Shown here: positions 1-64,000 of the stretch, piece by piece
Layout: each line of letters opens with the position of its first letter
How positions within the stretch are numbered: the stretch's first letter is position 1
Source: Thermodesulfobacteriota bacterium
GTDB taxonomy: Bacteria; Desulfobacterota; Desulfobacteria; Desulfobacterales; Desulfosudaceae
Direction: 5' to 3'
DNA: 64,000 nt
Assembly (NCBI GenBank): GCA_040753795.1
Contig: JBFMDX010000002.1
Span: 186,001-250,000 of the forward strand
Program-made: the position numbers and the translations under genes
Notes under the pieces: generated by a model
The model's database searches: none
What the model was told of the DNA's origin: nothing
The model's input: only the letters and a program-made list of their open reading frames with translations

Positions 1-220
1 GTGGCAGATCGACGGTGACGCCGGAACCCTTGACCACGGTCTGAAATTCGTTCTCCGCGCCGGCGGTAATGTCGTCCGCGAGAAAGGGCAGGCGGTGGAG
101 CTGGGGATCCGCCGGGGAAGGCTTAATTCCCAGAATTTCGCGGATTCGGCGCAGATAAAGCTTGCTGGGGGTACCGTGAGGAAAGAATACGGTTGGTTGG
201 TTTTCAGCGGCCAGAGACAT
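1..220 (-). CDS. Unknown protein, N-terminal part only (gene runs off the window start)
   Basis: An open frame reads leftward from the ATG at 220 through the window edge without a stop, giving 73 residues. The start MSLAAENQPTVFFPHGT is followed by a basic segment (KLYLRRIREILGI) and a proline-rich stretch. No signal peptide, membrane segment or family motif was recognised, so no function is offered. Only weak ribosome binding sequence (GGATAGGG) precedes the ATG. It lies 134 bases downstream of the radical SAM gene on the same strand and could be the next gene of that unit. The reading frame and codon use look real, but the identity is unknown. Confidence 0.6.
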   Translation of the reverse strand, partial: MSLAAENQPTVFFPHGTPSKLYLRRIREILGIKPSPADPQLHRLPFLADDITAGAENEFQTVVKGSGVTVDLP

Positions 221-354
221 ATCCCTATCCATTCGTTTTCGGGTTGCGTCGCCGGTTTCCGATAGGCACGGAAAAGCCAGCGTTGACGTGGCCATTATGT
301 CCGGTCAGCGTGAGCGGATAATGAGAATTCTGTTTTATTATTCCAAGGCGGTCT

Positions 355-1740
355 TCAAGGGTCGAATAAATCTTGTTCAGAAAAACGGGTAATCCGGCCG
401 GGGGCCGCGCCCGGCCCGCTTGCTTCTGTGGGGAAGAGGGATAGGTTGAGACGCCGCCACCGGGAAAGTTTTTCGGCCCCCGGGGGCTGGCGACCGTCAA
501 AGAAATCGCAGGTCCGGTAATAGGCCATGTCCGAAAACCAGCAATGCCGATAGGTTTTATCATGCAGCAGATTGCCGCTAAACCTTCTAAAACCGGTCAA
601 GGCGGAGAACTGTTCGGACGGATCCCGGAAACATTCCCAGTCACAGCGGCGGCATTCGGATTTTCCGCTGAAGCGGTCCGGGTTCATGCCCCAGTATTTG
701 CCCAGGTTTTCATGACCCCGGTAGCCGCAGGGGTAGGTATCGCCTTCCCTGGCGTCGATAAAGAAGAAATCCCTTCCGCCGCGGCATCCGGCGGGCGTCA
801 TCGCGGTCGTTTCTTCACCGGCGTAATGGCGGTAGAGTGCATAGAGGGATGTCAGGGGAGAAAAAACACGAATGCGGGAACGGAATTCCCGCACGGTCTC
901 CATCAGGATCCGAAACAGCAGTTCTTTCTCATCCCGGTCAAAGGAGACGATCCGGTCGGCGGCGGTGGCGGCGTAAACGGCGGCCAGATTCCCGGGCGAA
1001 CCGTTTTCCACGCTCATGGGATAGCAGGTGTTGAGCATGGTAAAGCCCATGTCGATCACCCGATGATAGAAGCGTTGCAGGCCGACGGTATAACGGCGGT
1101 AAAATTCTTCCAGATAATCGGAGCGGCGGATAAAGTCTCTTGGCTCCAGGCCGGCGGTGAAGTCGCCGCCGAGGTTGCGATTGACGCCCAGGTTGGCCGC
1201 CGGGAAGATGCCGTGTTCGTGAAAAACGGGCAGGGCCGCTTCGATGCCCGACATAAGGCCGGGAAAACCCCGCATGCGGTCGTGGGTTTCAGGATCGCAG
1301 GAGTCCACGCTGATCCAGAAATTGCGCAGCGGGGTGGCGGCCAGTTTTTCCGCCACGGCGGACACCCGGGCCGTGTCCCGCTCCCGGCCCCCGGCGCCCG
1401 GCCGCATGAAAAAACCATTGGTGCCGGTACGAATGAACGGGATGCCGACGGCCCCCGCGTGCGAAATCATTTCCGCCAGATCATCCAGGCGCAGCAGGGG
1501 CTCGCCTCCGGTAAAAGAGACGGCCGCCACACGGTTGGCCGCGGCGGCATCAAGAACGCGCCGGATGGTATCCATGGACAGGCCGGTGCGCGGGAAGGCG
1601 CTGGAAACCCGCATGCCGCAATTGGGACAGCGGGCGTTGCATCGGTCGGTGATCTGAATGATGACCTGACCGGGCAGACGGCGGGTCCATATCGACTTTA
1701 CCGCTGCCGGCAGCAAATTTGACAACTCGGCGATTCCCAT
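355..1740 (-). CDS. Radical SAM protein with SPASM-like C-terminus
   Basis: This is a 461-residue radical SAM enzyme. The cluster motif C34-x3-C38-x2-C41 (DRCNARCPNC) is followed by the SAM-contacting SFTGGEPLL segment near residue 95. A second cysteine-rich region near residues 315-375 (AGCRGG, YPCGYRGH, ECRRCDWECF) resembles the auxiliary iron-sulfur cluster region of SPASM/twitch enzymes. Such enzymes use a 5'-deoxyadenosyl radical to modify peptides, sugars or lipids; the substrate here cannot be read from sequence. It starts 17 bases after the stop of the PHP/glycosyltransferase gene on the same strand, so the two are probably co-transcribed and may act on the same glycan or lipid. The GC-rich reading frame gives a long spurious opposite-strand frame, which is not a gene. 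Confidence 0.92.
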   Translation of the reverse strand: MGIAELSNLLPAAVKSIWTRRLPGQVIIQITDRCNARCPNCGMRVSSAFPRTGLSMDTIRRVLDAAAANRVAAVSFTGGEPLLRLDDLAEMISHAGAVGIPFIRTGTNGFFMRPGAGGRERDTARVSAVAEKLAATPLRNFWISVDSCDPETHDRMRGFPGLMSGIEAALPVFHEHGIFPAANLGVNRNLGGDFTAGLEPRDFIRRSDYLEEFYRRYTVGLQRFYHRVIDMGFTMLNTCYPMSVENGSPGNLAAVYAATAADRIVSFDRDEKELLFRILMETVREFRSRIRVFSPLTSLYALYRHYAGEETTAMTPAGCRGGRDFFFIDAREGDTYPCGYRGHENLGKYWGMNPDRFSGKSECRRCDWECFRDPSEQFSALTGFRRFSGNLLHDKTYRHCWFSDMAYYRTCDFFDGRQPPGAEKLSRWRRLNLSLFPTEASGPGAAPGRITRFSEQDLFDP

Positions 1741-1757
1741 GCTCGGTTTCCGGGCCG

Positions 1758-4208
1758 CTAATTGTTAAAATAGGCGGCTTTCAATCCATCGCAACCGGGA
1801 ACCGGTTCATGATACAGGTTCCACTGCTGCTCAAAAGCCGATTCAAATGACCGGGTTTCCATATAGGACCGGGCGTTTTTTTTCATTCGCGCCAGCAGGG
1901 CCGGGTCATCAGCCAGGCGGATGATCTTTTCCAGAAAGGCGGCGATGTCCCCGGCGGGAACGATAAAGCCGGTTTCACCGTCGATCATGTTCTCTCCGGG
2001 CCCGCCCTGATCGGTGACGATAACGGGCAGTCCGGATGCCTGGGCCTCCAGCACCACGTTGCCGAAGGTGTCGGTGGTCGATGGAAACACGAACAGGTCG
2101 CATCCGGCGTAAGCCTCGCTTAAATCCTTTCCGTCCAGATATCCTGTAAACATGACGGGAAGATCCCGGACAAGCCGCTTCATTTCGTCCTGGTAGGGAC
2201 CGTCTCCCACCACTATCAGGCAAACATTGGGAATCCTGGCTGAAAGCTCCCGAATGATCGCCACCAGTTGATCCAGGTTCTTCTCCTTTGACACCCGGCC
2301 GGCATACATCAGTTTTAAACAATCATCGGTCAGGTTGAACCGCCGCCGGTAAAAACCGTTGCGCTTGTCCGGGTGAAAACAGGCCGTATCGACCCCGCGC
2401 TGGTAAAAGCGTATTTTTTCCGGGCTGATGCCTCGGCCGGCCAGTTCTTCACCCGTGGCCCTGGACGGCACGAAGACCATGTCCATCTGGCTGTAAAACC
2501 AGATCATGTACTTCCAGGTCATTCCCTCCAGGCCGTCATCCCCGGTGATCTGGCGTACGTATTGCGGGAACGAGGTGTGGTAGGTGCCGTAGGTCGGCAG
2601 TTGCAGAATGCGGGCGATGGCCAGGGCGGCAAGGCCGACCGGACCGGGAGTGGCGATGTGAATCCGGTTGATATCCTGTTCAAAACAGTAGTCGATCATT
2701 TTGAGCAGCGGCGGATAGTAAAGTTTCAGCTCGGAATATTCGGGCATGGTAAAGGTATCGATGGGCGCGAAAGTTTTAAACCCCGGCCGTTTTTCCTCCG
2801 GGCCGCAGGTGATCAGGATCATCTCCTTGTTCAGCAGGGCCGCCATTTCCGACTGCTTCCGCAGGGTCCGGGCCACACCGTTGATATCGTGGAGGGTGTC
2901 GGTGAAGTGGCCCGCCCGGACCCGTTTTCTGATGAGGGGAACACCGCGGATCCGGTCGGAAATGGATTTGCAGAGCATGCGGTCCTTGGTAAACACCTTG
3001 TAGGCGATAAAATAGGGCGCCAGCATGGTATAAAGGGCGCCGCCGGCGCCGATCATCTGAAACACGTTGAAGATATTGCCGCTGGAAAGTTGCTCCATGG
3101 TGGTGTTGCACAACCGGGCCAGGATCTCGTCGGCCGCCTGATCCACAAAATCATGACAGTGCGAAATTTTTTCCTGAGTCGAGAGCGGTCCGCCGTCTCT
3201 GACGCGATGGTATGCGGGAAGGTTTTCAAGCACCTCCCTGGCCGTTTGCAGGCAGAACCCGGACAGGGCTTTTTCCATGCTCCGGTCCCGGCGCTTTTTC
3301 CCGTCGGAGGGCGGATTGCCTCCGGAATCCGGTCGGCGGTCCGGCGGTTGGGGCGCCGGCCGCGGGCCGCCCAGCACACCGTCGATGAAACCCACGAAGC
3401 GGTCTTTTTGCCTGAACCGGTCCAGCCCGAATTTTTGATTGTAGAACTGGTAAGCGATGGAGTAGAGGGCGTGAGCCAGCATTTTCGGATGATAGTCGTT
3501 GCCGCAGACCCGGCTTTGTCCGGCATTGACGGCGGCCAGAAAATCAGACAGATCGCCTTCTTTTTCCACCAGGGTGAATGTCCGGGCCACATGGAAGCCC
3601 GAGTGATCGTCCGATCCGCCGGTCAGACTTTTTTTCCAGGGTATTTTTCCCGCGGGCTGGATGCCGTGTTTATCGGCCAGCGCGCTGATCTGCTCGGCCG
3701 TCAGATGGGTCAGAATATCCAGCAGGATGGTGTTCTGATAGTTGTCCCGGGTACCGTTTAATTCAAAATTGGAAAACATCAGCAGCAGTTGTTCGAACTG
3801 ATCGGCGGTGAGCCGGTCGTTGACCGCGAACAGGGGATGGGCCACCACATGGGTGATGGCCTCACGGTTGAGGTAGGCGGCCAGGTCATAAATGCTGGTT
3901 CGTGCCCGGGTGATGTCCTCGTGCTGACGTTCAGTGATGTCGTAGGCCAGCACATGGATTTTGCAGCCGTTGTCAGGGAAATAAGTGGTGATTTCTTCGC
4001 TGACAAAGGCGCCGGGCAAATGGGCGATCTCCAGGCTTCCGGCCAGGGTGTTGTGATCGGTGATGGTGACAAACCGCATACCTTTTTGCCTGGCAATGTC
4101 GTAAACGGTTTTCGGCTCCACGTAGCTTTCCGAGCATCCCAGTTTCTGCAGGATCCAGTATGACGGCCGGGTGGAGTATCTGGAGTGTACGTGAAGGTCA
4201 GCCTTCAT
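1758..4208 (-). CDS. PHP-domain phosphoesterase fused to family 4 glycosyltransferase
   Basis: This 816-residue protein has two recognisable enzymes. Residues 1 to about 280 are a PHP metal-dependent phosphoesterase domain: H6-x-H8 (DLHVHSRYS), D51-H52-N53 (TITDHN), a later VVAHPLF and GGSDDHSG supply the usual metal ligands. After a proline- and arginine-rich linker (about 280-320) and a helical middle section, a GT-B glycosyltransferase of family 4 begins near residue 410 (FTDTLHDINGVA). It continues to the nucleotide-sugar site (YAGRVSKEKN, EAQASGLPVIVTDQGG). Family 4 enzymes transfer sugars such as mannose or glucose from nucleotide donors on the cytoplasmic face. The PHP part may trim a phosphate before or after transfer; this is inference. 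It is the first gene of a probable two-gene unit with the radical SAM gene downstream. Confidence 0.93.
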   Translation of the reverse strand: MKADLHVHSRYSTRPSYWILQKLGCSESYVEPKTVYDIARQKGMRFVTITDHNTLAGSLEIAHLPGAFVSEEITTYFPDNGCKIHVLAYDITERQHEDITRARTSIYDLAAYLNREAITHVVAHPLFAVNDRLTADQFEQLLLMFSNFELNGTRDNYQNTILLDILTHLTAEQISALADKHGIQPAGKIPWKKSLTGGSDDHSGFHVARTFTLVEKEGDLSDFLAAVNAGQSRVCGNDYHPKMLAHALYSIAYQFYNQKFGLDRFRQKDRFVGFIDGVLGGPRPAPQPPDRRPDSGGNPPSDGKKRRDRSMEKALSGFCLQTAREVLENLPAYHRVRDGGPLSTQEKISHCHDFVDQAADEILARLCNTTMEQLSSGNIFNVFQMIGAGGALYTMLAPYFIAYKVFTKDRMLCKSISDRIRGVPLIRKRVRAGHFTDTLHDINGVARTLRKQSEMAALLNKEMILITCGPEEKRPGFKTFAPIDTFTMPEYSELKLYYPPLLKMIDYCFEQDINRIHIATPGPVGLAALAIARILQLPTYGTYHTSFPQYVRQITGDDGLEGMTWKYMIWFYSQMDMVFVPSRATGEELAGRGISPEKIRFYQRGVDTACFHPDKRNGFYRRRFNLTDDCLKLMYAGRVSKEKNLDQLVAIIRELSARIPNVCLIVVGDGPYQDEMKRLVRDLPVMFTGYLDGKDLSEAYAGCDLFVFPSTTDTFGNVVLEAQASGLPVIVTDQGGPGENMIDGETGFIVPAGDIAAFLEKIIRLADDPALLARMKKNARSYMETRSFESAFEQQWNLYHEPVPGCDGLKAAYFNN

Positions 4209-4340
4209 GGTTGTATGACTTCTCTTTGTTTCGGTTGAACATCGGGCCTGGTGCTGAGGCTAATATAAAAAAAGATAAAAAAGAGTTATGTGGTTTGGTC
4301 TAGAGGACGGTTAGTTTTCGGTTTGGCCCATATTTTCCCT

Positions 4341-4367
4341 TTGACAGAGAGAAAATCGGATTATAAT
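4341..4367 (+). promoter_or_regulatory. Sigma-70-type promoter for the lipoprotein gene
   Basis: TTGACA at 4341-4346 and TATAAT at 4362-4367 both match the consensus exactly, with a slightly short 15-base spacer. The predicted transcript would have a leader of about 95 bases before the lipoprotein start at 4468. Confidence 0.6.
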
Positions 4368-4467
4368 GCAGCCTTGTAGACAAGCGGGGGGGCGCGTTGG
4401 GTACGGAAAAGCGTTCATCCCGATTTTACCCCATAACAAATTATATTAATTTAGAAAAGGAATGGTC

Positions 4468-5169
4468 ATGAAAACAGAAATAACAACCGGGCGATGGTTG
4501 CTTCTCGCGATGGCGGTAGTGCTGCTGAGCGGGTGCGCGGTGGGAAGCTACCAGGCGCGGGATGTGAAAGAAAGCGGAAGCGTCCTGGTCAGCCCGGATA
4601 TTCTTGAGGCGGGAACCGGCGATCAGGCCCTCTACCGTTATGTAAACGCCAAGACGGATTTCCGGGAATACAGCAAAGTCATTATCGACCCGGTCATGAT
4701 AATCAAGGACGGCGAACTGGACCAGGCTGAACTCCAGGATTACCAGACCCTCGCCAACAACGCCTATGTCTATCTCAAACAGGAACTGGAGAAGGATTAT
4801 GAGATCGTCACCAAGCCTGAAAAAAGGGCCTTCAGGGTCCAGATGGCGATCATCGACGCCGACAGCTCAAAGCCTGTCCGCAATACCCTGTCCACGCTTA
4901 TACCGGTCGGCATGGTCCTGTCCCTGGGCAAGTATGCGGCGACCGGCAAGCAGGCCGGGGTCGGGGAGATCACCGTGGAGATGAAAGTCACCGACGCCGC
5001 TACCGGTGAGCTTCTCGGCGCCGCCCTTGACCGGCGGGTCGGGGGCAAGCAACTGGTCAAACTGTGGAGCGGCTGGCACAACGCCGATGACGCGCTGCAA
5101 TACTGGGCGAAAAGACTCGGCTTTGTTCTCTGTGAAATGCGGGGGAGCGCCAACTGCGTCAAGCCCTGA
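4468..5169 (+). CDS. DUF3313-family outer-membrane/periplasmic lipoprotein
   Basis: The protein starts with a basic residue and hydrophobic stretch ending in a lipobox (LLSGC), so it is exported and lipid-anchored at the cysteine near residue 23. The body matches the DUF3313 pattern as I remember it: FREYSKVIIDPV, YEIVTKPEKRAFRVQMAI, SSKPVRNTLSTLIPVG, GVGEITVEMKVTDAATGE, ALDRRVGGK and a final LQYWAKRLG. The function of this family is not known. The ATG at 4468 is preferred over the in-frame ATG at 4462 because AAAAGG at 4455-4460 is then 7 bases upstream. The gene stands alone behind its own promoter and faces the barrel gene on the other strand. Confidence 0.88.
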   Translation: MKTEITTGRWLLLAMAVVLLSGCAVGSYQARDVKESGSVLVSPDILEAGTGDQALYRYVNAKTDFREYSKVIIDPVMIIKDGELDQAELQDYQTLANNAYVYLKQELEKDYEIVTKPEKRAFRVQMAIIDADSSKPVRNTLSTLIPVGMVLSLGKYAATGKQAGVGEITVEMKVTDAATGELLGAALDRRVGGKQLVKLWSGWHNADDALQYWAKRLGFVLCEMRGSANCVKP

Positions 5170-5213
5170 TCATAAAGAGTCGGGACGGGGCCATGGGGAA
5201 CGGCTGACAGCAG

Positions 5214-5894
5214 CTATATTTTGAAAGTAAAATTAAAAAACACCTGAGCGCCTTCAACGTCGATTTCCCCGGCATCGTCATCAAAGTCAAGGCCCGTCGC
5301 TATGGCCCGGACGCCGCCGCCCAGAGAAACCCTGTCGAAAATAAACACTTCCAGGCCGGCCCTGGCATAGAGGCCGGCCGAGAGGTGGGATTCGGTCTCA
5401 TCGTCAAGGTCCTGGTCGTTTTCCTCCGGTTCATGGGTCCAGCTTCCGTATATCAGCAACGGGCCGGCGCCGGCATAGAGGCGCAGCCTTTTGGCCAGGG
5501 TGGCGGCCACATATCCTCCCCCGAAGTAGTCAAACAGAAACCACTCATTGTCGATGTCGATGGCGATATTGGTGTTCGGGGATCCGACCGAGGCGTACAG
5601 CACGTCGGTGTCGTTTTTCATGCTGAAGTTTCCGCCGGTTTCAAATCCGAACTCCAGCCGGTCTCCATATAACGGCTTTTGAGCCGCCGCGCCGAAAAAG
5701 GTCAGATCGTAACTGTCCTCCTCCAGGTTCGGCGAGTCCTGCTCCAGCTCCATCAGCGAGACAATCGCCTGGCAGTATACCGGCTTTTTTTCCCCGTCCA
5801 GCGGGTAGGCGGGGGGTGTCCACAACATACCCATCACGGCAACTGCCAGGAATGTGATGGAAATCGACCGCAAGTGCGTTATAGAGAGAGCCAT
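5214..5894 (-). CDS. Small outer-membrane beta-barrel protein
   Basis: This 226-residue protein has a clear signal peptide (about residues 1-31, ending AYPL), then alternating polar/hydrophobic strands rich in glycine and tyrosine (YGDRLEFGFETGGNF, FDYFGGGYVAATLAKRLRLYAGAGP, GLYARAGLEVFIFDRVSLGGGV). The last residues (VFFNFTFKI) resemble the C-terminal aromatic signal used by barrel proteins for outer-membrane assembly. An acidic insertion (EPEENDQDLDDETE) is probably an extracellular loop. No enzyme motif or specific porin family was recognised. It converges with the lipoprotein gene, with only 44 bases between the two stops. Confidence 0.8.
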   Translation of the reverse strand: MALSITHLRSISITFLAVAVMGMLWTPPAYPLDGEKKPVYCQAIVSLMELEQDSPNLEEDSYDLTFFGAAAQKPLYGDRLEFGFETGGNFSMKNDTDVLYASVGSPNTNIAIDIDNEWFLFDYFGGGYVAATLAKRLRLYAGAGPLLIYGSWTHEPEENDQDLDDETESHLSAGLYARAGLEVFIFDRVSLGGGVRAIATGLDFDDDAGEIDVEGAQVFFNFTFKI

Positions 5895-6009
5895 TGGTTA
5901 TTGCTTCCTGTCTTTTGTTGGTGTGGCGCTGTGGATGCTCGTTTCGGCTGGTATGGGAAGGCGGTGCCGCCGCAGCTTGCAAAAAGAGCGGTTTGATTCA
6001 TGCCCGGTA

Positions 6010-6441
6010 CTACAGCACGTAGATCTCTTCCCCGAAGGTATGGACCCAGTTCTTTTTGAGAATTTCGATAGCATCCTCGGAGCGGTCCACGCCGATGATG
6101 ACGATGGGCTGGCCGCTTTCGCCCCGGCCCAGAAAGGGATAAAGATAATGGACGTTGATGCCGCCCGCCTTCAGGGGCCTGAGCAGGGTCTGCAGGGCGC
6201 CGGGATGGTCCGGGATTTCCACCGCCAGCACCGGGTTGATCCGGACGGTATAACCCTGCCCTTTTAGGACCGCCTCGGTCTTGTCAGGGTTGTCTGAGAC
6301 AAACCGGACGGTGCTGACATCAGACCGGTCGGCCACGGAAATGGCCCGGATGTTGATGCCTTCATTGCCCAGCAGCTCGCTGATCTTGAGAAACTGGCCC
6401 GGCGTGTTATCCAGGCTCACGGAAATCTGTTTTACCAGCAT
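6010..6441 (-). CDS. Two-ACT-domain protein
   Basis: This protein of about 143 residues has two ACT regulatory domains. The first begins VKQISVSLDNTPGQFLKISE and the second NPVLAVEIPDHPGALQ; both carry the Asn/Asp-x-Pro-Gly turn that binds small ligands, usually amino acids. The ATG at 6441 is chosen over the ATG at 6459 because GGAG lies about 8 bases before it. It is the last gene of the oxidoreductase operon. In relatives, similar ACT proteins often follow 2-oxoacid:ferredoxin oxidoreductase genes, so it may sense a branched-chain or aromatic amino acid and tune that enzyme. The ligand is not predictable here. Confidence 0.88.
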   Translation of the reverse strand: MLVKQISVSLDNTPGQFLKISELLGNEGINIRAISVADRSDVSTVRFVSDNPDKTEAVLKGQGYTVRINPVLAVEIPDHPGALQTLLRPLKAGGINVHYLYPFLGRGESGQPIVIIGVDRSEDAIEILKKNWVHTFGEEIYVL

Positions 6442-6476
6442 GGACGGCTCCTTTGTCACGCGCCCGTTGTCCGCCG

Positions 6477-7016
6477 CTATCCGGCGGGAACATAGTCAAA
6501 GCCGCAGGTGAGGGCTTTTTCGTTTAACGGGATCAGTTTTTTCTTGTCCTTGAAAGCGTTGTAAAGTCCCTGGGTCAGGGCTTCCCGGGAAACCAGGCCG
6601 GTCTTTTTGACCACGGCGGCCAGCATGATCATGTTGGCGCACTTGGCGTTGCCCAGCTGGTCGGCCAGATCATTGACCGGAATCTCGATGACCTCGACGT
6701 CGCCCCGGGAGACCGGGCCGGTCGTCAGGGAAGAGTTTAAGAAGAAGATGCCGCCGGTCTGCAGCCGGTTCATGAAGCGCACTAAAGACGGTTGGTTCAT
6801 GGCCACGACGAAATCCGGGGAGGATGCTACCGGTGAGGCGATCTCTTCATCGGAGATGGCCACCGTGCAGTGGGCCGTGCCGCCGCGCACTTCGGCGCCG
6901 TAGGCGGGCAGGTAGGTGACGTTTTTCCCGTCCAGCAGGGCCGCCTGGGAGAGGTTGAGGCCCATGGAGAGAACGCCCTGGCCGCCGAAACCGGCAAAAA
7001 TCGTTTTCAGTACCAT
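6477..7016 (-). CDS. 2-oxoacid:ferredoxin oxidoreductase, gamma subunit
   Basis: The 179-residue protein opens with the gamma-subunit fingerprint FAGFGGQGVLSMG, followed by YGAEVRGGTAHCTV, both typical of the pyruvate/ketoisovalerate oxidoreductase gamma domain. With the alpha and beta subunits and ferredoxin it forms an oxygen-sensitive enzyme that oxidatively decarboxylates a 2-oxoacid to acyl-CoA, reducing ferredoxin (or the reverse, fixing CO2). The start codon is 1 base past the stop of the beta gene, so translation is probably coupled. Length is normal. Substrate class (branched-chain oxoacid or 2-oxoglutarate) is not settled by this subunit. Confidence 0.93.
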   Translation of the reverse strand: MVLKTIFAGFGGQGVLSMGLNLSQAALLDGKNVTYLPAYGAEVRGGTAHCTVAISDEEIASPVASSPDFVVAMNQPSLVRFMNRLQTGGIFFLNSSLTTGPVSRGDVEVIEIPVNDLADQLGNAKCANMIMLAAVVKKTGLVSREALTQGLYNAFKDKKKLIPLNEKALTCGFDYVPAG

Positions 7017-7017
7017 C

Positions 7018-7761
7018 TTACTTTCCTGTCGTGTCCTTGATTACGCCCAGAGGAAACACTTTGGTCATTTCCTCGTCCACCCATTTCCAGGAATCGAGAA
7101 CGCCCATTTTCCAGTTGGTCGGGCAGGGTGAGAGGATTTCCACCAGGGAATAGCCCAGGTTGTCCAGCTGCACCTGAAAGGCCTTCTGCAACGCTTTTTT
7201 GGTTTTGATGATGTTCTTGGGTGAGTTCACGGCCGTGCGTTCAATGTACACGGCGCCGTCGGTCAGGGCCAGCATCTCGCTGAGCTTGATGGGATAGCCT
7301 TCGAAGTTCTTGTCCCGGCCGAAGGGGCTGGTGGTGGTTTTCTGGCTGAGCAGGGTGGTGGGCGCCATCTGGCCGCCGGTCATGCCGTAAACGGCGTTGT
7401 TGATGAAAATGCCGGTGATCCGTTCCCCCCGGTTGGCGGCGTGAATGGTCTCGCCGGTGCCGATGGCCGAGATGTCGCCGTCGCCCTGGTAGGTAAAGAC
7501 TACCGTGTCCGGCGCGGCCCGCTTGATGCCGGTGGCTACCGCCGCTCCCCGGCCATGGGCCGATTCCACAAAATCCGTTTCAATATAGTTGTAGGCGAAC
7601 ACCGAGCATCCGGGCGGGGGCACGCCGATGGCCCGGTCGTGAATGTTCATTTCGTCCATCAGCTCGCAGACGATCCGGTGAACAATGGAGTGACCGCAGC
7701 CGGGGCAGTAATGAAAGTTGGCCCGGGTCAGGTAGCGGGGGCGCTGATAAACCTTTTCCAT
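7018..7761 (-). CDS. 2-oxoacid:ferredoxin oxidoreductase, beta (TPP-binding) subunit
   Basis: This 247-residue subunit binds thiamine diphosphate. The early YCPGCGHSIVHR segment, the cysteine in PPGCSVFAYNY, and the TPP/Mg motif GDGDISAIGTGE ending in FINNAVYGMTGGQ near residues 95-130 are all intact. SQKTTTSPFGR is also typical of the ketoisovalerate/2-oxoglutarate group rather than the long pyruvate enzymes. It sits directly between the alpha and gamma genes with 1-4 bases between reading frames. Together they form the catalytic core of the complex in the cytoplasm. Confidence 0.94.
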   Translation of the reverse strand: MEKVYQRPRYLTRANFHYCPGCGHSIVHRIVCELMDEMNIHDRAIGVPPPGCSVFAYNYIETDFVESAHGRGAAVATGIKRAAPDTVVFTYQGDGDISAIGTGETIHAANRGERITGIFINNAVYGMTGGQMAPTTLLSQKTTTSPFGRDKNFEGYPIKLSEMLALTDGAVYIERTAVNSPKNIIKTKKALQKAFQVQLDNLGYSLVEILSPCPTNWKMGVLDSWKWVDEEMTKVFPLGVIKDTTGK

Positions 7762-7765
7762 TTTT

Positions 7766-8833
7766 TTATTTGAGTCCCTGTTGATGATAATGACGGGCGA
7801 TCACCCGGGCGACTTCGCTGGGCGCCGGAATGATGCCGCCGGGGCGTCCGTAGAAATCAATCCGGCGGTCACCGTTCAAGGAGAGCCTGACGTCTTCGAT
7901 CATCTGGCCCATGTTCATTTCAAACACCAGAATGCCCTTGACCCGCTCGGCCGCCGCTCGCAGGGCTTTGTCGGGGAAAGGCCAGAGGGTGACCGGCCGG
8001 AACAGGCCGACCTTCATGCCGCCGGCGCGCACTTCCTTGATGGCGCCCTTGGCGATCCGGGCCGAGGCGCCGAAGGCCACCACCAGCAGCTCGGCGTCGT
8101 CGGTTAAAAAGGTGTCGGCGGCGGGCTCTTTTTCTTTAATCACCTGGTAGCGGCGGTACAGGCTCCAGTTGATTTCCTCCAGGTCGGCCGGGTTGGAGGT
8201 GAAGGACTTGACGATTTTCCGCGGCCGGCCGGAGGCGCCCCGCAGGGCGTCGGCCCGGACCGGGGGAACGGCCGGCGCTTCGCGGTCGAATTCCACCGGC
8301 TCCATCATCTGGCCCAGCATGCCGTCGCCCAGGATGAGCACCGGCATGCGGTAGGTGTCGGCCAGGTCAAAGGCCCGCATGGTCAGGTCCGCGAACTCCT
8401 GGACCGAGGCCGGCGCCAGGACGATGGTGCGGTAATCACCATGGCCGCCGCCGCGGGTGGCCTGAAAATAATCGGACTGGGCGGCGATGATGCTGCCCAG
8501 GCCGGGGCCGCCCCGGGAGATATTGACGATCACGGCCGGTAGTTCACAGGCCGCCAGGTATGAGATGCCTTCCTGCTTCAGGCTGATGCCCGGGCTGGAC
8601 GAGGAGGTCATGGTCCGCACGCCGGCCACGCTGGCGCCGTGAACCATGTTGATGGCGGCGATTTCGCTCTCCGCCTGGACAAAGGCGCAACCCGGCCGCC
8701 GGCCCAGGTTGGCGGCCATGTACTCGGTCAGTTCGTTCTGGGGGGTGATGGGATATCCGAAGTAACACTGGCATCCCGCCCGGATGGCGGCTTCGCCGAT
8801 GGCCGTGTTGCCATACATCAGTACTTTAGCCAC
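7766..8833 (-). CDS. vorB: 2-oxoacid:ferredoxin oxidoreductase, alpha subunit (VorB-like)
   Basis: The protein of about 355 residues resembles the VorB group usually annotated as 3-methyl-2-oxobutanoate (2-ketoisovalerate) ferredoxin oxidoreductase alpha subunit: GNTAIGEAAIRAGC, YFGYPITPQNEL, QAESEIAAINMVHGAS, TSSSSPGISLKQEGISY, RGGPGLG, QATRGGGHGDYR. The GTG at 8833 is taken as start. It overlaps the ferredoxin stop by 8 bases, and the encoded VAKVLMYGNTAIG matches the usual N-terminus. A longer open frame upstream simply reads through the ferredoxin gene in another frame. A 2-oxoglutarate enzyme (KorA) is the main alternative, since both groups share these motifs. Confidence 0.9.
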   Translation of the reverse strand: MAKVLMYGNTAIGEAAIRAGCQCYFGYPITPQNELTEYMAANLGRRPGCAFVQAESEIAAINMVHGASVAGVRTMTSSSSPGISLKQEGISYLAACELPAVIVNISRGGPGLGSIIAAQSDYFQATRGGGHGDYRTIVLAPASVQEFADLTMRAFDLADTYRMPVLILGDGMLGQMMEPVEFDREAPAVPPVRADALRGASGRPRKIVKSFTSNPADLEEINWSLYRRYQVIKEKEPAADTFLTDDAELLVVAFGASARIAKGAIKEVRAGGMKVGLFRPVTLWPFPDKALRAAAERVKGILVFEMNMGQMIEDVRLSLNGDRRIDFYGRPGGIIPAPSEVARVIARHYHQQGLK

Positions 8834-9062
8834 GATACACCTCGATGGCGGCTTCCGGGCAGACCAGGGCGCAGGTGGCGCAGCCCGTGCAGGCGTCCTT
8901 GTCCACGCAGGCCGCGGTCGCGTAGCCGCTGGCGTTGATATACCCGGAAATGGCGAGACAGCTTTTGGGGCAGAAATAAACACACATGCCGCAGCCTTTG
9001 CAGAAGGCCTGGTCGATTTCGACAACGCCCTTTTTCCGGGTTTTGCTTTTAGTCTCCGTCAT
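8826..9062 (-). CDS. 2[4Fe-4S] ferredoxin subunit of the oxidoreductase
   Basis: This 78-residue protein contains two full cluster motifs: CKGCGMCVYFCPKSC and CTGCATCALVCPEAA. Each gives C-x2-C-x2-C-x3-C, so two [4Fe-4S] clusters are expected. It is the delta subunit or dedicated electron acceptor of the complex. The ATG at 9062 (MTETKSKTRKKG) is chosen over the upstream ATG at 9116 because the intervening residues look non-coding and the family starts this way. It is the first gene of the oxidoreductase set and its stop overlaps the alpha start. Confidence 0.92.
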   Translation of the reverse strand: MTETKSKTRKKGVVEIDQAFCKGCGMCVYFCPKSCLAISGYINASGYATAACVDKDACTGCATCALVCPEAAIEVYRG

Positions 9063-9103
9063 GAATTCCGCCGCCGTATGCTTACCGGTTGATAAAAAAA
9101 AGT

Positions 9104-9134
9104 ACTCTACTCCCAACTACCCGATGCCTGTCAA
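9104..9134 (-). promoter_or_regulatory. Possible promoter before the ferredoxin/oxidoreductase genes
   Basis: On the minus strand TTGACA (9129-9134) is followed 19 bases later by TAGAGT (9104-9109), or 17 bases later by AGTAGA. The -35 is perfect and the -10 is weak. It lies in the 84-base gap after the NifS-like gene, so the oxidoreductase genes may also be transcribed independently of nifU-nifS. Confidence 0.3.
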
Positions 9135-9146
9135 GGGAAAAGCGGG

Positions 9147-10313
9147 CTACCGGTTCTTGTACAGCGGTGAAATCGCCCGCAGGGACTCCACGATGTGCTT
9201 GAGGGATTTCAAGAATCCCGTGATGTCCGCCTCGGTGTTTTCCACGCCGAGGGTGATGACCAGGGTGCCCTGGGCGTCGGCGTGATCCAGCCCGATGGCC
9301 ATGAGTACATGGGAGGCCCGCAGGGAACCGGTGGCGCAGGCCGAACGGGTCGAAACGGTAAACCCCTCATCATCGAGCATCAGCATGATGCTTTCCCCTT
9401 CAATATATTTGGGGGACAGGGAGACCAGGTGGGGCAGGCCGTTATCCGGGTCGCCGTTGATAAAGTATTCGTCAATATAATTGGGCAGTTCGGTAAGAAG
9501 AAGTTTCTGGAGGCGTTTAAAATGGGCCAGTCGCTCCGGCAGGTGCTTCCGGGCCAGGTCCGCGGCCGTGCCCAGGCCGATGATGCCGATGAGATTTTCC
9601 GTGCCGGCCCGGCGGTTTTTCTCCTGGACTCCGCCGTCTAAAATCGGCCAGACGTTGGTGCCCCGGCGGATGTAGAGACCGCCCACGCCGGTGGGGCCGT
9701 AGAAGGGGTTGGAGGCAAAGCTCAGCAGGTCGACCCCCAGGTCCTGGACGTCGACAGGCACGACGCCGACGGAGTCCACGGCGTCGGTATGCAGCAGCAC
9801 CTTTTTCTCCCGGCAGACGGCGGCGATCTCTTTAATGGGCTGAATGGTTCCGATCTCGTTGTTGCTGTGCATGATGGAGACCAGGATGGTGTCGTCCTTG
9901 ATGGCCCGGGCCACTTCCTCGGGGCTGACCCGGCCCTTCTTGTCCACGGATACGGAGGTCGTTTTAAACCCCTGCTGCAGCAGTCGCTTGATGCTGCGGT
10001 TGACGGCGTTGTGTTCGATGTTGGAGGTGATGATGTGGCGGCCTTTCTGGGCATTGGCCATGGCCACGCCCTTGATGGCGTGGTTGACCGATTCGGTGCC
10101 GCCGGAGGTGAAGACGATTTCCGTGGGATACTGGCAGTTAATCAGGCCGGCCACGCATTCTCGCGCTTTGTCCAGGGCTTCGGAGGCGCGCTCCCCCGCC
10201 ATGTTCTGGCTGGAGGGGTTGCCCAGCGTGCCCCGGATGGCATTGATCATGGCCTCCTGGACTTCGGGCAGCAGCTGACTGGCGGATATATGATCCAGAT
10301 TGATTTTACTCAT
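9147..10313 (-). CDS. NifS/IscS-like cysteine desulfurase homologue lacking the PLP lysine
   Basis: The 388-residue protein follows the NifS/IscS fold throughout: LDHISASQ, GNPSSQN, FTSGGTESVNHAIKG, SNIEHNAV, SIMHSNNEIGTIQPI, HTDAVDSVG, RRAGTENL. The mobile-loop cysteine is C326 (RSACATGS). However, the usual Ser-x-His-Lys segment that carries the Schiff-base lysine reads SFASNPFYGP here, with N202-P203 in place of His-Lys. The codons (AAC CCC) are unambiguous. Such a protein should not bind PLP covalently and may have little desulfurase activity. From memory, the Archaeoglobus fulgidus IscS also lacks this lysine and still complexes IscU. It lies 18 bases after the NifU-like gene, so a role in iron-sulfur assembly (scaffold partner, sulfide-fed) is inferred. 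Confidence 0.9.
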   Translation of the reverse strand: MSKINLDHISASQLLPEVQEAMINAIRGTLGNPSSQNMAGERASEALDKARECVAGLINCQYPTEIVFTSGGTESVNHAIKGVAMANAQKGRHIITSNIEHNAVNRSIKRLLQQGFKTTSVSVDKKGRVSPEEVARAIKDDTILVSIMHSNNEIGTIQPIKEIAAVCREKKVLLHTDAVDSVGVVPVDVQDLGVDLLSFASNPFYGPTGVGGLYIRRGTNVWPILDGGVQEKNRRAGTENLIGIIGLGTAADLARKHLPERLAHFKRLQKLLLTELPNYIDEYFINGDPDNGLPHLVSLSPKYIEGESIMLMLDDEGFTVSTRSACATGSLRASHVLMAIGLDHADAQGTLVITLGVENTEADITGFLKSLKHIVESLRAISPLYKNR

Positions 10314-10331
10314 GACAAACTCCGTGCGAAA

Positions 10332-10847
10332 TTAGTGCTCTTCTTCGATTTCCGACAGGCAGGCTTTGCAGAACTTGGCGTCCTTGTCCACTTCCGAGTC
10401 GCAATAGGGGCAGTGACAGCCGCCGTCCTCGTGGGAGTGTTCGTGCTTTTCCTGGCGTTCCTCCTCCCGGACAATGCCCGCCTTCTTATCCTCATAATTC
10501 TTGATGGCCATCTGCAGGGCGTCGGCGCCCAGGTTGGAGCAGTGCAGCTTGTTCTTGGGCAGTCCCTCGAGGGCGTCGGCCACATCCTTGTTGGTGATTT
10601 TTTTGGCTTCCTCGATGGTCTTTCCCTTGGCCAGCTCGGTCAGCATGCTGGAAACGGCGATGGCCGATCCGCAGCCGAAGGTCTGGAACTTGATGTCCTG
10701 GATGCGCTCGTCCTCAATTTTGAGGTAAATGGTCATCATATCCCCGCAGAGGGGGTTGCCGACTTCGCCGACGCCGTCGGGATTTTCGATCTCGCCGACA
10801 TTGCGCGGGTTTCTGAAATGATCCATGACGGTTTTGGAATATAACAT
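10332..10847 (-). CDS. NifU/IscU-type iron-sulfur cluster scaffold with C-terminal zinc-ribbon-like tail
   Basis: Residues 1-125 are an IscU/NifU scaffold: YSKTVMDHFRNPRNVG, then the three cluster cysteines in GNPLCGD, TFGCGSAIA and LHCSNLG, with the conserved Asp after the first. This domain assembles [2Fe-2S]/[4Fe-4S] clusters and passes them to apoproteins. Residues 135-171 add a charged histidine-rich linker (EHSHEDGGCHCPYC) and a four-cysteine tail (C-P-Y-C ... C-K-A-C) that looks like a small zinc ribbon instead of the Nfu domain of classical NifU. It leads the operon with a good GGAGAAGG ribosome site and precedes the lysine-less NifS homologue. Confidence 0.92.
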   Translation of the reverse strand: MLYSKTVMDHFRNPRNVGEIENPDGVGEVGNPLCGDMMTIYLKIEDERIQDIKFQTFGCGSAIAVSSMLTELAKGKTIEEAKKITNKDVADALEGLPKNKLHCSNLGADALQMAIKNYEDKKAGIVREEERQEKHEHSHEDGGCHCPYCDSEVDKDAKFCKACLSEIEEEH

Positions 10848-10903
10848 GGTCCTTCTCCTGATATTCTGTTGACTGGATACCGTTATCCCGTTAAACGCAG
10901 CTT

Positions 10904-10932
10904 ATATTGTGATGCCGGAAGGTTATTGTCAA
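10904..10932 (-). promoter_or_regulatory. Possible promoter of the nifU-nifS operon
   Basis: On the minus strand a perfect TTGACA (10927-10932) is followed by an AT-rich segment, with CAATAT (10904-10909) at a 17-base spacing. The leader to the NifU start would be about 50 bases. The -10 is poor, and no IscR site was recognised. Confidence 0.38.
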
Positions 10933-11011
10933 TCGAAATCCCGCCCGACAGCCATTTTCATCGTCGATGACGTCCAGGGGGAGTTTGGCGCTGATCATAC
11001 CTGACGGATTT

Positions 11012-12016
11012 TTAATCGCGCGGTTCATTTGTGTCATGCCCCTGAAAGATGATCCGGCTGCCTTCGGACTCAAAGCAAAAGGGTACGTGAATCAGGTGTT
11101 TTAATGTTTCCAGCACCGCCTTCTGGCTTTCCGGCGGGACAAAAAGGAGAAGAAAGCCGCCGCCGCCGGCGCCCACGATTTTTCCCCCGATGGCCCCGGC
11201 CTGGCGGGACAAGAGGTAAAGCCGGTCAATATCGGGGGTGGACACGTCCGGGCTGAGCTGGCGCTTGGCCATCCAGGCCTCGTGCAGCAGATCGCCGAAG
11301 CGATTAAGGTCGCCGTTGTCGGTCAGAAAAGAGATTCCCGTGTCTACCATCCGGCCCATCTGACGCAGGAGCGGGCCCCGGTCTTTCAGGGTTTTGACGT
11401 AACTTCCGGCCACGTCCGAGGCCGTTCGCCGGATACCGGTATAGAACAGCATCAGGTGACGGTTCAGCTCTTCCGCCCGGGCTTTGGGCAGGGACAGGGG
11501 CAGGAGGTCGATTTGGCCGGAGGGGTGAAAATCGATCCGGTTCAAACCGCCGACGGCCACGGAAAACTGATCCTGGGAACCGACCGTTTCCCGGATCATT
11601 TCCTGTTCGATATGGATGCTTTCCATGGCCAGTTGCCGGGCATCCGGCGCTTTTCCCCGCAGGGCGTAAAGCGCGTGCAGCAGGCCGACCGTAAAAGACG
11701 AGCTTGATCCCATGCCGCTTCTGGCCGGCAGGTCGCCGTTATGATGGATTTCGACGCCCTTCCGTTGATTTAAAAAACGAAGGGTTTCCCGGACCGCGGG
11801 ATGGCGGATCTCTTCAAACGTTTGACACAACTCGATATTCGAATAAACAATCCGCAGCCGGTGCTCAAAAAACGGCGGCAGATAACGACAGAAAATCCAG
11901 CAGTATTTATCGATGGACGTGGCCAGTACGCTACCGCCTTCGGCCCGATACCATTCCGGGTAATCGGTGCCGCCCCCGAAAAAGGAGATTCGAAACGGTG
12001 TTCGGCTGATGATCAT
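11012..12016 (-). CDS. GHMP-family sugar kinase (heptose-7-phosphate kinase-like)
   Basis: The 334-residue protein has GHMP kinase motifs: the N-terminal RTPFRISFFGGGTDYPEWY, the phosphate-binding PARSGMGSSSSFTVG near residue 100, and the C-terminal GGKIVGAGGGGFLL. These match the group that includes D-glycero-D-manno-heptose 7-phosphate kinase (HddA) and L-fucose kinase-like enzymes, which phosphorylate C1 of a sugar. The ATG at 12016 overlaps the nucleotidyltransferase stop (ATGA), so a longer in-frame extension upstream is rejected. With the next two genes it forms a sugar activation unit. The exact sugar is uncertain. Confidence 0.9.
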   Translation of the reverse strand: MIISRTPFRISFFGGGTDYPEWYRAEGGSVLATSIDKYCWIFCRYLPPFFEHRLRIVYSNIELCQTFEEIRHPAVRETLRFLNQRKGVEIHHNGDLPARSGMGSSSSFTVGLLHALYALRGKAPDARQLAMESIHIEQEMIRETVGSQDQFSVAVGGLNRIDFHPSGQIDLLPLSLPKARAEELNRHLMLFYTGIRRTASDVAGSYVKTLKDRGPLLRQMGRMVDTGISFLTDNGDLNRFGDLLHEAWMAKRQLSPDVSTPDIDRLYLLSRQAGAIGGKIVGAGGGGFLLLFVPPESQKAVLETLKHLIHVPFCFESEGSRIIFQGHDTNEPRD

Positions 12017-12735
12017 GGCTGTCCACCCAGGTTCGCGAAAAAGGCCGGAGCCTTCAGGAAAGATTCCCTGGTGCCGATGTCGATGAAGGCATCGTGCGTC
12101 GCCCATCCGGCCAGCCGGCTTCCGGCCAGCGCCGGAAAGATATCTGTTTCCAGGGAGCAGGCGGTGTCCCGGGGGATAGTCTCCACCAGCCGCTGGCGAA
12201 TGAGATAAATTCCGGCGTTGATCAGCCCCGGTCGGCTATCCGCCGTTTTTTCACTAAATGACATTATAACACCTGCCGAATCGGCCTTTACCCGGCCGTA
12301 ACGGCCGGTATCCGCCACCCGTGTCAGCACAAGGCCCGCGTCCGCGGAATGGCCCTGAAACCAGGTAAAAAACCTTTCCAGATCCGTATGGCAGTAAGAG
12401 TCTCCGTTTAACACCAGCACCGGGTCCGACTGCAGGAGATCCCGGGCATGACCCAGGGCCCCGGCGGTTCCCAGGGGCGATTCTTCCTGCGAATAAGCCA
12501 GCCTCAAGGCGCCGTGCCGGTCCCCCAGGGCTTCCCGGACCAGCCGGCCGAGATAACCCGTACACATGACCACGCGCCGGATCCCGAAATGTTCCAGCCG
12601 GTCCAGCAGGATGCGGACAAACGGTCTGCCGCTGACTTCCGCCAGGGCCTTGGGGATATCCGGCAGGGTATCGGCAAGGCGGGTTCCCCGTCCGCCGGCC
12701 AGAACGACCGCCGTAGTGCGTGAGCGCGGGTTCAT
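12013..12735 (-). CDS. Sugar-1-phosphate nucleotidyltransferase (HddC/RmlA-like)
   Basis: The 240-residue protein begins with the nucleotide-binding signature VVLAGGRGTRLADTLPDIPK, followed by the metal-binding LVLNGDSY (about residue 110) and a later FIDIGTRESF. These are typical of the short nucleotidyltransferases that make GDP- or dTDP-sugars, including D-glycero-alpha-D-manno-heptose-1-phosphate guanylyltransferase. Sequence PLGTAGALGHA is conserved in the sugar-binding loop. It lies 8 bases after the epimerase stop and overlaps the kinase by 4 bases, indicating one transcript. The pairing with a GHMP kinase favours a heptose or similar sugar. Confidence 0.92.
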   Translation of the reverse strand: MNPRSRTTAVVLAGGRGTRLADTLPDIPKALAEVSGRPFVRILLDRLEHFGIRRVVMCTGYLGRLVREALGDRHGALRLAYSQEESPLGTAGALGHARDLLQSDPVLVLNGDSYCHTDLERFFTWFQGHSADAGLVLTRVADTGRYGRVKADSAGVIMSFSEKTADSRPGLINAGIYLIRQRLVETIPRDTACSLETDIFPALAGSRLAGWATHDAFIDIGTRESFLKAPAFFANLGGQP

Positions 12736-12743
12736 CGTATCGG

Positions 12744-13688
<945 letters not shown>

Positions 13689-13855
13689 TTATCTCCTGCC
13701 GACCTAAATGCCATATAATGGCTGGAATATCCACATAATTTTATGACAGCCGGGCCGCCTTTCCCCGGTCGGGGTTGAGCGCCGGCCGCATTTATAATAA
13801 GATGATGCCCGTTATCTATTTATTGGCGGATCGCCATCATCTTTCCGGGGGCGCC

Positions 13856-14452
13856 ATGCGGAAAAAAGAGCTGATTGATTTTGAGGAGCGGATTAAGACG
13901 CTTTTTGAAAACGGAGAAATACGGGCTCCCGTCCATCTGTCGGGCGGGAACGAAGACACCCTGATTGAAATATTCAGGGACTATCATGAGGGGGACTGGA
14001 TTTTTTCCACCTGGCGGAACCACTACCACTGGCTCCTGTCCGGACGGGATCCGCGGGAACTCGAACGGCAGATCCTGGCCGGGGACTCCATGTCGGTTTT
14101 CGATGACCGGTTTTTCACCTCGTCCATTGTCGGCGGCAACGCGCCCATTGCTCTGGGCGTTGCCCTGGCCATCAGGCTGAAGGGAAACAGCGCCGGCAAA
14201 GACGGGGCCCACCCCCGTGTCTGGTGCTTTCTGGGCGACATGGCCGCTTCCGGGGGCCTGGCCGGAGAATGCATCCGGTATGCGCAAGGACACGATCTGC
14301 CGGTTACGTATGTCATCGAAGACAATGGCCTGTCCGTGACCACGGATACCGGCAGGGCCTGGGGGAAGGGGAAAAAGAAAAAGTCCCGCCGCTACGAATA
14401 CAAACGAAAGTACCCCCATGCCGGGACGGGCAAACATGTCAAGTTCGATTAA
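13856..14452 (+). CDS. Compact TPP-binding subunit (E1-alpha/transketolase PP domain)
   Basis: About 198 residues from the ATG at 13856 (MRKKELIDFE). The TPP/Mg motif is visible as FLGDMAASGGLAGE ... VIEDNGLS near residues 123-160, and DDRFFTSSIVGGNAPIALGVALA matches the E1-alpha core. The protein ends soon after this motif in a Lys/Arg/Tyr-rich tail, so it is far shorter than pyruvate dehydrogenase E1-alpha (about 330-360 residues). An in-frame start at 13775 would add 27 residues with no family similarity. No E2 or E3 gene is nearby, so it probably acts as a carboligase or decarboxylase on an oxoacid or sugar, not in a dehydrogenase complex. It forms an operon with the next two genes. Confidence 0.85.
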   Translation: MRKKELIDFEERIKTLFENGEIRAPVHLSGGNEDTLIEIFRDYHEGDWIFSTWRNHYHWLLSGRDPRELERQILAGDSMSVFDDRFFTSSIVGGNAPIALGVALAIRLKGNSAGKDGAHPRVWCFLGDMAASGGLAGECIRYAQGHDLPVTYVIEDNGLSVTTDTGRAWGKGKKKKSRRYEYKRKYPHAGTGKHVKFD

Positions 14453-14456
14453 GAAG

Positions 14457-14978
14457 ATGATGACCTACAAAGACTGCCTGGTTCATGAGATGAACACCCT
14501 GGCGGAAAACCCGCGGGTCTTTTTTCTGGGCCAGCAGGTGGCTGAGGGGGATTTTTACGGCACCCTGAAAGATATCCCTTCTGACCGGCGGATTGAAATG
14601 CCGGTGGCCGAGGAAATGCAGATGGGAATCAGCATCGGTATGGCGCTGGAAGGGTTGTGCCCGGTTTCCATCTATCAGCGCATGGATTTTCTGCCCCGGG
14701 CCATGGACCAGATCGTCAACCATTTGAATCTCATTGAGCGCCTTTCCAAGGGGAGATTTTCTCCCAAGGTGATCATCCGGACCACCATCGGCGCCACCAA
14801 ACCTTTACACCCCGGGCTTCAGCACGCCAAGGACCTGATCAAGGGGTTTCAGTCCATGGTGGATTTCCCCGTGCTGGACCTGAAAACCCAAAAGGACATC
14901 GCCGCCGGCTATAAACTGGCGCGGGAGTCGGCCCGTTCCATCATGCTGGTGGAGCGGCAGGAACTTTACGATATATAG
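14457..14978 (+). CDS. Compact TPP-enzyme partner subunit (E1-beta PYR domain)
   Basis: About 173 residues covering only the pyrimidine-binding domain of E1-beta/transketolase. MTYKDCLVHEMN at the start, FFLGQQVAEGDFYG, and the conserved activating glutamate in EMPVAEEMQMGISIGMALEG are visible. MDFLPRAMDQIVNH and a GLQHAKD segment follow the family. The C-terminal transketolase domain, normally another 130-150 residues, is absent. The start at 14457 lies 4 bases past the alpha stop; ATGs at 14436 and 14460 are alternatives. Alpha and beta together would make a minimal two-domain TPP enzyme. The radical SAM gene follows after 5 bases. Confidence 0.85.
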   Translation: MMTYKDCLVHEMNTLAENPRVFFLGQQVAEGDFYGTLKDIPSDRRIEMPVAEEMQMGISIGMALEGLCPVSIYQRMDFLPRAMDQIVNHLNLIERLSKGRFSPKVIIRTTIGATKPLHPGLQHAKDLIKGFQSMVDFPVLDLKTQKDIAAGYKLARESARSIMLVERQELYDI

Positions 14979-14983
14979 GTAAC

Positions 14984-16459
14984 ATGACCGACCTGATTCT
15001 CATCAATCCCGGCAACAGGAAACAGGCCTACGGCAGCCTGGCCGAAAGTCTGGCCGGCGTCGAACCGCCCCTGATGATGGCGCTTCTGGCGGCGTATCTC
15101 CGGGAGAAAGGGTTTTCCGTATCCATCATTGATGCTGAAGCCGAGGGCCTGGACGCCGATCAGACGGCGGATATAATTGCACGGCATGCCCCCAGGGCCG
15201 TGGGCATCGGCGCCATCGGCGCCAATCCTTCGGCCTCCTCAACCCCCAAGATGACGGCAATCCGCCCGTTGTTAAATCGCATCAAAGGCCGGAACCTGCC
15301 CTGCAAAACGGTTTTGTTCGGCATTCATTCTTCGGCCCTTCCGGAAAGAACACTCCGGGAAGAGGCGGTCGATTTTGTCGTGCGCGGAGAAGTCTTTTAT
15401 CCCGTGGAACAGCTGCTGCGTATGCTTCTGTCCGGAGAAGACGCGGCTACCATTAACGGGCTCTGCCTCCTGCGGAACGATTGTTTTGTCGACAATGGCC
15501 GTGCGGATGTGGTCGAAGACCTGGACAGCCTGCCGTTGCCGGCCTGGGACCTGCTGCCCATGGCAAAATACCGGGCCCATAACTGGCACTGCCTTGATGA
15601 TGTCTCCCGCCGTTCGCCTTACGGCGTTATTTACACCAGCCTGGGGTGCCCCTTTCATTGCGATTACTGCAATATTCACGAGATGTACGGCGGCCATCCC
15701 GGGATTCGTTTCCGCAGCCCCGGCCGGGTGCTGGAGGATATCGACCGGCTGTATCAGGAATACAAGATTTGCCATCTGAAAATCATGGATGAGCTTTTCG
15801 TCATCAATGAAAACCGGGTAATGGAAATATGCGACCTGCTGATTGAGCGCGACTACGGACTGAATATATGGGCTTATGCCCGGGTGGACACCGTAACCGG
15901 AAAAGTTCTGAAAAAATTAAAACAGGCCGGTGTCAACTGGCTGGCCTTCGGAATTGAAGCAGGAGCCGACGCCGTGCGGCAGGGGGTGTCCAAGGGGCGG
16001 TTTGACGGAGACAGGATCCGGGACGCCGTGGCCAAGGCCCATGGGGCCGGGATCAACGTTTTGGGCAATTTCATGTTCGGCCTGCCGGATGACGATATGG
16101 ATACGATGGGAGAAACGCTGGCCCTGGCCCGGGAGCTGGAATGCGAGTATGCCAATTTTTACACTACCATGGCCTATCCGGGCTCGGCGCTCTATGAGGA
16201 CGCCGTGACCCGCGGCCTGCCCCTTCCCCGGACCTGGGGCGGTTTTGCCCAGCTTTCTCCCGAGGCAATGCCGCTGCCGACAAAGCACTTGACCGCCGCT
16301 GAAGTTTTGCGTTTCCGGGACGACGCTTTCGCGTCATATTTCAGCGCGCCGTCATATCTTGCCATGATCGAAAAGAAGTTCGGCCCCCAGGCCGTTGTTC
16401 ACATCCGCCGTATGCTGTCGCTTAAGCTGAGACGGGATATTCTGTCCGGCGGAGGATAA
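14984..16459 (+). CDS. B12-binding-type radical SAM enzyme (TPP operon)
   Basis: The 491-residue protein has an N-terminal B12-binding-type Rossmann domain (LILINPGNR, PPLMMALLAAYLREKGFSV, VGIGAIGAN) without the DxHxxG motif, as is common in this class. The radical SAM domain begins at C222-x3-C226-x2-C229 (LGCPFHCDYC), followed by WAYARVDTV, FGIEAGAD and FGLPDDDMDTM. Class members such as BchE and HpnP-like enzymes do methylations, cyclisations or other C-C chemistry on lipids, tetrapyrroles or sugars. It is third in an operon with the two TPP subunits, so it may modify the TPP enzyme's product or substrate. That link is inferred. Confidence 0.93.
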   Translation: MTDLILINPGNRKQAYGSLAESLAGVEPPLMMALLAAYLREKGFSVSIIDAEAEGLDADQTADIIARHAPRAVGIGAIGANPSASSTPKMTAIRPLLNRIKGRNLPCKTVLFGIHSSALPERTLREEAVDFVVRGEVFYPVEQLLRMLLSGEDAATINGLCLLRNDCFVDNGRADVVEDLDSLPLPAWDLLPMAKYRAHNWHCLDDVSRRSPYGVIYTSLGCPFHCDYCNIHEMYGGHPGIRFRSPGRVLEDIDRLYQEYKICHLKIMDELFVINENRVMEICDLLIERDYGLNIWAYARVDTVTGKVLKKLKQAGVNWLAFGIEAGADAVRQGVSKGRFDGDRIRDAVAKAHGAGINVLGNFMFGLPDDDMDTMGETLALARELECEYANFYTTMAYPGSALYEDAVTRGLPLPRTWGGFAQLSPEAMPLPTKHLTAAEVLRFRDDAFASYFSAPSYLAMIEKKFGPQAVVHIRRMLSLKLRRDILSGGG

Positions 16460-16527
16460 AATCTTGTCAGGGCCTTTTTAAAAGTACTATCAACAACCAA
16501 AACCCAAATCTATTTTTTAAGACAAGA

Positions 16528-19500
16528 ATGGCAGAAAACAACAAAATGGCCATCGTCGGCTTTGATACGGGATCTGTTTCGGTCTCGATGGTTGTTCTTG
16601 ATGAAAACCGAGCCGTTGTGATGAAAAAATATGCCTCCCACAATGGAAAGGTGATTGAAACGATTCGGTCTTTCTTATCCGATCTGCCGCTTGCGTCAGG
16701 TTATATCAGCGCCACCGACTCCAGTCATGTGGCAATCAAAGCCCATCGCCGTTACCATGCGGTGATGGCTGAGGTCCGGACGTTGAAGGAACGTCAACCG
16801 GATGCAAGGGCGATGATCAGCGCCGGAGGAGAAAAATTTTATTTAACAGCCTTTCATCCGGATGGGCGGTATAAATCGACTAAATCAAATCCATCCTGTG
16901 CCGCCGGTACCGGCTGTTTTCTTGATCAGCAGGCGGGGCGATTGGGCTTCAATCATATCACCAGGCTATGTGATATGGCCTTGTCGAATACCAGAAGGCC
17001 GTTGCCGATTGCTACCCGTTGCGCCGTTTTCGCGAAAACCGATTTAATCCATGCCCAGCAGGAGGGCTGCTCTGTCCCGGGAATATGTGCCGGGCTATGC
17101 CAGGGAGTGGCGAAAAACATAGCCGACACGCTGTTTTCCGCCGCAAAGCCTGAAGGAAAAGTTGTCATGTGCGGCGGCGTGGCCTTAAATACTGCCGTGG
17201 TTCGATATCTTGAAGAACAGCTCAACAGCAGAGTGGAAATCGATGAATTCGCCTGTTTTTATGGGGCTATGGGGGCGGCCCTCCTGCTGGCTGATGATCT
17301 GGCATCGGGGAAGAAGGGAGCGATTTTTCCGGCTGAAGAGTTGACTGAAGGCTCAATTATATTAAACAAAAAAGTCGAAAACCCAGCAACCTGTAACCCG
17401 CTGACTTTTAACAATCCAGACTATCCGGACTTCTCAGCCGTTGAAAGATGGCTTTATACCACATCCAATCCGAACCGGCCTGGTGCCGGGGTTGAAGTGG
17501 AATCCCATCAAACAGTCCGCGGCGATAACACCATTTCCGTTGTTCTGGGCCTGGATATCGGGGCCACCAGCACAAAGGCCGCGCTGATGGATGGGGGCAG
17601 AAACGTCATGGCCGGTTTTTACACCCGGACGGCAGCAGATCCGGTAGGGGCGGTCTGCGGTGTTTTTGAAGCGATCGCGGATTTTATCAGACGGAAAAAC
17701 ATGACGCTGCATGTGGCCGGATTCGCCACCACCGGGTCAGGCAGAAAGCTGATTGGCGCCCTGATGGGGGCGGACGCATCTCCTGATGAGATCACCGCTC
17801 ATGCCAGGGCAGCGGTACACATCGATCCCGCTGTTGATACCATTATCGAAATTGGCGGCCAGGACGCCAAATTCACCGCCATCAAAAACGGTATGGTATC
17901 CTTTGCCAGAATGAACAATGCCTGCGCCGCTGGGACCGGGAGCCTTATTGAAGACCTGGCGGCGCAATATAACTGCCCGATTGATCAGATATCTTGCCTG
18001 GTGGAAGGCGTAAGGGCGCCGCTATCCAGTGACCGCTGCGCGGTATTTCTGGAAAGGGATATTACCCATCTGTTAAACAGCGGATTCAATGTGGCCGAAG
18101 CCCTGGCTTCAGCGATTCATTCAGTCAGAGAAAATTATCTGAACAAAGTGGCCATAAAGAGTGCTATCGGGGAGAACATTTCTTTCCAGGGAGCGACGGC
18201 AAAAAACAGGGCCCTGGTCGCGGCGTTTGAGCAAAAACTGCAAAAAACCATAAAGGTCACTTTGTATTGCCACTTGGCCGGTGCTATCGGGGCCGCTTTG
18301 CTTCTGATGGACGAAAAGAAGATGGAAACCCGGTTTTCCGGACTTGCGATTTATGACCAGAAGATCCCTTTGACTTCAGAAGTGTGTAATCTTTGTACCA
18401 ATCACTGTCAGCTGACTCTGGCGGAAGTAAACGGCACAACCGTTGCGTTCGGTTGTTCATGCGGTCGCGATTACAACACAAAAGCGCATTTGAAAAAGGC
18501 CGATAACGGGCTTGACGGCGTGAAAAAGCGACGGGAGTTAAAAGATAAATGTTTTCAACGGAACCCTTCTCTTTTTAACGAGATCACCATCGGTATTCCA
18601 TCGGCCCTGCATGTTTATGATGACCTGGAATTCTGGCAGGGCTTTTTCACCCTTCTCAAGATCAATACCATTACGTCCAGAGGGTTTAAAGACGGCATTA
18701 CGCTTGGGAAGAAAATTGCCGGCGCGGATTTCTGCATGCCGGTAACAACCGCTCACGGGCATGCCTGCTGGTTGACGGATAAGAGCGACTATGTGTTTGC
18801 GCCGGTGTATATGGAAGAAAACACCGGGAGCGATATTATGCAGTATTGCTTGTATACACAATATGTTCCCGCATTGATTAAGGGGGTTATTCCCGAAAGA
18901 ACGCTGATGCCGCTGGTGCGTTATTTGTATTCCAGGCGTTATGTCAAAAAGCAGCTTCATGCCATGTTAAAAGGCATCACCCGCCGTAACATCGGTCTTT
19001 ATGAGGTGTCCGCTGCTTATGACCGGATGATGACGCTTAAAAAGGTGTCCGAAAAACAGATACAGAAACTTGGAGACACCCTCATACAAAACCGGGATGA
19101 TATTTCTATTGTCCTTCTGGGTAGGCCTTACGCCATTCTGCCGTCTTCCATAATCTGTCGAATTACTGACATGCTGGCCGAACAGGGCATCGCGACTGTC
19201 TATCAGGATATGCTTAAAGTCGAAGCCGATACGACCGCAAACATTAAATCGCTGTTAAGAAGCGTCAACTGGCATTTTGGCACAAAAGTGCTGGAGGCAG
19301 CGGAAAAAACAGCCCGGACCCGGGGGCTTTACCCGGTGATGGTCACATGTTTTAAATGCTCGCCGGACAGTTTTGTCATGGATTACGTTAAGGCAATTAT
19401 GGATAATCACCACAAGCCTTATCTTATTCTGGAGTTGGATGAACATGTTTCCGGCATAGGCTATGAAACCCGGATTGAATCGGCCATCAGGGTATTCCGG

Positions 19501-20829
19501 CATCATCATCAGTCATCCGCATCAGCGCTGAAGATTAACCCTGGCGGCTACAGAAGAATAAATCCGGAGAAAGCGACCACGCTGAAGGGTAAAGCCGTGG
19601 TTCTTCCCAACTGGGACGCCTATACCTTCCGGTTGGTCAGGGCGGTCATGGAATCCGCGGGCCTTGACGTGTACCTGATAGAAGAAACGTCGGACACCAT
19701 TGCGAAAAGCCTTACGGATAATAGTGGTCAGTGCGCTCCTGTACATGCCATAACTCAGGGGTTCTCGGAAACCATTATCAGAAACGGGCTTGACCCCGCC
19801 CGGACCGTTCTCTGGATGCTGCGGGGAAGGATCTGCAATCTGCCGCAATACCCCCACTTTATTAAAACCCGCCTGGAACGATATGGGCAGGGTTTGGAGA
19901 AAGCCCGGGTGTATACCGGCGGGCAGTTGTTGATGGACATTTCCGTAAAGCTGTTTAAGCACACCTATTTCGCTTATATGCTCGGCGGTTTTTTGCGTAA
20001 AGCCGGTTGCGCCATCAGGCCTTATGAAACAAACAAAGGGGAAACGGACCGCGTTCTTGAACAAGGCCTTTTACTTATCGAAGCCGCATTCGGGAGCAAC
20101 AACTCATTGGATGCGGCGGTGGCGAAAACGGTTGAAATGCTCGGGGCGATCCCCGTAAAACGGGAAAAACGGACCAAAGTGGCGATTATCGGGGATCTTT
20201 ACGTTCGAGACAACCATGTGATGAATCAGGATGTGATCGCCTTTATAGAAGCACAGGGCGGGGAGGTGGTGACGACGCCATATACGGAAACAGGCAAGAT
20301 GATTGTCAGAGCCCACTTGAAGCGGCGGTTTAATGAAAGGCGAAGCACGTACAACGTCGCCCTCAGGTCTTTTATGACAACCATGCAGGTGTTTAATGTG
20401 CAGCTTTTCGGATACAAGGCGATTTTATCGACCGTCACCATGATGGAAAGAAAATACCTGAAACTGTTTAACACGCTTTTGGATGAAGCGATTCATACCT
20501 ATGAGGATCCGGTCGAGTCGATTTTGTCGCCTTACGGGCTCACCATTGAAAGCAGCGGAGAGACCCAGGAAAATGTTTTAAAAGCTCATTATCTAAAAAA
20601 ACATTATCCTGATATTGATTTGTTTGTTCAGTTGAGCCCGGCTTTCTGCTGCCCCTCACTGATTACCGAGGCCATGGGCGCTAAAATTGAACAGCAAACC
20701 GGAATACCGATAGTCACGATCACCTATGACGGCGCGCTTGGCTGTAAAAATGATGAGATCATCCCGCATCTGGCCTATTCGGGCGGCCGTGAAAAGTATA
20801 ATGCCGCTTCCAAATCAAAGCGATTTTAA
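16528..20829 (+). CDS. Fused CoA-dehydratase activase (BadF/HgdC-type ATPase, tandem)
   Basis: This 1433-residue protein contains two ASKHA-type activase domains. The first (1 to about 265) has VGFDTGSVSVSMVVLD, C124 in SCAAGTG and C165 in RCAVFAKTD. The second (about 335-595) has GLDIGATSTKAALMD, C466 in ACAAGTG and C504 in RCAVFLERD. In HgdC-like activators these paired cysteines hold a [4Fe-4S] cluster at a dimer interface, while ATP hydrolysis drives low-potential electron transfer. A cysteine-rich segment (CNLCTNHC, CSCGRDYN, about 620-655) and a C-terminal half resembling DUF2229/dehydratase-like domains follow (IGIPSALHVYDDLEFW; IGDLYVRDNHVMN). Similar fused proteins occur in clostridia and Deltaproteobacteria with unknown partners. 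No dehydratase or benzoyl-CoA reductase subunit is in the window. Confidence 0.93.
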   Translation: MAENNKMAIVGFDTGSVSVSMVVLDENRAVVMKKYASHNGKVIETIRSFLSDLPLASGYISATDSSHVAIKAHRRYHAVMAEVRTLKERQPDARAMISAGGEKFYLTAFHPDGRYKSTKSNPSCAAGTGCFLDQQAGRLGFNHITRLCDMALSNTRRPLPIATRCAVFAKTDLIHAQQEGCSVPGICAGLCQGVAKNIADTLFSAAKPEGKVVMCGGVALNTAVVRYLEEQLNSRVEIDEFACFYGAMGAALLLADDLASGKKGAIFPAEELTEGSIILNKKVENPATCNPLTFNNPDYPDFSAVERWLYTTSNPNRPGAGVEVESHQTVRGDNTISVVLGLDIGATSTKAALMDGGRNVMAGFYTRTAADPVGAVCGVFEAIADFIRRKNMTLHVAGFATTGSGRKLIGALMGADASPDEITAHARAAVHIDPAVDTIIEIGGQDAKFTAIKNGMVSFARMNNACAAGTGSLIEDLAAQYNCPIDQISCLVEGVRAPLSSDRCAVFLERDITHLLNSGFNVAEALASAIHSVRENYLNKVAIKSAIGENISFQGATAKNRALVAAFEQKLQKTIKVTLYCHLAGAIGAALLLMDEKKMETRFSGLAIYDQKIPLTSEVCNLCTNHCQLTLAEVNGTTVAFGCSCGRDYNTKAHLKKADNGLDGVKKRRELKDKCFQRNPSLFNEITIGIPSALHVYDDLEFWQGFFTLLKINTITSRGFKDGITLGKKIAGADFCMPVTTAHGHACWLTDKSDYVFAPVYMEENTGSDIMQYCLYTQYVPALIKGVIPERTLMPLVRYLYSRRYVKKQLHAMLKGITRRNIGLYEVSAAYDRMMTLKKVSEKQIQKLGDTLIQNRDDISIVLLGRPYAILPSSIICRITDMLAEQGIATVYQDMLKVEADTTANIKSLLRSVNWHFGTKVLEAAEKTARTRGLYPVMVTCFKCSPDSFVMDYVKAIMDNHHKPYLILELDEHVSGIGYETRIESAIRVFRHHHQSSASALKINPGGYRRINPEKATTLKGKAVVLPNWDAYTFRLVRAVMESAGLDVYLIEETSDTIAKSLTDNSGQCAPVHAITQGFSETIIRNGLDPARTVLWMLRGRICNLPQYPHFIKTRLERYGQGLEKARVYTGGQLLMDISVKLFKHTYFAYMLGGFLRKAGCAIRPYETNKGETDRVLEQGLLLIEAAFGSNNSLDAAVAKTVEMLGAIPVKREKRTKVAIIGDLYVRDNHVMNQDVIAFIEAQGGEVVTTPYTETGKMIVRAHLKRRFNERRSTYNVALRSFMTTMQVFNVQLFGYKAILSTVTMMERKYLKLFNTLLDEAIHTYEDPVESILSPYGLTIESSGETQENVLKAHYLKKHYPDIDLFVQLSPAFCCPSLITEAMGAKIEQQTGIPIVTITYDGALGCKNDEIIPHLAYSGGREKYNAASKSKRF

Positions 20830-20837
20830 GCGTTGAT

Positions 20838-20871
20838 GCATTCGTAAAAAGTCTTTACATCGTCATTCCGG
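20838..20871. repeat. Fragment of a dispersed intergenic repeat
   Basis: The 34 bases after the activase stop (GCATTCGTAAAAAGTC... CGTCATTCCGG) resemble the start of a dispersed repeat I remember from Deltaproteobacterial genomes. The usual continuation with inverted CCGGAA is missing, so this would be a truncated copy. Only one copy is seen in this window. Confidence 0.28.
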
Positions 20872-20878
20872 TAGTACG

Positions 20879-21583
20879 TTACCGCCACACAAAAAGTTCA
20901 CGCACAAACTGAAAATAATAGGCAGCCCCCCAGCGCCAGATCTGCAGTTTCCGCTGGCCGCCAATGCGCGGCGGTTCGTCTCCCGGAATTTCGGCGACGC
21001 GCAGCTTGCGCTTGGCTGCCCGCACCGACAGCAGTGGCTCGGTGCCGATCCGGGTGCCAAACAGTTTTTCCGCCAGGATAAAGCCGTCCTCCCGGTTCAA
21101 TTCAAGATCATAGAAGATCCGGGTCTTAAAGGCCCGGAACATGACCATGCAGTCGGTATAGCGGGAGCCGTAGAGCAGGTTGACGGTCCCGGTGAACAGC
21201 CGGTTGCCGAAGGCGGTCAGCAGGTCGTCATCCGCGCTCCTGGCGTTGTCCAGATACCGGGAGACGATGACCATGTCATAATTTTCGTTCATTTTGTCGA
21301 TCAGCGCGGGAATCAGCTCCGGAATGGAGTTGCCGTCCGGGCTGAAAGTGATGACGATATCGCCGGTCACCCGGGCAAGGGCTTCGTTATAGGCATGCCG
21401 CAGCCCGGGCTGCTTCTGCTCGATCAGCGTCCAGCCGTTGGCTTTGACGTATTCAGTGGTGCCGTCGACGGAACCGCCGTCCACGATGATGAGCTGATCA
21501 ACCCACTCGTTTTTGACGCGCGGCATGATGGCCTTCATCCCGTCGATTTCGTTTAAGGTGGGGATAAGCAGCGTAACGGTCAT
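20879..21583 (-). CDS. Family 2 glycosyltransferase
   Basis: The 234-residue GT-A protein begins VTLLIPTLNEIDGM, with the nucleotide-sugar site IIVDGGSVDGTTEYV and the metal-binding region ITFSPDGNSIPELIPAL. No C-terminal membrane helices are evident, so it is likely cytoplasmic or peripheral. Small GT2 enzymes of this shape often make polyprenyl-phosphate sugars. It follows the transketolase C-terminal gene by 69 bases on the same strand, suggesting that the transketolase-like enzyme makes or alters a sugar this enzyme uses. Donor and acceptor are unknown. Confidence 0.9.
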   Translation of the reverse strand: MTVTLLIPTLNEIDGMKAIMPRVKNEWVDQLIIVDGGSVDGTTEYVKANGWTLIEQKQPGLRHAYNEALARVTGDIVITFSPDGNSIPELIPALIDKMNENYDMVIVSRYLDNARSADDDLLTAFGNRLFTGTVNLLYGSRYTDCMVMFRAFKTRIFYDLELNREDGFILAEKLFGTRIGTEPLLSVRAAKRKLRVAEIPGDEPPRIGGQRKLQIWRWGAAYYFQFVRELFVWR

Positions 21584-21652
21584 GGACTGGTTCTCGTTTC
21601 CGGCGGATCATTGGGTTGAATGGATTGGCGCATCGGTTGCGGCAGGCTTTGT

Positions 21653-22603
21653 TTACACCAGCGTTGAGATTTTTTTCAACAGCGTCTTTTTATCAAGGCC
21701 ATAGTGCTGGCGGATGACCTCCCTGCCCCCATATTTGTAACAATATCCCTGATCCATGGAAATGCCAAAACGATGGACGGAGATGGAGGCCTGATGGTCA
21801 TTGACGACCTCCAGGACCGTGCTTCCCAGTCCGCCAGCCAGCAGATGCTCCTCGATGGTTATAATCCGGGAAAAAGGCCGTATGGTTTCCAGAAACGCGG
21901 ACTCATTTATGGGAAAATTAAACAGATCCATGACCCCGACCCGGAGGCCTTTTTTTGCAAGTGAGTCTGCGATGGCCAGGGCTGTAAGCGTCATGCTGCC
22001 GGTCGTCACCAGGCAGGTGTCGCCTTCCTGCCTTAAGAGCAGAAGTCCCCGCGAAAAATCCGTTCCATCCGGATAGATCGATCCCTGGTCCTGCCGGTCC
22101 AGTCGCACATAGTTGGTAATTGTTTTATCCGCCGCGCAGGAAATCTTCGCAAAATGGGCCGCCATGGTTCCATCCGAAATGCTGTCGATGCGGATATGGG
22201 GCATGGCGCGCATGATGGCGATATCCTCGATCATGTGGTGGGTCGGCCCGGAGTCATCGTATCCAAACCCGGCGCCGACCCCGACAATGGTGATGGGGGT
22301 GCGCATAATAGCATTTTCCACCCGGATCTGTTCCAGGCAGCGCAGGGTAATAAACGGGGCAATGGCGTAGGTGAACACTTTTTTGCCGGTCAGCACCAGC
22401 CCGGTGGCCAGCATGATGGCGTTCTGTTCGGCAATGCCGACATTGACAAACTGGGTCGGCATGTCCCGCCGGAACCGGTCCAGAGAAGGTGCCCCCATGT
22501 CGGCACTGATAATGACGATATCCGGGTCCGTGCGGGCGTAATCATAAACCGTATTCCAGAAAATATCCCGCTGGAAGCCATTATTTTTAGGTGCTATTTT
22601 CAA
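21653..22603 (-). CDS. Transketolase-like protein, C-terminal half (PYR and C domains)
   Basis: The 316-residue protein matches the second half of transketolase/DXS. VIISADMGAP, the activating glutamate in VNVGIAEQNAIMLATGL, FTYAIAPFITLRCLEQIR, and SGPTHHMIEDIAIMRA are all conserved. The C-terminal domain runs from about residue 190 (TGSMTLTALAIADSL). It pairs with the N-terminal half at 23385-24221 to make one TPP enzyme that transfers two-carbon ketol units. Split transketolases are common in secondary sugar pathways. The two halves here are separated by a toxin-antitoxin pair. Confidence 0.92.
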   Translation of the reverse strand: MKIAPKNNGFQRDIFWNTVYDYARTDPDIVIISADMGAPSLDRFRRDMPTQFVNVGIAEQNAIMLATGLVLTGKKVFTYAIAPFITLRCLEQIRVENAIMRTPITIVGVGAGFGYDDSGPTHHMIEDIAIMRAMPHIRIDSISDGTMAAHFAKISCAADKTITNYVRLDRQDQGSIYPDGTDFSRGLLLLRQEGDTCLVTTGSMTLTALAIADSLAKKGLRVGVMDLFNFPINESAFLETIRPFSRIITIEEHLLAGGLGSTVLEVVNDHQASISVHRFGISMDQGYCYKYGGREVIRQHYGLDKKTLLKKISTLV

Positions 22604-22633
22604 TTTTTGATACCCGCCGGCTTTGGTTTTTGG

Positions 22634-23058
22634 CTACTGAAAAGGATTGATAATGGAGAGTTTGGCCGATAACTGCAATCCATGCTGCATGTCTTCAGAT
22701 ACCAGAAATTCCGCTTCGCATTCCAAAGCGGCAGCGGCGACAAGGCTGTCCCAGAAAGAAAAGTTAAATTGGCTACGAATTTTTGATGCCTGCAATAAAA
22801 TTTCCCGGGAGAATTCAAGCACAGAATATCTTTTGTAAAGGGAAGTCATAAGAGAATGAATTCGAGGTTCAGTAAACCCGGCCTTTTTTAAAAGGTTTAC
22901 GCTGATTTCATTGATAATTTGAGTGCTGATAACGATTTCGTTGCCGGTAATGACGGATTGCGCCGTTCTGTTTTTTTTTCATCCTCCGTAAGGATAAAGG
23001 CATAAAGCCATATATTGGTATCTACGAAACAGCGCTTGCCAGGTGTGATATCAGTCAC
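22634..23058 (-). pseudogene. VapC-like PIN-domain toxin, frameshifted in an A9 run
   Basis: The N-terminal part (GTG start at 23058, overlapping the antitoxin stop) reads VTDITPGKRCFVDTNIWLYAF. At the run of nine A (minus strand, about 22970-22978) the frame is lost and the 5' frame ends near 22897. In the next frame the rest of a PIN domain continues: QSVITGNEIVISTQIINEIS, FWDSLVAAAALE, LVSEDMQHG, ending at 22634. All four acidic residues of the PIN active site are present across the two frames (D in VDTN, E in IINE, D in FWDS, D in SEDM). One extra A or two fewer would restore a PIN protein of about 140 residues. The shift could be a sequencing error, slippage-controlled expression, or real decay. 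Confidence 0.8.
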
Positions 23059-23272
23059 GCTTATATATTTCCTTCCGGGCAAAGGGCGTGAAGGATTTGA
23101 TGGTTATCGGGTTCCGTAAAAGCGCATTAATTTCATCCGACTCATCCGACTCATTTTCGAAAGGATCGTTGAGAATAATGACTTTTACGGAGCTGCTCAA
23201 TGTTTGCCTGTATTTTTGAGGAATATGAATTACGCCGTTTTCCACTTTTGCCTTGAACTCTATCGCTTCCAT
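23051..23272 (-). CDS. VapB-like antitoxin (AbrB/SpoVT-type N-terminus)
   Basis: The 73-residue protein starts MEAIEFKAKVENGVIHIPQ, the beta-hairpin swap pattern of AbrB-type DNA-binding antitoxins. It continues with VKVIILNDPF and an acidic stretch (ENESDESDEI) that could neutralise a PIN nuclease. The gene directly precedes and overlaps the PIN toxin by 8 bases, the usual antitoxin-first order. Repression of its own promoter through the palindrome at 23326-23341 is likely. It is more AT-rich than the flanking transketolase genes, suggesting a separate origin. Confidence 0.8.
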   Translation of the reverse strand: MEAIEFKAKVENGVIHIPQKYRQTLSSSVKVIILNDPFENESDESDEINALLRNPITIKSFTPFARKEIYKRD

Positions 23273-23319
23273 GATTCATTACCTTGTAAATAAATTGAGA
23301 ACAACCATTTCAGCTAATA

Positions 23320-23348
23320 TTCTTAACCATTTCGGAATGGTATGTCAA
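23320..23348 (-). promoter_or_regulatory. Toxin-antitoxin promoter with a palindromic operator in the spacer
   Basis: On the minus strand a perfect TTGACA (23343-23348) and TAAGAA (23320-23325) are 17 bases apart. The spacer is filled by a hairpin palindrome: ACCATT-TCGG-AATGGT (23326-23341 on the plus strand). A further half site AACCATTTCAG lies at 23303-23313, 22 bases (two helical turns) from AACCATTTCGG at 23325. This layout suits repression by a dimeric antitoxin. The binding protein is inferred from position only. Confidence 0.45.
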
Positions 23349-23384
23349 TCGATTATGACACCGGGTTAACGGGGATGGATACTA

Positions 23385-24221
23385 TTATTCACGGCTGTAT
23401 CTCCCTTTCAGCTCCCGGCGGCAGGTTTCCGCTTCCTTGCCTCTGGGCGCCACACCGTGCCACAGCGGAACATTGGAAATGGACTCGACCCCTTCACCTT
23501 TGACTGTATCGGCGATGATGACCAGAGGCTGTGATGATCTCCGGCTGCGGACCGGCCTTAAAACATTCAACAGGCTCTCAAAGCAATGGCCGTTAATGCG
23601 CGCCACATTCCATCCGAATGCCCGCCAGCGTTCATCCATGGGCTCCAGCGCCACGATATTTTCCGTAAAATCGGTCACGCACATGAAGTTTCTGTCTACA
23701 ATGGCCACCAGGTTGTTTAACCGGTGATGCCCGGCAAACATGGCCGTTTCCCAGACCGAGCCCTCATAACACTCCCCGTCGCCCAGCAGGGTAAAGACCA
23801 AATACGGCTCGCGGCTCATTCTGGCCCCAAGGGCCACACCGGCCGAGATACCGAACCCCTGTCCCAGGGAGCCGGCGGTAATTTCCACGCCGGGCACGTC
23901 GGATTGAAGGTGGACCCCGAATCTGCCGTTTTTCATGGCAAAGCGATCCAGCTCTTTCTTGTCAAAAAAGCCCAGGTCCCCCAGAATCGCGTACAGGGCC
24001 GGGCTGACCTGGGCATGGCTTAACAGAAACCGGTCGCGTCCTTCCCATTCAGGGTTTTTGGGGTCAACCCGAAGAATCCCGCCATAGTAGAGCGCTACCA
24101 GGATATCGATGCTGGACAGGGATGAGGTGACATGGCCGGTGCCGGCCCTGATGCACATTTCCAGCATGGCCTGGCGGATTTGAAAGGCTTTTTTCTCCAG
24201 TTTTTGAATAAGGGCGGTCAT
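23385..24221 (-). CDS. Transketolase-like protein, N-terminal half (PP domain) with altered SKGH motif
   Basis: The 278-residue protein has the transketolase N-terminal features AGTGHVTSSLSSIDILVALYY, GSLGQGFGISAGVALGA, and TPP motif GDGECYEGSVWETAMFAGHH ... IVDRNFM. One conserved segment is changed: transketolases have S-K-G-H before the ALYA region, whereas this reads S68-H69-A70-Q71 (LLSHAQVSPALYAIL). That His normally lies in the active site, so substrate preference may differ. The ATG at 24221 is chosen over the upstream ATG at 24311 because GGGGAAAA precedes it and the family starts here. It leads the minus-strand group with the antitoxin, C-terminal half and GT2. Confidence 0.9.
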   Translation of the reverse strand: MTALIQKLEKKAFQIRQAMLEMCIRAGTGHVTSSLSSIDILVALYYGGILRVDPKNPEWEGRDRFLLSHAQVSPALYAILGDLGFFDKKELDRFAMKNGRFGVHLQSDVPGVEITAGSLGQGFGISAGVALGARMSREPYLVFTLLGDGECYEGSVWETAMFAGHHRLNNLVAIVDRNFMCVTDFTENIVALEPMDERWRAFGWNVARINGHCFESLLNVLRPVRSRRSSQPLVIIADTVKGEGVESISNVPLWHGVAPRGKEAETCRRELKGRYSRE

Positions 24222-24399
24222 GCTTTTCCCCTTTCGATGCTTCGGTAGCACGCGCACTTGATTCCGACGTATAAGAGGGTATGCCCCCTTTTTATTGACA
24301 TGACCCAGCAACTTTAGATACCTATGCTTATCAATAATTTTCTTGATTTACAATCCGAAAGGGTATTAGTCCCATAGCAATTAATTGAGACAGTCATCA

Positions 24400-26445
24400 A
24401 TGAGTCCTACTCAGCAAAAAAGCGGAAAAAACATAACCGTTATAATCCCGGCATACAATGCTGCCTTATCTTTGCCTTCCTGCCTGGAGTCGGTTTTAAA
24501 TCAGTCATATCAGCCCTTGGAAGTTCTGGTAGTGGATGACTGTTCGACAGACCTTACGAAGTCGCTCTTAAAAAAATATCCGGTTAAGGCACTATCACTG
24601 CCACGCCGCATGGGAGCGGCCTATGCCAGAGTCGCAGGTGCCAGGGCGGCGCGCGGTGAAATCGTGGCTTTTCTGGATGCTGACTGCGTTGCTGGACCGG
24701 ACTGGCTCCACACTTTGTCTGAGGCGCTGGAAAAGGATGCCGCAGGAGTGGGGGGAGGCTATAGATTTGATGATCGATCTAACCTTTTTGAGACATTCAT
24801 TGCCCGTCTGGCCCGGGACTGGTTCTCGGCCAAACAGCCTGAAGGCCAGGCTATCCTGATCGGGGGTAATTCCGCTTTTCGTAAGGACGCGTTTCTGGAT
24901 AGAGAATACTTCTGGGAACTAACCCATCGCTCTCATTTTGCCAGCGGGGATGATACGCTTTTATGTCTGGAGTTGCTGAAAACAAACCGGTTGCATTATT
25001 TGCCGGGTTCACCCGTCACCCACACGCCTTATGGGGTAATGGGCTTCTTTCGCAGACAGATACGTTGGGCCAGGAGTAGAACGCTGCTTTTTCTAAAGCA
25101 GCCAGTTAAACAAAAAGCATCCCTTGCTCCTGGCCCTATGCTGAAACTCTTGTTCCAGATTGCCAGTAGTGGGCTCGTGGCAGCTGCCGGCGTTTTTATT
25201 TTAGTGCTACCCCTGTCGCTCATCGGATCGTTGCTATGCCTATTATCCTTTTTATTATTTCTGTTTGCACATTTAAGCCTTCTGAATGTATTGACTGAAA
25301 CACAACGTTTTTCTTTCGCATGGATAGCGGCAGCTTTTTTTTTGTGGATCAGAAGCTTGGCCTATATAGCCGGAATTTTAAGCGCTTTGTTAAGTGAACT
25401 GCGTAATGCCGCGTCCGGTGTTTTGGACAAACTCATATTTGCATACAATTTTATTCATCCGCGCCGACTTTTTAAAATATATGTTTTTGTAACCAATCGC
25501 TGTAACCGACGCTGCGAATTCTGCTTTTACCGTAACAAGTTAGCCCGTCAGAGCGATAGGGATTTGTCGCTTCCGGACGACTACAAAAAGATCTCAAGCA
25601 ACTTACCGGCTATCCCTTACCTGACAATCACGGGCGGGGAACCTTTTTTAAGGAACGATTTAGACCAGATCGCGCTTTTGTTTTATCGAAAGAATCGCAC
25701 CCGGTTTATTGTCATTCCTACCAATGGAACATTACCCAGTATAACGGAAGAAATATTAGAGCGGCTTCTGATCGATGCACCCAGGCTTAATCTTACCGTT
25801 CAGGTTTCTTTAAACGGCCTGGAAAAGTTTTTCCTGGACAATACGGATTGCCCGGATAGCGAACTTATCCTTGATACCTGGCACAGGCTTGGCCGCTTGC
25901 AGAAACGATTTAAAAGGGTACGAAGGCATCTGTCATTGGTCATTACAAGTGATAATAGCGCTATGATCAAAGATCTGGCCCGACAGATACCATTGAGATT
26001 GGGCCCCGATCATTTTTTTATTACCCCTCAAAGATCAGGCCCGAATAAAGTTGAGCTCCCCCATATTTCGCTTCAAGAATTTATTTCTGTCTTGCAGAAT
26101 GATGCGCCATCCGAACAGGTAAATTTATTTAATTGGATTTTTAAGATAGTTTACGAAAGGGTAAGACGGGAATTCATTAAAGTGTATCAACTGAGAAAAA
26201 TGTCCTCTCCCTGCCTATCGGGTAAAAAGTTTATTGTCATAGATCCTGCAGGTCAGATTCAGTTTTGTGAACTGATCGACGATAAAGTCGGTAGCATCCT
26301 TAATAATAACTGGACGAGTTTACAAAAGACGAGCGATTATCAAAAAACAATAAACAAAATTTACCTTAAAGAGTGTGTCTGCACCTGGGGATGCGCCATT
26401 GTTTCCAATACGATTCATAGATTCCCATTTTGGTTTAAAGCATAA
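24400..26445 (+). CDS. GT2 glycosyltransferase / membrane / radical SAM fusion protein
   Basis: A fusion of about 681 residues. Residues 1 to about 230 are a family 2 glycosyltransferase: VIIPAYNAALSLP, VVDDCSTD, the DxD in FLDADCVAGPDW, GGNSAFRKDAF, and the QIRWARSR acceptor-side motif. Residues about 250-335 form several hydrophobic helices. A radical SAM domain follows with C368-x3-C372-x2-C375 (NRCNRRCEFC), TITGGEPFLRNDL and a C-terminal cysteine region (CELIDDKVG, CVCTWGC) like an auxiliary cluster. The enzyme would be anchored at the membrane with both active sites in the cytoplasm. A sugar transferase joined to a radical SAM domain suggests sequential transfer and radical modification of a lipid-linked sugar. 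A TTG at 24385 is an alternative start. It begins the AT-rich region. Confidence 0.9.
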   Translation: MSPTQQKSGKNITVIIPAYNAALSLPSCLESVLNQSYQPLEVLVVDDCSTDLTKSLLKKYPVKALSLPRRMGAAYARVAGARAARGEIVAFLDADCVAGPDWLHTLSEALEKDAAGVGGGYRFDDRSNLFETFIARLARDWFSAKQPEGQAILIGGNSAFRKDAFLDREYFWELTHRSHFASGDDTLLCLELLKTNRLHYLPGSPVTHTPYGVMGFFRRQIRWARSRTLLFLKQPVKQKASLAPGPMLKLLFQIASSGLVAAAGVFILVLPLSLIGSLLCLLSFLLFLFAHLSLLNVLTETQRFSFAWIAAAFFLWIRSLAYIAGILSALLSELRNAASGVLDKLIFAYNFIHPRRLFKIYVFVTNRCNRRCEFCFYRNKLARQSDRDLSLPDDYKKISSNLPAIPYLTITGGEPFLRNDLDQIALLFYRKNRTRFIVIPTNGTLPSITEEILERLLIDAPRLNLTVQVSLNGLEKFFLDNTDCPDSELILDTWHRLGRLQKRFKRVRRHLSLVITSDNSAMIKDLARQIPLRLGPDHFFITPQRSGPNKVELPHISLQEFISVLQNDAPSEQVNLFNWIFKIVYERVRREFIKVYQLRKMSSPCLSGKKFIVIDPAGQIQFCELIDDKVGSILNNNWTSLQKTSDYQKTINKIYLKECVCTWGCAIVSNTIHRFPFWFKA

Positions 26446-26460
26446 AACCGTGGGATTGAG

Positions 26461-28035
26461 TTAATATGTGGTCAATTTTTTTGATATATAACATACCGTT
26501 CGATATATATTGTTGAATATCTTATAAGACCAATAATTTCTGTAGGCTTTCCCACGCTGAAATTTACAGAAAAAGCTACACTCATAGGCTTTAACCATCT
26601 TCTCGAATTGGTCGTCAGAGAGGAAACGGTCGTCCCTGTAACCGAGCTCTTTACTACAGTTTTGGAATGATGACCTCTTATGAAATTGATAAAAATCAGT
26701 AAAACGTTTTAAATTAGTCGTCAGATTATACTTTTCGGGCTCCATGTACATCGGGCAGGCGGGGTCAAGTTGAATCCGCTCTAATATGATTTTGTCCAAA
26801 TTCCGATATTGTTTTTTTAACTTATTATACCATTTAAAGTTTTCTTTGATAATTCCTGCTGTCATTCCGGGAATCCAAACCGCACCGAATAAAACCATGG
26901 TACATTCGTTCTTTTCGCAGAAGCGCAAAAAATATTTCAATTGTTTGTTCGAGTAAAAACTGCTCTTGTTTCGCCTTCTGATGGACTCAGATCGGCATTC
27001 AGGAGAAAGAGCGATATAAGACCTCAAATCCCCACTAAAAAATTTTTTATATATCTCAAGAAGTTCAACTGGTGGCATGTTCCGGCATTCTAAATAGATA
27101 TGCCTGTCCGGTTTCGAAGCTATATTTGCAAAAATTTTTTCGTAAAATTCTCTATGTCCATTGAAAGGCATAAATTCTACATAAATGGTTTGGTAATCAT
27201 AGTTTCCTACCGCAGTTAATGTGTTAAGAATTGAATCCAGAGGTCTGATGGTGAGCTTGCCTCTGTTGTTGATTCTCTTTTGCGCTGTTGCACTGCCTCC
27301 ACAATAAGAACAGTTCTCATCGCATCCTCTTGAGATCGATAGTGGAAAGAATTTTAGCCCCGTAAGGATTGCTTTATTTCCATATTTTCCTAGCCTTGGG
27401 ACCCACAACCATGTTCCGCTGACAGTGTTCATATAATCTTCATGGCGATCCATTACCGAAAAATCAGTGTAATTTAATCGAGCAAGATCCGCTTCTTGTG
27501 CTATAAAATCCAGCGGGTTAACTATTATGCCGCCTCCTTCTCCCCGAAAGGTAAGGTTGGAAATATCAGATAAAGAACCTTCGTTTTTTATGATTGATCT
27601 AAATAATTGGATAATGCCTTTTTCGCTATCGCCCCGGAGAATCCCGTTTATTTCAGGATAATTCGCGATGATTTCTTCATGGAAAAAAGACGCTGTAAAT
27701 CCGCCAAGCACTATAAAAGTTTTTGGCGAAAGTTGTTTGATCTTTTTAGCAGTTTCAATGACGTCGTAAGATTGAAAATGCCAGTGCAATGATAGCGCAC
27801 AAATTTTTGGCTGTTCGTGATATATGCGTTGAAAAAAATTATCCTCATTGCCCGATATCCTCTCTATGCCAAGATGTACTAATCTGGAGGGGAATCCTTC
27901 TTGATTTACTAGTGAGGTTAACGGGATAAGTCCCATCGGAAGGCAGAGGCCAAAAATATGGTCTCCCAAAAGATCATAATAATGATGAAATTTGGGGACA
28001 TAGAGAAAGTAATTGAATGGCGAGCTTTTATCCAT
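26461..28035 (-). CDS. B12-binding-type radical SAM enzyme 1 of the AT-rich array
   Basis: The 524-residue protein has a B12-type N-terminal domain (PMGLIPLTSLVNQEGF, ICALSLHWHF, FIVLGGFTASFF, NGILRGDSEKGI) and the radical SAM cluster C238-x3-C242-x2-C245 (RGCDENCSYC). YVEFMPFNGHREF and YIALSPECRSESIRRRNK follow. It differs from its neighbours in the length and cysteine content of its C-terminus (about 410-480: DPACPMYMEPEKYN, FQNCSKE, ECSFFCKFQ), which may bind another cluster or the substrate. The substrate is unknown. It converges with the GT2/radical SAM fusion, only 15 bases stop to stop. Confidence 0.9.
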   Translation of the reverse strand: MDKSSPFNYFLYVPKFHHYYDLLGDHIFGLCLPMGLIPLTSLVNQEGFPSRLVHLGIERISGNEDNFFQRIYHEQPKICALSLHWHFQSYDVIETAKKIKQLSPKTFIVLGGFTASFFHEEIIANYPEINGILRGDSEKGIIQLFRSIIKNEGSLSDISNLTFRGEGGGIIVNPLDFIAQEADLARLNYTDFSVMDRHEDYMNTVSGTWLWVPRLGKYGNKAILTGLKFFPLSISRGCDENCSYCGGSATAQKRINNRGKLTIRPLDSILNTLTAVGNYDYQTIYVEFMPFNGHREFYEKIFANIASKPDRHIYLECRNMPPVELLEIYKKFFSGDLRSYIALSPECRSESIRRRNKSSFYSNKQLKYFLRFCEKNECTMVLFGAVWIPGMTAGIIKENFKWYNKLKKQYRNLDKIILERIQLDPACPMYMEPEKYNLTTNLKRFTDFYQFHKRSSFQNCSKELGYRDDRFLSDDQFEKMVKAYECSFFCKFQRGKAYRNYWSYKIFNNIYRTVCYISKKLTTY

Positions 28036-28084
28036 AACAAACTGTGATTGTGGGATTGTTTGCTTGTTGGCCCGGATTATCGGG

Positions 28085-29530
28085 CTAGTCTCTCCGCAGG
28101 GTTATCGATTCCAATGTATCCCCCAGAATGGCGGTAAAGCCCTTCCACATAGTACCGAGGGGAATGCTCCTTTTCAATAAATGAGAAAAAATTTTGGATG
28201 GCCTAAGCCAGAAGGCGGCCATTGCCAGATGTTGAAGCCTGATAAGCTCCTCCTGACTCATGCTTTCGGGAATATGCAGGATTTTTTCATTTCTTTTCGG
28301 CATGTACCAACTGGTGAACTTTTGATATGGCAGATCTTCCTCATTATTGGGGGCACAGCATTCCTCATAAAAAGGCGAACCTGGATAGGGTACTGCAATA
28401 TTAAATTTTGCGAAGTCGGTGTCCAATTTTAAGGCGAAACGGATAGTTTTCAGCGCTGATGCTCTAGTTTCCCCGGGAAGCCCTAAAATATATAGCCCCA
28501 ATGTTTTGATGTCTGTATCATGGGCAATTTTTACGGCGATTTCAGACTGTGCTGGACTGATCGTCTTGCCGCAACGCGCAAGGATTTTCTCATCAGCGGA
28601 TTCGATTCCGAAAAGGACCATAGACAACCCCGCCCGGCGCATTTTTTTGAAGAGTGCCGGTTCTGCCATATCCACCCGGGTTTCTGTAAGCCAACAAATT
28701 TTTTTATGTAAACCCCTTCGGATCATTTCATCGCAAAACTCGACGGCTTGGGCGCTGGAAAGAGGGAAGATTGAATCCTCAAATCCGATGTTCTGCAAAC
28801 CAAAACTCTGATGAAGATACTCAATTTCATTAACAATTCTCGTCACACTTTTTGTTCTGACGCCTCTGAACATGGCATTTTGGGAGCAAAAATAACAGTG
28901 ATAAGGGCATCCTCGCCCCCCCTGAATCGGCAACATGACACCGTAAGCGCCGGCGACGGGGTGTGCCTTGTATGCTTGAACCGGCATTAAATGCCAGGCG
29001 GGGTAAGGCAAGGAGTCCAGATCTTCCACCTGTTTCGGTGAGCCGGTGTAAACTGTCTTTCCATTTTCCCTAAACGAAAGGCCAGGAATGACATTGAGAT
29101 CCCCCCCCTTTGAAATTACTTCGGCTAGCAGAACGATTGCGTTTTCGCCTTCGCCATGTATCACAAAATCTCCCACCTCTTGCTCTATAAGGGCACTTGC
29201 GAAAATAGTGGCATGGATGTTACCTAAGACGACTGGAGTACCCGGATAAACCTTTTTGATCTTACGGGAAAGATTTTTCACGGTTGTCATGGCTGGCGTA
29301 AGACAGGAAAAACCTACCAGATGGGGGTTTTTCTCCGTTATACGCGTGATAACAGTTTGGTCGTTAATTTTTTCAGCATATTGGTCAATAACAGTGACAG
29401 AGTGGCCGGCCCTTTCCAGAACTGCAGCGATACAGGCAAGACCTAGAGGGGGTAGTGCAACCATGGTGTTGCCGTGGCGGCCAACAAGGTTTTGCGGACC
29501 GCATTGGGGATTAATCAGCACAATACGCAT
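28085..29530 (-). CDS. B12-binding-type radical SAM enzyme 2 of the array
   Basis: The 481-residue protein has the B12-type domain (IVLINPQCGPQN, PPLGLACIAAVLERAGHSV, VGFSCLTPAM, VVLGNIHATIFA, VIHGEGENA) and cluster C208-x3-C212-x2-C215 (RGCPYHCYFC). Further SAM-site pieces are TRVDMAEPAL, FGIESADEKIL and LGLPGETRAS. The C-terminal FWLRPSKIFSHLLKRS is a basic amphipathic stretch typical of BchE-like family members and may touch membrane lipid. Shared segments (LGNIHAT, GLPGET, FAKFNIAVP) show it is a tandem paralogue of the next gene upstream on the same strand. No DxHxxG motif is present. Confidence 0.92.
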   Translation of the reverse strand: MRIVLINPQCGPQNLVGRHGNTMVALPPLGLACIAAVLERAGHSVTVIDQYAEKINDQTVITRITEKNPHLVGFSCLTPAMTTVKNLSRKIKKVYPGTPVVLGNIHATIFASALIEQEVGDFVIHGEGENAIVLLAEVISKGGDLNVIPGLSFRENGKTVYTGSPKQVEDLDSLPYPAWHLMPVQAYKAHPVAGAYGVMLPIQGGRGCPYHCYFCSQNAMFRGVRTKSVTRIVNEIEYLHQSFGLQNIGFEDSIFPLSSAQAVEFCDEMIRRGLHKKICWLTETRVDMAEPALFKKMRRAGLSMVLFGIESADEKILARCGKTISPAQSEIAVKIAHDTDIKTLGLYILGLPGETRASALKTIRFALKLDTDFAKFNIAVPYPGSPFYEECCAPNNEEDLPYQKFTSWYMPKRNEKILHIPESMSQEELIRLQHLAMAAFWLRPSKIFSHLLKRSIPLGTMWKGFTAILGDTLESITLRRD

Positions 29531-29628
29531 CAGACACTCTTTTCTTGTGCTTTTTCACAGCTTAATTACTACGTAAGTTTCGGTTTCCAAGCAGTTGTGT
29601 GACGCGAATTCAAAAGTTGTGGTGATTT

Positions 29629-31068
29629 TCATTTTATAGCCCATTCAATCAACTGATTTTTTATGGTAATCATGCCGCCCCTGTACATGTTTCTAAGAGA
29701 AATGGTTCTATGGAATAAATGACGGTATATCAGGCTAGGACGGATATAAAAACGGTAAAACGCTTTTTTCTGCCAGCCTTGTAGTTGTTTGGAATTGATT
29801 CCCAAAGGCGTATAAACAAGTTCGTGCCTATCAGCTTGAGATTGAAAGTTGGCAGAGAAATTTTCCCAGAGAGGGGGCGGGGCATGGCGAAAAACGTCTT
29901 TGTAAAAACGGGACCCGGGAAAGGGCACCGCTATGTTAAACTTTGCAAAATCAAGGCCTGAACATTTTGCGTAATTAATTGTCTTCTCCATGCTTTTGAT
30001 CGTCTCACCAGGCAATCCCAACATAAACAACCCCAAGGTCAGCACGCGCTCAGATCGCGCCGCCCGGATAGCTTCTTCCCCATCCTCAAGGCGCAGTCCC
30101 GGTTTGATCCATTCGAGTAAAGTCTGGTCCCCGCTTTCCAGTCCAAAGATCAGCATGAAAAGTCCGGCCTGTTTCATCATTTTGATTAAAGGCCGATCTA
30201 TTAACTCCGCCCGGGTTTCTGTTATCCAGCGAATTTTTCGATGAAGTCCACGACGTGTTATCTCGCTGCAGAAAATTTCCGCGTCTTCTTTCCGCAAAGG
30301 GAAGATCGCATCTGCAAACCAGAACATGTCAACCCCTGTTTTCTTGTAGATCAGTTCCACTTCGTCAGCAACAAATACCAGGTTTCGTTTTCGTACTAGC
30401 GGACTCATGATATTCTGAGCACAGAAATAGCACTGAAAAGGGCACCCTCGTGAAGCGAGCAGAGGTAAAAGCCGTTTCGTAAAAGAAAACATCGGAGGAG
30501 TTTTGTATTGGTTTAAATCCAATAGATGCCATGCTGGTAGAGGAATTTGGTCTAAATCATTCAAAAGAGCGCGATGGGGGGTCTCCTTGACCTGTTTGCC
30601 ATCTAGGTAAGTGATCCCATGGATTTGGGAAAGGTCTCCTGCGCTGGCCAGGCAATGGGCCAGTTCCACAACTGTCTCTTCCGCTTCTCCCTGGACAATG
30701 ATATCGCCAATGCCTTTCTGCAATAGTTCTTTCGCAAAAAGGGTGGCGTGAATATTCCCTAGAATAATTTTCGTTTTGGGGGCGTAATGCCGGATCAAGC
30801 GGCAGATGTCAGGCAGGACACCCATTACCGGTGTCAAACAGGAAACGCCCACGACTGATGGTTGGTAGAGGCGGAGGACCTCTTCTATTTTCAGCTGGTT
30901 ACTTATAAAGCAGTCATAAATAGCGGTTTTAAACCCTTGCTTTTCAAGGGACGCCCCCAGATAGGCAAGGCCCATTGGCGCGAAAGGTACCATTAAAGGA
31001 TCATAGTCGCCTAAAACACTATATTTCGGCCGGGGATTAATCAGCAACCAGTCTAAAGAATCTTCCAT
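29629..31068 (-). CDS. B12-binding-type radical SAM enzyme 3 of the array
   Basis: The 479-residue tandem paralogue of the preceding entry has LLINPRPKYS, APMGLAYLGASLEKQGF, VGVSCLTPVM, ILGNIHATLFA, IIVQGEAEETV, and cluster C209-x3-C213-x2-C216 (RGCPFQCYFC). TETRAELIDRPL, FGLESGDQTLL and LGLPGETIKSM follow. The C-terminus (FYIRPSLIYRHLFHR) is again basic and may sit on the membrane. AAAGGA lies just before the ATG at 31068. Two similar enzymes side by side may act at successive positions of one substrate or on two related substrates; neither is shown by sequence. Confidence 0.92.
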   Translation of the reverse strand: MEDSLDWLLINPRPKYSVLGDYDPLMVPFAPMGLAYLGASLEKQGFKTAIYDCFISNQLKIEEVLRLYQPSVVGVSCLTPVMGVLPDICRLIRHYAPKTKIILGNIHATLFAKELLQKGIGDIIVQGEAEETVVELAHCLASAGDLSQIHGITYLDGKQVKETPHRALLNDLDQIPLPAWHLLDLNQYKTPPMFSFTKRLLPLLASRGCPFQCYFCAQNIMSPLVRKRNLVFVADEVELIYKKTGVDMFWFADAIFPLRKEDAEIFCSEITRRGLHRKIRWITETRAELIDRPLIKMMKQAGLFMLIFGLESGDQTLLEWIKPGLRLEDGEEAIRAARSERVLTLGLFMLGLPGETIKSMEKTINYAKCSGLDFAKFNIAVPFPGSRFYKDVFRHAPPPLWENFSANFQSQADRHELVYTPLGINSKQLQGWQKKAFYRFYIRPSLIYRHLFHRTISLRNMYRGGMITIKNQLIEWAIK

Positions 31069-31119
31069 TTGTCCTTTCGAATATCGTTTAGCTGCAGTAT
31101 CAAATATATATAGCGTCGC

Positions 31120-31268
31120 TTAAGGGCACCTCTAAAAATTGCCTTTTGGCTCGATGTCGGCGTTGTACCCAAATTTTAATCATCTAAATACTTAAATGTA
31201 TTCAACCTGTTAAAATTTTCTCACGCCTTTACCTCAAACCCAAGTTCTAATTTTAGAGATCCCCTTAA
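31120..31268. mobile_element. MITE-like element with TTAA ends (non-autonomous, about 149 bp)
   Basis: Left end TTAAGGGCACCTCTAAAAATT (31120-31140) and right end, read inward, TTAAGGGGATCTCTAAAATT form imperfect terminal inverted repeats. They extend inward with weaker pairing (GGCGT..., AAATTTTAA) on both arms, so the whole piece can fold as a long hairpin. It carries no open frame. TTAA at both outer edges may be the target duplication or part of the ends. The ends remind me of IS5-type or similar IS ends; the family is uncertain. It sits in the divergent gap between radical SAM genes. Confidence 0.6.
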
Positions 31269-31422
31269 TCGTATATAGCATATTAAGGAGGTTGTAAAAA
31301 CCTATACATAAACAGGAATATTTTTTTAAAATATGCTATGAAACTTTGATTAGTCAACAGGCAGAAATATCATTTCATGAAAATAGAGACATATCCAAAG
31401 ATTAAGATAAAAGGTGAAAGGA

Positions 31423-33027
31423 ATGGCTCGTTGTACCAGGGGATTATCCGGTAGCCCTATCGCTGATAAGAAAAAAGTAAAAATTTTATTTCTTCGCTCG
31501 CCTAGAAGTATGTGGCCCATTATCAATGAGCAGGATAATTTCTTATTGCCATTGGCTTATCCGACGCTGGCCGCCTATTTAAGAAAATTTATCCCGGATA
31601 TTGAGATTTCCATTGTTGATACCATGGCACTTAAAATGGGCTGGCGTTCCCTTGAAAAGTATCTTCTTGAAAATAAGCCAGACATTCTCGCCATAGGGGA
31701 AAAGACCATTTACTATAAGGAAGGTTTCCGGGCTTTTGAGCTGGCTAAAAAGGTTCTCCCCGATATCATTAACATCGCCGGGGGTGTCATGTTTACGGCC
31801 ATTCCCAAGTGGACACTGGAAAACTGTTCAGCAATTGACTTTGTCGTTCTTTATGAGGGGGAGGAAACGTTAAAAGAGTTAGTTATTACTCTAAAGGACG
31901 GCCGTTCTGTCGATCAAGTACGGGGGCTTGTTTACCGGGACGAAGACAACATACCGCAGTTTACCCCGGAACGGCCATTGATTGAAAACTTAGATGATTT
32001 GCCCCTTCCGGCGTATGACCTTGCAGGGATAAATCATTATAAGCCTTTCGGTCATCTCTGGCCCAAAGCCATAACTATCCAGCGATCTAGAGGGTGTACA
32101 CGAAGCTGTAACTTTTGTACCTGGCGTATGCAGGAAGGGCGACCGGAACTGATTGGAGATAAATATATTAGTCATCAGGCCTATCGAACAAAAAGTCCGC
32201 AAAGAATGGTTGATGAGGTTGAATGGCTTTATAGAGATTTTGGTATTAGATATCTTTTTTGGGTGGATGCCACATGGAATCTTGATAATAACTGGCTGAT
32301 GGATTTCTGCGAGGAAATTTTTAGAAGAGGAATAAAGCTTGACGGCTGGTGGGCCTTTGTCAGGGCAGATGAGCTGATTCATAACGAAATGGGCGGTGTG
32401 TTGCGTTATATGGTTAAGGCCGGGTTGCGACATGTGCTTGTAGGCGCTGAACATGATTCTCAAGCCAGTTATGATTTTTTGAACAAAGGTATTCGCGATT
32501 ATAATGTCACCCGTCAGGCATTACGCCTGCTAAGCGAAAAATATCCGCAGGTGTTCCGCCAGGCGACATATATTACCGGCCTTCCTGAAGATACGGTGGA
32601 GTCCATCAAAGGACTGGTTAAACATGCCCATGAATGCGATCTTGATTTTGCAGCCTTCCATCCAGTTGCCCCTTTCCCCGGCACTGAACTTTATGAACTT
32701 GGGAAAAGGGAAGGATTGCTGGAAGAAAAGGATTTTGCAAAATATGACATGTTTTATCCGGCTATGAGAACCTATCATATTTCACGGGCGGAAATAGCGG
32801 CGGCAACGCAGTGGTGCTATAAAAATTTTGTTCAGAAAAAACCATTCAAATATTTACGACGCATGTTTTCTCCGTATCCGATTCGAAGAGAACTTCATCG
32901 GTGGTTTGCCTTTGCTGTGGCTAGGGTTATTTTAAAGGATATGAAAAACAGCCTCATCCACAGAAAACGATTTAAGGGCTTTTCTGGGATAGATGAGATG
33001 CAGAAGCCTCAATGGTACGATGACTAA
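31423..33027 (+). CDS. B12-binding-type radical SAM enzyme 4 of the array
   Basis: About 534 residues. The B12-type domain (KILFLRSPRSMW, LAYPTLAAYLRKFIP, ILAIGEKTIYY, IAGGVMFTA, VVLYEGEETL) precedes cluster C225-x3-C229-x2-C232 (RGCTRSCNFC) and FVRADELIH, VGAEHDSQAS, TGLPEDTVES. The ATG at 31423 is favoured by AAGGTG 6 bases upstream; the in-frame GTG at 31414 is an alternative. WVDATWNL replaces the usual segment before the third strand. It reads away from the minus-strand trio across the MITE-containing gap and is followed by a second plus-strand B12-type enzyme. The product is unknown. Confidence 0.92.
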   Translation: MARCTRGLSGSPIADKKKVKILFLRSPRSMWPIINEQDNFLLPLAYPTLAAYLRKFIPDIEISIVDTMALKMGWRSLEKYLLENKPDILAIGEKTIYYKEGFRAFELAKKVLPDIINIAGGVMFTAIPKWTLENCSAIDFVVLYEGEETLKELVITLKDGRSVDQVRGLVYRDEDNIPQFTPERPLIENLDDLPLPAYDLAGINHYKPFGHLWPKAITIQRSRGCTRSCNFCTWRMQEGRPELIGDKYISHQAYRTKSPQRMVDEVEWLYRDFGIRYLFWVDATWNLDNNWLMDFCEEIFRRGIKLDGWWAFVRADELIHNEMGGVLRYMVKAGLRHVLVGAEHDSQASYDFLNKGIRDYNVTRQALRLLSEKYPQVFRQATYITGLPEDTVESIKGLVKHAHECDLDFAAFHPVAPFPGTELYELGKREGLLEEKDFAKYDMFYPAMRTYHISRAEIAAATQWCYKNFVQKKPFKYLRRMFSPYPIRRELHRWFAFAVARVILKDMKNSLIHRKRFKGFSGIDEMQKPQWYDD

Positions 33028-33120
33028 TTTTTTCAAATAGTGAGTGGGATATAGTTATCAAAAAGGCCGTTGCCGAAGCCCCGGTTGATTATTAACAGCT
33101 TTCTGCCTCTTGGAGGATAG

Positions 33121-34470
33121 ATGCGAGCCCCCAAGCTACTTCTGGTTTATCCAGCAGTAAGATTTGAAAATAGATTAAGATATTATATGACGGATTTTTC
33201 ATGCGCCGAGGCTCCGGGGGCATTCGTGTTTCCTCCTTTAGAGATGCTGTATGTCGCTTCTCTAGCGAGAGAAAACAATATTGAAGTAAAGCTAATTGAT
33301 GCGGCTGCCAATAGAAAGCCCCCGGAATGGACCATAAAACAATGTATCAAAGAAAATCCGACTCACTTACTGGTCCCTGTCCCTCTTGGAGAATTGTTTT
33401 TCTCGGTTTTCGATATAATTAATGAAGTTTATCAGAAGATTCCCGATTTAAGTATAGCGGTTTTCGGGCCTGAGGTAACCATGGCCCCTGAACTTGCTTT
33501 ACAATTTAACTCAATAGACGTGGTAATCATAGGAGAACCCGACAAGCCGTGTGTCGACTGGGTACTGGGCAAAAAAGATGCGGATAACCTTATATTTAAA
33601 AATCACCCCAACCCCATTAAATTAGTACCTTTTAATGATCTGGATGCCTTGCCTCATCCTTCTAGAGACATGATAAATCCAAGCAGATATTATGCACCTT
33701 TTTCAAGAAGAGGTCCTTATACAACCGTGTGGGGATCTAGAGGCTGTGTATATGGTCAATGTTTATTCTGCTCTTCTTCTTTATGGCGACCCCCTAAAAC
33801 GTATATCCACCACTCGCCTGAATATATAGTTGAAGAGTTCAGGCAGGCTAAAAACTATGGATACAGAGAGGTGTTTTTCAGAGATCAAACATTCACAGGT
33901 GATAAAATATGGGCGGAAGAAATATGTAACCAGTTGATAAAATGCGGAATAAAAATCTATTGGCGATGTATGACCCGGGTGGATTGTGCGGATTTCGAAC
34001 TTTTCAGGCTGATGAAAAAGGCGGGATGCTATCAAATATCCTTTGGGTTTGAATCTTCTGAGCAGCAAGTACTGGATACAAATAAGAAGGGCATAAAAGT
34101 GAACGAGGCGTTTAAAGCGGCTCGTGATGCAAAAAAGGCAGGTTTGGAGGTCGTCGGTAATTTTTTGATAGGGCTAAAAGGGGAGAGCATGGACGCTGTT
34201 TTTGGCATTCACAACTTTGCCAAACAACTTGAATGTGATTTTGCTCAATTCCATGCCGTTTTGCCTGTTCCCAGTAATGAGAAAACGGATATTCTTTCAT
34301 CTGGGACTGATAATGAAAAAAAAAATATAAAAAAAGCTCAAAGAGCAGCATATTTAAAATTCTATTTGACCCCGGGTTTTATTTGCAGAAGAGGGCTTTT
34401 GTTAATTGATCCTAGAATGTTTTCTGCCACGATTAAAGCTGCTTGGAATATAATAAGATTCGGGATGTAG
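33121..34470 (+). CDS. B12-binding-type radical SAM enzyme 5, with CX4CX2C cluster motif
   Basis: The 449-residue protein has a B12-type domain (LLLVYPAVRFENR, FPPLEMLYVASLAREN, IAVFGPEVTMAPE, VVIIGEPDKP). Its cluster motif, C209-x4-C214-x2-C217 (RGCVYGQCLFC), has one residue more than the usual CX3CX2C. The DNA (TGT GTA TAT GGT CAA TGT) is plain. RVDCADFELFRLM, FGFESSEQQVL and IGLKGESMDA confirm the radical SAM fold. A strong GGAGGA site precedes the ATG. The C-terminus (FYLTPGFICRRGLLL) resembles the membrane-proximal end of relatives. It is the last gene before the YfhO-like trio. Confidence 0.92.
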   Translation: MRAPKLLLVYPAVRFENRLRYYMTDFSCAEAPGAFVFPPLEMLYVASLARENNIEVKLIDAAANRKPPEWTIKQCIKENPTHLLVPVPLGELFFSVFDIINEVYQKIPDLSIAVFGPEVTMAPELALQFNSIDVVIIGEPDKPCVDWVLGKKDADNLIFKNHPNPIKLVPFNDLDALPHPSRDMINPSRYYAPFSRRGPYTTVWGSRGCVYGQCLFCSSSLWRPPKTYIHHSPEYIVEEFRQAKNYGYREVFFRDQTFTGDKIWAEEICNQLIKCGIKIYWRCMTRVDCADFELFRLMKKAGCYQISFGFESSEQQVLDTNKKGIKVNEAFKAARDAKKAGLEVVGNFLIGLKGESMDAVFGIHNFAKQLECDFAQFHAVLPVPSNEKTDILSSGTDNEKKNIKKAQRAAYLKFYLTPGFICRRGLLLIDPRMFSATIKAAWNIIRFGM

Positions 34471-34603
34471 ATAAAAACAAGTCAGAAAGACTCTGCCCTA
34501 AATTTTATGTGTAACAAGCAGTGGTTTTTATGCTGTTTATGGGGTGAATATCATCAAGTATAAAGAATGCTTATGACCTGTTCTTGGCACAGGAATCTTT
34601 AGT

Positions 34604-37174
34604 TTGCGGAAAGTCGCCAAAGAAAATTTGGCCGCAAGCAAAGTCTTATTGATATGGGCACCGACCAGACGGGCGCCATTAATGCAAACAATCTTAAATA
34701 TACTTGCGGTCTTAAGTAAATCCCGCTCAAAAGTCGAGAGGGATTACCCTGGGCGGATTGAGAGCTTACTTTTTCTGTTTTTAATTCTAATAGAGATCAT
34801 GTTCTCTATCTTTCTGGTATTCGAAAAGCGGATACTTGCCGGCCATGACGGTTTTCATCTTTTGACTATCCAGTATTGTTTTCTTAACAATGTGGTTAAC
34901 TATGGTGAAACTATTCGATGGTTACCATATGTTATGCATGGAACCGCTGTAAGTATAATCTCATTGATGGCCGAGGGGTTCCTTCACTATATTCTATTGT
35001 TTTCAGGTGCCTTGTTTAAAAGTGTAAATTTTATACCCATATTTTATGGATATTTTTTTATTGATGAGCTTCTTCTTTTAGTCGGGGTGTGGCTCCTCGG
35101 AAGACGATTTTTTCATTCTGTATATTCGGTATGTTTTGTCTCCATTTCCGTTATGGGGTCTTGCATATGGATGATGCAGCCTTGGTATAATTTCCATAGT
35201 TATTATGCGATTCCTTTAATCATTCTCTTAGTTCATTGTTTTATTGATTCTGGAAAATGGAGGTTTGCTTTTTTGGCTGGGAATTTGTTGTTGGCCCAGT
35301 CTTTTGGGAACCTCCCTCATTTTCTCTCTGTTACATCATTAGTTGTTTTTTCCTATTTTTCATTCTATTTCCTATTTAATTTTTCATATACTATCAAAAA
35401 AATAAAGTCTGTAAAAATTGGGGCGCCCTTTTTTTTAACGACAGCATTGCTGATGCTTTCATTTATTCTTTTATATGTATTTATAAAGTATGAGACCGCT
35501 CAAATTGCAAGTTATAGTTTTAGAAGCCAGGACGGTTCCGTTACATTAAACGATTTTTTGACCTACGGCGGTCCTTTCAGCTGGCAGATTTGGTCAGAAT
35601 TGTTCTTGGGTATATCGCCTTGCGTTGATTACACCCTATATGTCGGAGTGCTATGTATCCCGTTTATTATTTTCGGGGTAGTTTTTAATTTTAAAAAAGC
35701 AAACGGCCATTTCTATTTAATAGTAGTTGTGCTTCTTCTGTTTAGCATGGGGACGTTTGTTAGTACCTTCTTCTACTATTGCTGGCCAATGATGAAATAC
35801 TACCGACACCTTGTGTCTGTCTCCCCGATAATCAAAATTTTTCTCTGCTTTTTGGCAGGATTTGGGGCTGATGTATTGTTTATAAATCAATCAGATTCAA
35901 AACATATTTGTGTGAAAAAGTTTTTATTTATAACTATATCTGCCTGTATTTTTGCTGTTTCCGTCGTATTTATTCTAATATCCAAGCAGGATGGCTTGCT
36001 AACTGAATTCGTGAAAAATATGGTGCCGAAGTTTCTGCCCGTGTTTTTACCTTTGTTTCACGATCATTTACTTTCTGCTTTACTGACCCGAACTGCGTAT
36101 GTTGCTCTGGCCGCTTCTATACTCTTTATGTTTTTGTTCTATCTTCATCGAAAGGGAAGATGCCTTTTTATCGGAGTAATCTTTTTATTGTTTTTGCATG
36201 GTGCGGATTTGTATATGTTCAAATTCCTTGAAATAAATTTGATGACCGTCCCCTTGAATGATGAGATGTATAACATTACCGCATTCCAACCGTTTCGCTA
36301 CTCTCAAAGAAGATCTCTTTTATTCTGGGATAACAATCATCGATCCGAATTGTTGAAACAACTGCCTGTAGTCGCTGATTCCGGATCATTTTATTCGAGT
36401 GTTCATGCCTTTGCCTTTAAAGATCAGTTAGGGAATCCCTTCCGAACGGATTTCTGGATGTTGCCCTTGGATCAATATATGAGGGCTTATTGGGGACAAT
36501 CCATTGATGATATATCGGTTAAACCACAAGGGCTTTTCTATCGTTCAGAAAATGAATACCCCCGCCTGGAATTTCCTGGAGGACATCCAGCCGCTTTTAA
36601 AATTTCTGGGGTTACTGAAGATAAGATTCAATTCTTTTCTCAAGCTTATGTCACTGCCTCGGAGGATAAAATCGCCTCGTTAATCACTAGTCCTGATTAT
36701 AAAGGTGATATTATATTGTTATCACCTCTTCAAAATAAATTTACAAACAGCCCAGCTGAATGTCGTCCTTTTCCAGAGTATAAGCTATCAACCGACAACA
36801 GATTGCATCTTCCGTATCAGGTGCAGCGGTTTGATTCTAATAACCTGGTGGTGACGACAAATATTGACAAGTTGGATTCTGTCTGGTTGTTTTACAGTGA
36901 TGTTTGGCATCCAACCTGGCGCGCGACGGTTAATGGGAAAGAGGCACCGGTCTACAAAGCGAACCTGGCCTATAAGGCAGTTAAGCTCGAAAAAGGTTAT
37001 AATGAAGTCCATTTCTTTTTTAAGTCCCGGTTTATTTCTTTTTTCCACTATTTTTGTGGTATCAATTCTTTATTCTGGCTGCTGATGATATTCTTTCTGG
37101 TTGGCAAGATCGTTTTTGCTCATAGCACAGGTCCCAAAGGGCATCCACCATCTTCTGCCCCCTTGATTGTTTAA
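34604..37174 (+). CDS. YfhO-like multi-span membrane protein, copy A1 (AT-rich)
   Basis: The protein of up to 856 residues has about a dozen hydrophobic helices and resembles the bacterial YfhO membrane family, thought to be GT-C-type glycosyltransferases using polyprenyl-phosphate sugars outside the membrane. An acidic motif after the first helix (AGHDGFHLL) fits the GT-C catalytic loop. The soluble C-terminal part ends YSDVWHPTWRATVNGKEAPV ... YKAVKLEKGYNEVHFFFKS before a last helix, the YfhO tail. TTG at 34604 with upstream AGGA is one start; ATG at 34682 is an alternative. It is clearly more AT-rich than copies A2 and A3. Substrate unknown. Confidence 0.87.
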   Translation: MRKVAKENLAASKVLLIWAPTRRAPLMQTILNILAVLSKSRSKVERDYPGRIESLLFLFLILIEIMFSIFLVFEKRILAGHDGFHLLTIQYCFLNNVVNYGETIRWLPYVMHGTAVSIISLMAEGFLHYILLFSGALFKSVNFIPIFYGYFFIDELLLLVGVWLLGRRFFHSVYSVCFVSISVMGSCIWMMQPWYNFHSYYAIPLIILLVHCFIDSGKWRFAFLAGNLLLAQSFGNLPHFLSVTSLVVFSYFSFYFLFNFSYTIKKIKSVKIGAPFFLTTALLMLSFILLYVFIKYETAQIASYSFRSQDGSVTLNDFLTYGGPFSWQIWSELFLGISPCVDYTLYVGVLCIPFIIFGVVFNFKKANGHFYLIVVVLLLFSMGTFVSTFFYYCWPMMKYYRHLVSVSPIIKIFLCFLAGFGADVLFINQSDSKHICVKKFLFITISACIFAVSVVFILISKQDGLLTEFVKNMVPKFLPVFLPLFHDHLLSALLTRTAYVALAASILFMFLFYLHRKGRCLFIGVIFLLFLHGADLYMFKFLEINLMTVPLNDEMYNITAFQPFRYSQRRSLLFWDNNHRSELLKQLPVVADSGSFYSSVHAFAFKDQLGNPFRTDFWMLPLDQYMRAYWGQSIDDISVKPQGLFYRSENEYPRLEFPGGHPAAFKISGVTEDKIQFFSQAYVTASEDKIASLITSPDYKGDIILLSPLQNKFTNSPAECRPFPEYKLSTDNRLHLPYQVQRFDSNNLVVTTNIDKLDSVWLFYSDVWHPTWRATVNGKEAPVYKANLAYKAVKLEKGYNEVHFFFKSRFISFFHYFCGINSLFWLLMIFFLVGKIVFAHSTGPKGHPPSSAPLIV

Positions 37175-37189
37175 CTCCGGTTTCAGCCT

Positions 37190-39637
37190 ATGTTAAGTAA
37201 CCGTTCAAAGTTCCTCGAAAATAATGGGTGGCGGACTTTACGTATTCCTGAAACCGGTCTTTTCCCGCTGGTTATTCTGATCGAAGCCGGTATTTTTTTA
37301 TATTTGATCTTGGCACGTTTTATCCCCGGCGGCAGCGACGGGTTTAAGTATTTTTATCTCCAGTATTATTTTCTGAATAATGTCGTCAACTACGGTGAAA
37401 TTCCGCAATGGTGCCCGTTTCTGACGCATGGCGCCATCATGACCTGGTGGTATATTTATCAGGGCGGGATCTTGCAGGACGCCTTGCTGCTATCCGGGAG
37501 TTTGTTAAAAGCCATCAATTTCATTCCGGTTTTCTATTGCGGGATATTTGTGGACCATCTTCTTCTTCTGGCCGGTGTCTGGCTTCTGGGAAAACGGTTT
37601 TACGCCTCGCCGTTTACGTTGCTTTTTGTCGCTTTGTCCATCATGGGGTCCAGTGTCTGGGTGCTTCAGGTCTGGTGGAATTTCCATTTTTACTATGCCC
37701 TTCCTCTGATCCTTTATCTGGGTCACCGGTTTATCGACAGCGGTCAATGGCGCTACTTTCTCCTGGCCGGGAATCTGCTGGTCGTTCAGGCCGTTGGGGG
37801 GCTGCCGTATTTTCTGCCGGTGACAACGTTGGTTCTTTTTCTCTATTTCCTTTTTTATTGTCTGTTGCACTTGAGAGAATCAAGGGAGGCCATAAGACGC
37901 ATCCGGTTTGGGCGGCCTTTTGTCGTTACGATTGCAGTCACGACGTTCTCTCTTGTCGCTTTGTATGCGGCCATGGATTCCGGAACGGATCAGGTCCAGG
38001 TCGCGAATCTCATGAGAAACGCGGACGGGTCGGTGGGCCTGGACGTATTTTTAATCTACGGTGGAAAATTAAACTGGAAAACGTGGCTGGAACTTGTCCT
38101 GGGTATATCCCCGGCCGTGGATTACAACCTGTATGCCGGTATTTTCTGCGCGCCGTTTGTTCTGATCGGGATCGTGGCCAATACCGGCAAGCGGAATATT
38201 CACTGGCTGCTGACGACCGTTGCTCTGGCGCTTTTCAGCATGGGGACATTTGTCAGCATCATTTTCTATTATGGCTGGCCGATGATGAAATACTTTCGCC
38301 ATCTTGCTCTGGTGATTCCGATTGTCAGAATTTTTCTCTGTTTCCTGGCGGGGTTCGGCATAGAGACACTGTTCCGCGATTTGCCGGCCCGGAGAAGACC
38401 GCTATTGACACAATCGGCGTTCGCGGTCATGACCATGCTGATGATCGGTATCGCCGGGGGATTGTTTCATCTGCATCGTCACTATGAATCGGCGGCGGGA
38501 TTTTATGAGTCCATGGTACCAGGGTACCTGCCGCTTTTTTTAACGATATTTGACGCCGGAGTGATGGACTGTCTGATTGCCCGCACGGCGATTTTCGCTT
38601 TGCTGGCGACCGTCATCCTGGCCGGAATAACTTTTATCCGGTGGCCGAAATTTTTATCTTTGCTGGCCATTCTTTTGCTGATCACGCATGCGGCGGATAT
38701 TTACGGATACAAATACGCTCAGATCAGGCTCCGGACCGCTGCCCTGAATGATGAGTTGTACGCCATCACCGCTTTTCAACCCATGCCCTATTCCCCGAGG
38801 AGAGCCCCTGTTTACGAAAGCGACAACTCCAGGGCCGCGTTGCTGGATGTCTTGCCCATGGAATACGGGGTGCTTTACTGGACCACCCATGCCTTTCTCT
38901 TCCTGGACCAGTTGGGTAATCCGTTTAAAACAGACAACTGGCTTGCGCCCCTGGATCAGTACTTGAGAGCCTATCGGGGGCAGGCCATCAATGATGTCTC
39001 TGTCCCCCTTCGCGGACTTGTCTATCCGTCCGCGGGGGTCCGCCCCAGACTGGAGTTTCCCAAGGAGCATCCGGCGGCATTGAAGATATCCGGGGTTACG
39101 GAAGACAAGATTCAGTTTTTCTCAGGGGCGGAGGTGGTCGCTTCCGACGACATGATCGCCGCATATATTACCGATCCTGCTTATAACGGCGATATCCTTT
39201 TCCTGTCGCCTCTTGCAAAACCCAGGAAAGCGGATTCACCGGTAGAGCGGTCTGCCCTCCTGGTGAATGGCCTTTCCGCGGACGCCCGTCTTCGCCCGCC
39301 TTATCAGGTGCGACGGTTTGATTCTAACAATCTCGATGTAACCATACAGAATGACGATTCCCGGGAGGTCTGGATGCTATACAGTGATGTCTGGCATCCT
39401 TTCTGGCGGGCTGCCGTCAATGGAAAAGAAACGCCTGTCTACAAGGCGAACCTGGCCTACAAAGCCATAAAACTGGAAAAAGGATCTAACGAGGTTCATT
39501 TTTATTTTAACTCCCGTTTATTATCGACGCTGTATACCGTCATCGGCTTGAATTCATTGTTCTGGTTGATGATGATCATTTACCTGACGGCAAGGATCGT
39601 AATAGAAGGATTTGGCGAACGAAAAAGGCTGTGCTGA
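37190..39637 (+). CDS. YfhO-like multi-span membrane protein, copy A2
   Basis: This 815-residue paralogue of copies A1 and A3 has the same helix pattern and GGSDGFKYFYLQYYFLNNVV after helix one (catalytic acidic loop candidate). It has GVWLLGKRF, SIMGSSVWVLQVWWNFHFYY, MGTFVS and YGWPMMKYFRHL in the membrane part, and YSDVWHPFWRAAVNGKETPV with YKAIKLEKGSNEVHF at the C-terminus. It starts 15 bases after A1 stops, and A3's ATG overlaps its stop, so the three are one transcript. Codon use is GC-rich, unlike A1. Roles of the three may be successive sugar additions, by analogy with other GT-C series. Confidence 0.9.
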   Translation: MLSNRSKFLENNGWRTLRIPETGLFPLVILIEAGIFLYLILARFIPGGSDGFKYFYLQYYFLNNVVNYGEIPQWCPFLTHGAIMTWWYIYQGGILQDALLLSGSLLKAINFIPVFYCGIFVDHLLLLAGVWLLGKRFYASPFTLLFVALSIMGSSVWVLQVWWNFHFYYALPLILYLGHRFIDSGQWRYFLLAGNLLVVQAVGGLPYFLPVTTLVLFLYFLFYCLLHLRESREAIRRIRFGRPFVVTIAVTTFSLVALYAAMDSGTDQVQVANLMRNADGSVGLDVFLIYGGKLNWKTWLELVLGISPAVDYNLYAGIFCAPFVLIGIVANTGKRNIHWLLTTVALALFSMGTFVSIIFYYGWPMMKYFRHLALVIPIVRIFLCFLAGFGIETLFRDLPARRRPLLTQSAFAVMTMLMIGIAGGLFHLHRHYESAAGFYESMVPGYLPLFLTIFDAGVMDCLIARTAIFALLATVILAGITFIRWPKFLSLLAILLLITHAADIYGYKYAQIRLRTAALNDELYAITAFQPMPYSPRRAPVYESDNSRAALLDVLPMEYGVLYWTTHAFLFLDQLGNPFKTDNWLAPLDQYLRAYRGQAINDVSVPLRGLVYPSAGVRPRLEFPKEHPAALKISGVTEDKIQFFSGAEVVASDDMIAAYITDPAYNGDILFLSPLAKPRKADSPVERSALLVNGLSADARLRPPYQVRRFDSNNLDVTIQNDDSREVWMLYSDVWHPFWRAAVNGKETPVYKANLAYKAIKLEKGSNEVHFYFNSRLLSTLYTVIGLNSLFWLMMIIYLTARIVIEGFGERKRLC

Positions 39638-42072
39638 TGAATAATGGTAAAGCGCATGGCGCCGTGCCAGAGACTGACGGTCATTATGCTCCCCGACTGG
39701 AAGCCGGCCTTTTCCTGCTGCTTGTTCTCATTGAGGCGGGTCTTGCTTTCTCCATGATCCAAGGTCGGCGGATGGTCGGTGGCCATGACGGCTTCCAGTA
39801 TTTTACTCTGCAATACTATTTTTTGAATAACGCCGCTTATACCGGTGAAATTCCCCAGTGGATGCCGTTTCTGACCCATGGGACGGTTGCCGCCTGGTGG
39901 TATATCATTCAGGGCGGCATTCTGCAGAATATACTGCTTTTATCCGCCGGGTTGTGGAAAGGAGCCCATTTCCTGCCGCTGTTTTATGCCGGTATTTTCG
40001 TCGACGAAATGCTGCTTCTGGCCGGGGTCTGGCTTCTGGGCCGAAGGTTTTTCAGTTCCCCGATTACCATTTTTTTTGTGGCGTTGTCCGTCATGGGTTC
40101 CTGTGTCTGGATCCTGCAGCCCTGGTGGAATTTTCATCTTTACTATGCTGTTCCGCTGATCCTGTATTTTTTTCATCTTTTTTTAGACAGCGGTCAATGG
40201 CGGCACATCCTGCTGGCCGGCAATCTTCTGTTTTTGCAGTCTCTGGGGAACCTGCCATATTTTCTTCCGGTAACTTCTCTGGTGATTTTTCTTTATTTTC
40301 TGTTTTACGTGTCGATCAATCCGGATGTCGCCCGGCAGGTAATAAGGAAGATAAGCCTCGGCCGGACTTTTGCCCTGACAGTGTCGGTCCATGTTCTTTC
40401 TTTTGTCGCCCTCTATGCGGCCATGAATTTCGGGACCGACCAGGTGATCAATTATACCTTTCGGAGCACGGACGGGACTTCGTCTCAGGATGTTTTTTTA
40501 ACCTACGGCGGAAAGCCCGTCTGGCGGACGTGGCTGGAGCTGGTGCTGGGCGTATCACCCGGCCTTGATTATACGCTTTACATCGGCATGATCGGAATGC
40601 CGCTCATTCTGTCCGGCATTTTGTTGAACTTTACCCGGAAAAGCATTCATATTCTGCTGACGGCAATCATTCTCCTGCTTTTCAGCACGGGCACGGTTGT
40701 CAGCGTCCTTTTCTATCACTACTGGCCGATGATGGAGTATTTCCGCCATCTGGCGCTGATTGCACCGCTTATCAAAGTGTTGCTCTGTTTTGTGGCAGGG
40801 TCTGGATTTGAAGCGATTGTCATCCGCCGGCCGACTCGGCGGGGGCTTGCGAGCGCAAGAATTTTCGCCGCGGTTATAGCCTTATTCCTGCTTGTCGCTG
40901 GCTTTGCTTTGTGGCGGCTATCCGGTGATGGCGAGCTTTCCACCAGGATTTTTGACGGGATGGTTCCGGAAAAACTGTATCGTTTCCTCGGGCTGGCGGA
41001 TATGGATGTTATGGCAATCCTGCTCAAACGCAGCGCTGTTTTTGCCCTGGCCGCTTCAATGGCGTTTGGGGCCCTGTCCTTTATCACCAGGGGCAAAGCA
41101 CTTCTGTATGCCGCTGTCGTCGTGGCCGTTCTGCATGGTGCGGACATGTATGGATTCAAGCGGTCGGAAATCTCATTAAAGTCGGCACCCTTGAACAAGA
41201 CCGCCGAAGACATCACCGGTTTTTCCCCCATGCCGTATATCCAAAGAAGAGCGGTCTCTTTTGATCAAACCAATCCCAGGGGGGCTCTTCTCCATGCCCT
41301 ACCCATAGATTACGGGGCTTTCTACTGGACGGCCCATGCCCTGTTGTTCATGGATGAACTGGGGAATCCGTTCAAGACGGACCATATGCTGATGCCCCTG
41401 GATCGATACCTGAAAACCTATGGCGGACAATCTCTGAATGATCGGGGGGCGCCTCGCGGCCTTATTCCTTTTTCCCGTCTGGAGTTTCCTTTGAATCATC
41501 CGGCAGCCTTGAAGATTTCCGGGGCCACGGAGGACAAAATCCAGTTTTATTCTCAGGCAGAGACGGCCCCTTCCGATGAGCTTATCGCCGCATGTATTTC
41601 GGCTCCTGACTATGCCGGAGACCGGATTTTTCTTTCTCCCCTTGAAAAGACCCGGGCCGCGGATGATGCCGCGAACGGTCGGAACTTCCCCGGAGGAGGC
41701 CTTTCCGATAACCGGCGGTTGCGACTGGCTTATTCGATAAACCGGTTTGATTCCAATCACCTCGAAGTCACAACCACTGTGAGTGATTCAGATTCCGCGT
41801 GGATGTTGTACAGCGACGTCTGGCATCCCTTCTGGCGGGCGACCGTTAACGGAAAGCCCGTACCGGTTTACAGGGCGAACCTGGCCTATAAAGCGGTCAG
41901 GCTGGAAAAGGGGGAAAACACGGTCCATTTTTACTTTAAATCCGAATGGCTGGCTTTGCTGTATAAAATATTTGGTTTAAACTCTCTGTTCTGGTTGTTC
42001 GCGGTGGTTTACCTGGCGGGTGGGATTGTTGTTTTCCGTTCCTCCGGTCATGTCAATCCCATGGTTGAATAA
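39637..42072 (+). CDS. YfhO-like multi-span membrane protein, copy A3
   Basis: The third tandem paralogue has about 811 residues. GGHDGFQYFTLQYYFLNNAA, GVWLLGRRFFSSP, SVMGSCVWILQPWWNFHLYY and YHYWPMMEYFRHL match A2 closely. The tail reads YSDVWHPFWRATVNGKPVPV and KAVRLEKGENTVHFYFKS. The ATG at 39637 overlaps the A2 stop (TGATG), so translation is coupled; a GTG 6 bases earlier is in frame but poorly placed. A late soluble region (about 520-720) between helices probably faces outside. It converges with the radical SAM gene on the other strand, with 14 bases between the stops. Confidence 0.9.
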   Translation: MNNGKAHGAVPETDGHYAPRLEAGLFLLLVLIEAGLAFSMIQGRRMVGGHDGFQYFTLQYYFLNNAAYTGEIPQWMPFLTHGTVAAWWYIIQGGILQNILLLSAGLWKGAHFLPLFYAGIFVDEMLLLAGVWLLGRRFFSSPITIFFVALSVMGSCVWILQPWWNFHLYYAVPLILYFFHLFLDSGQWRHILLAGNLLFLQSLGNLPYFLPVTSLVIFLYFLFYVSINPDVARQVIRKISLGRTFALTVSVHVLSFVALYAAMNFGTDQVINYTFRSTDGTSSQDVFLTYGGKPVWRTWLELVLGVSPGLDYTLYIGMIGMPLILSGILLNFTRKSIHILLTAIILLLFSTGTVVSVLFYHYWPMMEYFRHLALIAPLIKVLLCFVAGSGFEAIVIRRPTRRGLASARIFAAVIALFLLVAGFALWRLSGDGELSTRIFDGMVPEKLYRFLGLADMDVMAILLKRSAVFALAASMAFGALSFITRGKALLYAAVVVAVLHGADMYGFKRSEISLKSAPLNKTAEDITGFSPMPYIQRRAVSFDQTNPRGALLHALPIDYGAFYWTAHALLFMDELGNPFKTDHMLMPLDRYLKTYGGQSLNDRGAPRGLIPFSRLEFPLNHPAALKISGATEDKIQFYSQAETAPSDELIAACISAPDYAGDRIFLSPLEKTRAADDAANGRNFPGGGLSDNRRLRLAYSINRFDSNHLEVTTTVSDSDSAWMLYSDVWHPFWRATVNGKPVPVYRANLAYKAVRLEKGENTVHFYFKSEWLALLYKIFGLNSLFWLFAVVYLAGGIVVFRSSGHVNPMVE

Positions 42073-42086
42073 AAAACGACCGGGCG

Positions 42087-43493
42087 TTACAAGTTTTTTA
42101 GGTGCCGAAGCACCATGCGCATTTTCAGAGCCAGTGAGGTGCTGGGAATATATAGCCTGGCCATTTTGTAAGTGTAGACAATTTCATATATCGGGCGGAG
42201 AACGATCCCTGGCAGCGATAGCAGCGCTTTTCGGAGGCGCTGATGATAAAATAGAAAAGGCCAGCGGACGAACAGCGGGAAGAGACAGAACAGTTTATAT
42301 ATCCGGCTTTTTTCCTTTTGGCTGAAATCCAGCATGCTGCTGGAAAAATAATCCCGGGGCAGATCGCGGATGCTGGGCTCACGGCAGCAGCCCTGCTCCA
42401 TGGCATACTGGGTTAATTTCAGTCCCGGAAAAGGGATAAAGATGTTGGCCAGTCCCAGATAAGGCTTGACCCTGATATTCATCTCGACGGTCTCATCCAT
42501 CTGTGCGGCGGTTTCTCCCGGCAATCCAAGGATATTGCCGGTCCGGAAAGGGATCCCGTGCCGGGTCAGGCATCGCGCGGCGTGATAAATCTGCTCATCC
42601 GACATGTTCCGGTTAAGCACCGTGTTCCTTAAACGGTCATTGCCGGTTTCAATGGCCCAGTTGACCGCCTGGCAGCCGCTTTGTTTCAGGCCGGCGGCGA
42701 TTTCATCATCGATCAGGTTCGCGCGGATATTGCAGGTATAGGGGAGCCCCACCGCCCGGGGATAGCGGTCACAGAATTCCGCGAACCACTTTCCCCCGAG
42801 GATAAAGATGTCGTCGTTGAAAATCACCTCTTTCAAAGGGTAGCGGTCGCGAACATCCTTGATCTCTTCTATCAGGTAGTCCACGCTTTTCTTTCTTATC
42901 GCGGGTCCGCACCCCTGAAACATCTCCCGGAATTTATGATTGAAACAATAGGAACAGTCATAGGGGCAGCCGCGCCCGGAAAAGAACTGCTTGGACGGGG
43001 AGTCCCGGAGAAGACGGTCGGCATTGTAAACAACCGACCGGTCGGGAAAAGGCAGTTCATCCATGTTCACCAGGGGGTAGAAGGACTCTGGAAATGGGTC
43101 CTGCCGGCGGAAGATGTTTTTTGTAGAGGTAAAGTCGCTACGTATAAAATCGAGCAGGGCGTATTCGCCTTCTCCGATACAAATGGCGTCTATGGCGGAT
43201 GTTTTCAGAAAGGACCAGTCAAAGGTGGGGCCGGGTCCGCCGATCACGGACCTGGCCGAGCAGGCCTGCTTTGCCATCCTGTCAAAAGATATATACAGGG
43301 GAATGGTCGCCGAAAAAGAGGAATAGCAGATCAGGTCCGGTTCGATCTCTTTTATTTTTTTCAAAGCCCGTGAAAAGCTGCGCGTTCCGACATAAAACAA
43401 TCGCCGGTCATCGGATTTCAGGACCCCGGCCAGGGCATAAATCCCGTGATGATCGTTGTAAAGATTCAGCAGGTCGATAAAGACGATTTTCAT
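42087..43493 (-). CDS. B12-binding-type radical SAM enzyme, end of the 42-53 kb operon
   Basis: The 468-residue protein has a B12-type N-terminal domain (IVFIDLLNLYND, LICYSSFSATIP, SVIGGPGPTFDWS, AICIGEGEYALL) and cluster C176-x3-C180-x2-C183 (RGCPYDCSYC). RANLIDDEIA, WAIETGNDRL and LGLPGETAAQM follow. The C-terminal region (FVRWPFLFYHQRLRKALL) is basic and hydrophobic. Its ATG overlaps the stop of the GT-C-like gene by 4 bases, so it is made with that membrane transferase. This tight pairing suggests that the enzyme modifies a lipid-linked sugar or lipid used in the same pathway. Confidence 0.92.
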   Translation of the reverse strand: MKIVFIDLLNLYNDHHGIYALAGVLKSDDRRLFYVGTRSFSRALKKIKEIEPDLICYSSFSATIPLYISFDRMAKQACSARSVIGGPGPTFDWSFLKTSAIDAICIGEGEYALLDFIRSDFTSTKNIFRRQDPFPESFYPLVNMDELPFPDRSVVYNADRLLRDSPSKQFFSGRGCPYDCSYCFNHKFREMFQGCGPAIRKKSVDYLIEEIKDVRDRYPLKEVIFNDDIFILGGKWFAEFCDRYPRAVGLPYTCNIRANLIDDEIAAGLKQSGCQAVNWAIETGNDRLRNTVLNRNMSDEQIYHAARCLTRHGIPFRTGNILGLPGETAAQMDETVEMNIRVKPYLGLANIFIPFPGLKLTQYAMEQGCCREPSIRDLPRDYFSSSMLDFSQKEKSRIYKLFCLFPLFVRWPFLFYHQRLRKALLSLPGIVLRPIYEIVYTYKMARLYIPSTSLALKMRMVLRHLKNL

Positions 43494-45283
43494 GGCCGGC
43501 CTTTTCGGTAAATCGCCACCCCGAATTGCGTCGATTCAAAGGGCATGGCGCCGATGACCCGTTCCAGGCGGTAGTTTTGTCGAATCCAGCCGTACAAGTC
43601 CCGGGCATAATGAACCCCGAAGAAGGGATATCCGTAATCTGAGGCGTCCCGGCTGATCACGACTACATAGTCCGCGCCGCTGTCGGAGAGCCCCTTGATT
43701 ATTGTTTCTTCGCCAATGTACTGCAGCACCGGGGGCATGAAGTTGCAGTATCGTAAGGGGTTTTTTCGATCGGCCAAGAGGTTGACGGCTATGCCTTCCG
43801 GAAAGACAACCACCGACTGCTCCGGCGACGTGTTGCGGCTTAGATAATCCACGGTCGTCATAATGTCCCGGGTCTGATGGTCGTCAACCCAGTAGAACGT
43901 GCCGTGGTCGGAAACCGTTTTGAGCGTCCGGCTGTCATAATGCCGGACCGACCACCCCCAGTAATCGAAGGCCAGGACCAGGAGGAAGCAGGCCAGAACA
44001 ACTTCCAGAAACGGCTTTGCGGTGGAAGGGAAAACGCGGATAATCCGGGGGACTACCCCTCTGAAAATGATCAGGTGGTACACGATCAAGCCGGGAACCA
44101 GCAGATAGAAGCCATACAATTCCGGTCCCATGTTCAGCAGCATGCGTGATGCCACGATCAGGGCCGTCAGGCAAAGACAAAACAGTTGAAGGCAGACTGG
44201 ATCTTTTGTTTTTATGGATTTCCAGGCGAAATAGAGGATTCCGCCCGGTAAGAAAAGAGAAAGGCATCGATACTGGTAACACGCCAACAGGTCCGGTGAA
44301 TAAATCATTACCAGCGCTATAACCAGGAGGCCTGATGTCAGGGCCGGGAGTCGCGTGGGTGTCGCGGCCGATTTCGACCGGGAGGTAATGCCTGACGCGG
44401 CCGCGCCAAGCAACGGCAACAGAACCAGGGTAAGAGCAGTCGATCCGGCGATAATTTTCAGACTGGAAACCGTATCCGCGGTCCCCATTACCGCATCCTG
44501 AAAATGGTCACTCTTCAGATACAGCAACGGATTGATGACGGATTCCCTGAATCCGGCCCAGGAACCGGAAACGGCGATAAACAGTAGATATCCGGCCGCG
44601 GTAAGGAGCGGGGGCAGTAATAAAAGCAGCCAGATCGGGATATTCTTCTTGCCGGAATTGTTGAATATGTAAACAAGGCCGGTGACGAAAAAACCTCCCC
44701 AGGCAAGGATAGGTATTTCGATCCGGCAGAACATGGCCATGGACATGAAGAAGGCCCAGAGGCCGAGGAATCGGTTTTGCCCCGACTGGAGGAACCGGAG
44801 AAAAAAATAAAGGGCATACAGGATGAACAGCAAAAACAGCGTGGAAGCGAAACTGTAGGGAAGAATGGCGTTGAAATTGTTGTTGTCGGCGTAATAGCCG
44901 AAAGCAAAGACCAGAAAGAAGACAATGACGGTCAGGGCGGAGACGGTCGCACTCAAAAACATCCGGGGAATCAGATAGACCGCCGCGGCGATCAGGAGGG
45001 TGGTGACGATGCCAAGGCCCGCCAGTGTATAAAGATGAACGCCGAATATTTTAAATAAAATCGCCTGCAGATATGGAGGGAAAAAGCCATATTCATAAAA
45101 GATATCGCGATAGAGGACATGCCCTTCCAGCAGTTTCATGGGTACCCAGAATTCCCGGAAGGTATCGACGATCAGGTCACCCCACTTCATCCATGTCCGG
45201 CTCAGCAGATAAAGAAAGCAGGCGCCCATGGCCGCCAGGGCGATGGAGAATTCATTTAAATGGCGGGGCAGTCTTTTTATCAT
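43490..45283 (-). CDS. GT-C-like multi-span membrane glycosyltransferase
   Basis: The 597-residue membrane protein has about ten or more helices. DLIVDTFREFWVPMKLLEGH after helix one provides acidic residues in the first outer loop, as in GT-C/PMT-like enzymes, and YRDIFYEYGFFPPYLQA matches the GT39-type first-loop pattern (RDYFYEYGPLP-like). The C-terminal 120 residues are soluble (ADYVVVISRDASDYGYPFFG). Such enzymes move a sugar from polyprenyl phosphate to an acceptor outside the membrane. It lies between the DegT-family gene (9 bases upstream) and the radical SAM gene. Donor and acceptor are not known. Confidence 0.88.
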   Translation of the reverse strand: MIKRLPRHLNEFSIALAAMGACFLYLLSRTWMKWGDLIVDTFREFWVPMKLLEGHVLYRDIFYEYGFFPPYLQAILFKIFGVHLYTLAGLGIVTTLLIAAAVYLIPRMFLSATVSALTVIVFFLVFAFGYYADNNNFNAILPYSFASTLFLLFILYALYFFLRFLQSGQNRFLGLWAFFMSMAMFCRIEIPILAWGGFFVTGLVYIFNNSGKKNIPIWLLLLLPPLLTAAGYLLFIAVSGSWAGFRESVINPLLYLKSDHFQDAVMGTADTVSSLKIIAGSTALTLVLLPLLGAAASGITSRSKSAATPTRLPALTSGLLVIALVMIYSPDLLACYQYRCLSLFLPGGILYFAWKSIKTKDPVCLQLFCLCLTALIVASRMLLNMGPELYGFYLLVPGLIVYHLIIFRGVVPRIIRVFPSTAKPFLEVVLACFLLVLAFDYWGWSVRHYDSRTLKTVSDHGTFYWVDDHQTRDIMTTVDYLSRNTSPEQSVVVFPEGIAVNLLADRKNPLRYCNFMPPVLQYIGEETIIKGLSDSGADYVVVISRDASDYGYPFFGVHYARDLYGWIRQNYRLERVIGAMPFESTQFGVAIYRKGRP

Positions 45284-45292
45284 TCTTCTATT

Positions 45293-46504
45293 TCAGCCAT
45301 GATGACGGCCTGTAAACCGCTTCAGTACATCCAGCAGGTATTGCATTTCCTCAATGCCCAGACCGTCATGAACGCCGACATGGAGGCCGTTGTCACCGAT
45401 ATATTCAGCCTGGGGAAAGTCCCCGGGCGCGTGTCCGAGAAAAGCAAAACTGACGCATTGGGTGGGCATGGCTTCAAAAAGGGTCCGCGTTTCAATGCCG
45501 TTTTCCTCCAGATAACGCATCAGGTCGTTCCTTGAAAACGGCGCTTCTTTTCCGACAATGATGGGAATGGCATGGGGACCAATGCGTTCATCGGCCTGTT
45601 CACTGATGGTGGTCAGCCAGGGGTGAAACTGTTCAAAATGTTCCAGTACAAACATCAGATTGGCCCGGCGTTTTTCAAGTATGGCCGGATAGGCCTCCAG
45701 GCAACCGATTCCGAGAGCGGCCTCCAGCTCATTCATTTTGCTGGAGAACCCCGGCCGGCGGGTGACAAACCGGATATCCCGGCCTTCCCGGAACCGTTCC
45801 GGGCAATATCCCGAGGAGACATTCAGCCGGCACACCCGGCAGTCGCAGGCCCGGCCGTGGGAACGGAGTGAGCGCAGGATTTTCGCGTACGATTCGTTAT
45901 CGGTCGTAACGATGCCGCCCTCGCCGGTGGTGACCAGATGGGCCACATACAGGCTGAAGGCCGCCATATCACCAATGGAGCCGGCGGTTTTCCCCTTGTA
46001 AAGGGCGCCGTGGGCCTGGGCGGCATCTTCGATGACGACAAGACCGTATCGATCGGCGATTTTCCTGATCGCGACCATGTCCGCCGGTTTGCCCATCAGA
46101 TGAACCGGCATGATGGCGCGGGTTTTTTCGGTAATGACGGCTTCGATTTTTTCCGGATCAATATTAAGAGAGACCGGATCAATATCGACAAAAACCGGGG
46201 TGAACCCGGCGTGAATCACGGCATGACCGGTAGCGACAAAGGAAAGGGCCGGGATGATCACTTCGTCCCCCCGGCGGGCACCGAAATCATAAAGTACGGA
46301 CAGGGCCAGGATATCGGCATCGGTGCCTGAAGAAACGGCAATGGCTTCCCTGACGCCGACCAGTTCAGCGAACCGCTCTTCAAAACGCCGCACCAGATTA
46401 CCGCTGCTGATTCGTCCCGCGGCGAGCGCTTCGTCAATCAGGCGCCTGGATATATTCTGAATGGTGATGTTACCAAAGGGAAGATGCTTTTTCATTTCAG
46501 ACAT
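45293..46504 (-). CDS. DegT/DnrJ/EryC1-family sugar enzyme with His replacing the PLP lysine
   Basis: The 403-residue member of the sugar aminotransferase family has VSSGTDADILAL, IIPALSFVATGHAV, VIEDAAQAHGALYKGKTAGS and SSKMNELEAALG. The PLP lysine position in the S-F-x3-K segment is H189 (FSLYVAHLVTTGEGG). His at this point is the mark of ColD and of the E1 3-dehydratases (RfbH/DdhC) that remove a C3 hydroxyl from keto-sugars. Four cysteines (C220, C222, C225, C234: ACDCRVC ... YC) lie where E1 enzymes have a [2Fe-2S] site, with slightly different spacing. The EDAAQA segment is more aminotransferase-like, so the assignment to 3-deoxygenation is inference. The start overlaps the preceding YfhO-like gene; ATG at 46495 is an alternative. 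Confidence 0.9.
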   Translation of the reverse strand: MSEMKKHLPFGNITIQNISRRLIDEALAAGRISSGNLVRRFEERFAELVGVREAIAVSSGTDADILALSVLYDFGARRGDEVIIPALSFVATGHAVIHAGFTPVFVDIDPVSLNIDPEKIEAVITEKTRAIMPVHLMGKPADMVAIRKIADRYGLVVIEDAAQAHGALYKGKTAGSIGDMAAFSLYVAHLVTTGEGGIVTTDNESYAKILRSLRSHGRACDCRVCRLNVSSGYCPERFREGRDIRFVTRRPGFSSKMNELEAALGIGCLEAYPAILEKRRANLMFVLEHFEQFHPWLTTISEQADERIGPHAIPIIVGKEAPFSRNDLMRYLEENGIETRTLFEAMPTQCVSFAFLGHAPGDFPQAEYIGDNGLHVGVHDGLGIEEMQYLLDVLKRFTGRHHG

Positions 46505-49130
46505 CGGGTCGATAAACCTCCACTTCGTTCAAAGACAGGATACATTCCCCGGACGCCTGGATGGTGATATGGCGGAGCGTTTCCGGAGGTGAAAACACAA
46601 TTTCCATGGGCCCCCCATCACCTGCCCGCTCGACCCGGGCTTTCCGCCAGCGTTCTCCATCGTCGGATATGGACACGATCAGGGGCGGACCATTGAACCG
46701 GGGGCCGGAAAACCCGGTGTAAAGAACAATTTTCCCCACCGTTTCCGGCTGCCGCAGATCCACCCGCCACCAGGGGTTCCCTTCTTTATCGGTGAAGAAG
46801 CAGGAATCAACGCCTCGGCCGCCGTCAACCGCGTGCCGGCTGTTATAAAGATAAGGATAACCGGGCGCATGGCTGCTCATTTGCGTCGGTTTGCCGAAAG
46901 CAAGATTCACAGGGGTGCCCGGGGCCGGTGACTGCCATTCGTATCGCGTCCCGAGATTGTCGCCGGCGTAAAGGCTGGTATACCATATACCGAACAACCC
47001 GGCGGCGCATACCAGCGCCGCGGCAGCAACCCCCATCCCGCGCCGTACGCCGGCGGCTTTAATGCCGGCCAGACCGATGACCAGCGCAAAGGTCAAACAA
47101 CTGGTCATCATCCCGTAAAACGCCGCGCTGCTCCAGTAACGGAATTCGATGGTATGCTCTCCCGGCGGTATCAGGACGGCCTGGGCCGCGCCATTGGCCC
47201 GGTATATCGTTGCCCTGTTTCCGTCCAGCCAGGATCGCCAGCGGCCGGAAAAGGGATAGGACAGGACAAAAAAGGATTCCCGGCAGGCCTGGGCGGAAAA
47301 TATCAGCCGGTTATAAGAACTGTAGGTCAATGTGACCCGGTCGGATGTATTCAGGCAATTTCCCGGGTCGACCACTTCCGGGCCGGCGGTAAAATTTTCA
47401 ACCATGACCTCGTCGGGTTTCCGGTCGCTGTTCAGCCGCGTATAGGCCGTCTCGGTATCGGCGACCGAATCGTATCGGCGGTAAAGGGACGCCAGGCGCG
47501 GCTCCATGAAATAGTTTTTGAGTTGCTCATCCACCACCCGGCTGCCGGCATGCTGGTTCAGGAAGAAAACCGGCTGAAAATTGATGGCTTCTTTTTTTTG
47601 CGCCAGGATCTGGTCACAGGTCGGTGTTTTTTCTTTATCGGCTATGGAGTAAGCCCCGTATCTGAAGAGTATCGTCAACTGGCAAATCGTAACCGCCGCC
47701 AGGAAAAAGCCTGACACTTTCCTATGGTCAAAGGCTGAGAAATACAGAAAAACGAGGAGGAGAGCGATCAGGCTGGCGGCCAGAAAGGCCGGTTCGAACC
47801 AGCCCGGAATGGGACGCAGGTTGTAAGGACAGCTGTAGTGAGGATTGACGAAAAGGCTGTCCGGAAGGCTGATATAGACGACGGTTATCACCAACGCGGC
47901 CATGGCCGCCCGCGTCATGGGATGAGGCTTGGGACTTTTGGCGGAAACAGGCGGATGGGGGCCATGCCCGCTCCCGGCTGCCCAGGCCAGGGTCATCATG
48001 AACAGAAGGGGCAGCATCAATGCGATGCGGACCGGGCCTCTCAAAGTCGAGGCCAGGGGAACATGTTGCCAGACCCAGGGATGGACCGGCGTACGGTTTC
48101 CCTGCATGTAAAGGGAGCAGAGGATGATGATGCCGAGGATGATCCAGATCACGGCCGGCACGCGGACCCGGAACAGCGTCAGGACAAAGGGGGCGACTAC
48201 CGCCGCCAGGAAAAGCGGTGATCCGCCGAACATGGAAAACCCCGCCCCCAGGGGCCAGAAGAAATTATTGAAAAATCCGGGCAGCGTATCCGTCCACTGG
48301 GTGGACCACAGGTAGGGCTGATCGATTCGTCCGGAACTGTTTTTCATGTAATCCCAGAAAAATGGCCACAGGTAGTCGGACGAGAGCAGGATGCCCGCGG
48401 TAAGGAAAAGACCGGTTCGCCCCCAGAAGGAGACAATTTTGCTTACGGGTTTTTTCTCCGCGTCGGCAACCATGGCGTTATAAAGAAAGGGCAGCAGCAT
48501 CGTGAAAAGGACTGACCCGATGGCGCCGAAAAAGACCATGGGAGCAAACCCGCTGGTGAGCAGCCAGTAGGCCGCGCCAATAATCAGTAGCGGCCCCTGA
48601 CGCCGGGTCGTCTTCAGGAAGTAGCAGCCGATGGCGGAACAGAGGAGGAGCGTTCCGGTGTATGCCTCCAGAGCGATGACGTTCCAGAACAGGTCGAGCA
48701 TCCGGAGGTTGTACACGGTGATCAGGGAGATGATGAAGGCCATGAAACGGCTTAAAGGCAGTCTGGCCAGAAATTGATACAGACAGAAATGACATAACGC
48801 CAGGATAATCAGCCGGAAAAGGGTCAGCCATTCCAGGGAGTAACCCTGCCAGAATCCCGGCATCAGGGAAGCCAGATAACCCAAGGGGTGATAGAGCTGG
48901 GCATGCGGGTAAGCGGATGACTGGCCGTAATAACAGGCGGGAGCGAAAAGGGGAAAGGCCCCGGTTTTGACGGAGAAGAGAAGATCGAGCTGGTGATAAA
49001 TATGATAATTAATGTAATCGCTGCCCAGTGTCTGGTCGGAGACAAAAGGCGTCAGCCAGTAAAAAAAGAGAAAGGGCAACGCCAGCATGCCCGGCTTTAT
49101 CAAGAACTGTGGCGTGAATACTTTTTTCAC
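46497..49130 (-). CDS. YfhO-like membrane protein with C-terminal discoidin domain, copy B1
   Basis: The 877-residue protein has about twelve helices in residues 1-490 (LGSDYINYHIYHQLDLLF after helix one is the acidic loop) and a soluble YfhO-type segment (ILSYPFSGRWRSWLDGNRA region with EFRYWSSAAFYGM). A final helix pair precedes an F5/8-type C (discoidin) domain at about 745-877: NLAFGKPTQMSS, SRHAVDGG, WWRVDLRQPETVGKIVLYT, ending SLNEVEVYRPDV. Discoidin folds bind carbohydrate or lipid head groups, so the tail may hold the growing glycan outside the cell. It is a close relative of the copies at 54033 and 62736. It is fourth in the minus-strand operon. Confidence 0.9.
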   Translation of the reverse strand: MKKVFTPQFLIKPGMLALPFLFFYWLTPFVSDQTLGSDYINYHIYHQLDLLFSVKTGAFPLFAPACYYGQSSAYPHAQLYHPLGYLASLMPGFWQGYSLEWLTLFRLIILALCHFCLYQFLARLPLSRFMAFIISLITVYNLRMLDLFWNVIALEAYTGTLLLCSAIGCYFLKTTRRQGPLLIIGAAYWLLTSGFAPMVFFGAIGSVLFTMLLPFLYNAMVADAEKKPVSKIVSFWGRTGLFLTAGILLSSDYLWPFFWDYMKNSSGRIDQPYLWSTQWTDTLPGFFNNFFWPLGAGFSMFGGSPLFLAAVVAPFVLTLFRVRVPAVIWIILGIIILCSLYMQGNRTPVHPWVWQHVPLASTLRGPVRIALMLPLLFMMTLAWAAGSGHGPHPPVSAKSPKPHPMTRAAMAALVITVVYISLPDSLFVNPHYSCPYNLRPIPGWFEPAFLAASLIALLLVFLYFSAFDHRKVSGFFLAAVTICQLTILFRYGAYSIADKEKTPTCDQILAQKKEAINFQPVFFLNQHAGSRVVDEQLKNYFMEPRLASLYRRYDSVADTETAYTRLNSDRKPDEVMVENFTAGPEVVDPGNCLNTSDRVTLTYSSYNRLIFSAQACRESFFVLSYPFSGRWRSWLDGNRATIYRANGAAQAVLIPPGEHTIEFRYWSSAAFYGMMTSCLTFALVIGLAGIKAAGVRRGMGVAAAALVCAAGLFGIWYTSLYAGDNLGTRYEWQSPAPGTPVNLAFGKPTQMSSHAPGYPYLYNSRHAVDGGRGVDSCFFTDKEGNPWWRVDLRQPETVGKIVLYTGFSGPRFNGPPLIVSISDDGERWRKARVERAGDGGPMEIVFSPPETLRHITIQASGECILSLNEVEVYRPDV

Positions 49131-49189
49131 TGTCGGGCCCCTGATGATGGTTTAAAGCGGGCTCATGCGGCTTCGGCGATGCGTGTATA

Positions 49190-50815
49190 TCATTTGTTCT
49201 GGCCGTTAATGGCAATATCGTACCAGAAGAACTTAAACCGGTCGCCCTCCAGAAAAGCGCCCAGGATGCGGGTTTTGTTTTCCCGGTTAAAAACAATCGG
49301 CGGATCAATCTCTTGTGACACCACGAAATCAAAAGTTTCGACGATGTTGCCGTTTATTACCAACTGACATTGAAGCAGTTTTGGCTTGACCAGATACGCA
49401 AGATGACGGCTGTCCGGGGAAAAACAGGGCCGGGAGATTTTAGGAGAGATCCCCTCATTTTCCTGGAATTCAACCGGATACGATTGTTCCTGGCCGTTTA
49501 CCACCATCACCGCCTTGTTACCGCTCATCGCCTGATAAGCAAGGATCCTGGAATCCGGGCTGAAATAGGGCGGTCCGACAGAGTCATAAAATTTCTGGGG
49601 TTTTTCATCCAGTACCATGGCCCATAGCCCGTTCTGACCGATCCGGTAGGCAAGATGGCCCGAATCCGGACTGAAAGTCGGCTGGTCAATAAAATCATAG
49701 GCCTGGCCTGATGTTTCATTGTGGACCATCTGCATGGTTGCGCCAGCCGTCTTTTCGCTGACACCGGTATATGCATAATGTTTTGAATCCGGGCTGAAGA
49801 CCACTGACGTGACCAGATTAAAAGGCGGGCCTGTCTTGCTTCCGATTACTACCTGGTATTTCCCCTGTTCCATTCTGGTAAATGCCAGTAATGACGAGTC
49901 CGGGCTGAAAGAAGGCTGGGTGATCTGGGGAATGATGGTGGCGAAAAGCCCTCCTTCATAAAATACGGTTTGAGGGGAGCAACTGCCGACAGGGATTACC
50001 CGACCGTTATGGACCACCAGGAATTCATCGTTTCGGATGGCGATGTAAGCCAGTTTTTTGGAATCAGGGCTCCAGGTCAGCCCTTCCGCCTTGTCGTACG
50101 GACCTTCTTCCCTGGCGCCGCGGATGACAAACTGCTTTTTGCCCCTGGTGGCAATATAAGCGACTGTTTTGCCGTCCGGGCTGAAAAGAATTTCCGTGAT
50201 AGCGTCACAGGGAGAGGATTCCTGACCATTTACGATCAGCCGGACATTGTTTTCCGCGTTGTTTTTTGCCACGTAAACGATTTTTTTTGAATCCGGGCTG
50301 AAAACCGGGCCGAAAACAATATCGATCATATCATACGCTTTCATCCGGTTGCCGTTAAGCACCAGGTGCTGTTTGTCTTTGTCCTGGACGATGTAAGCGG
50401 TATACGAGCCATCCGGGCTGAAACGCAGGCAGCAGACGCTGTCATAGGCTGCTGACTCTTTCCCGTCGATAACGACAAAATGTTGATTCCCCCTGGCGGC
50501 TATATAGGCGGCCCGGTTCCGGGAAGGCGAGAAGACAGGATATCCTTTGGCGATGCGGCTGTATGTTTCCCCCATCTTGTCATCAATGGCCACGCGCATG
50601 CCTTCCCGGGTGATCACTGCAACAGCGACATGATTCATGTCGGGGCTGAAGGCAATGGAGTCGGAAAATATTTGCCAGTCATCGGATGGCTTGCCGAGAA
50701 ATGTCTTTTGAATGGAAACTCCCCCTGGCAGGGCCCAGCCTGTCCCGGCCAGAAGAGACAGGAAAAGAAGCAGCCACAAGCCGCTCCGGAGGGAAAGAAA
50801 TAACCGTTCACGCAT
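49190..50815 (-). CDS. Exported TolB/WD40-like beta-propeller protein
   Basis: The 541-residue protein has a signal peptide (residues 1-27, ending TGWALPGG) and eleven repeats of about 42 residues, each starting with an FSPD(S/G)-type segment and an AY(I/V) strand (FSPDSKKIVYVA, FSPDGKTVAYIA, WSPDSKKLAYIA, FSPDSRHLAYLV). These are TolB/PD40-type blades, so one or two propellers in the periplasm or at the surface are expected. Propellers of this kind bind partner proteins or sugars. At DNA level the repeated TCCGGGCTGAA element recurs across the gene. No catalytic motif is seen. It sits inside the glycan operon and may be a scaffold for it. Confidence 0.88.
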   Translation of the reverse strand: MRERLFLSLRSGLWLLLFLSLLAGTGWALPGGVSIQKTFLGKPSDDWQIFSDSIAFSPDMNHVAVAVITREGMRVAIDDKMGETYSRIAKGYPVFSPSRNRAAYIAARGNQHFVVIDGKESAAYDSVCCLRFSPDGSYTAYIVQDKDKQHLVLNGNRMKAYDMIDIVFGPVFSPDSKKIVYVAKNNAENNVRLIVNGQESSPCDAITEILFSPDGKTVAYIATRGKKQFVIRGAREEGPYDKAEGLTWSPDSKKLAYIAIRNDEFLVVHNGRVIPVGSCSPQTVFYEGGLFATIIPQITQPSFSPDSSLLAFTRMEQGKYQVVIGSKTGPPFNLVTSVVFSPDSKHYAYTGVSEKTAGATMQMVHNETSGQAYDFIDQPTFSPDSGHLAYRIGQNGLWAMVLDEKPQKFYDSVGPPYFSPDSRILAYQAMSGNKAVMVVNGQEQSYPVEFQENEGISPKISRPCFSPDSRHLAYLVKPKLLQCQLVINGNIVETFDFVVSQEIDPPIVFNRENKTRILGAFLEGDRFKFFWYDIAINGQNK

Positions 50816-50857
50816 TTATCCGAACTCTCCTGCTAATCGTTTTCGGTGTACATGATG

Positions 50858-51589
50858 TTAATTATATTTATCTGCCCATCGCAGTGACATCAATTTCCCT
50901 CCCCACCATAACATATCCCTGAAACGCATTTTGGATTTTCCAGACAATCTGGCGGACAGGCTCACGGGATATTCCACAATCCTGACGCCTTTTTTTTCCA
51001 GGGCATATATGCTTTCGATAAAAAACGCGTAATCATCCGCCTGAACCCCGGAAAAGGCAGCCGGATCAATGGTGTCCAGATGATACAGCCGAAAGGCATT
51101 GGTAAGATCATAGGGCAGCCCTAACATGAAAGATGTCGCCAGATGGCTCAAACGGCTGGCCAGTTTTTCTCTTTTCGTCCTTGAGTCCGAAGCGCCCGTG
51201 AGGAAGCGGGACCCCACCACCACGTCAGCCTTCCCTGTTAACTGTAAAAGTCCGGGGATATCTTCAGGAGCGTGGGTTCCATCAGCGTCCATGGTGATCA
51301 GTTTTTTATAGCGTTTTTGATATGCATATCGCAGGGCCTGGCGATGAGCACTGCCGATACCGCCCCGGCTTGGCCTGTGAATCACGTCAATCCCGCCTTC
51401 CTGCCGAGAAAGACGGTCAAGCATCGTTCCCGTGCCGTCCGGAGAGTTGTCGTCAATGAAGAGAATATCCGCGCGGGTTTTCATCTCTTTTATCCGTCGG
51501 ATCATTTCCTCCACATTGCCTGCCTCGTTATAAGTGGGAAGAAAGACCAGTAAGTCATTTCGGGAAGGAGAGGGCTTAACGTCGGTCAT
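50858..51589 (-). CDS. Polyprenyl-phosphate sugar synthase-like GT2 (DPM1 type)
   Basis: About 243 residues. FLPTYNEAGNVEEMI, LFIDDNSPDGTGTML, RPSRGGIGSAHRQAL and the DxD region TMDADGTHAPEDIPGLL match dolichol/polyprenyl-phosphate mannose synthase-type GT2 enzymes. These load a sugar from a nucleotide donor onto polyprenyl phosphate on the inner face; GT-C enzymes then use it outside. The ATG at 51589 is chosen over the ATG at 51613 because GGGGAAG is spaced well before it. It overlaps the methyltransferase stop by 14 bases. Its GT-C-like and YfhO-like neighbours fit this donor role. The sugar is not known. Confidence 0.9.
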   Translation of the reverse strand: MTDVKPSPSRNDLLVFLPTYNEAGNVEEMIRRIKEMKTRADILFIDDNSPDGTGTMLDRLSRQEGGIDVIHRPSRGGIGSAHRQALRYAYQKRYKKLITMDADGTHAPEDIPGLLQLTGKADVVVGSRFLTGASDSRTKREKLASRLSHLATSFMLGLPYDLTNAFRLYHLDTIDPAAFSGVQADDYAFFIESIYALEKKGVRIVEYPVSLSARLSGKSKMRFRDMLWWGGKLMSLRWADKYN

Positions 51590-52913
51590 ATTCGACTTCC
51601 CCGTTTGCTCCAATTATCCGTACCTTTGGCAGGGGCAGAATGAACCTGCCGCCCCTCTTCAGGAAAACGGCTTCCCTCGCCTTGAAGGCCGTTATGAAAG
51701 ACCACGGCAGCACCAGAAAGAAATCGGGTTTTTCCTCTCTGGCCTGCTGCTCGGATATGATTTCGATGCCGGTGGCCGGTGTCCGGCATGACCACTTGTC
51801 CGGATTCCGGTCCGCCGCTTTGCTGACCAGCCGGTTGTTGATCCCGCAGAACTGCAGGATGATATTCCCTTTGGTGGAAGCGCCATAGGCGTATATCGTT
51901 TCTCCCCGTGATCGGATACCCTGGAGCAGATATTGTAATTCATGACGAACGGCCAGGGCCGCCTCGTAAAAAGAATGGTACGGCGCGCTGGTATCAAGGG
52001 CCAGCGACCGTTCTTCCTCTCTGATTCGTATTAAGGCCTGAACGGTTTCCAGGGCAACGTCGCCGCCGGCGGTCTGTTTGCGGATAAACAGCCGCAGGCT
52101 GCCGCCGTTGATGTCATTGAATTCAATTCGATGGATGTTTAATTGTTCCCTGGCAAACAGCCATTCCAGTTGGCGCAGGCTGTAATATGCCCGATGTTCA
52201 TGGCAAATGGCGTCAAAGGCCGTGTTTTTCAACATAAAGGGAAGATAGGACATTTCCATCGCCCAGACGCCGTCATCCGCCAGGATGGACGCGATATCCC
52301 GGACAAAACTGACGGGATCGTCCAGGTCATAGAACATGGCGATGGTGGCGATGATTTTCGGTTTGATCCCGGGCCGCGCTTTTTCATAGACCTCTTTTGA
52401 GAAGAAATCACAGACCACTTCCAGACCCTTGTCTCTTGCCAGCCTGACAACATTGGCGGCCGGATCGATGCCGATTTTATCCACGCCTTTCGTCGATAAA
52501 GCGTCTAAAAAGGTGCCGTCATTGCAGCCGATGTCACAAACCGTATCCCCTGGACGCAGTCCGACCATATCCTCAGCGATCCGAGCGATCTCAATCAGGT
52601 TCTGGCGCATCAGCTCATTAATTCCGGAACGATAACCATAATGGCTGTAAAGCACGCGGGGTGAAATACTGTGACCAAGCTGGACCAGGCCGCACCCATC
52701 CGGCGCGGCGCATCGCACCAGGTCCAGGGGATAGGGTTGTTGCAGCCAGTCCGGGGGCGATCCTGATTCAAATATGGAGGCCAGGCATTGCTGCCCGAGG
52801 TCAAGGACCGGCTTCAGCGTGCTTGCCCCGCAGATACGGCAGGTTTTGCGTTTCTGGCAGATATGGGTTGTTCCCATCGGCGATAGGAGTGACTCTTGTT
52901 TGCTCTTATGCAT
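51576..52913 (-). CDS. Sugar C-methyltransferase-like SAM enzyme (zinc-binding N-terminus)
   Basis: The 445-residue protein has the three-part layout of NDP-hexose C-methyltransferases such as TcaB9/TylC3. An N-terminal zinc site (CRICG near residue 20, then RCAAPDGCGL) is followed by a class I SAM domain at about 105-205 (VCDIGCNDGTFLDAL). A C-terminal domain contains ICHEHRAYYSL and IYAYGASTKGNI. The E-H-x-x-Y-Y segment is the hallmark of this family. It would add a methyl branch to a keto-sugar nucleotide. It is the first gene of the 42-53 kb minus-strand operon and, with the DegT-family enzyme, points to a branched deoxysugar. An in-frame ATG at 52877 is an alternative start. Confidence 0.92.
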   Translation of the reverse strand: MHKSKQESLLSPMGTTHICQKRKTCRICGASTLKPVLDLGQQCLASIFESGSPPDWLQQPYPLDLVRCAAPDGCGLVQLGHSISPRVLYSHYGYRSGINELMRQNLIEIARIAEDMVGLRPGDTVCDIGCNDGTFLDALSTKGVDKIGIDPAANVVRLARDKGLEVVCDFFSKEVYEKARPGIKPKIIATIAMFYDLDDPVSFVRDIASILADDGVWAMEMSYLPFMLKNTAFDAICHEHRAYYSLRQLEWLFAREQLNIHRIEFNDINGGSLRLFIRKQTAGGDVALETVQALIRIREEERSLALDTSAPYHSFYEAALAVRHELQYLLQGIRSRGETIYAYGASTKGNIILQFCGINNRLVSKAADRNPDKWSCRTPATGIEIISEQQAREEKPDFFLVLPWSFITAFKAREAVFLKRGGRFILPLPKVRIIGANGEVEYDRR

Positions 52914-53324
52914 TTATTCCCGGGTACGGTTCCTGGCAGCGCGAGTTGAAAAAACCGGAGAGGCCAACCGGCAACATATTATCCATTATATCAGTATATT
53001 GAAAAGATTATAGCAGGGCCTTTTCCATTCGTATGTCGCAACTCGCAAAACCATTTAAATAAAATAGCGAAGTATCCGGATTAGGCTTGGTAACTTCATC
53101 GGGAGCCGGAAAAAGTTCAGCAAACACCATACAATAATGAATCAGCTATTGTACATAAAAATTATATGGGTAGGGCATATCAGACGCTGTTTGTCCCGCG
53201 GGGATTGATAACCCTGACCCGGACAATTGATTCGCTTTCATGCCGGATGATGATGTTGTTGGCAATGGTGTATGAATTATGATATTTTTAATAATTATAA
53301 ATATATTCGCGATAAATCGGGTCA
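52914..53324. other. 411-base divergent intergenic region
   Basis: This AT-rich gap separates the methyltransferase-led operon from the GNAT gene. It probably holds the promoters of both. No consensus -35/-10 pair stands out, and no RNA gene or repeat was recognised. A short open frame on the minus strand near 53180-53290 has no start codon. Confidence 0.5.
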
Positions 53325-54020
53325 ATGCTTCCAACTTCGGATAAACCACCAATTGCCGGCGGCGTCAGGCCGCCTTCCTTTCTGGACAGACCGTTTGGAA
53401 GCGGTATTGAAAAGAAACTTCTGGAATCGATCAACGCCATGACGCTGGCGGATATCGACACCGTGGTAGCCATGCATAAAAGCGAAATTCCCGCCGGTAT
53501 CATGGTGGAACTGGGAACGGAGTTTTTGCGCCTGTTTTACCGGCAGGTGGTCATGGATCCCGGAGCCCGGGGATATGTGGCCAGGCAGAATGGCCGCATA
53601 GTGGGTTTTATGGTCGGCAGCAGCGAACCCGGTGTTTTTTTGAAAGGGTTGTTTTCCCGTAATTTTTTCCGTATCGGAAAAATCGTGGGCAAACGGATTG
53701 TTGTCCAACCCTCATTTTTGCTGCGGTTTGCGCAGGTCGTTCTTGCCAATCTGCATCAGGAAACAGTCGCCGAATCCCTGGCCGGAGCCGTGCTGAAGGA
53801 ATACCAGGGCGGCGGTTACGGATTTATTTTATTAAAAAAACTGTTTCATGACTTCCGACAATCCGGAGTCCGCCGTGTTCAGTGCGTTGTGGCTGGAGAC
53901 ACCAGTGATCCCGCCGTCATCGCGCTTCATCATATCTATAAAAACAACGGTTTTTTCCAGAGCGGGAAGTTTCGGGTGGGCAAAACCCTCTACAGTCGAT
54001 ATCGAAGAGATCTGGTTTAA
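53325..54020 (+). CDS. GNAT-family N-acetyltransferase
   Basis: The 231-residue protein has the GNAT core from about residue 38 (MTLADIDTVVAMHKSE), MVGSSEPGVFL in the middle strands, and the acetyl-CoA-binding motif A (EYQGGGYGFILLKKLFHDF) near residue 160. ALHHIYKNNGFFQSGKF is the usual motif B region. It likely acetylates an amine or hydroxyl, perhaps on a sugar of the neighbouring pathway. The ATG at 53325 has no clear ribosome site, so a start at the internal ATG at 53439 is possible. It precedes the YfhO-like gene by 12 bases and is likely co-transcribed. Confidence 0.85.
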   Translation: MLPTSDKPPIAGGVRPPSFLDRPFGSGIEKKLLESINAMTLADIDTVVAMHKSEIPAGIMVELGTEFLRLFYRQVVMDPGARGYVARQNGRIVGFMVGSSEPGVFLKGLFSRNFFRIGKIVGKRIVVQPSFLLRFAQVVLANLHQETVAESLAGAVLKEYQGGGYGFILLKKLFHDFRQSGVRRVQCVVAGDTSDPAVIALHHIYKNNGFFQSGKFRVGKTLYSRYRRDLV

Positions 54021-54032
54021 TCGGGGCCAGCT

Positions 54033-56807
54033 ATGATCGCGTCTGCTCTCCAGGCTTCTCCGGTTGCTGTCATTCGGTTATATTTACGGAAGCTGTCGCT
54101 GCCGGTGCTTTTACTGCTGCTTCCCGGCCCGCTGTTTCATTTCATGCTTCCCTTCACCAGAACCGTGATCGCACCCGGCCGTGACTTTATCCGCTACTAT
54201 CTGTGGCCGCAGATGGAGTATATGGTATCAGTCAAATTCGGCAGCTTCCCGATTTACTCTCCCTTTGTCTCCTGTGGCGATTTTACCAGCCTTATGGCGG
54301 GAATCGGTCAGTTGTATCTGCCGCTGCCATACCTGGCCTCGCTGCTGCCGGGCTACTGGACCGGATTCGCTTTCGACTGGCTGCTGCTGCTCAATTTGTT
54401 GATGATGTCGGTGTCCGGCATCGTGCTATTGGTTTTTTTGCGGCGATTGAGTGTAAGCCCGCTGGTGGCTTTCGCCCTTACCTCGGTAACCGTCTTTTCC
54501 CCGCGCTCTCTGGTTTGTCTCGGCTATGGCTTCGGCAGTGCCGCCTGGGCAGGCCATATCCTGACCTGCGCGGTGCTGGGTTTGTATTTTTTGAATCCGG
54601 ACCGTATTGGCAAACCCCTGCTGATTGTCGGCGCGTCTTACTGGACGATCAGCAGCGGCCACCCGGAAGAGGTATACTACTGTGTGCTCGGCACCTGTCT
54701 TTTCGCCCTGCTGTTGCCTTACATTGTCGAAACCGTCCTGCCTCAACGTCGCTGTTCTTTTAAAGAGAAACTCCGGTTCTGGGGTTTCTGGGTCGTCTGT
54801 TGCGGGCTGTCTTTTCTTCTCTCCGCGGCCTATATCGCGCCTCTCTATGCGGAGGTGATTCGCAATATGGATTTTGCGAACATGACGTTTGAACAATCGG
54901 CAATCTCCCTCGATACGCTGCCGGGTTTGATCTATAATTTTTTCCTGCCGGTGAGAACCGGTTTTTTCGGTTGTTTCGGCGGTACATCCATGTACCTGAT
55001 GGTGCTGCTGATCCCTCTGATCAAGCTGCTCCGTCAGCCCGCCGGCAGAGGAAACTGGCTCATACTGACGTTTATCGGCCTTGTTTTTTTATATATGGCG
55101 GGCGAAGCCACGCCGGTTTTTTCAGCCTTCTGGAAGATTCTGCCGTTTGCTTCGTCAACGCGCAATCCCTCCCGCGCCAGCCTGATCATGCCGATTCTCT
55201 TTTTGCCCGGCCTGGTCTGGCTGTTTACCACTGAACAGACGGTTTCTCTTGTTGTCTTCAAGCGGCGGCGATCGATCCCTGTCCGCTCCGTCCTGGGGGC
55301 GGCCGCGATCATTATGCTCCTTTCCGGGCTCCTGTCGCTTCACCTGATGTCGCCGCCGATTTCTGTCCATGTGCGGCTTAAGGCGTTGTTCCTGCCGGCC
55401 TGGGTTGAACCCCTGCTCATATCCGTTGGTTTTTTAACTTTGCTGACCGTCGTCGTCCATGGCCTGTCGCTGCGCTACAAAACCACGGCGGAGATTTTTT
55501 TGTGTGTCCTGATCTGCCTGGGGCTGACCCTGATGATGAGATACGGGTCACTCCCTTTTGACCAGAAATACGACAAGGGGGTGCTGACCCTGGACCGGCT
55601 CCTGGCCCAGAAGCAGAAGACATTGCGATTGGTGCCCGGATATCTCTTTTTGTTTGAAACCGGCGCTCACTGGGCGGAACGGGAGCAGTTCAAAAACTAT
55701 TTTGTCGATCCCTATCTGGGGCAGATATTCCGCAAATACCGGGTGGCGGAAAACCGCCAGGATGCCTACCGGATTTTAAACCAGCAGCGTCAGCGGGATG
55801 AGGTGGTTGTCGAGGGCTATCAGCCGGATGAGGCCGGCGGCGGGATGACCGAGGCGTGCGCGGGCGGACCCGACCGGGTCCGGCTGGTTTACAGCACCTA
55901 TAACCGGCTGATTTTCGAGGCCGAAGCCTGCCAGCCGGCGTTTTTCTTCCTGTCCTATCCGGACCCGGACAGGCATTGGCGGGCCTGGGTAAACGGCGAG
56001 ACGGTCAATATTTACAGCGCCAACGGGATATCCCAGGCAGTCCGTATCCCAACCGGGAAATCCAGAGTCGAATTCCGGTACTGGAGCGCCGCGGCGTTCT
56101 GGGGTATGGCGGTCAGCTGCCTGACAATGGCGGTTATCGGCATTCTGGCCGCCGTCCGGTGTCGCGGAAAGGCGGCCGGTTTTTTACTCGCGGCCGCGGC
56201 CGTGTGCCTTTCCGGCGGGCTGTTTGTCCTCTGGTCCAACAGCCTTTACAGCGGAAGGAGCTTTCAGACGGCTTATACCTGGCAGACGCCGACAGACCGG
56301 GAACTCACCAATCTGGCCTACGGAAAGCCGGCCGAGATCAGCCTTTACAACAAGATCCATCCGGCCTATTTGCATGCCCGGCGGGGGGTGGACGGCGACC
56401 GTTCCTTTGATTCCTGCTTTGTTACCGCCAGTCATCAAAATCCCTGGTTCAAAATCGATCTTGGGAAGGTTTCAACGGTCGGTTCGATCGTCATCACGGC
56501 CACCCTGAAGGGATATGAAGAAAACAAAATGTTTCTTTATTTTAACGACAATGCGGCGGCGACGGAAATAGACGGGATTTTCCTGTTTACCCAGGTGCCG
56601 GTGCTGTTCAACAACCTTCCGTTGATTCTGGCCATTTCCATTGACGACAAAAACTGGCAATACACCCGAATAGACAATTTTGAGCCGGATGCGCCGAACC
56701 GGTTTCAGTTGGCACAACCCGCCGACATCCGTTATGTCAAGGTTATCGCGTCCGGGACCTGCCGGCTCTGCCTGAATGAAGTCGAGGTTTATCCCCCTGA
56801 AGACTGA
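54033..56807 (+). CDS. YfhO-like membrane protein with C-terminal discoidin domain, copy B2
   Basis: The 924-residue member of the discoidin-tailed YfhO subgroup has APGRDFIRYYLWPQMEYM as the first acidic outer loop, helices through about residue 500, and a soluble part with FLSYPDPDRHWRAWVNGET and VEFRYWSAAAFWGM. A late helix pair precedes the discoidin domain (about 765-924): NLAYGKPAEIS, RRGVDGDRSFDSCF, WFKIDLGKVSTVGSIVITA, ending CLNEVEVYPPED. It has an insertion in the discoidin domain (KMFLYFNDNAAATEIDG) not seen in the other copies. It probably transfers a polyprenyl-linked sugar outside the membrane; this is inferred from family. Confidence 0.9.
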   Translation: MIASALQASPVAVIRLYLRKLSLPVLLLLLPGPLFHFMLPFTRTVIAPGRDFIRYYLWPQMEYMVSVKFGSFPIYSPFVSCGDFTSLMAGIGQLYLPLPYLASLLPGYWTGFAFDWLLLLNLLMMSVSGIVLLVFLRRLSVSPLVAFALTSVTVFSPRSLVCLGYGFGSAAWAGHILTCAVLGLYFLNPDRIGKPLLIVGASYWTISSGHPEEVYYCVLGTCLFALLLPYIVETVLPQRRCSFKEKLRFWGFWVVCCGLSFLLSAAYIAPLYAEVIRNMDFANMTFEQSAISLDTLPGLIYNFFLPVRTGFFGCFGGTSMYLMVLLIPLIKLLRQPAGRGNWLILTFIGLVFLYMAGEATPVFSAFWKILPFASSTRNPSRASLIMPILFLPGLVWLFTTEQTVSLVVFKRRRSIPVRSVLGAAAIIMLLSGLLSLHLMSPPISVHVRLKALFLPAWVEPLLISVGFLTLLTVVVHGLSLRYKTTAEIFLCVLICLGLTLMMRYGSLPFDQKYDKGVLTLDRLLAQKQKTLRLVPGYLFLFETGAHWAEREQFKNYFVDPYLGQIFRKYRVAENRQDAYRILNQQRQRDEVVVEGYQPDEAGGGMTEACAGGPDRVRLVYSTYNRLIFEAEACQPAFFFLSYPDPDRHWRAWVNGETVNIYSANGISQAVRIPTGKSRVEFRYWSAAAFWGMAVSCLTMAVIGILAAVRCRGKAAGFLLAAAAVCLSGGLFVLWSNSLYSGRSFQTAYTWQTPTDRELTNLAYGKPAEISLYNKIHPAYLHARRGVDGDRSFDSCFVTASHQNPWFKIDLGKVSTVGSIVITATLKGYEENKMFLYFNDNAAATEIDGIFLFTQVPVLFNNLPLILAISIDDKNWQYTRIDNFEPDAPNRFQLAQPADIRYVKVIASGTCRLCLNEVEVYPPED

Positions 56808-56960
56808 AGGTGTTGTTTAAAAATTGTCCTGGAATAATTCCGCTGCCGCCTTTGAGCCAGGCTGTGTTGACATCATCCGAACCCTTACATATACTCACCC
56901 TAAAAATCCGATCAACCCTCTTAAACAGAGCCACAAACTTCCAGCGTGGATATCCGCCGT

Positions 56961-58448
56961 ATGTCTCCTGAAATTGGATATGATAACAATCCTTCCTCCT
57001 CGGGAGGCCCGCTGACCGGTGTTATCCTTGCGGCCGGTCGAGGCGGCCGGGCCTACCCCTCCTCGCACTGCATACCCAAGGCGCTCATGGAAGTAGCCGG
57101 CCGGCCGATTATCGATCGCACCATCGATATAATGACAAGGCAGCTCGGCGTGTCACGGATCATTGTCGTCATCGGGCACTGCGGCGATCAGATAGTGTCC
57201 CATCTGTCCAGGCGGGATTTCGGAGTGGCGTTTGTTTTTGTTGAGCAGAAACAAATTAATGGCACCGGGCATGCGCTACTGATGACAGAACCTTACGTCG
57301 GAGTTGCCCCGTTCGTGGTTATGCTCGGGGATGAATTCTATTCTGAAACCAACCATGACATTCTGCTCGAAAGTGATATGAGCGCCTGTGCCGGCGTATT
57401 GATGTTCAAGGAGGAAAAGGACCGCCATAAAATCACCGCCAACTACACAGGTGAAATCCGGGACCGGCGCGTTTACGCGCTGCTTGAAAAACCGGTCAAC
57501 CCCGGAACCGGATTGATGGGGGTGGGCACATATCTGCTGACGGCAAAAGTGTTCGATTATATCCGCCGGACGCATCCGTCTGATTTGAGAAACGAGATCG
57601 AATTGACCGACGCCCTTTCAGAGATGGCCCGTCGTGAAATCGTCATGGCGGCAATGCTCTCGGGCATCTATGTCAATGTTAACAATATGGACGACCTGAA
57701 CAGGGCCAATTGTCTTGCCCGTACGCGCGAATTCAGCCAGAAAAAGGTAACCGTGCTGATACCGGCCTGCAACGAGGAGGAGACCATTGGCGGCGTTATT
57801 GATGAATTTGGCGCATATGAAAGAGCGAATGAAATTCTGGTTGTGGACAACAATTCAAATGATCGCACCCGTGAAATTGCCGTAAAGGCAGGAGCGCGGG
57901 TTGTGACTGAAACCCGTCAGGGATACGGATATGCTCTCCGGCGGGGGCTTGAAGAAGCGACGGGGGATATCATTATCGTCACCGAAGCGGATGGCAGCTT
58001 TACCGCCGGCGATATCCCCAAGTTTATGGAGTACCTGAAGGACTGTGACATGGTTATTGGAACGCGAACCACCCGCCAGATGATTGAGCAGGGCGCCAAT
58101 ATGGGAACTATGGTCCGCTGGGGCAATGTCCTTTACGGTAAAATCATTGAAATCCTCTGGTGGGGTCAGGAACCGCGGTTTACGGACGTGGGTTGCACCT
58201 ATCGCGCGCTTTGGAAAACCAGCTATGAAAAAATCCGACCCTATCTTAACGCTTCCGGCCCCGAATTTTCTCCGGAGATGATGATCGCCATGCTGATCTG
58301 CCGAAAGCGTATTATCGAAATTCCCGTTACCTATCGTAAACGCCTGGGCGGAACATCCAAACACTCCGGCCATTTTATTCCGTTAGCCCGCACCGCCTTA
58401 AAAATGATGGGCATGATTTTAAAGCTCAAATACAGATACTGCCGATAA
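56961..58448 (+). CDS. Bifunctional sugar nucleotidyltransferase / GT2 fusion
   Basis: About 495 residues with two enzymes. Residues 19 to about 255 are a sugar-phosphate nucleotidyltransferase (GVILAAGRGGRAYPSS ... IPKALMEVAGRP, GTGHALLMTEP, VVMLGDEFYSE). After a short link comes a family 2 glycosyltransferase (about 262-495): VLIPACNEEETIGGVIDE, ILVVDNNSNDRT, RQGYGYALRRGLEEATGD and VTEADGSF. Linking them lets the product nucleotide sugar be used at once, probably to make a polyprenyl-phosphate sugar. The ATG at 56961 is preferred; an in-frame GTG at 56946 also exists. It lies 153 bases after the YfhO-like gene on the same strand. Confidence 0.92.
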   Translation: MSPEIGYDNNPSSSGGPLTGVILAAGRGGRAYPSSHCIPKALMEVAGRPIIDRTIDIMTRQLGVSRIIVVIGHCGDQIVSHLSRRDFGVAFVFVEQKQINGTGHALLMTEPYVGVAPFVVMLGDEFYSETNHDILLESDMSACAGVLMFKEEKDRHKITANYTGEIRDRRVYALLEKPVNPGTGLMGVGTYLLTAKVFDYIRRTHPSDLRNEIELTDALSEMARREIVMAAMLSGIYVNVNNMDDLNRANCLARTREFSQKKVTVLIPACNEEETIGGVIDEFGAYERANEILVVDNNSNDRTREIAVKAGARVVTETRQGYGYALRRGLEEATGDIIIVTEADGSFTAGDIPKFMEYLKDCDMVIGTRTTRQMIEQGANMGTMVRWGNVLYGKIIEILWWGQEPRFTDVGCTYRALWKTSYEKIRPYLNASGPEFSPEMMIAMLICRKRIIEIPVTYRKRLGGTSKHSGHFIPLARTALKMMGMILKLKYRYCR

Positions 58449-58475
58449 AATCGTCTCCGGAATGAGGGGCCTGAA

Positions 58476-58490
58476 TTTCCGGCCCGGAAA
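58476..58490. terminator. Possible hairpin between convergent genes
   Basis: TTTCCGG-C-CCGGAAA is a perfect inverted repeat in the 49-base gap between two converging stops. It lacks a clear T run on either side, so it is only a weak bidirectional terminator candidate. Confidence 0.25.
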
Positions 58491-58497
58491 TATATGA

Positions 58498-60138
58498 TTA
58501 TGATACCGGACGCAGGATAAGGCAATCTCTGCTTCGAAGGTATATCTCAAGATGAAGCGAATCCATGCACTCCTCCAGGCTCGTGGCCGCGCATGCCCCC
58601 TCTTTTGGCAAGTAAACCCAGGGATTAAAATACAGTACGATACCATTGTGCTGATGCAGCAATGTCCGCAATCGCGCCATTTGTTCCTGATAGCGCGGGT
58701 TGTTTTGCGCCTTGAAAAAATCATAATGAGACGGCAAGGCAAATACCGGTGTGTTTAAATAATGAAAAACTTCACCCGGCATGTTAGTCACAATCCACGG
58801 CACCCCATCGATTTCTTGCGCAACCGCCAGGGCCGGCGAGTTTTTCCAGAGTTTGTTCGGCTTTTCGGCGATATCCGGGTTTTTGAGAGCGTTTATGGTT
58901 GATCCGGCAAGAGAGCCGGTTATCAATATGGCCGTAAAAATTAAAGCGGAGACAGCCATGAAACGGCTCGAATTTTTCGTGCCGGCCGCCCTGTTTTCCG
59001 GACCGGTCAAGGCGATCAGCACCACGGCCCAGACAAACACCGGCGCGAAATGACGGGGAGTAAGGCCCGTAAAGCATACCATATGGTCCAAAAACAAGGC
59101 GAGCAAAGACGCCATCACCAGGTAGATCAACAGGCATGATTTTATGAAGTTTTGAAGCTGAAGGACAGCCCTTGCCGGTGGCTGCTGACGTTGTTGTTTT
59201 ACCTGATGGACAAAGAAAATAACAATAGCCGTAATCGCCAGTAAGGCCAGAAATACTTGTATTTGTGGGGGCCACCCCTCCGGGGTTAAATAAATTACCG
59301 GCGAGTTGAGGCTTTTTTTAAAAAATATCAGCGCCTTGGCTATGGGCCAGTTCCAGGCTAAAGATCGGCCGGCGACATAGAGGGTTTGGCCGTAAATAAT
59401 TGACGAGAACATGTAAAGCGTGACCGGCAATACGCTGAACAGAATACATGAAAGACTTAATGCCATTCTGCGATAAAGCGGAAAATCCGCATTGACTCGC
59501 CACAGGGTAACGGCCAGAGCCAGGGCCATGGCAGCACCGATATACCGGGTCAGACAGGCCAGGGCGATAAAAATGATGGCCATCACCAGCCAGAGGCGTC
59601 TTTTGGCGCGCAAATAATAACTGATCGCCAGCATCGTCAATAGCTGCAAGATTAAAAAAAGACTCTCTGAATAGACGAAAAAGTTTAGCCGGAGGATAAT
59701 GGGAGACAGAATGATTAATGCGATCGCTACAAAAGCGCGGGTATGTGTTTTTTGATTCCGGTAAAGAATACCCCAAAGCAGGCTTCCGATAATGAGAGGA
59801 AAAACAAGATGCAGCCAGCGACCTGCCGGGTATGGATCGGCGGTTAAGCTTGCTGCTGCAAGAAGGGCGGGATAAAACGGCGGCCACAACTCCATGGCAT
59901 AGGCATAGTAGCTGGTTATCTCCCGCAACAGATTTTTATCTATGCTGGCTTGATCACCCAGCCCCAGATGGGATGCAATAATACGGGCGGCATTGATGTA
60001 ATAGTAACCATCTCCTTCTATCACAAGGCCATTCACTGTTGCGATGAAGGTGAGTATCGTCCCCAGCGATATGACGGCAATAATGCCGATAATCGAAATT
60101 TTTCGGACGGTACGGCTTTCAGCTGTCAATAATGTCAT
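58498..60138 (-). CDS. GT-C-like multi-span membrane protein
   Basis: About 546 residues with many hydrophobic helices. VIEGDGYYYINAARIIASH after the first helix supplies the acidic loop expected of GT-C enzymes that use polyprenyl-phosphate sugars. MELWPPFYPALLAAAS matches the first-loop end in the GT39/ArnT-like group. A soluble C-terminal part (about 440-546) ends LRSRDCLILRPVS. The ATG at 60138 (MTLLTAESRTVRK) has GGGAA before it and is preferred to the ATG at 60186. It is divergent from the spermidine-synthase-like gene, with about 230 bases between the starts. No more specific family was recognised. Confidence 0.85.
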   Translation of the reverse strand: MTLLTAESRTVRKISIIGIIAVISLGTILTFIATVNGLVIEGDGYYYINAARIIASHLGLGDQASIDKNLLREITSYYAYAMELWPPFYPALLAAASLTADPYPAGRWLHLVFPLIIGSLLWGILYRNQKTHTRAFVAIALIILSPIILRLNFFVYSESLFLILQLLTMLAISYYLRAKRRLWLVMAIIFIALACLTRYIGAAMALALAVTLWRVNADFPLYRRMALSLSCILFSVLPVTLYMFSSIIYGQTLYVAGRSLAWNWPIAKALIFFKKSLNSPVIYLTPEGWPPQIQVFLALLAITAIVIFFVHQVKQQRQQPPARAVLQLQNFIKSCLLIYLVMASLLALFLDHMVCFTGLTPRHFAPVFVWAVVLIALTGPENRAAGTKNSSRFMAVSALIFTAILITGSLAGSTINALKNPDIAEKPNKLWKNSPALAVAQEIDGVPWIVTNMPGEVFHYLNTPVFALPSHYDFFKAQNNPRYQEQMARLRTLLHQHNGIVLYFNPWVYLPKEGACAATSLEECMDSLHLEIYLRSRDCLILRPVS

Positions 60139-60370
60139 AGGGTTCCCGACCACGGCGATTACATGCCGGTGATTTATAAATCGCAAATATCATACTTGAA
60201 CACATTGTTTTTGACAACGGCTGCTGGCGCAGATAACCGGGCACGACCCTGCCCACCGCCTTTCCCCTTGTCTTTTCCCCCGGCATCAGCATATATTCGG
60301 GGCCATTAGCCCGGATATTTCTTCACCATAATGTATTTTATATGCACATTAATCCATGCCGGAAAATTTC

Positions 60371-62785
60371 ATGAAATACCCGTTATTCCAGATGGCCGGT
60401 CTCTTTTTCGTCTCCGCGGCGCTGCTTGCCCTTGAAATCTGTCTGGCACGAATTTTTTCCACCATGATATGGTTCCACTTCTCTTTTCTGGCCATCGGTA
60501 TCGCTATGATGGGATTTGCTTTTGCCGGGATACTGCTGGTCGTGTTCCGGAAAAGCGGGACAACAGCGCCGACCGCCGCCACTGACAGCCTGAAGTTTGC
60601 CCTGGCCATTGGCCTGGGGACGGTCCTGCTGCTTTTTCAGTCTCCCTGCCTGCAAGCACTCTCCTCGATATTTACCTCCATCGGGTGCCGGATTGTGTTC
60701 GCTGTCATTCTGATCACTGTCTTCACCACCGCCTTCACCTTTGCCGGGCTGTCTGTCTCCACCATAATCTCCGGCAATGCGCGTGATATCGGGCGTTTCT
60801 ATGGCGCCAACCTGACCGGCGCGGGTGCAGGCGCAATGCTCGTGCTGCCCCTTCTGTCTGCGGCGGGCGCGCTAGATGCCGTACTGATTATTCTTTTAAT
60901 GGCCCTCTGCGGAGCGATCTGCCTCATGCTTTCCCGGCCGCAAGGCGCAAGGCGGGGGCTTGCCGCCTGCGTCCTGACAGCGACGGTAACGATTGTCGTC
61001 ATGGGAATGACTGACGGCAACACCCCGTTTGCCGAAAGCCTGCTGACCCGTCAGGACGTCACCAGGGAAAACCGGATCTTTCGAAAATGGAATTCTTTTT
61101 CCTGTGTGGATTTTTACACGGTCGATAAAAACCTAAAGCCGCTATACTTATACCGTGAGCCATTATGGGGCTTGAGCTTGAAATACGCCTACCAGGGAGA
61201 GTTGCCGGAACTCGTAAAAATAATCATCGACTCCTGGGCTGTTACCGCGACCTATAAAATAGATCAGACAACTCTTGAGATGCCGTTTTATGATTATTTG
61301 CCCACCAACCTGGCCTATCAGCTGCTTTCGCATCCATCGGTACTGGTTCTTGGCGCAGGCGGAGGGGGAGACATCCTCTCCGCACTTCATTACAAGGCAT
61401 CGTCTATCACCGGGGTGGAGATCAATCCATCTATTGTCTCGTCTGTAAAAAATGAACTGGCCGATTTTTCCGGAAATATATACAACCGGCCGGATGTACC
61501 TGTTCATGTTGCCGAGGGGCGCCACTGGCTGAGCCGAGACCGCAGCACCTACGACCTGATTCATCTTTCCGGGGTAGACTCCCTGTCCGGCGCCCTGTCC
61601 GGGGCCTATTGCTTTTCGGAAAGTTACCTTTACACCATCGAAGCTTTCAGTGAATATCTGACTCACCTTACTGATGACGGCATCGTCACCTTCCTTCGCT
61701 TCGCCTTTACCCCGCCCATGGAGATGCTGCGGCTTTTTACTACCGCCACCGAGGCCCTTGGCCGCCATGGCATAAATGATCCCGAGCGCCATCTGATGGT
61801 TGTTCACTCCAACGTTGGACTGTTTGCCGTGCTGCTGATGAAAAAAAGCCCCTTTACACCGGAGCAGATACGCGCCATCGATACCACCTGCCAGGACAAG
61901 GGCTTTTCCCTTCTCTACAGCCCGGACCGCCAGATGGGAAATGCCTTTTACGCCTTTGTCGAATCATCTGATAAAAGCGACTTCTGTAAACGGTATCCGT
62001 TCAAAATAGCGCCTGTTACAGATAACAGCCCGTTCTTTTTTAACTACGCAAAACTGTCCACCGTTTTCAAGCCGCCCGACCCTTCTTTCTTTCTATACTT
62101 TGTCGGGCAGATGGTCCTTTACGGCGGATTTTTTGTTGTCCTGGCCTTCTCTTCCGTGTTCATCTTATGGCCGGCAGCGATTTACAGGAAACGAAAGGTG
62201 CCCGTCAAAAACGCCCGCTTTATAATTTTATATTTTACAGGCATCGGCATCGCATTCATGCTGGTGGAAAACCTTTTTATCCAAAAATATTCGTTGTTTC
62301 TGGGGCAACCGGTCTACTCACTTGCTCTTGTGTTGTTCTGCGCGCTGGTCTTCGCCGGCGCTGGAAGCTACTGGTCCGGGACGTTTCAAAAAACAAGACA
62401 CTGGCGAGCGCTGGTATCATGGGGCCTGCCTGCCTTCCCGCTGGCAACCTTTTTCGGCTCAGACGCTGTTTTCCCGGCCCTGCTCCACACCGGGCTTTTT
62501 ACACGTGTCATGGTTTCCGTAGCCATGCTGGCCCCATGCTGCTTCCTGATGGGCATGCTTTTTCCATGGGGCATCCGCAGAATGGAGAAACACGCGCCAC
62601 AGGCTATCCCCTGGGCATGGGCGTTGAACAGTTATGCCTCGGTTTTAGGCGCCTTTCTTGCAGTGATAGGCGGCATCACGCTGGGGTTTGCCGCCACGTG
62701 CCTGATCGCAGCGGTCCTTTACGCCTTCTGCGGCTTTATGGCGGATGAACAGAAACCGGGGCGGGATATACCTCCACCTCCATGA
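60371..62785 (+). CDS. Membrane protein with spermidine-synthase-like SAM domain
   Basis: About 804 residues. Helices occupy about 1-205 (ISGNARDIGRFYGANLTG is a typical link), then a class I SAM-binding domain at about 320-460 (VLVLGAGGGGDILSALHY, ITGVEINPSI, HVAEGRHWLSRDR), then more helices from about 570. The layout matches membrane spermidine-synthase-like proteins. The polyamine pocket is altered: where synthases read a D-x-x-DP motif, this reads YDLIHLSGVDSLSG, so polyamine synthesis is doubtful. The ATG at 60371 has GGAAAA upstream and is preferred to the ATG at 60356. Its last 50 bases overlap the opposite-strand YfhO-like gene. Confidence 0.88.
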   Translation: MKYPLFQMAGLFFVSAALLALEICLARIFSTMIWFHFSFLAIGIAMMGFAFAGILLVVFRKSGTTAPTAATDSLKFALAIGLGTVLLLFQSPCLQALSSIFTSIGCRIVFAVILITVFTTAFTFAGLSVSTIISGNARDIGRFYGANLTGAGAGAMLVLPLLSAAGALDAVLIILLMALCGAICLMLSRPQGARRGLAACVLTATVTIVVMGMTDGNTPFAESLLTRQDVTRENRIFRKWNSFSCVDFYTVDKNLKPLYLYREPLWGLSLKYAYQGELPELVKIIIDSWAVTATYKIDQTTLEMPFYDYLPTNLAYQLLSHPSVLVLGAGGGGDILSALHYKASSITGVEINPSIVSSVKNELADFSGNIYNRPDVPVHVAEGRHWLSRDRSTYDLIHLSGVDSLSGALSGAYCFSESYLYTIEAFSEYLTHLTDDGIVTFLRFAFTPPMEMLRLFTTATEALGRHGINDPERHLMVVHSNVGLFAVLLMKKSPFTPEQIRAIDTTCQDKGFSLLYSPDRQMGNAFYAFVESSDKSDFCKRYPFKIAPVTDNSPFFFNYAKLSTVFKPPDPSFFLYFVGQMVLYGGFFVVLAFSSVFILWPAAIYRKRKVPVKNARFIILYFTGIGIAFMLVENLFIQKYSLFLGQPVYSLALVLFCALVFAGAGSYWSGTFQKTRHWRALVSWGLPAFPLATFFGSDAVFPALLHTGLFTRVMVSVAMLAPCCFLMGMLFPWGIRRMEKHAPQAIPWAWALNSYASVLGAFLAVIGGITLGFAATCLIAAVLYAFCGFMADEQKPGRDIPPPP

Positions 62786-64000
62786 GGCTTAGAACGCATC
62801 TCCCGGCCGCCTGGATCTTTAAGTACCGCATTTTAACCGGCTCTTGAAAATCAATGCGAACCACCTGCCCATTTCCCCCGATAAGAGCGGATTGCCAACC
62901 CTCCCCGTTTATTGAGAACGAAACGCTTAAGGGCCTCCCGTTAAACGGCAGAAAGTCGTAGGGAGGCGTCAGGTAAATAATAATGGATCCCACCTCGACC
63001 GGCGATTGCAGATCCACCTGCCACCAGGGATTTTCTTCCAGGTCGGTGTGTGAAGAAGACGTCAGCGCGCTAACGCTGTCTCCATCAACAGCGTGCCGGC
63101 TGTTGTAAAGATCAGGAAACCACAGATCTCCCTTTTTATAGCTGCTCATGGTCGTGTGTTTACCGTAGGCGATATTCGGAACAGTCCCCGGCGGCGGAGA
63201 TTCCCAGGTGTATTCTGTACCAAGGTTTTTGCCGGAGTAAAGACTGCCGCGCCAGAGGGCGAACACTCCTCCCGCCAGAACAATCGCGGCCGCGACGATC
63301 AGGTATCCATATGGTTTACGAATTCGAAAAAAAGCCAGCCAGCAACCGATCAGCGCCAGGGTGGCGCAGCTGACCCCCATGCCCAGAGCGGCGGCCCGGC
63401 TCCAGTACCTGAATTCAACCCGGCTGGTGCCAGCGGGAATGCGGACGGCATGTGAAACCCCATTGGCCCGGAAAGTCGGGCCTGGATGGCCATTGACCCA
63501 CGCCCGCCAGTGGCCGGTATGGGGATAGGCAAACACAAAAAACGCCGGCTGGCCGGTGGTGGCTGAAAAAACGAACCGGTTATATGAACTGTATTCTAAA
63601 ACTACCCGGTCGGGGATATCGGACAATGGCGCTCGCGCCTGTTCAGGCAGATCAAGACCGACTATGGTTTCGAGTACCACCTCGTCCGGCTGACGCCGTT
63701 GATTTAAAATCCGGTAAGCATCGGTTAAATTTCCGACGGTGATATGGTTCCTGTAAATTTTCCCGAGATGCGGTTCGACAAAATAGTTGCGGAGCTGCTC
63801 CGTGACAGCTTGATGGCCGCGGCCGGGATTGAGATAGTAATGATCCATGTGAATATTCATGGTGTTTCGTTTGTGGGCCATCATTTCGTCCAGGGTCTGC
63901 GATTGCTTCCTGGCGGCCAGGGGGGAATAATAAGGCGGTGCAAATTTGAAAATAAGGCCAAGATGCACGAGGGTAACCGCGCATAGAAATATCATACTGA
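62736..64000 (-). CDS. YfhO-like membrane protein with discoidin domain, copy B3 (C-terminal part)
   Basis: The frame is open to the window edge, so only about the last 421 residues are seen; relatives are 877 and 924 residues, so roughly the N-terminal half is missing. The visible part starts in a helix, then YFVEPHLGKIYRNH, DRVVLEYSSYNRFVFSA, VFAYPHTGHWRAWVNGH and VEFRYWSRAAALGMG, shared with copies B1 and B2. A helix pair precedes a discoidin domain: NIAYGKHTTMSS, SRHAVDGD, WWQVDLQSPVEVGSIIIYL, ending LSLMEVEVYPA. The ATG at 63995 is internal and is not taken as the start. Confidence 0.88.
   Translation of the reverse strand, partial: SMIFLCAVTLVHLGLIFKFAPPYYSPLAARKQSQTLDEMMAHKRNTMNIHMDHYYLNPGRGHQAVTEQLRNYFVEPHLGKIYRNHITVGNLTDAYRILNQRRQPDEVVLETIVGLDLPEQARAPLSDIPDRVVLEYSSYNRFVFSATTGQPAFFVFAYPHTGHWRAWVNGHPGPTFRANGVSHAVRIPAGTSRVEFRYWSRAAALGMGVSCATLALIGCWLAFFRIRKPYGYLIVAAAIVLAGGVFALWRGSLYSGKNLGTEYTWESPPPGTVPNIAYGKHTTMSSYKKGDLWFPDLYNSRHAVDGDSVSALTSSSHTDLEENPWWQVDLQSPVEVGSIIIYLTPPYDFLPFNGRPLSVSFSINGEGWQSALIGGNGQVVRIDFQEPVKMRYLKIQAAGRCVLSLMEVEVYPAPVSVHPP

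Follow-up and report, generated by a model that had tools for sequence, protein, structure and literature searches.

A bacterial NifS/IscS-like protein without the PLP lysine and its IscU-type scaffold partner with a zinc-ribbon-like tail

Can a protein that looks like a cysteine desulfurase but lacks the lysine that binds PLP serve iron-sulfur cluster assembly, and where would the sulfur come from? This question is raised by two adjacent genes in the window (the whole stretch of 64,000 nucleotides that was analyzed) from a Thermodesulfobacteriota bacterium. A gene for a NifS-like protein is located 3' of a gene for an IscU/NifU-type scaffold, and both are encoded on the minus strand. The features of the pair are:

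9147..10313, minus strand: NifS/IscS-like protein without the PLP lysine, 388 aa (open reading frame; Aminotran_5 1.1e-68)
9705..9710, minus strand: codons of Asn202-Pro203, which are His-Lys in desulfurases (sequence and alignments)
9774..9776, minus strand: codon of Asp180, Gln183 in E. coli IscS (alignment)
9258..9260, minus strand: codon of Val352, Arg354 in E. coli IscS (alignment; residue number from PMC9978102)
9336..9338, minus strand: codon of Cys326, equivalent of the catalytic loop Cys328 (sequence and alignment)
10314..10331, no strand: gap of 18 bases between the scaffold gene and the NifS-like gene (sequence)
10332..10847, minus strand: IscU/NifU-type scaffold, 171 aa, with three cluster cysteines and Asp36 (open reading frame; TIGR03419)
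10359..10418, minus strand: zinc-ribbon-like C-terminal tail of the scaffold with C144, C146, C149, C160 and C163 (Pfam Zn_Ribbon_1)

The gene pair and its predicted products

Residues 198-207 of the NifS-like protein read SFASNPFYGP, which places Asn202-Pro203 at the His-Lys site as the initial annotation had described. Its further observations of a retained Cys326 and of a scaffold with three cluster cysteines (Cys34, Cys59 and Cys103) encoded 18 bases ahead were borne out as well. The claim that most PLP-site residues are kept proved to be correct in part: His101, Asn152, Asp177 and Thr73 are retained, but at the sites corresponding to Gln183, Ser203, His205, Lys206 and Arg354 of E. coli IscS the protein has Asp, Ala, Asn, Pro and Val, respectively. 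In E. coli IscS, Ser203 and His205 presumably have phosphate roles and Arg354 is taken here to have a substrate-binding role. The protein scored 435.6 bits with the curated NifS equivalog model TIGR03402, which is under the cut-off of 530.75. A structure model was obtained from 15 orthologues (mean pLDDT 83.2, pTM 0.85), with low confidence in the Cys loop 324-333 (pLDDT below 50) and in residues 229-238. Comparison with NFS1, IscS and NifS structures yielded TM values of 0.83-0.92 by query length, and the best PDB structure matches were NFS1 and IscS, A. fulgidus IscS included (0.89-0.91 by query length). The window protein is thus predicted to have the IscS fold, and this fold does not discriminate between functions.

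The scaffold scored 204.8 bits with TIGR03419 (cut-off 187.9), matched NifU_N at 2e-51 and contains all of the cluster-site residues Cys34, Asp36, Cys59 and Cys103. Its best PDB sequence match is 4eb5_C from the A. fulgidus IscS-IscU complex. The match of its tail to Pfam Zn_Ribbon_1 (E 2.4e-4, 21.3 bits) remained under the gathering score of 25.

The region 3' of the pair contains a ferredoxin-type ORF and genes for a VorB-type alpha subunit, for beta and gamma subunits and for an ACT-domain protein. Linkage to 2-oxoacid:ferredoxin oxidoreductase genes, which are present here, was therefore compared across loci. Such genes were detected within 2.5 kb of 5/181 lysine-less and 0/37 lysine-bearing loci (Fisher p 0.59), and the linkage was therefore set aside as an argument.

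Residues lost and kept among lysine-less proteins

To place the window protein among its homologs, 239 NifS-type loci were compared, with the window's own locus excluded. The lysine was absent in 182 and present in 57 of these loci, numbers that do not represent population frequencies because all lysine-less counts stem from sets picked by similarity to the window protein. All 57 lysine-bearing loci contain Lys together with the equivalents of His205, Gln183 and Arg354. Among the lysine-less loci, the Gln183 equivalent is gone in 182/182, His205 is gone in 181/182 (L226 has His) and the Arg354 equivalent was present in none of the 180 readable loci (L021 is cut by a contig end and L108 has an X). 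Intermediates having just one of Lys, Gln or Arg were not found among the 239 loci. No lysine was detected in any of the 149 loci with at least 50% identity to the window protein, and the most similar lysine-bearing locus is 47.5% identical. The loop cysteine is retained in 180 of the 181 readable lysine-less loci. The exception is the lysine-less gene L166, in which the Cys loop is missing and appears as a gap in the alignment. In L258, a lysine-less protein of greater distance that was read in addition, a Lys is aligned at the Cys position.

The 182 lysine-less loci represent 166 distinct sequences. After removal of identical rows and of rows shorter than 340 aa, the residue alignment contained 129 sequences of the window clade, 37 other lysine-less sequences and 57 lysine-bearing sequences. 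His101 and Asp177 are invariant in all three groups, including the 166 distinct lysine-less sequences. Asn152 is found in 129/129 window-clade rows but in 17/37 of the other lysine-less rows, and Thr73 is found in 127/129 window-clade rows. Cys326 is present in all 128 readable window-clade rows and in 37/37 of the others. The conservation of His101 and Asp177 throughout the lysine-less rows, and of Asn152 and Thr73 within the window clade, is about equal to that of the cysteine, and it is therefore conceivable that a ligand may still bind to the lysine-less NifS proteins. Position 202 is Asn in all 129 window-clade rows, and position 323 near the cysteine is Arg or Lys in all 128 readable ones. 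Position 332 is Glu in 45/57 lysine-bearing sequences, Arg or Gln in the window clade and Lys in 37/37 of the other lysine-less sequences. Ala325, which corresponds to A327 of E. coli IscS, is retained in all readable window-clade rows, and a Ser-Pro-Leu motif close to the C-terminus does not vary among the 15 full-length orthologue sequences, the window protein included. Deletion of the IscS C-terminus is reported to abolish IscU binding and the A327V exchange beside the cysteine to weaken it (PMC2854127).

Median dN/dS values were determined from pairs with 80-98.5% protein identity and enough synonymous change and amounted to 0.099 for the window clade (71 pairs), 0.067 for the other lysine-less proteins (30 pairs) and 0.096 for the lysine-bearing proteins (8 pairs). 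Values of approximately 0.1 argue that the lysine-less genes are working genes, which, judged by these ratios, are under purifying selection.

A tree of 53 rows was calculated from an alignment from which the trait columns had been excluded. A single group (support 100/99) unites the lysine-less proteins of the phylum and also takes in the lysine-bearing PDB protein 9wep, the branches around which are unstarred. As 9wep is nested within the group in this way, more than one loss of the lysine is possible. A. fulgidus IscS was placed among the lysine-bearing proteins in the best tree; a single lysine-less clade including A. fulgidus IscS (AU test, p 0.33) and a lysine-less clade without 9wep (p 0.36) were both not rejected.

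The partnership with the scaffold gene was analyzed for loci flanked on either side by 700 bases or more. A scaffold gene is located within 1.2 kb at 145/157 lysine-less loci (125 upstream and 20 downstream) versus 23/32 lysine-bearing loci. Cys34, Asp36, Cys59 and Cys103 are intact in every readable row of the 149 scaffolds beside distinct lysine-less proteins. At the C-terminus, a CxxC-CxxC pattern was identified in 132 of these 149 scaffolds and in none of the 25 scaffolds beside lysine-bearing proteins. The tail is chiefly found on upstream scaffolds (137/142, versus 10/23 downstream, duplicates counted).

Distribution and genomic setting in the phylum

In a first survey, 58 genomes were searched as relatives, own genome included. 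Full-length orthologues with 65-74% identity were detected in 14 other genomes and a truncated one in G052. In all 15 of these orthologues the lysine is replaced and a NifU-type scaffold gene is located just upstream, while the remaining NifS matches of the survey showed at most 46% identity. A scan of 84,980 species genomes yielded 173 relatives, and the titles of the best 80 of these 173 name Desulfobacterales, Desulfobacteraceae, Desulfohalobiaceae, Deltaproteobacteria and similar groups. Within the phylum, 100 of 395 genomes match the window protein at E 1e-100. The best match per genome was read (second copies in G076 and G218 were left out), and a lysine-less protein was found in at least 86 of the 395 genomes; the other 14 matching genomes contain only lysine-bearing proteins at this threshold. 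The number of 86 is a lower bound because the count is restricted to genomes that match the window protein at E 1e-100, and further lysine-less types exist below that threshold.

The initial annotation had assumed a sulfate-reducer setting, and a dsrA match was indeed obtained in the window's genome. With dsrA called by TIGR02064 at E 1e-30, and both searches taken, from their matching numbers and identifiers, to span the same 395 genomes, dsrA was detected in 190 genomes of the phylum, namely in 71/86 lysine-less genomes versus 119/309 others (Fisher 2e-13). Counted by genus, dsrA is present in 53/61 lysine-less versus 63/185 other genera. These numbers describe an association only, because shared ancestry above the genus level may still contribute to them and membership of the lysine-less set depends on similarity to the window protein. 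No dsrA match was obtained in 15 of the 86 lysine-less genomes, some of which are incomplete.

The genome of the window (4.75 Mb, 41 contigs, 99.76% complete) encodes two more NifS-type proteins with 42-43% identity to the window protein, both with Lys, His, Gln and Arg retained. One of them (L002, 42% identical) has an SGHK motif and scored 630.2 with TIGR03402; it is preceded by a gene for a NifU with NifU_N, BFD and C-terminal NifU domains and followed by a serine acetyltransferase gene. This homologous pair differs from the window pair in the retained SGHK, Gln and Arg and in the additional NifU domains. The second (L003) scored 467.0, also under the cut-off, and is followed by a formamidopyrimidine-DNA glycosylase gene. 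A family-model search of the genome yielded no match to SufB or SUFBD_core. With two intact NifS proteins present, the lysine-less pair is not the sole system in this organism, and these proteins could feed sulfur to the window scaffold in trans.

The 85 other lysine-less genomes were checked for NifS-type matches at 1e-15. At least two matches were obtained in 83 of them, the exceptions being G263 and G066 (85% complete). Twenty further copies read from these 85 genomes included 14 with and six without the lysine. For the first survey, 20 additional copies were read from the 14 genomes with a full-length orthologue, and all 20 have the lysine, at least one of them in each genome. The most instructive genome is G263 (99% complete, 1% contamination, dsrA match), whose single NifS-type protein is the lysine-less one. 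A family-model search of this genome identified no other NifS/SufS-type protein and no SufB/D (SUFBD_core) match. The sole other strong Aminotran_5 match (149 bits) is a phosphoserine transaminase (NF003764 475.7 bits, cut-off 253), and the NifU_N matches comprise the partner scaffold and a weak one of 65 bits. As a single genome, G263 provides a strong lead and not proof. Both NifS-type matches of G308 (95% complete) are lysine-less. However, G101 of the same genus contains a third, lysine-bearing copy, and a gap in the G308 assembly is therefore likely.

Candidate functions of the lysine-less pair

A. fulgidus IscS, the parallel named in the initial annotation, is reported to have no desulfurase activity and to supply a Cys ligand to the IscU cluster (PMC7585200). 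The parallel stands up to alignment: in its structures (PDB 4eb5, 4eb7, 4hvk, 4r5f) the same four positions (Lys, His, Gln and Arg) are replaced, showing Asp, Asn, Ala and Leu. The loop Cys and the His, Asn and Asp are retained as in the window protein, and the partner is of the IscU type. Differences are the archaeal origin, an identity of about 44% and an aligned scaffold without the CxxC-CxxC tail. The bacterial protein had been proposed as a second case of this kind, which is no longer tenable, as IscS1 of the archaeal methanogen Methanosarcina acetivorans is also described as lacking the catalytic lysine and as possibly working like A. fulgidus IscS (PMC7585200) and the bacterial form occurs in at least 86 of 395 genomes. 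The MIS system (MisS-MisU) is a minimal pair of IscS-like and IscU-like genes with no carriers (PMC12192291, PMC12442378) and resembles the window pair in its two-gene composition. However, MIS is described with a cysteine desulfurase, whereas the window pair has lost the desulfurase residues and has a zinc-ribbon-like scaffold tail. The SMS system (SmsC-SmsB) has a scaffold unrelated to that of the window and offers a precedent for sulfide-fed Fe-S assembly, as it is reported to produce clusters from sulfide with no desulfurase involved (PMC12192291). Methanococcus maripaludis employs sulfide as the sulfur donor by a route described as undefined (PMC7585200, PMC8351635, PMC10500019), and SufBC of M. 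acetivorans is not required with sulfide or cysteine alike (PMC10500019). A search of the open-licence PMC literature found no report of the bacterial lysine-less clade, no published description of the zinc-ribbon scaffold tail and no activity, PLP, binding or sulfur-source measurement on bacterial members. Within that literature, lysine-less IscS is already known from two archaea, and the bacterial clade with its zinc-ribbon scaffold is apparently unreported.

The explanation favored here, with a rough probability of 0.55, is that the window protein has the NifS/IscS fold but is non-catalytic and acts as a dedicated partner of the upstream IscU-type scaffold, similar to A. fulgidus IscS. The initial annotation had likewise seen in it a structural or sulfide-relay partner and not a desulfurase; this reading is supported in part, the sulfide relay being hypothetical. 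Each dimer would bind a pair of scaffold molecules in the manner of the A. fulgidus complex of IscS and IscU, with Cys326 extending into the scaffold site to serve as an additional ligand or to carry a thiol. The cluster would be built from iron and the free sulfide of sulfate reduction and not from cysteine. Basic residues beside Cys326 (Arg323 and Arg332) might help to hold the negatively charged sulfide or the nascent cluster, and the zinc ribbon might serve as a docking or metal-sensing tail. Arguments in favor are the joint loss of the four desulfurase residues alongside a conserved loop cysteine, fold and neighboring scaffold gene, the low dN/dS, the A. fulgidus parallel, the dsrA association and the case of G263. 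Counterpoints are the pocket residues kept about as well as the cysteine, the intact NifS proteins of the window's genome, the two or more NifS-type matches in 83 of the 85 other lysine-less genomes, the departures from Cys retention in L166 and L258, and the 15 lysine-less genomes with no dsrA match. A bolder version, which is put forward as a tentative possibility, is that the zinc-ribbon IscU and the lysine-less IscS constitute a complete, desulfurase-free and directly sulfide-fed assembly system that would be the main or only one in some sulfate reducers, for example G263.

Alternatively, Cys326 could take a persulfide from TusA, DsrE or an intact NifS and hand the sulfur to the scaffold without being a cluster ligand. 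Intact NifS copies are available in the window's genome, and binding of TusA by E. coli IscS is known (PMC2854127). TusA-like genes, recognized by a motif pattern, are located beside 8/157 lysine-less versus 0/32 lysine-bearing loci with enough flank, and family models confirmed the TusA-like, Rrf2 and DsrE2-like neighbors of L018 and L191. These numbers are too small to call a difference, all eight TusA-linked loci fall outside the window clade (identity 42-48%), and inspection of the ORFs surrounding the window pair (6000-15000) revealed neither a TusA-like nor a DsrE-like gene. Such a sulfur transfer is regarded as unlikely for the window protein.

A more doubtful proposal is that PLP or a related ligand is bound without a Schiff base and that the protein is a regulator or decoy for the scaffold, or the inactive subunit in a mixed dimer with an intact NifS. 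It would account for His101 and Asp177 in 166/166 distinct lysine-less sequences and for Asn152 in 129/129 window-clade rows, and the K206A variant of E. coli IscS is reported to retain some PLP (PMC9978102). On the other hand, the His205 and Gln183 equivalents are lost, Asn152 is found in just 17/37 of the other lysine-less sequences, the gene is paired with a scaffold gene of its own, and the search of G263 revealed no intact NifS-type protein with which to dimerize.

A working desulfurase that employs another lysine or non-covalent PLP is very improbable. Fold and loop cysteine are retained, but all four of the Lys, His, Gln and Arg equivalents have disappeared jointly, and A. fulgidus IscS, in which these positions are replaced too, is reported to be inactive (PMC7585200). 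According to PMC9978102, the E. coli IscS variants K206A, H104Q and Q183E have no desulfurase activity, so that the K206A exchange alone abolishes it, while the mild R354K exchange retains activity. A sequencing error or a decaying pseudogene, for which nothing but the unusual motif speaks, is dismissed, as the lysine is replaced in independent assemblies as well, the frame is open in the 15 full-length sequences of the first survey (the window included), and the 182 loci with their 166 distinct lysine-less sequences show dN/dS values of approximately 0.1.

The finding is larger than first noted and comprises a conserved protein group that is paired with a zinc-ribbon scaffold, and most of the bacteria concerned contain dsrA. 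As the best family matches of the window protein are desulfurase models, homology-based annotation could mislabel the lysine-less proteins as cysteine desulfurases. The sequence comparisons suggest that bacteria with the lysine-less pair may build iron-sulfur clusters from sulfide. These conserved bacterial desulfurase look-alikes, with their cysteine loop and dedicated scaffold, provide a concrete candidate for the way in which sulfur is fed into cluster assembly in sulfide-dwelling anaerobes.

Genes following the window pair

The scaffold gene and the NifS-like gene in the window are followed by a set of genes on the same strand:

6010-9116, minus strand: gene run 3' of the scaffold/NifS-like pair, comprising an ORF of ferredoxin type, a VorB-type alpha subunit with its beta and gamma counterparts, and a protein with an ACT domain

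The pair and these genes may be co-transcribed. Linkage of such a pair to 2-oxoacid:ferredoxin oxidoreductase genes is rare elsewhere (5 of 181 lysine-less loci).

Relatives and variants of the NifS-like protein

The top PDB sequence match of the window protein was 9wep, a lysine-bearing desulfurase, together with related entries. In the tree, 9wep was nested within the lysine-less group on unstarred branches. One lysine-less gene, L166, showed an alignment gap across the Cys loop:

G337:C160:34301-35416: L166, lysine-less gene

Despite this gap, L166 is still a single open frame. Leu or Met occupies the lysine position in two further NifS-like loci, L258 (G081:C4:156670-157833) and L250 (G119), both of which carry Thr at the position of E. 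coli IscS Arg354; in L258, a Lys aligned at the expected site of the loop cysteine.

Second lysine-less type and possible sulfur-carrier gene neighbours

The sequence NTGSACASKALK at the Cys loop marks a second lysine-less type (loci L018, L026, L244, L245, L247 and L259). L018 and L026 derive from genomes of the same order (G007 and G046) and are flanked by a TusA-like gene on one side and an Rrf2-type regulator gene on the other, with a scaffold gene behind; family models confirmed the neighbour identities for L018.

The gene row lysine-less nifS, scaffold, DsrE2-like and TusA-like was observed in L171 and L191 and was confirmed by family models for L191. A TusA-like gene was found by motif beside L181, L188, L192, L193 and L226. 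The neighbours of these loci point to a possible sulfur-carrier link.
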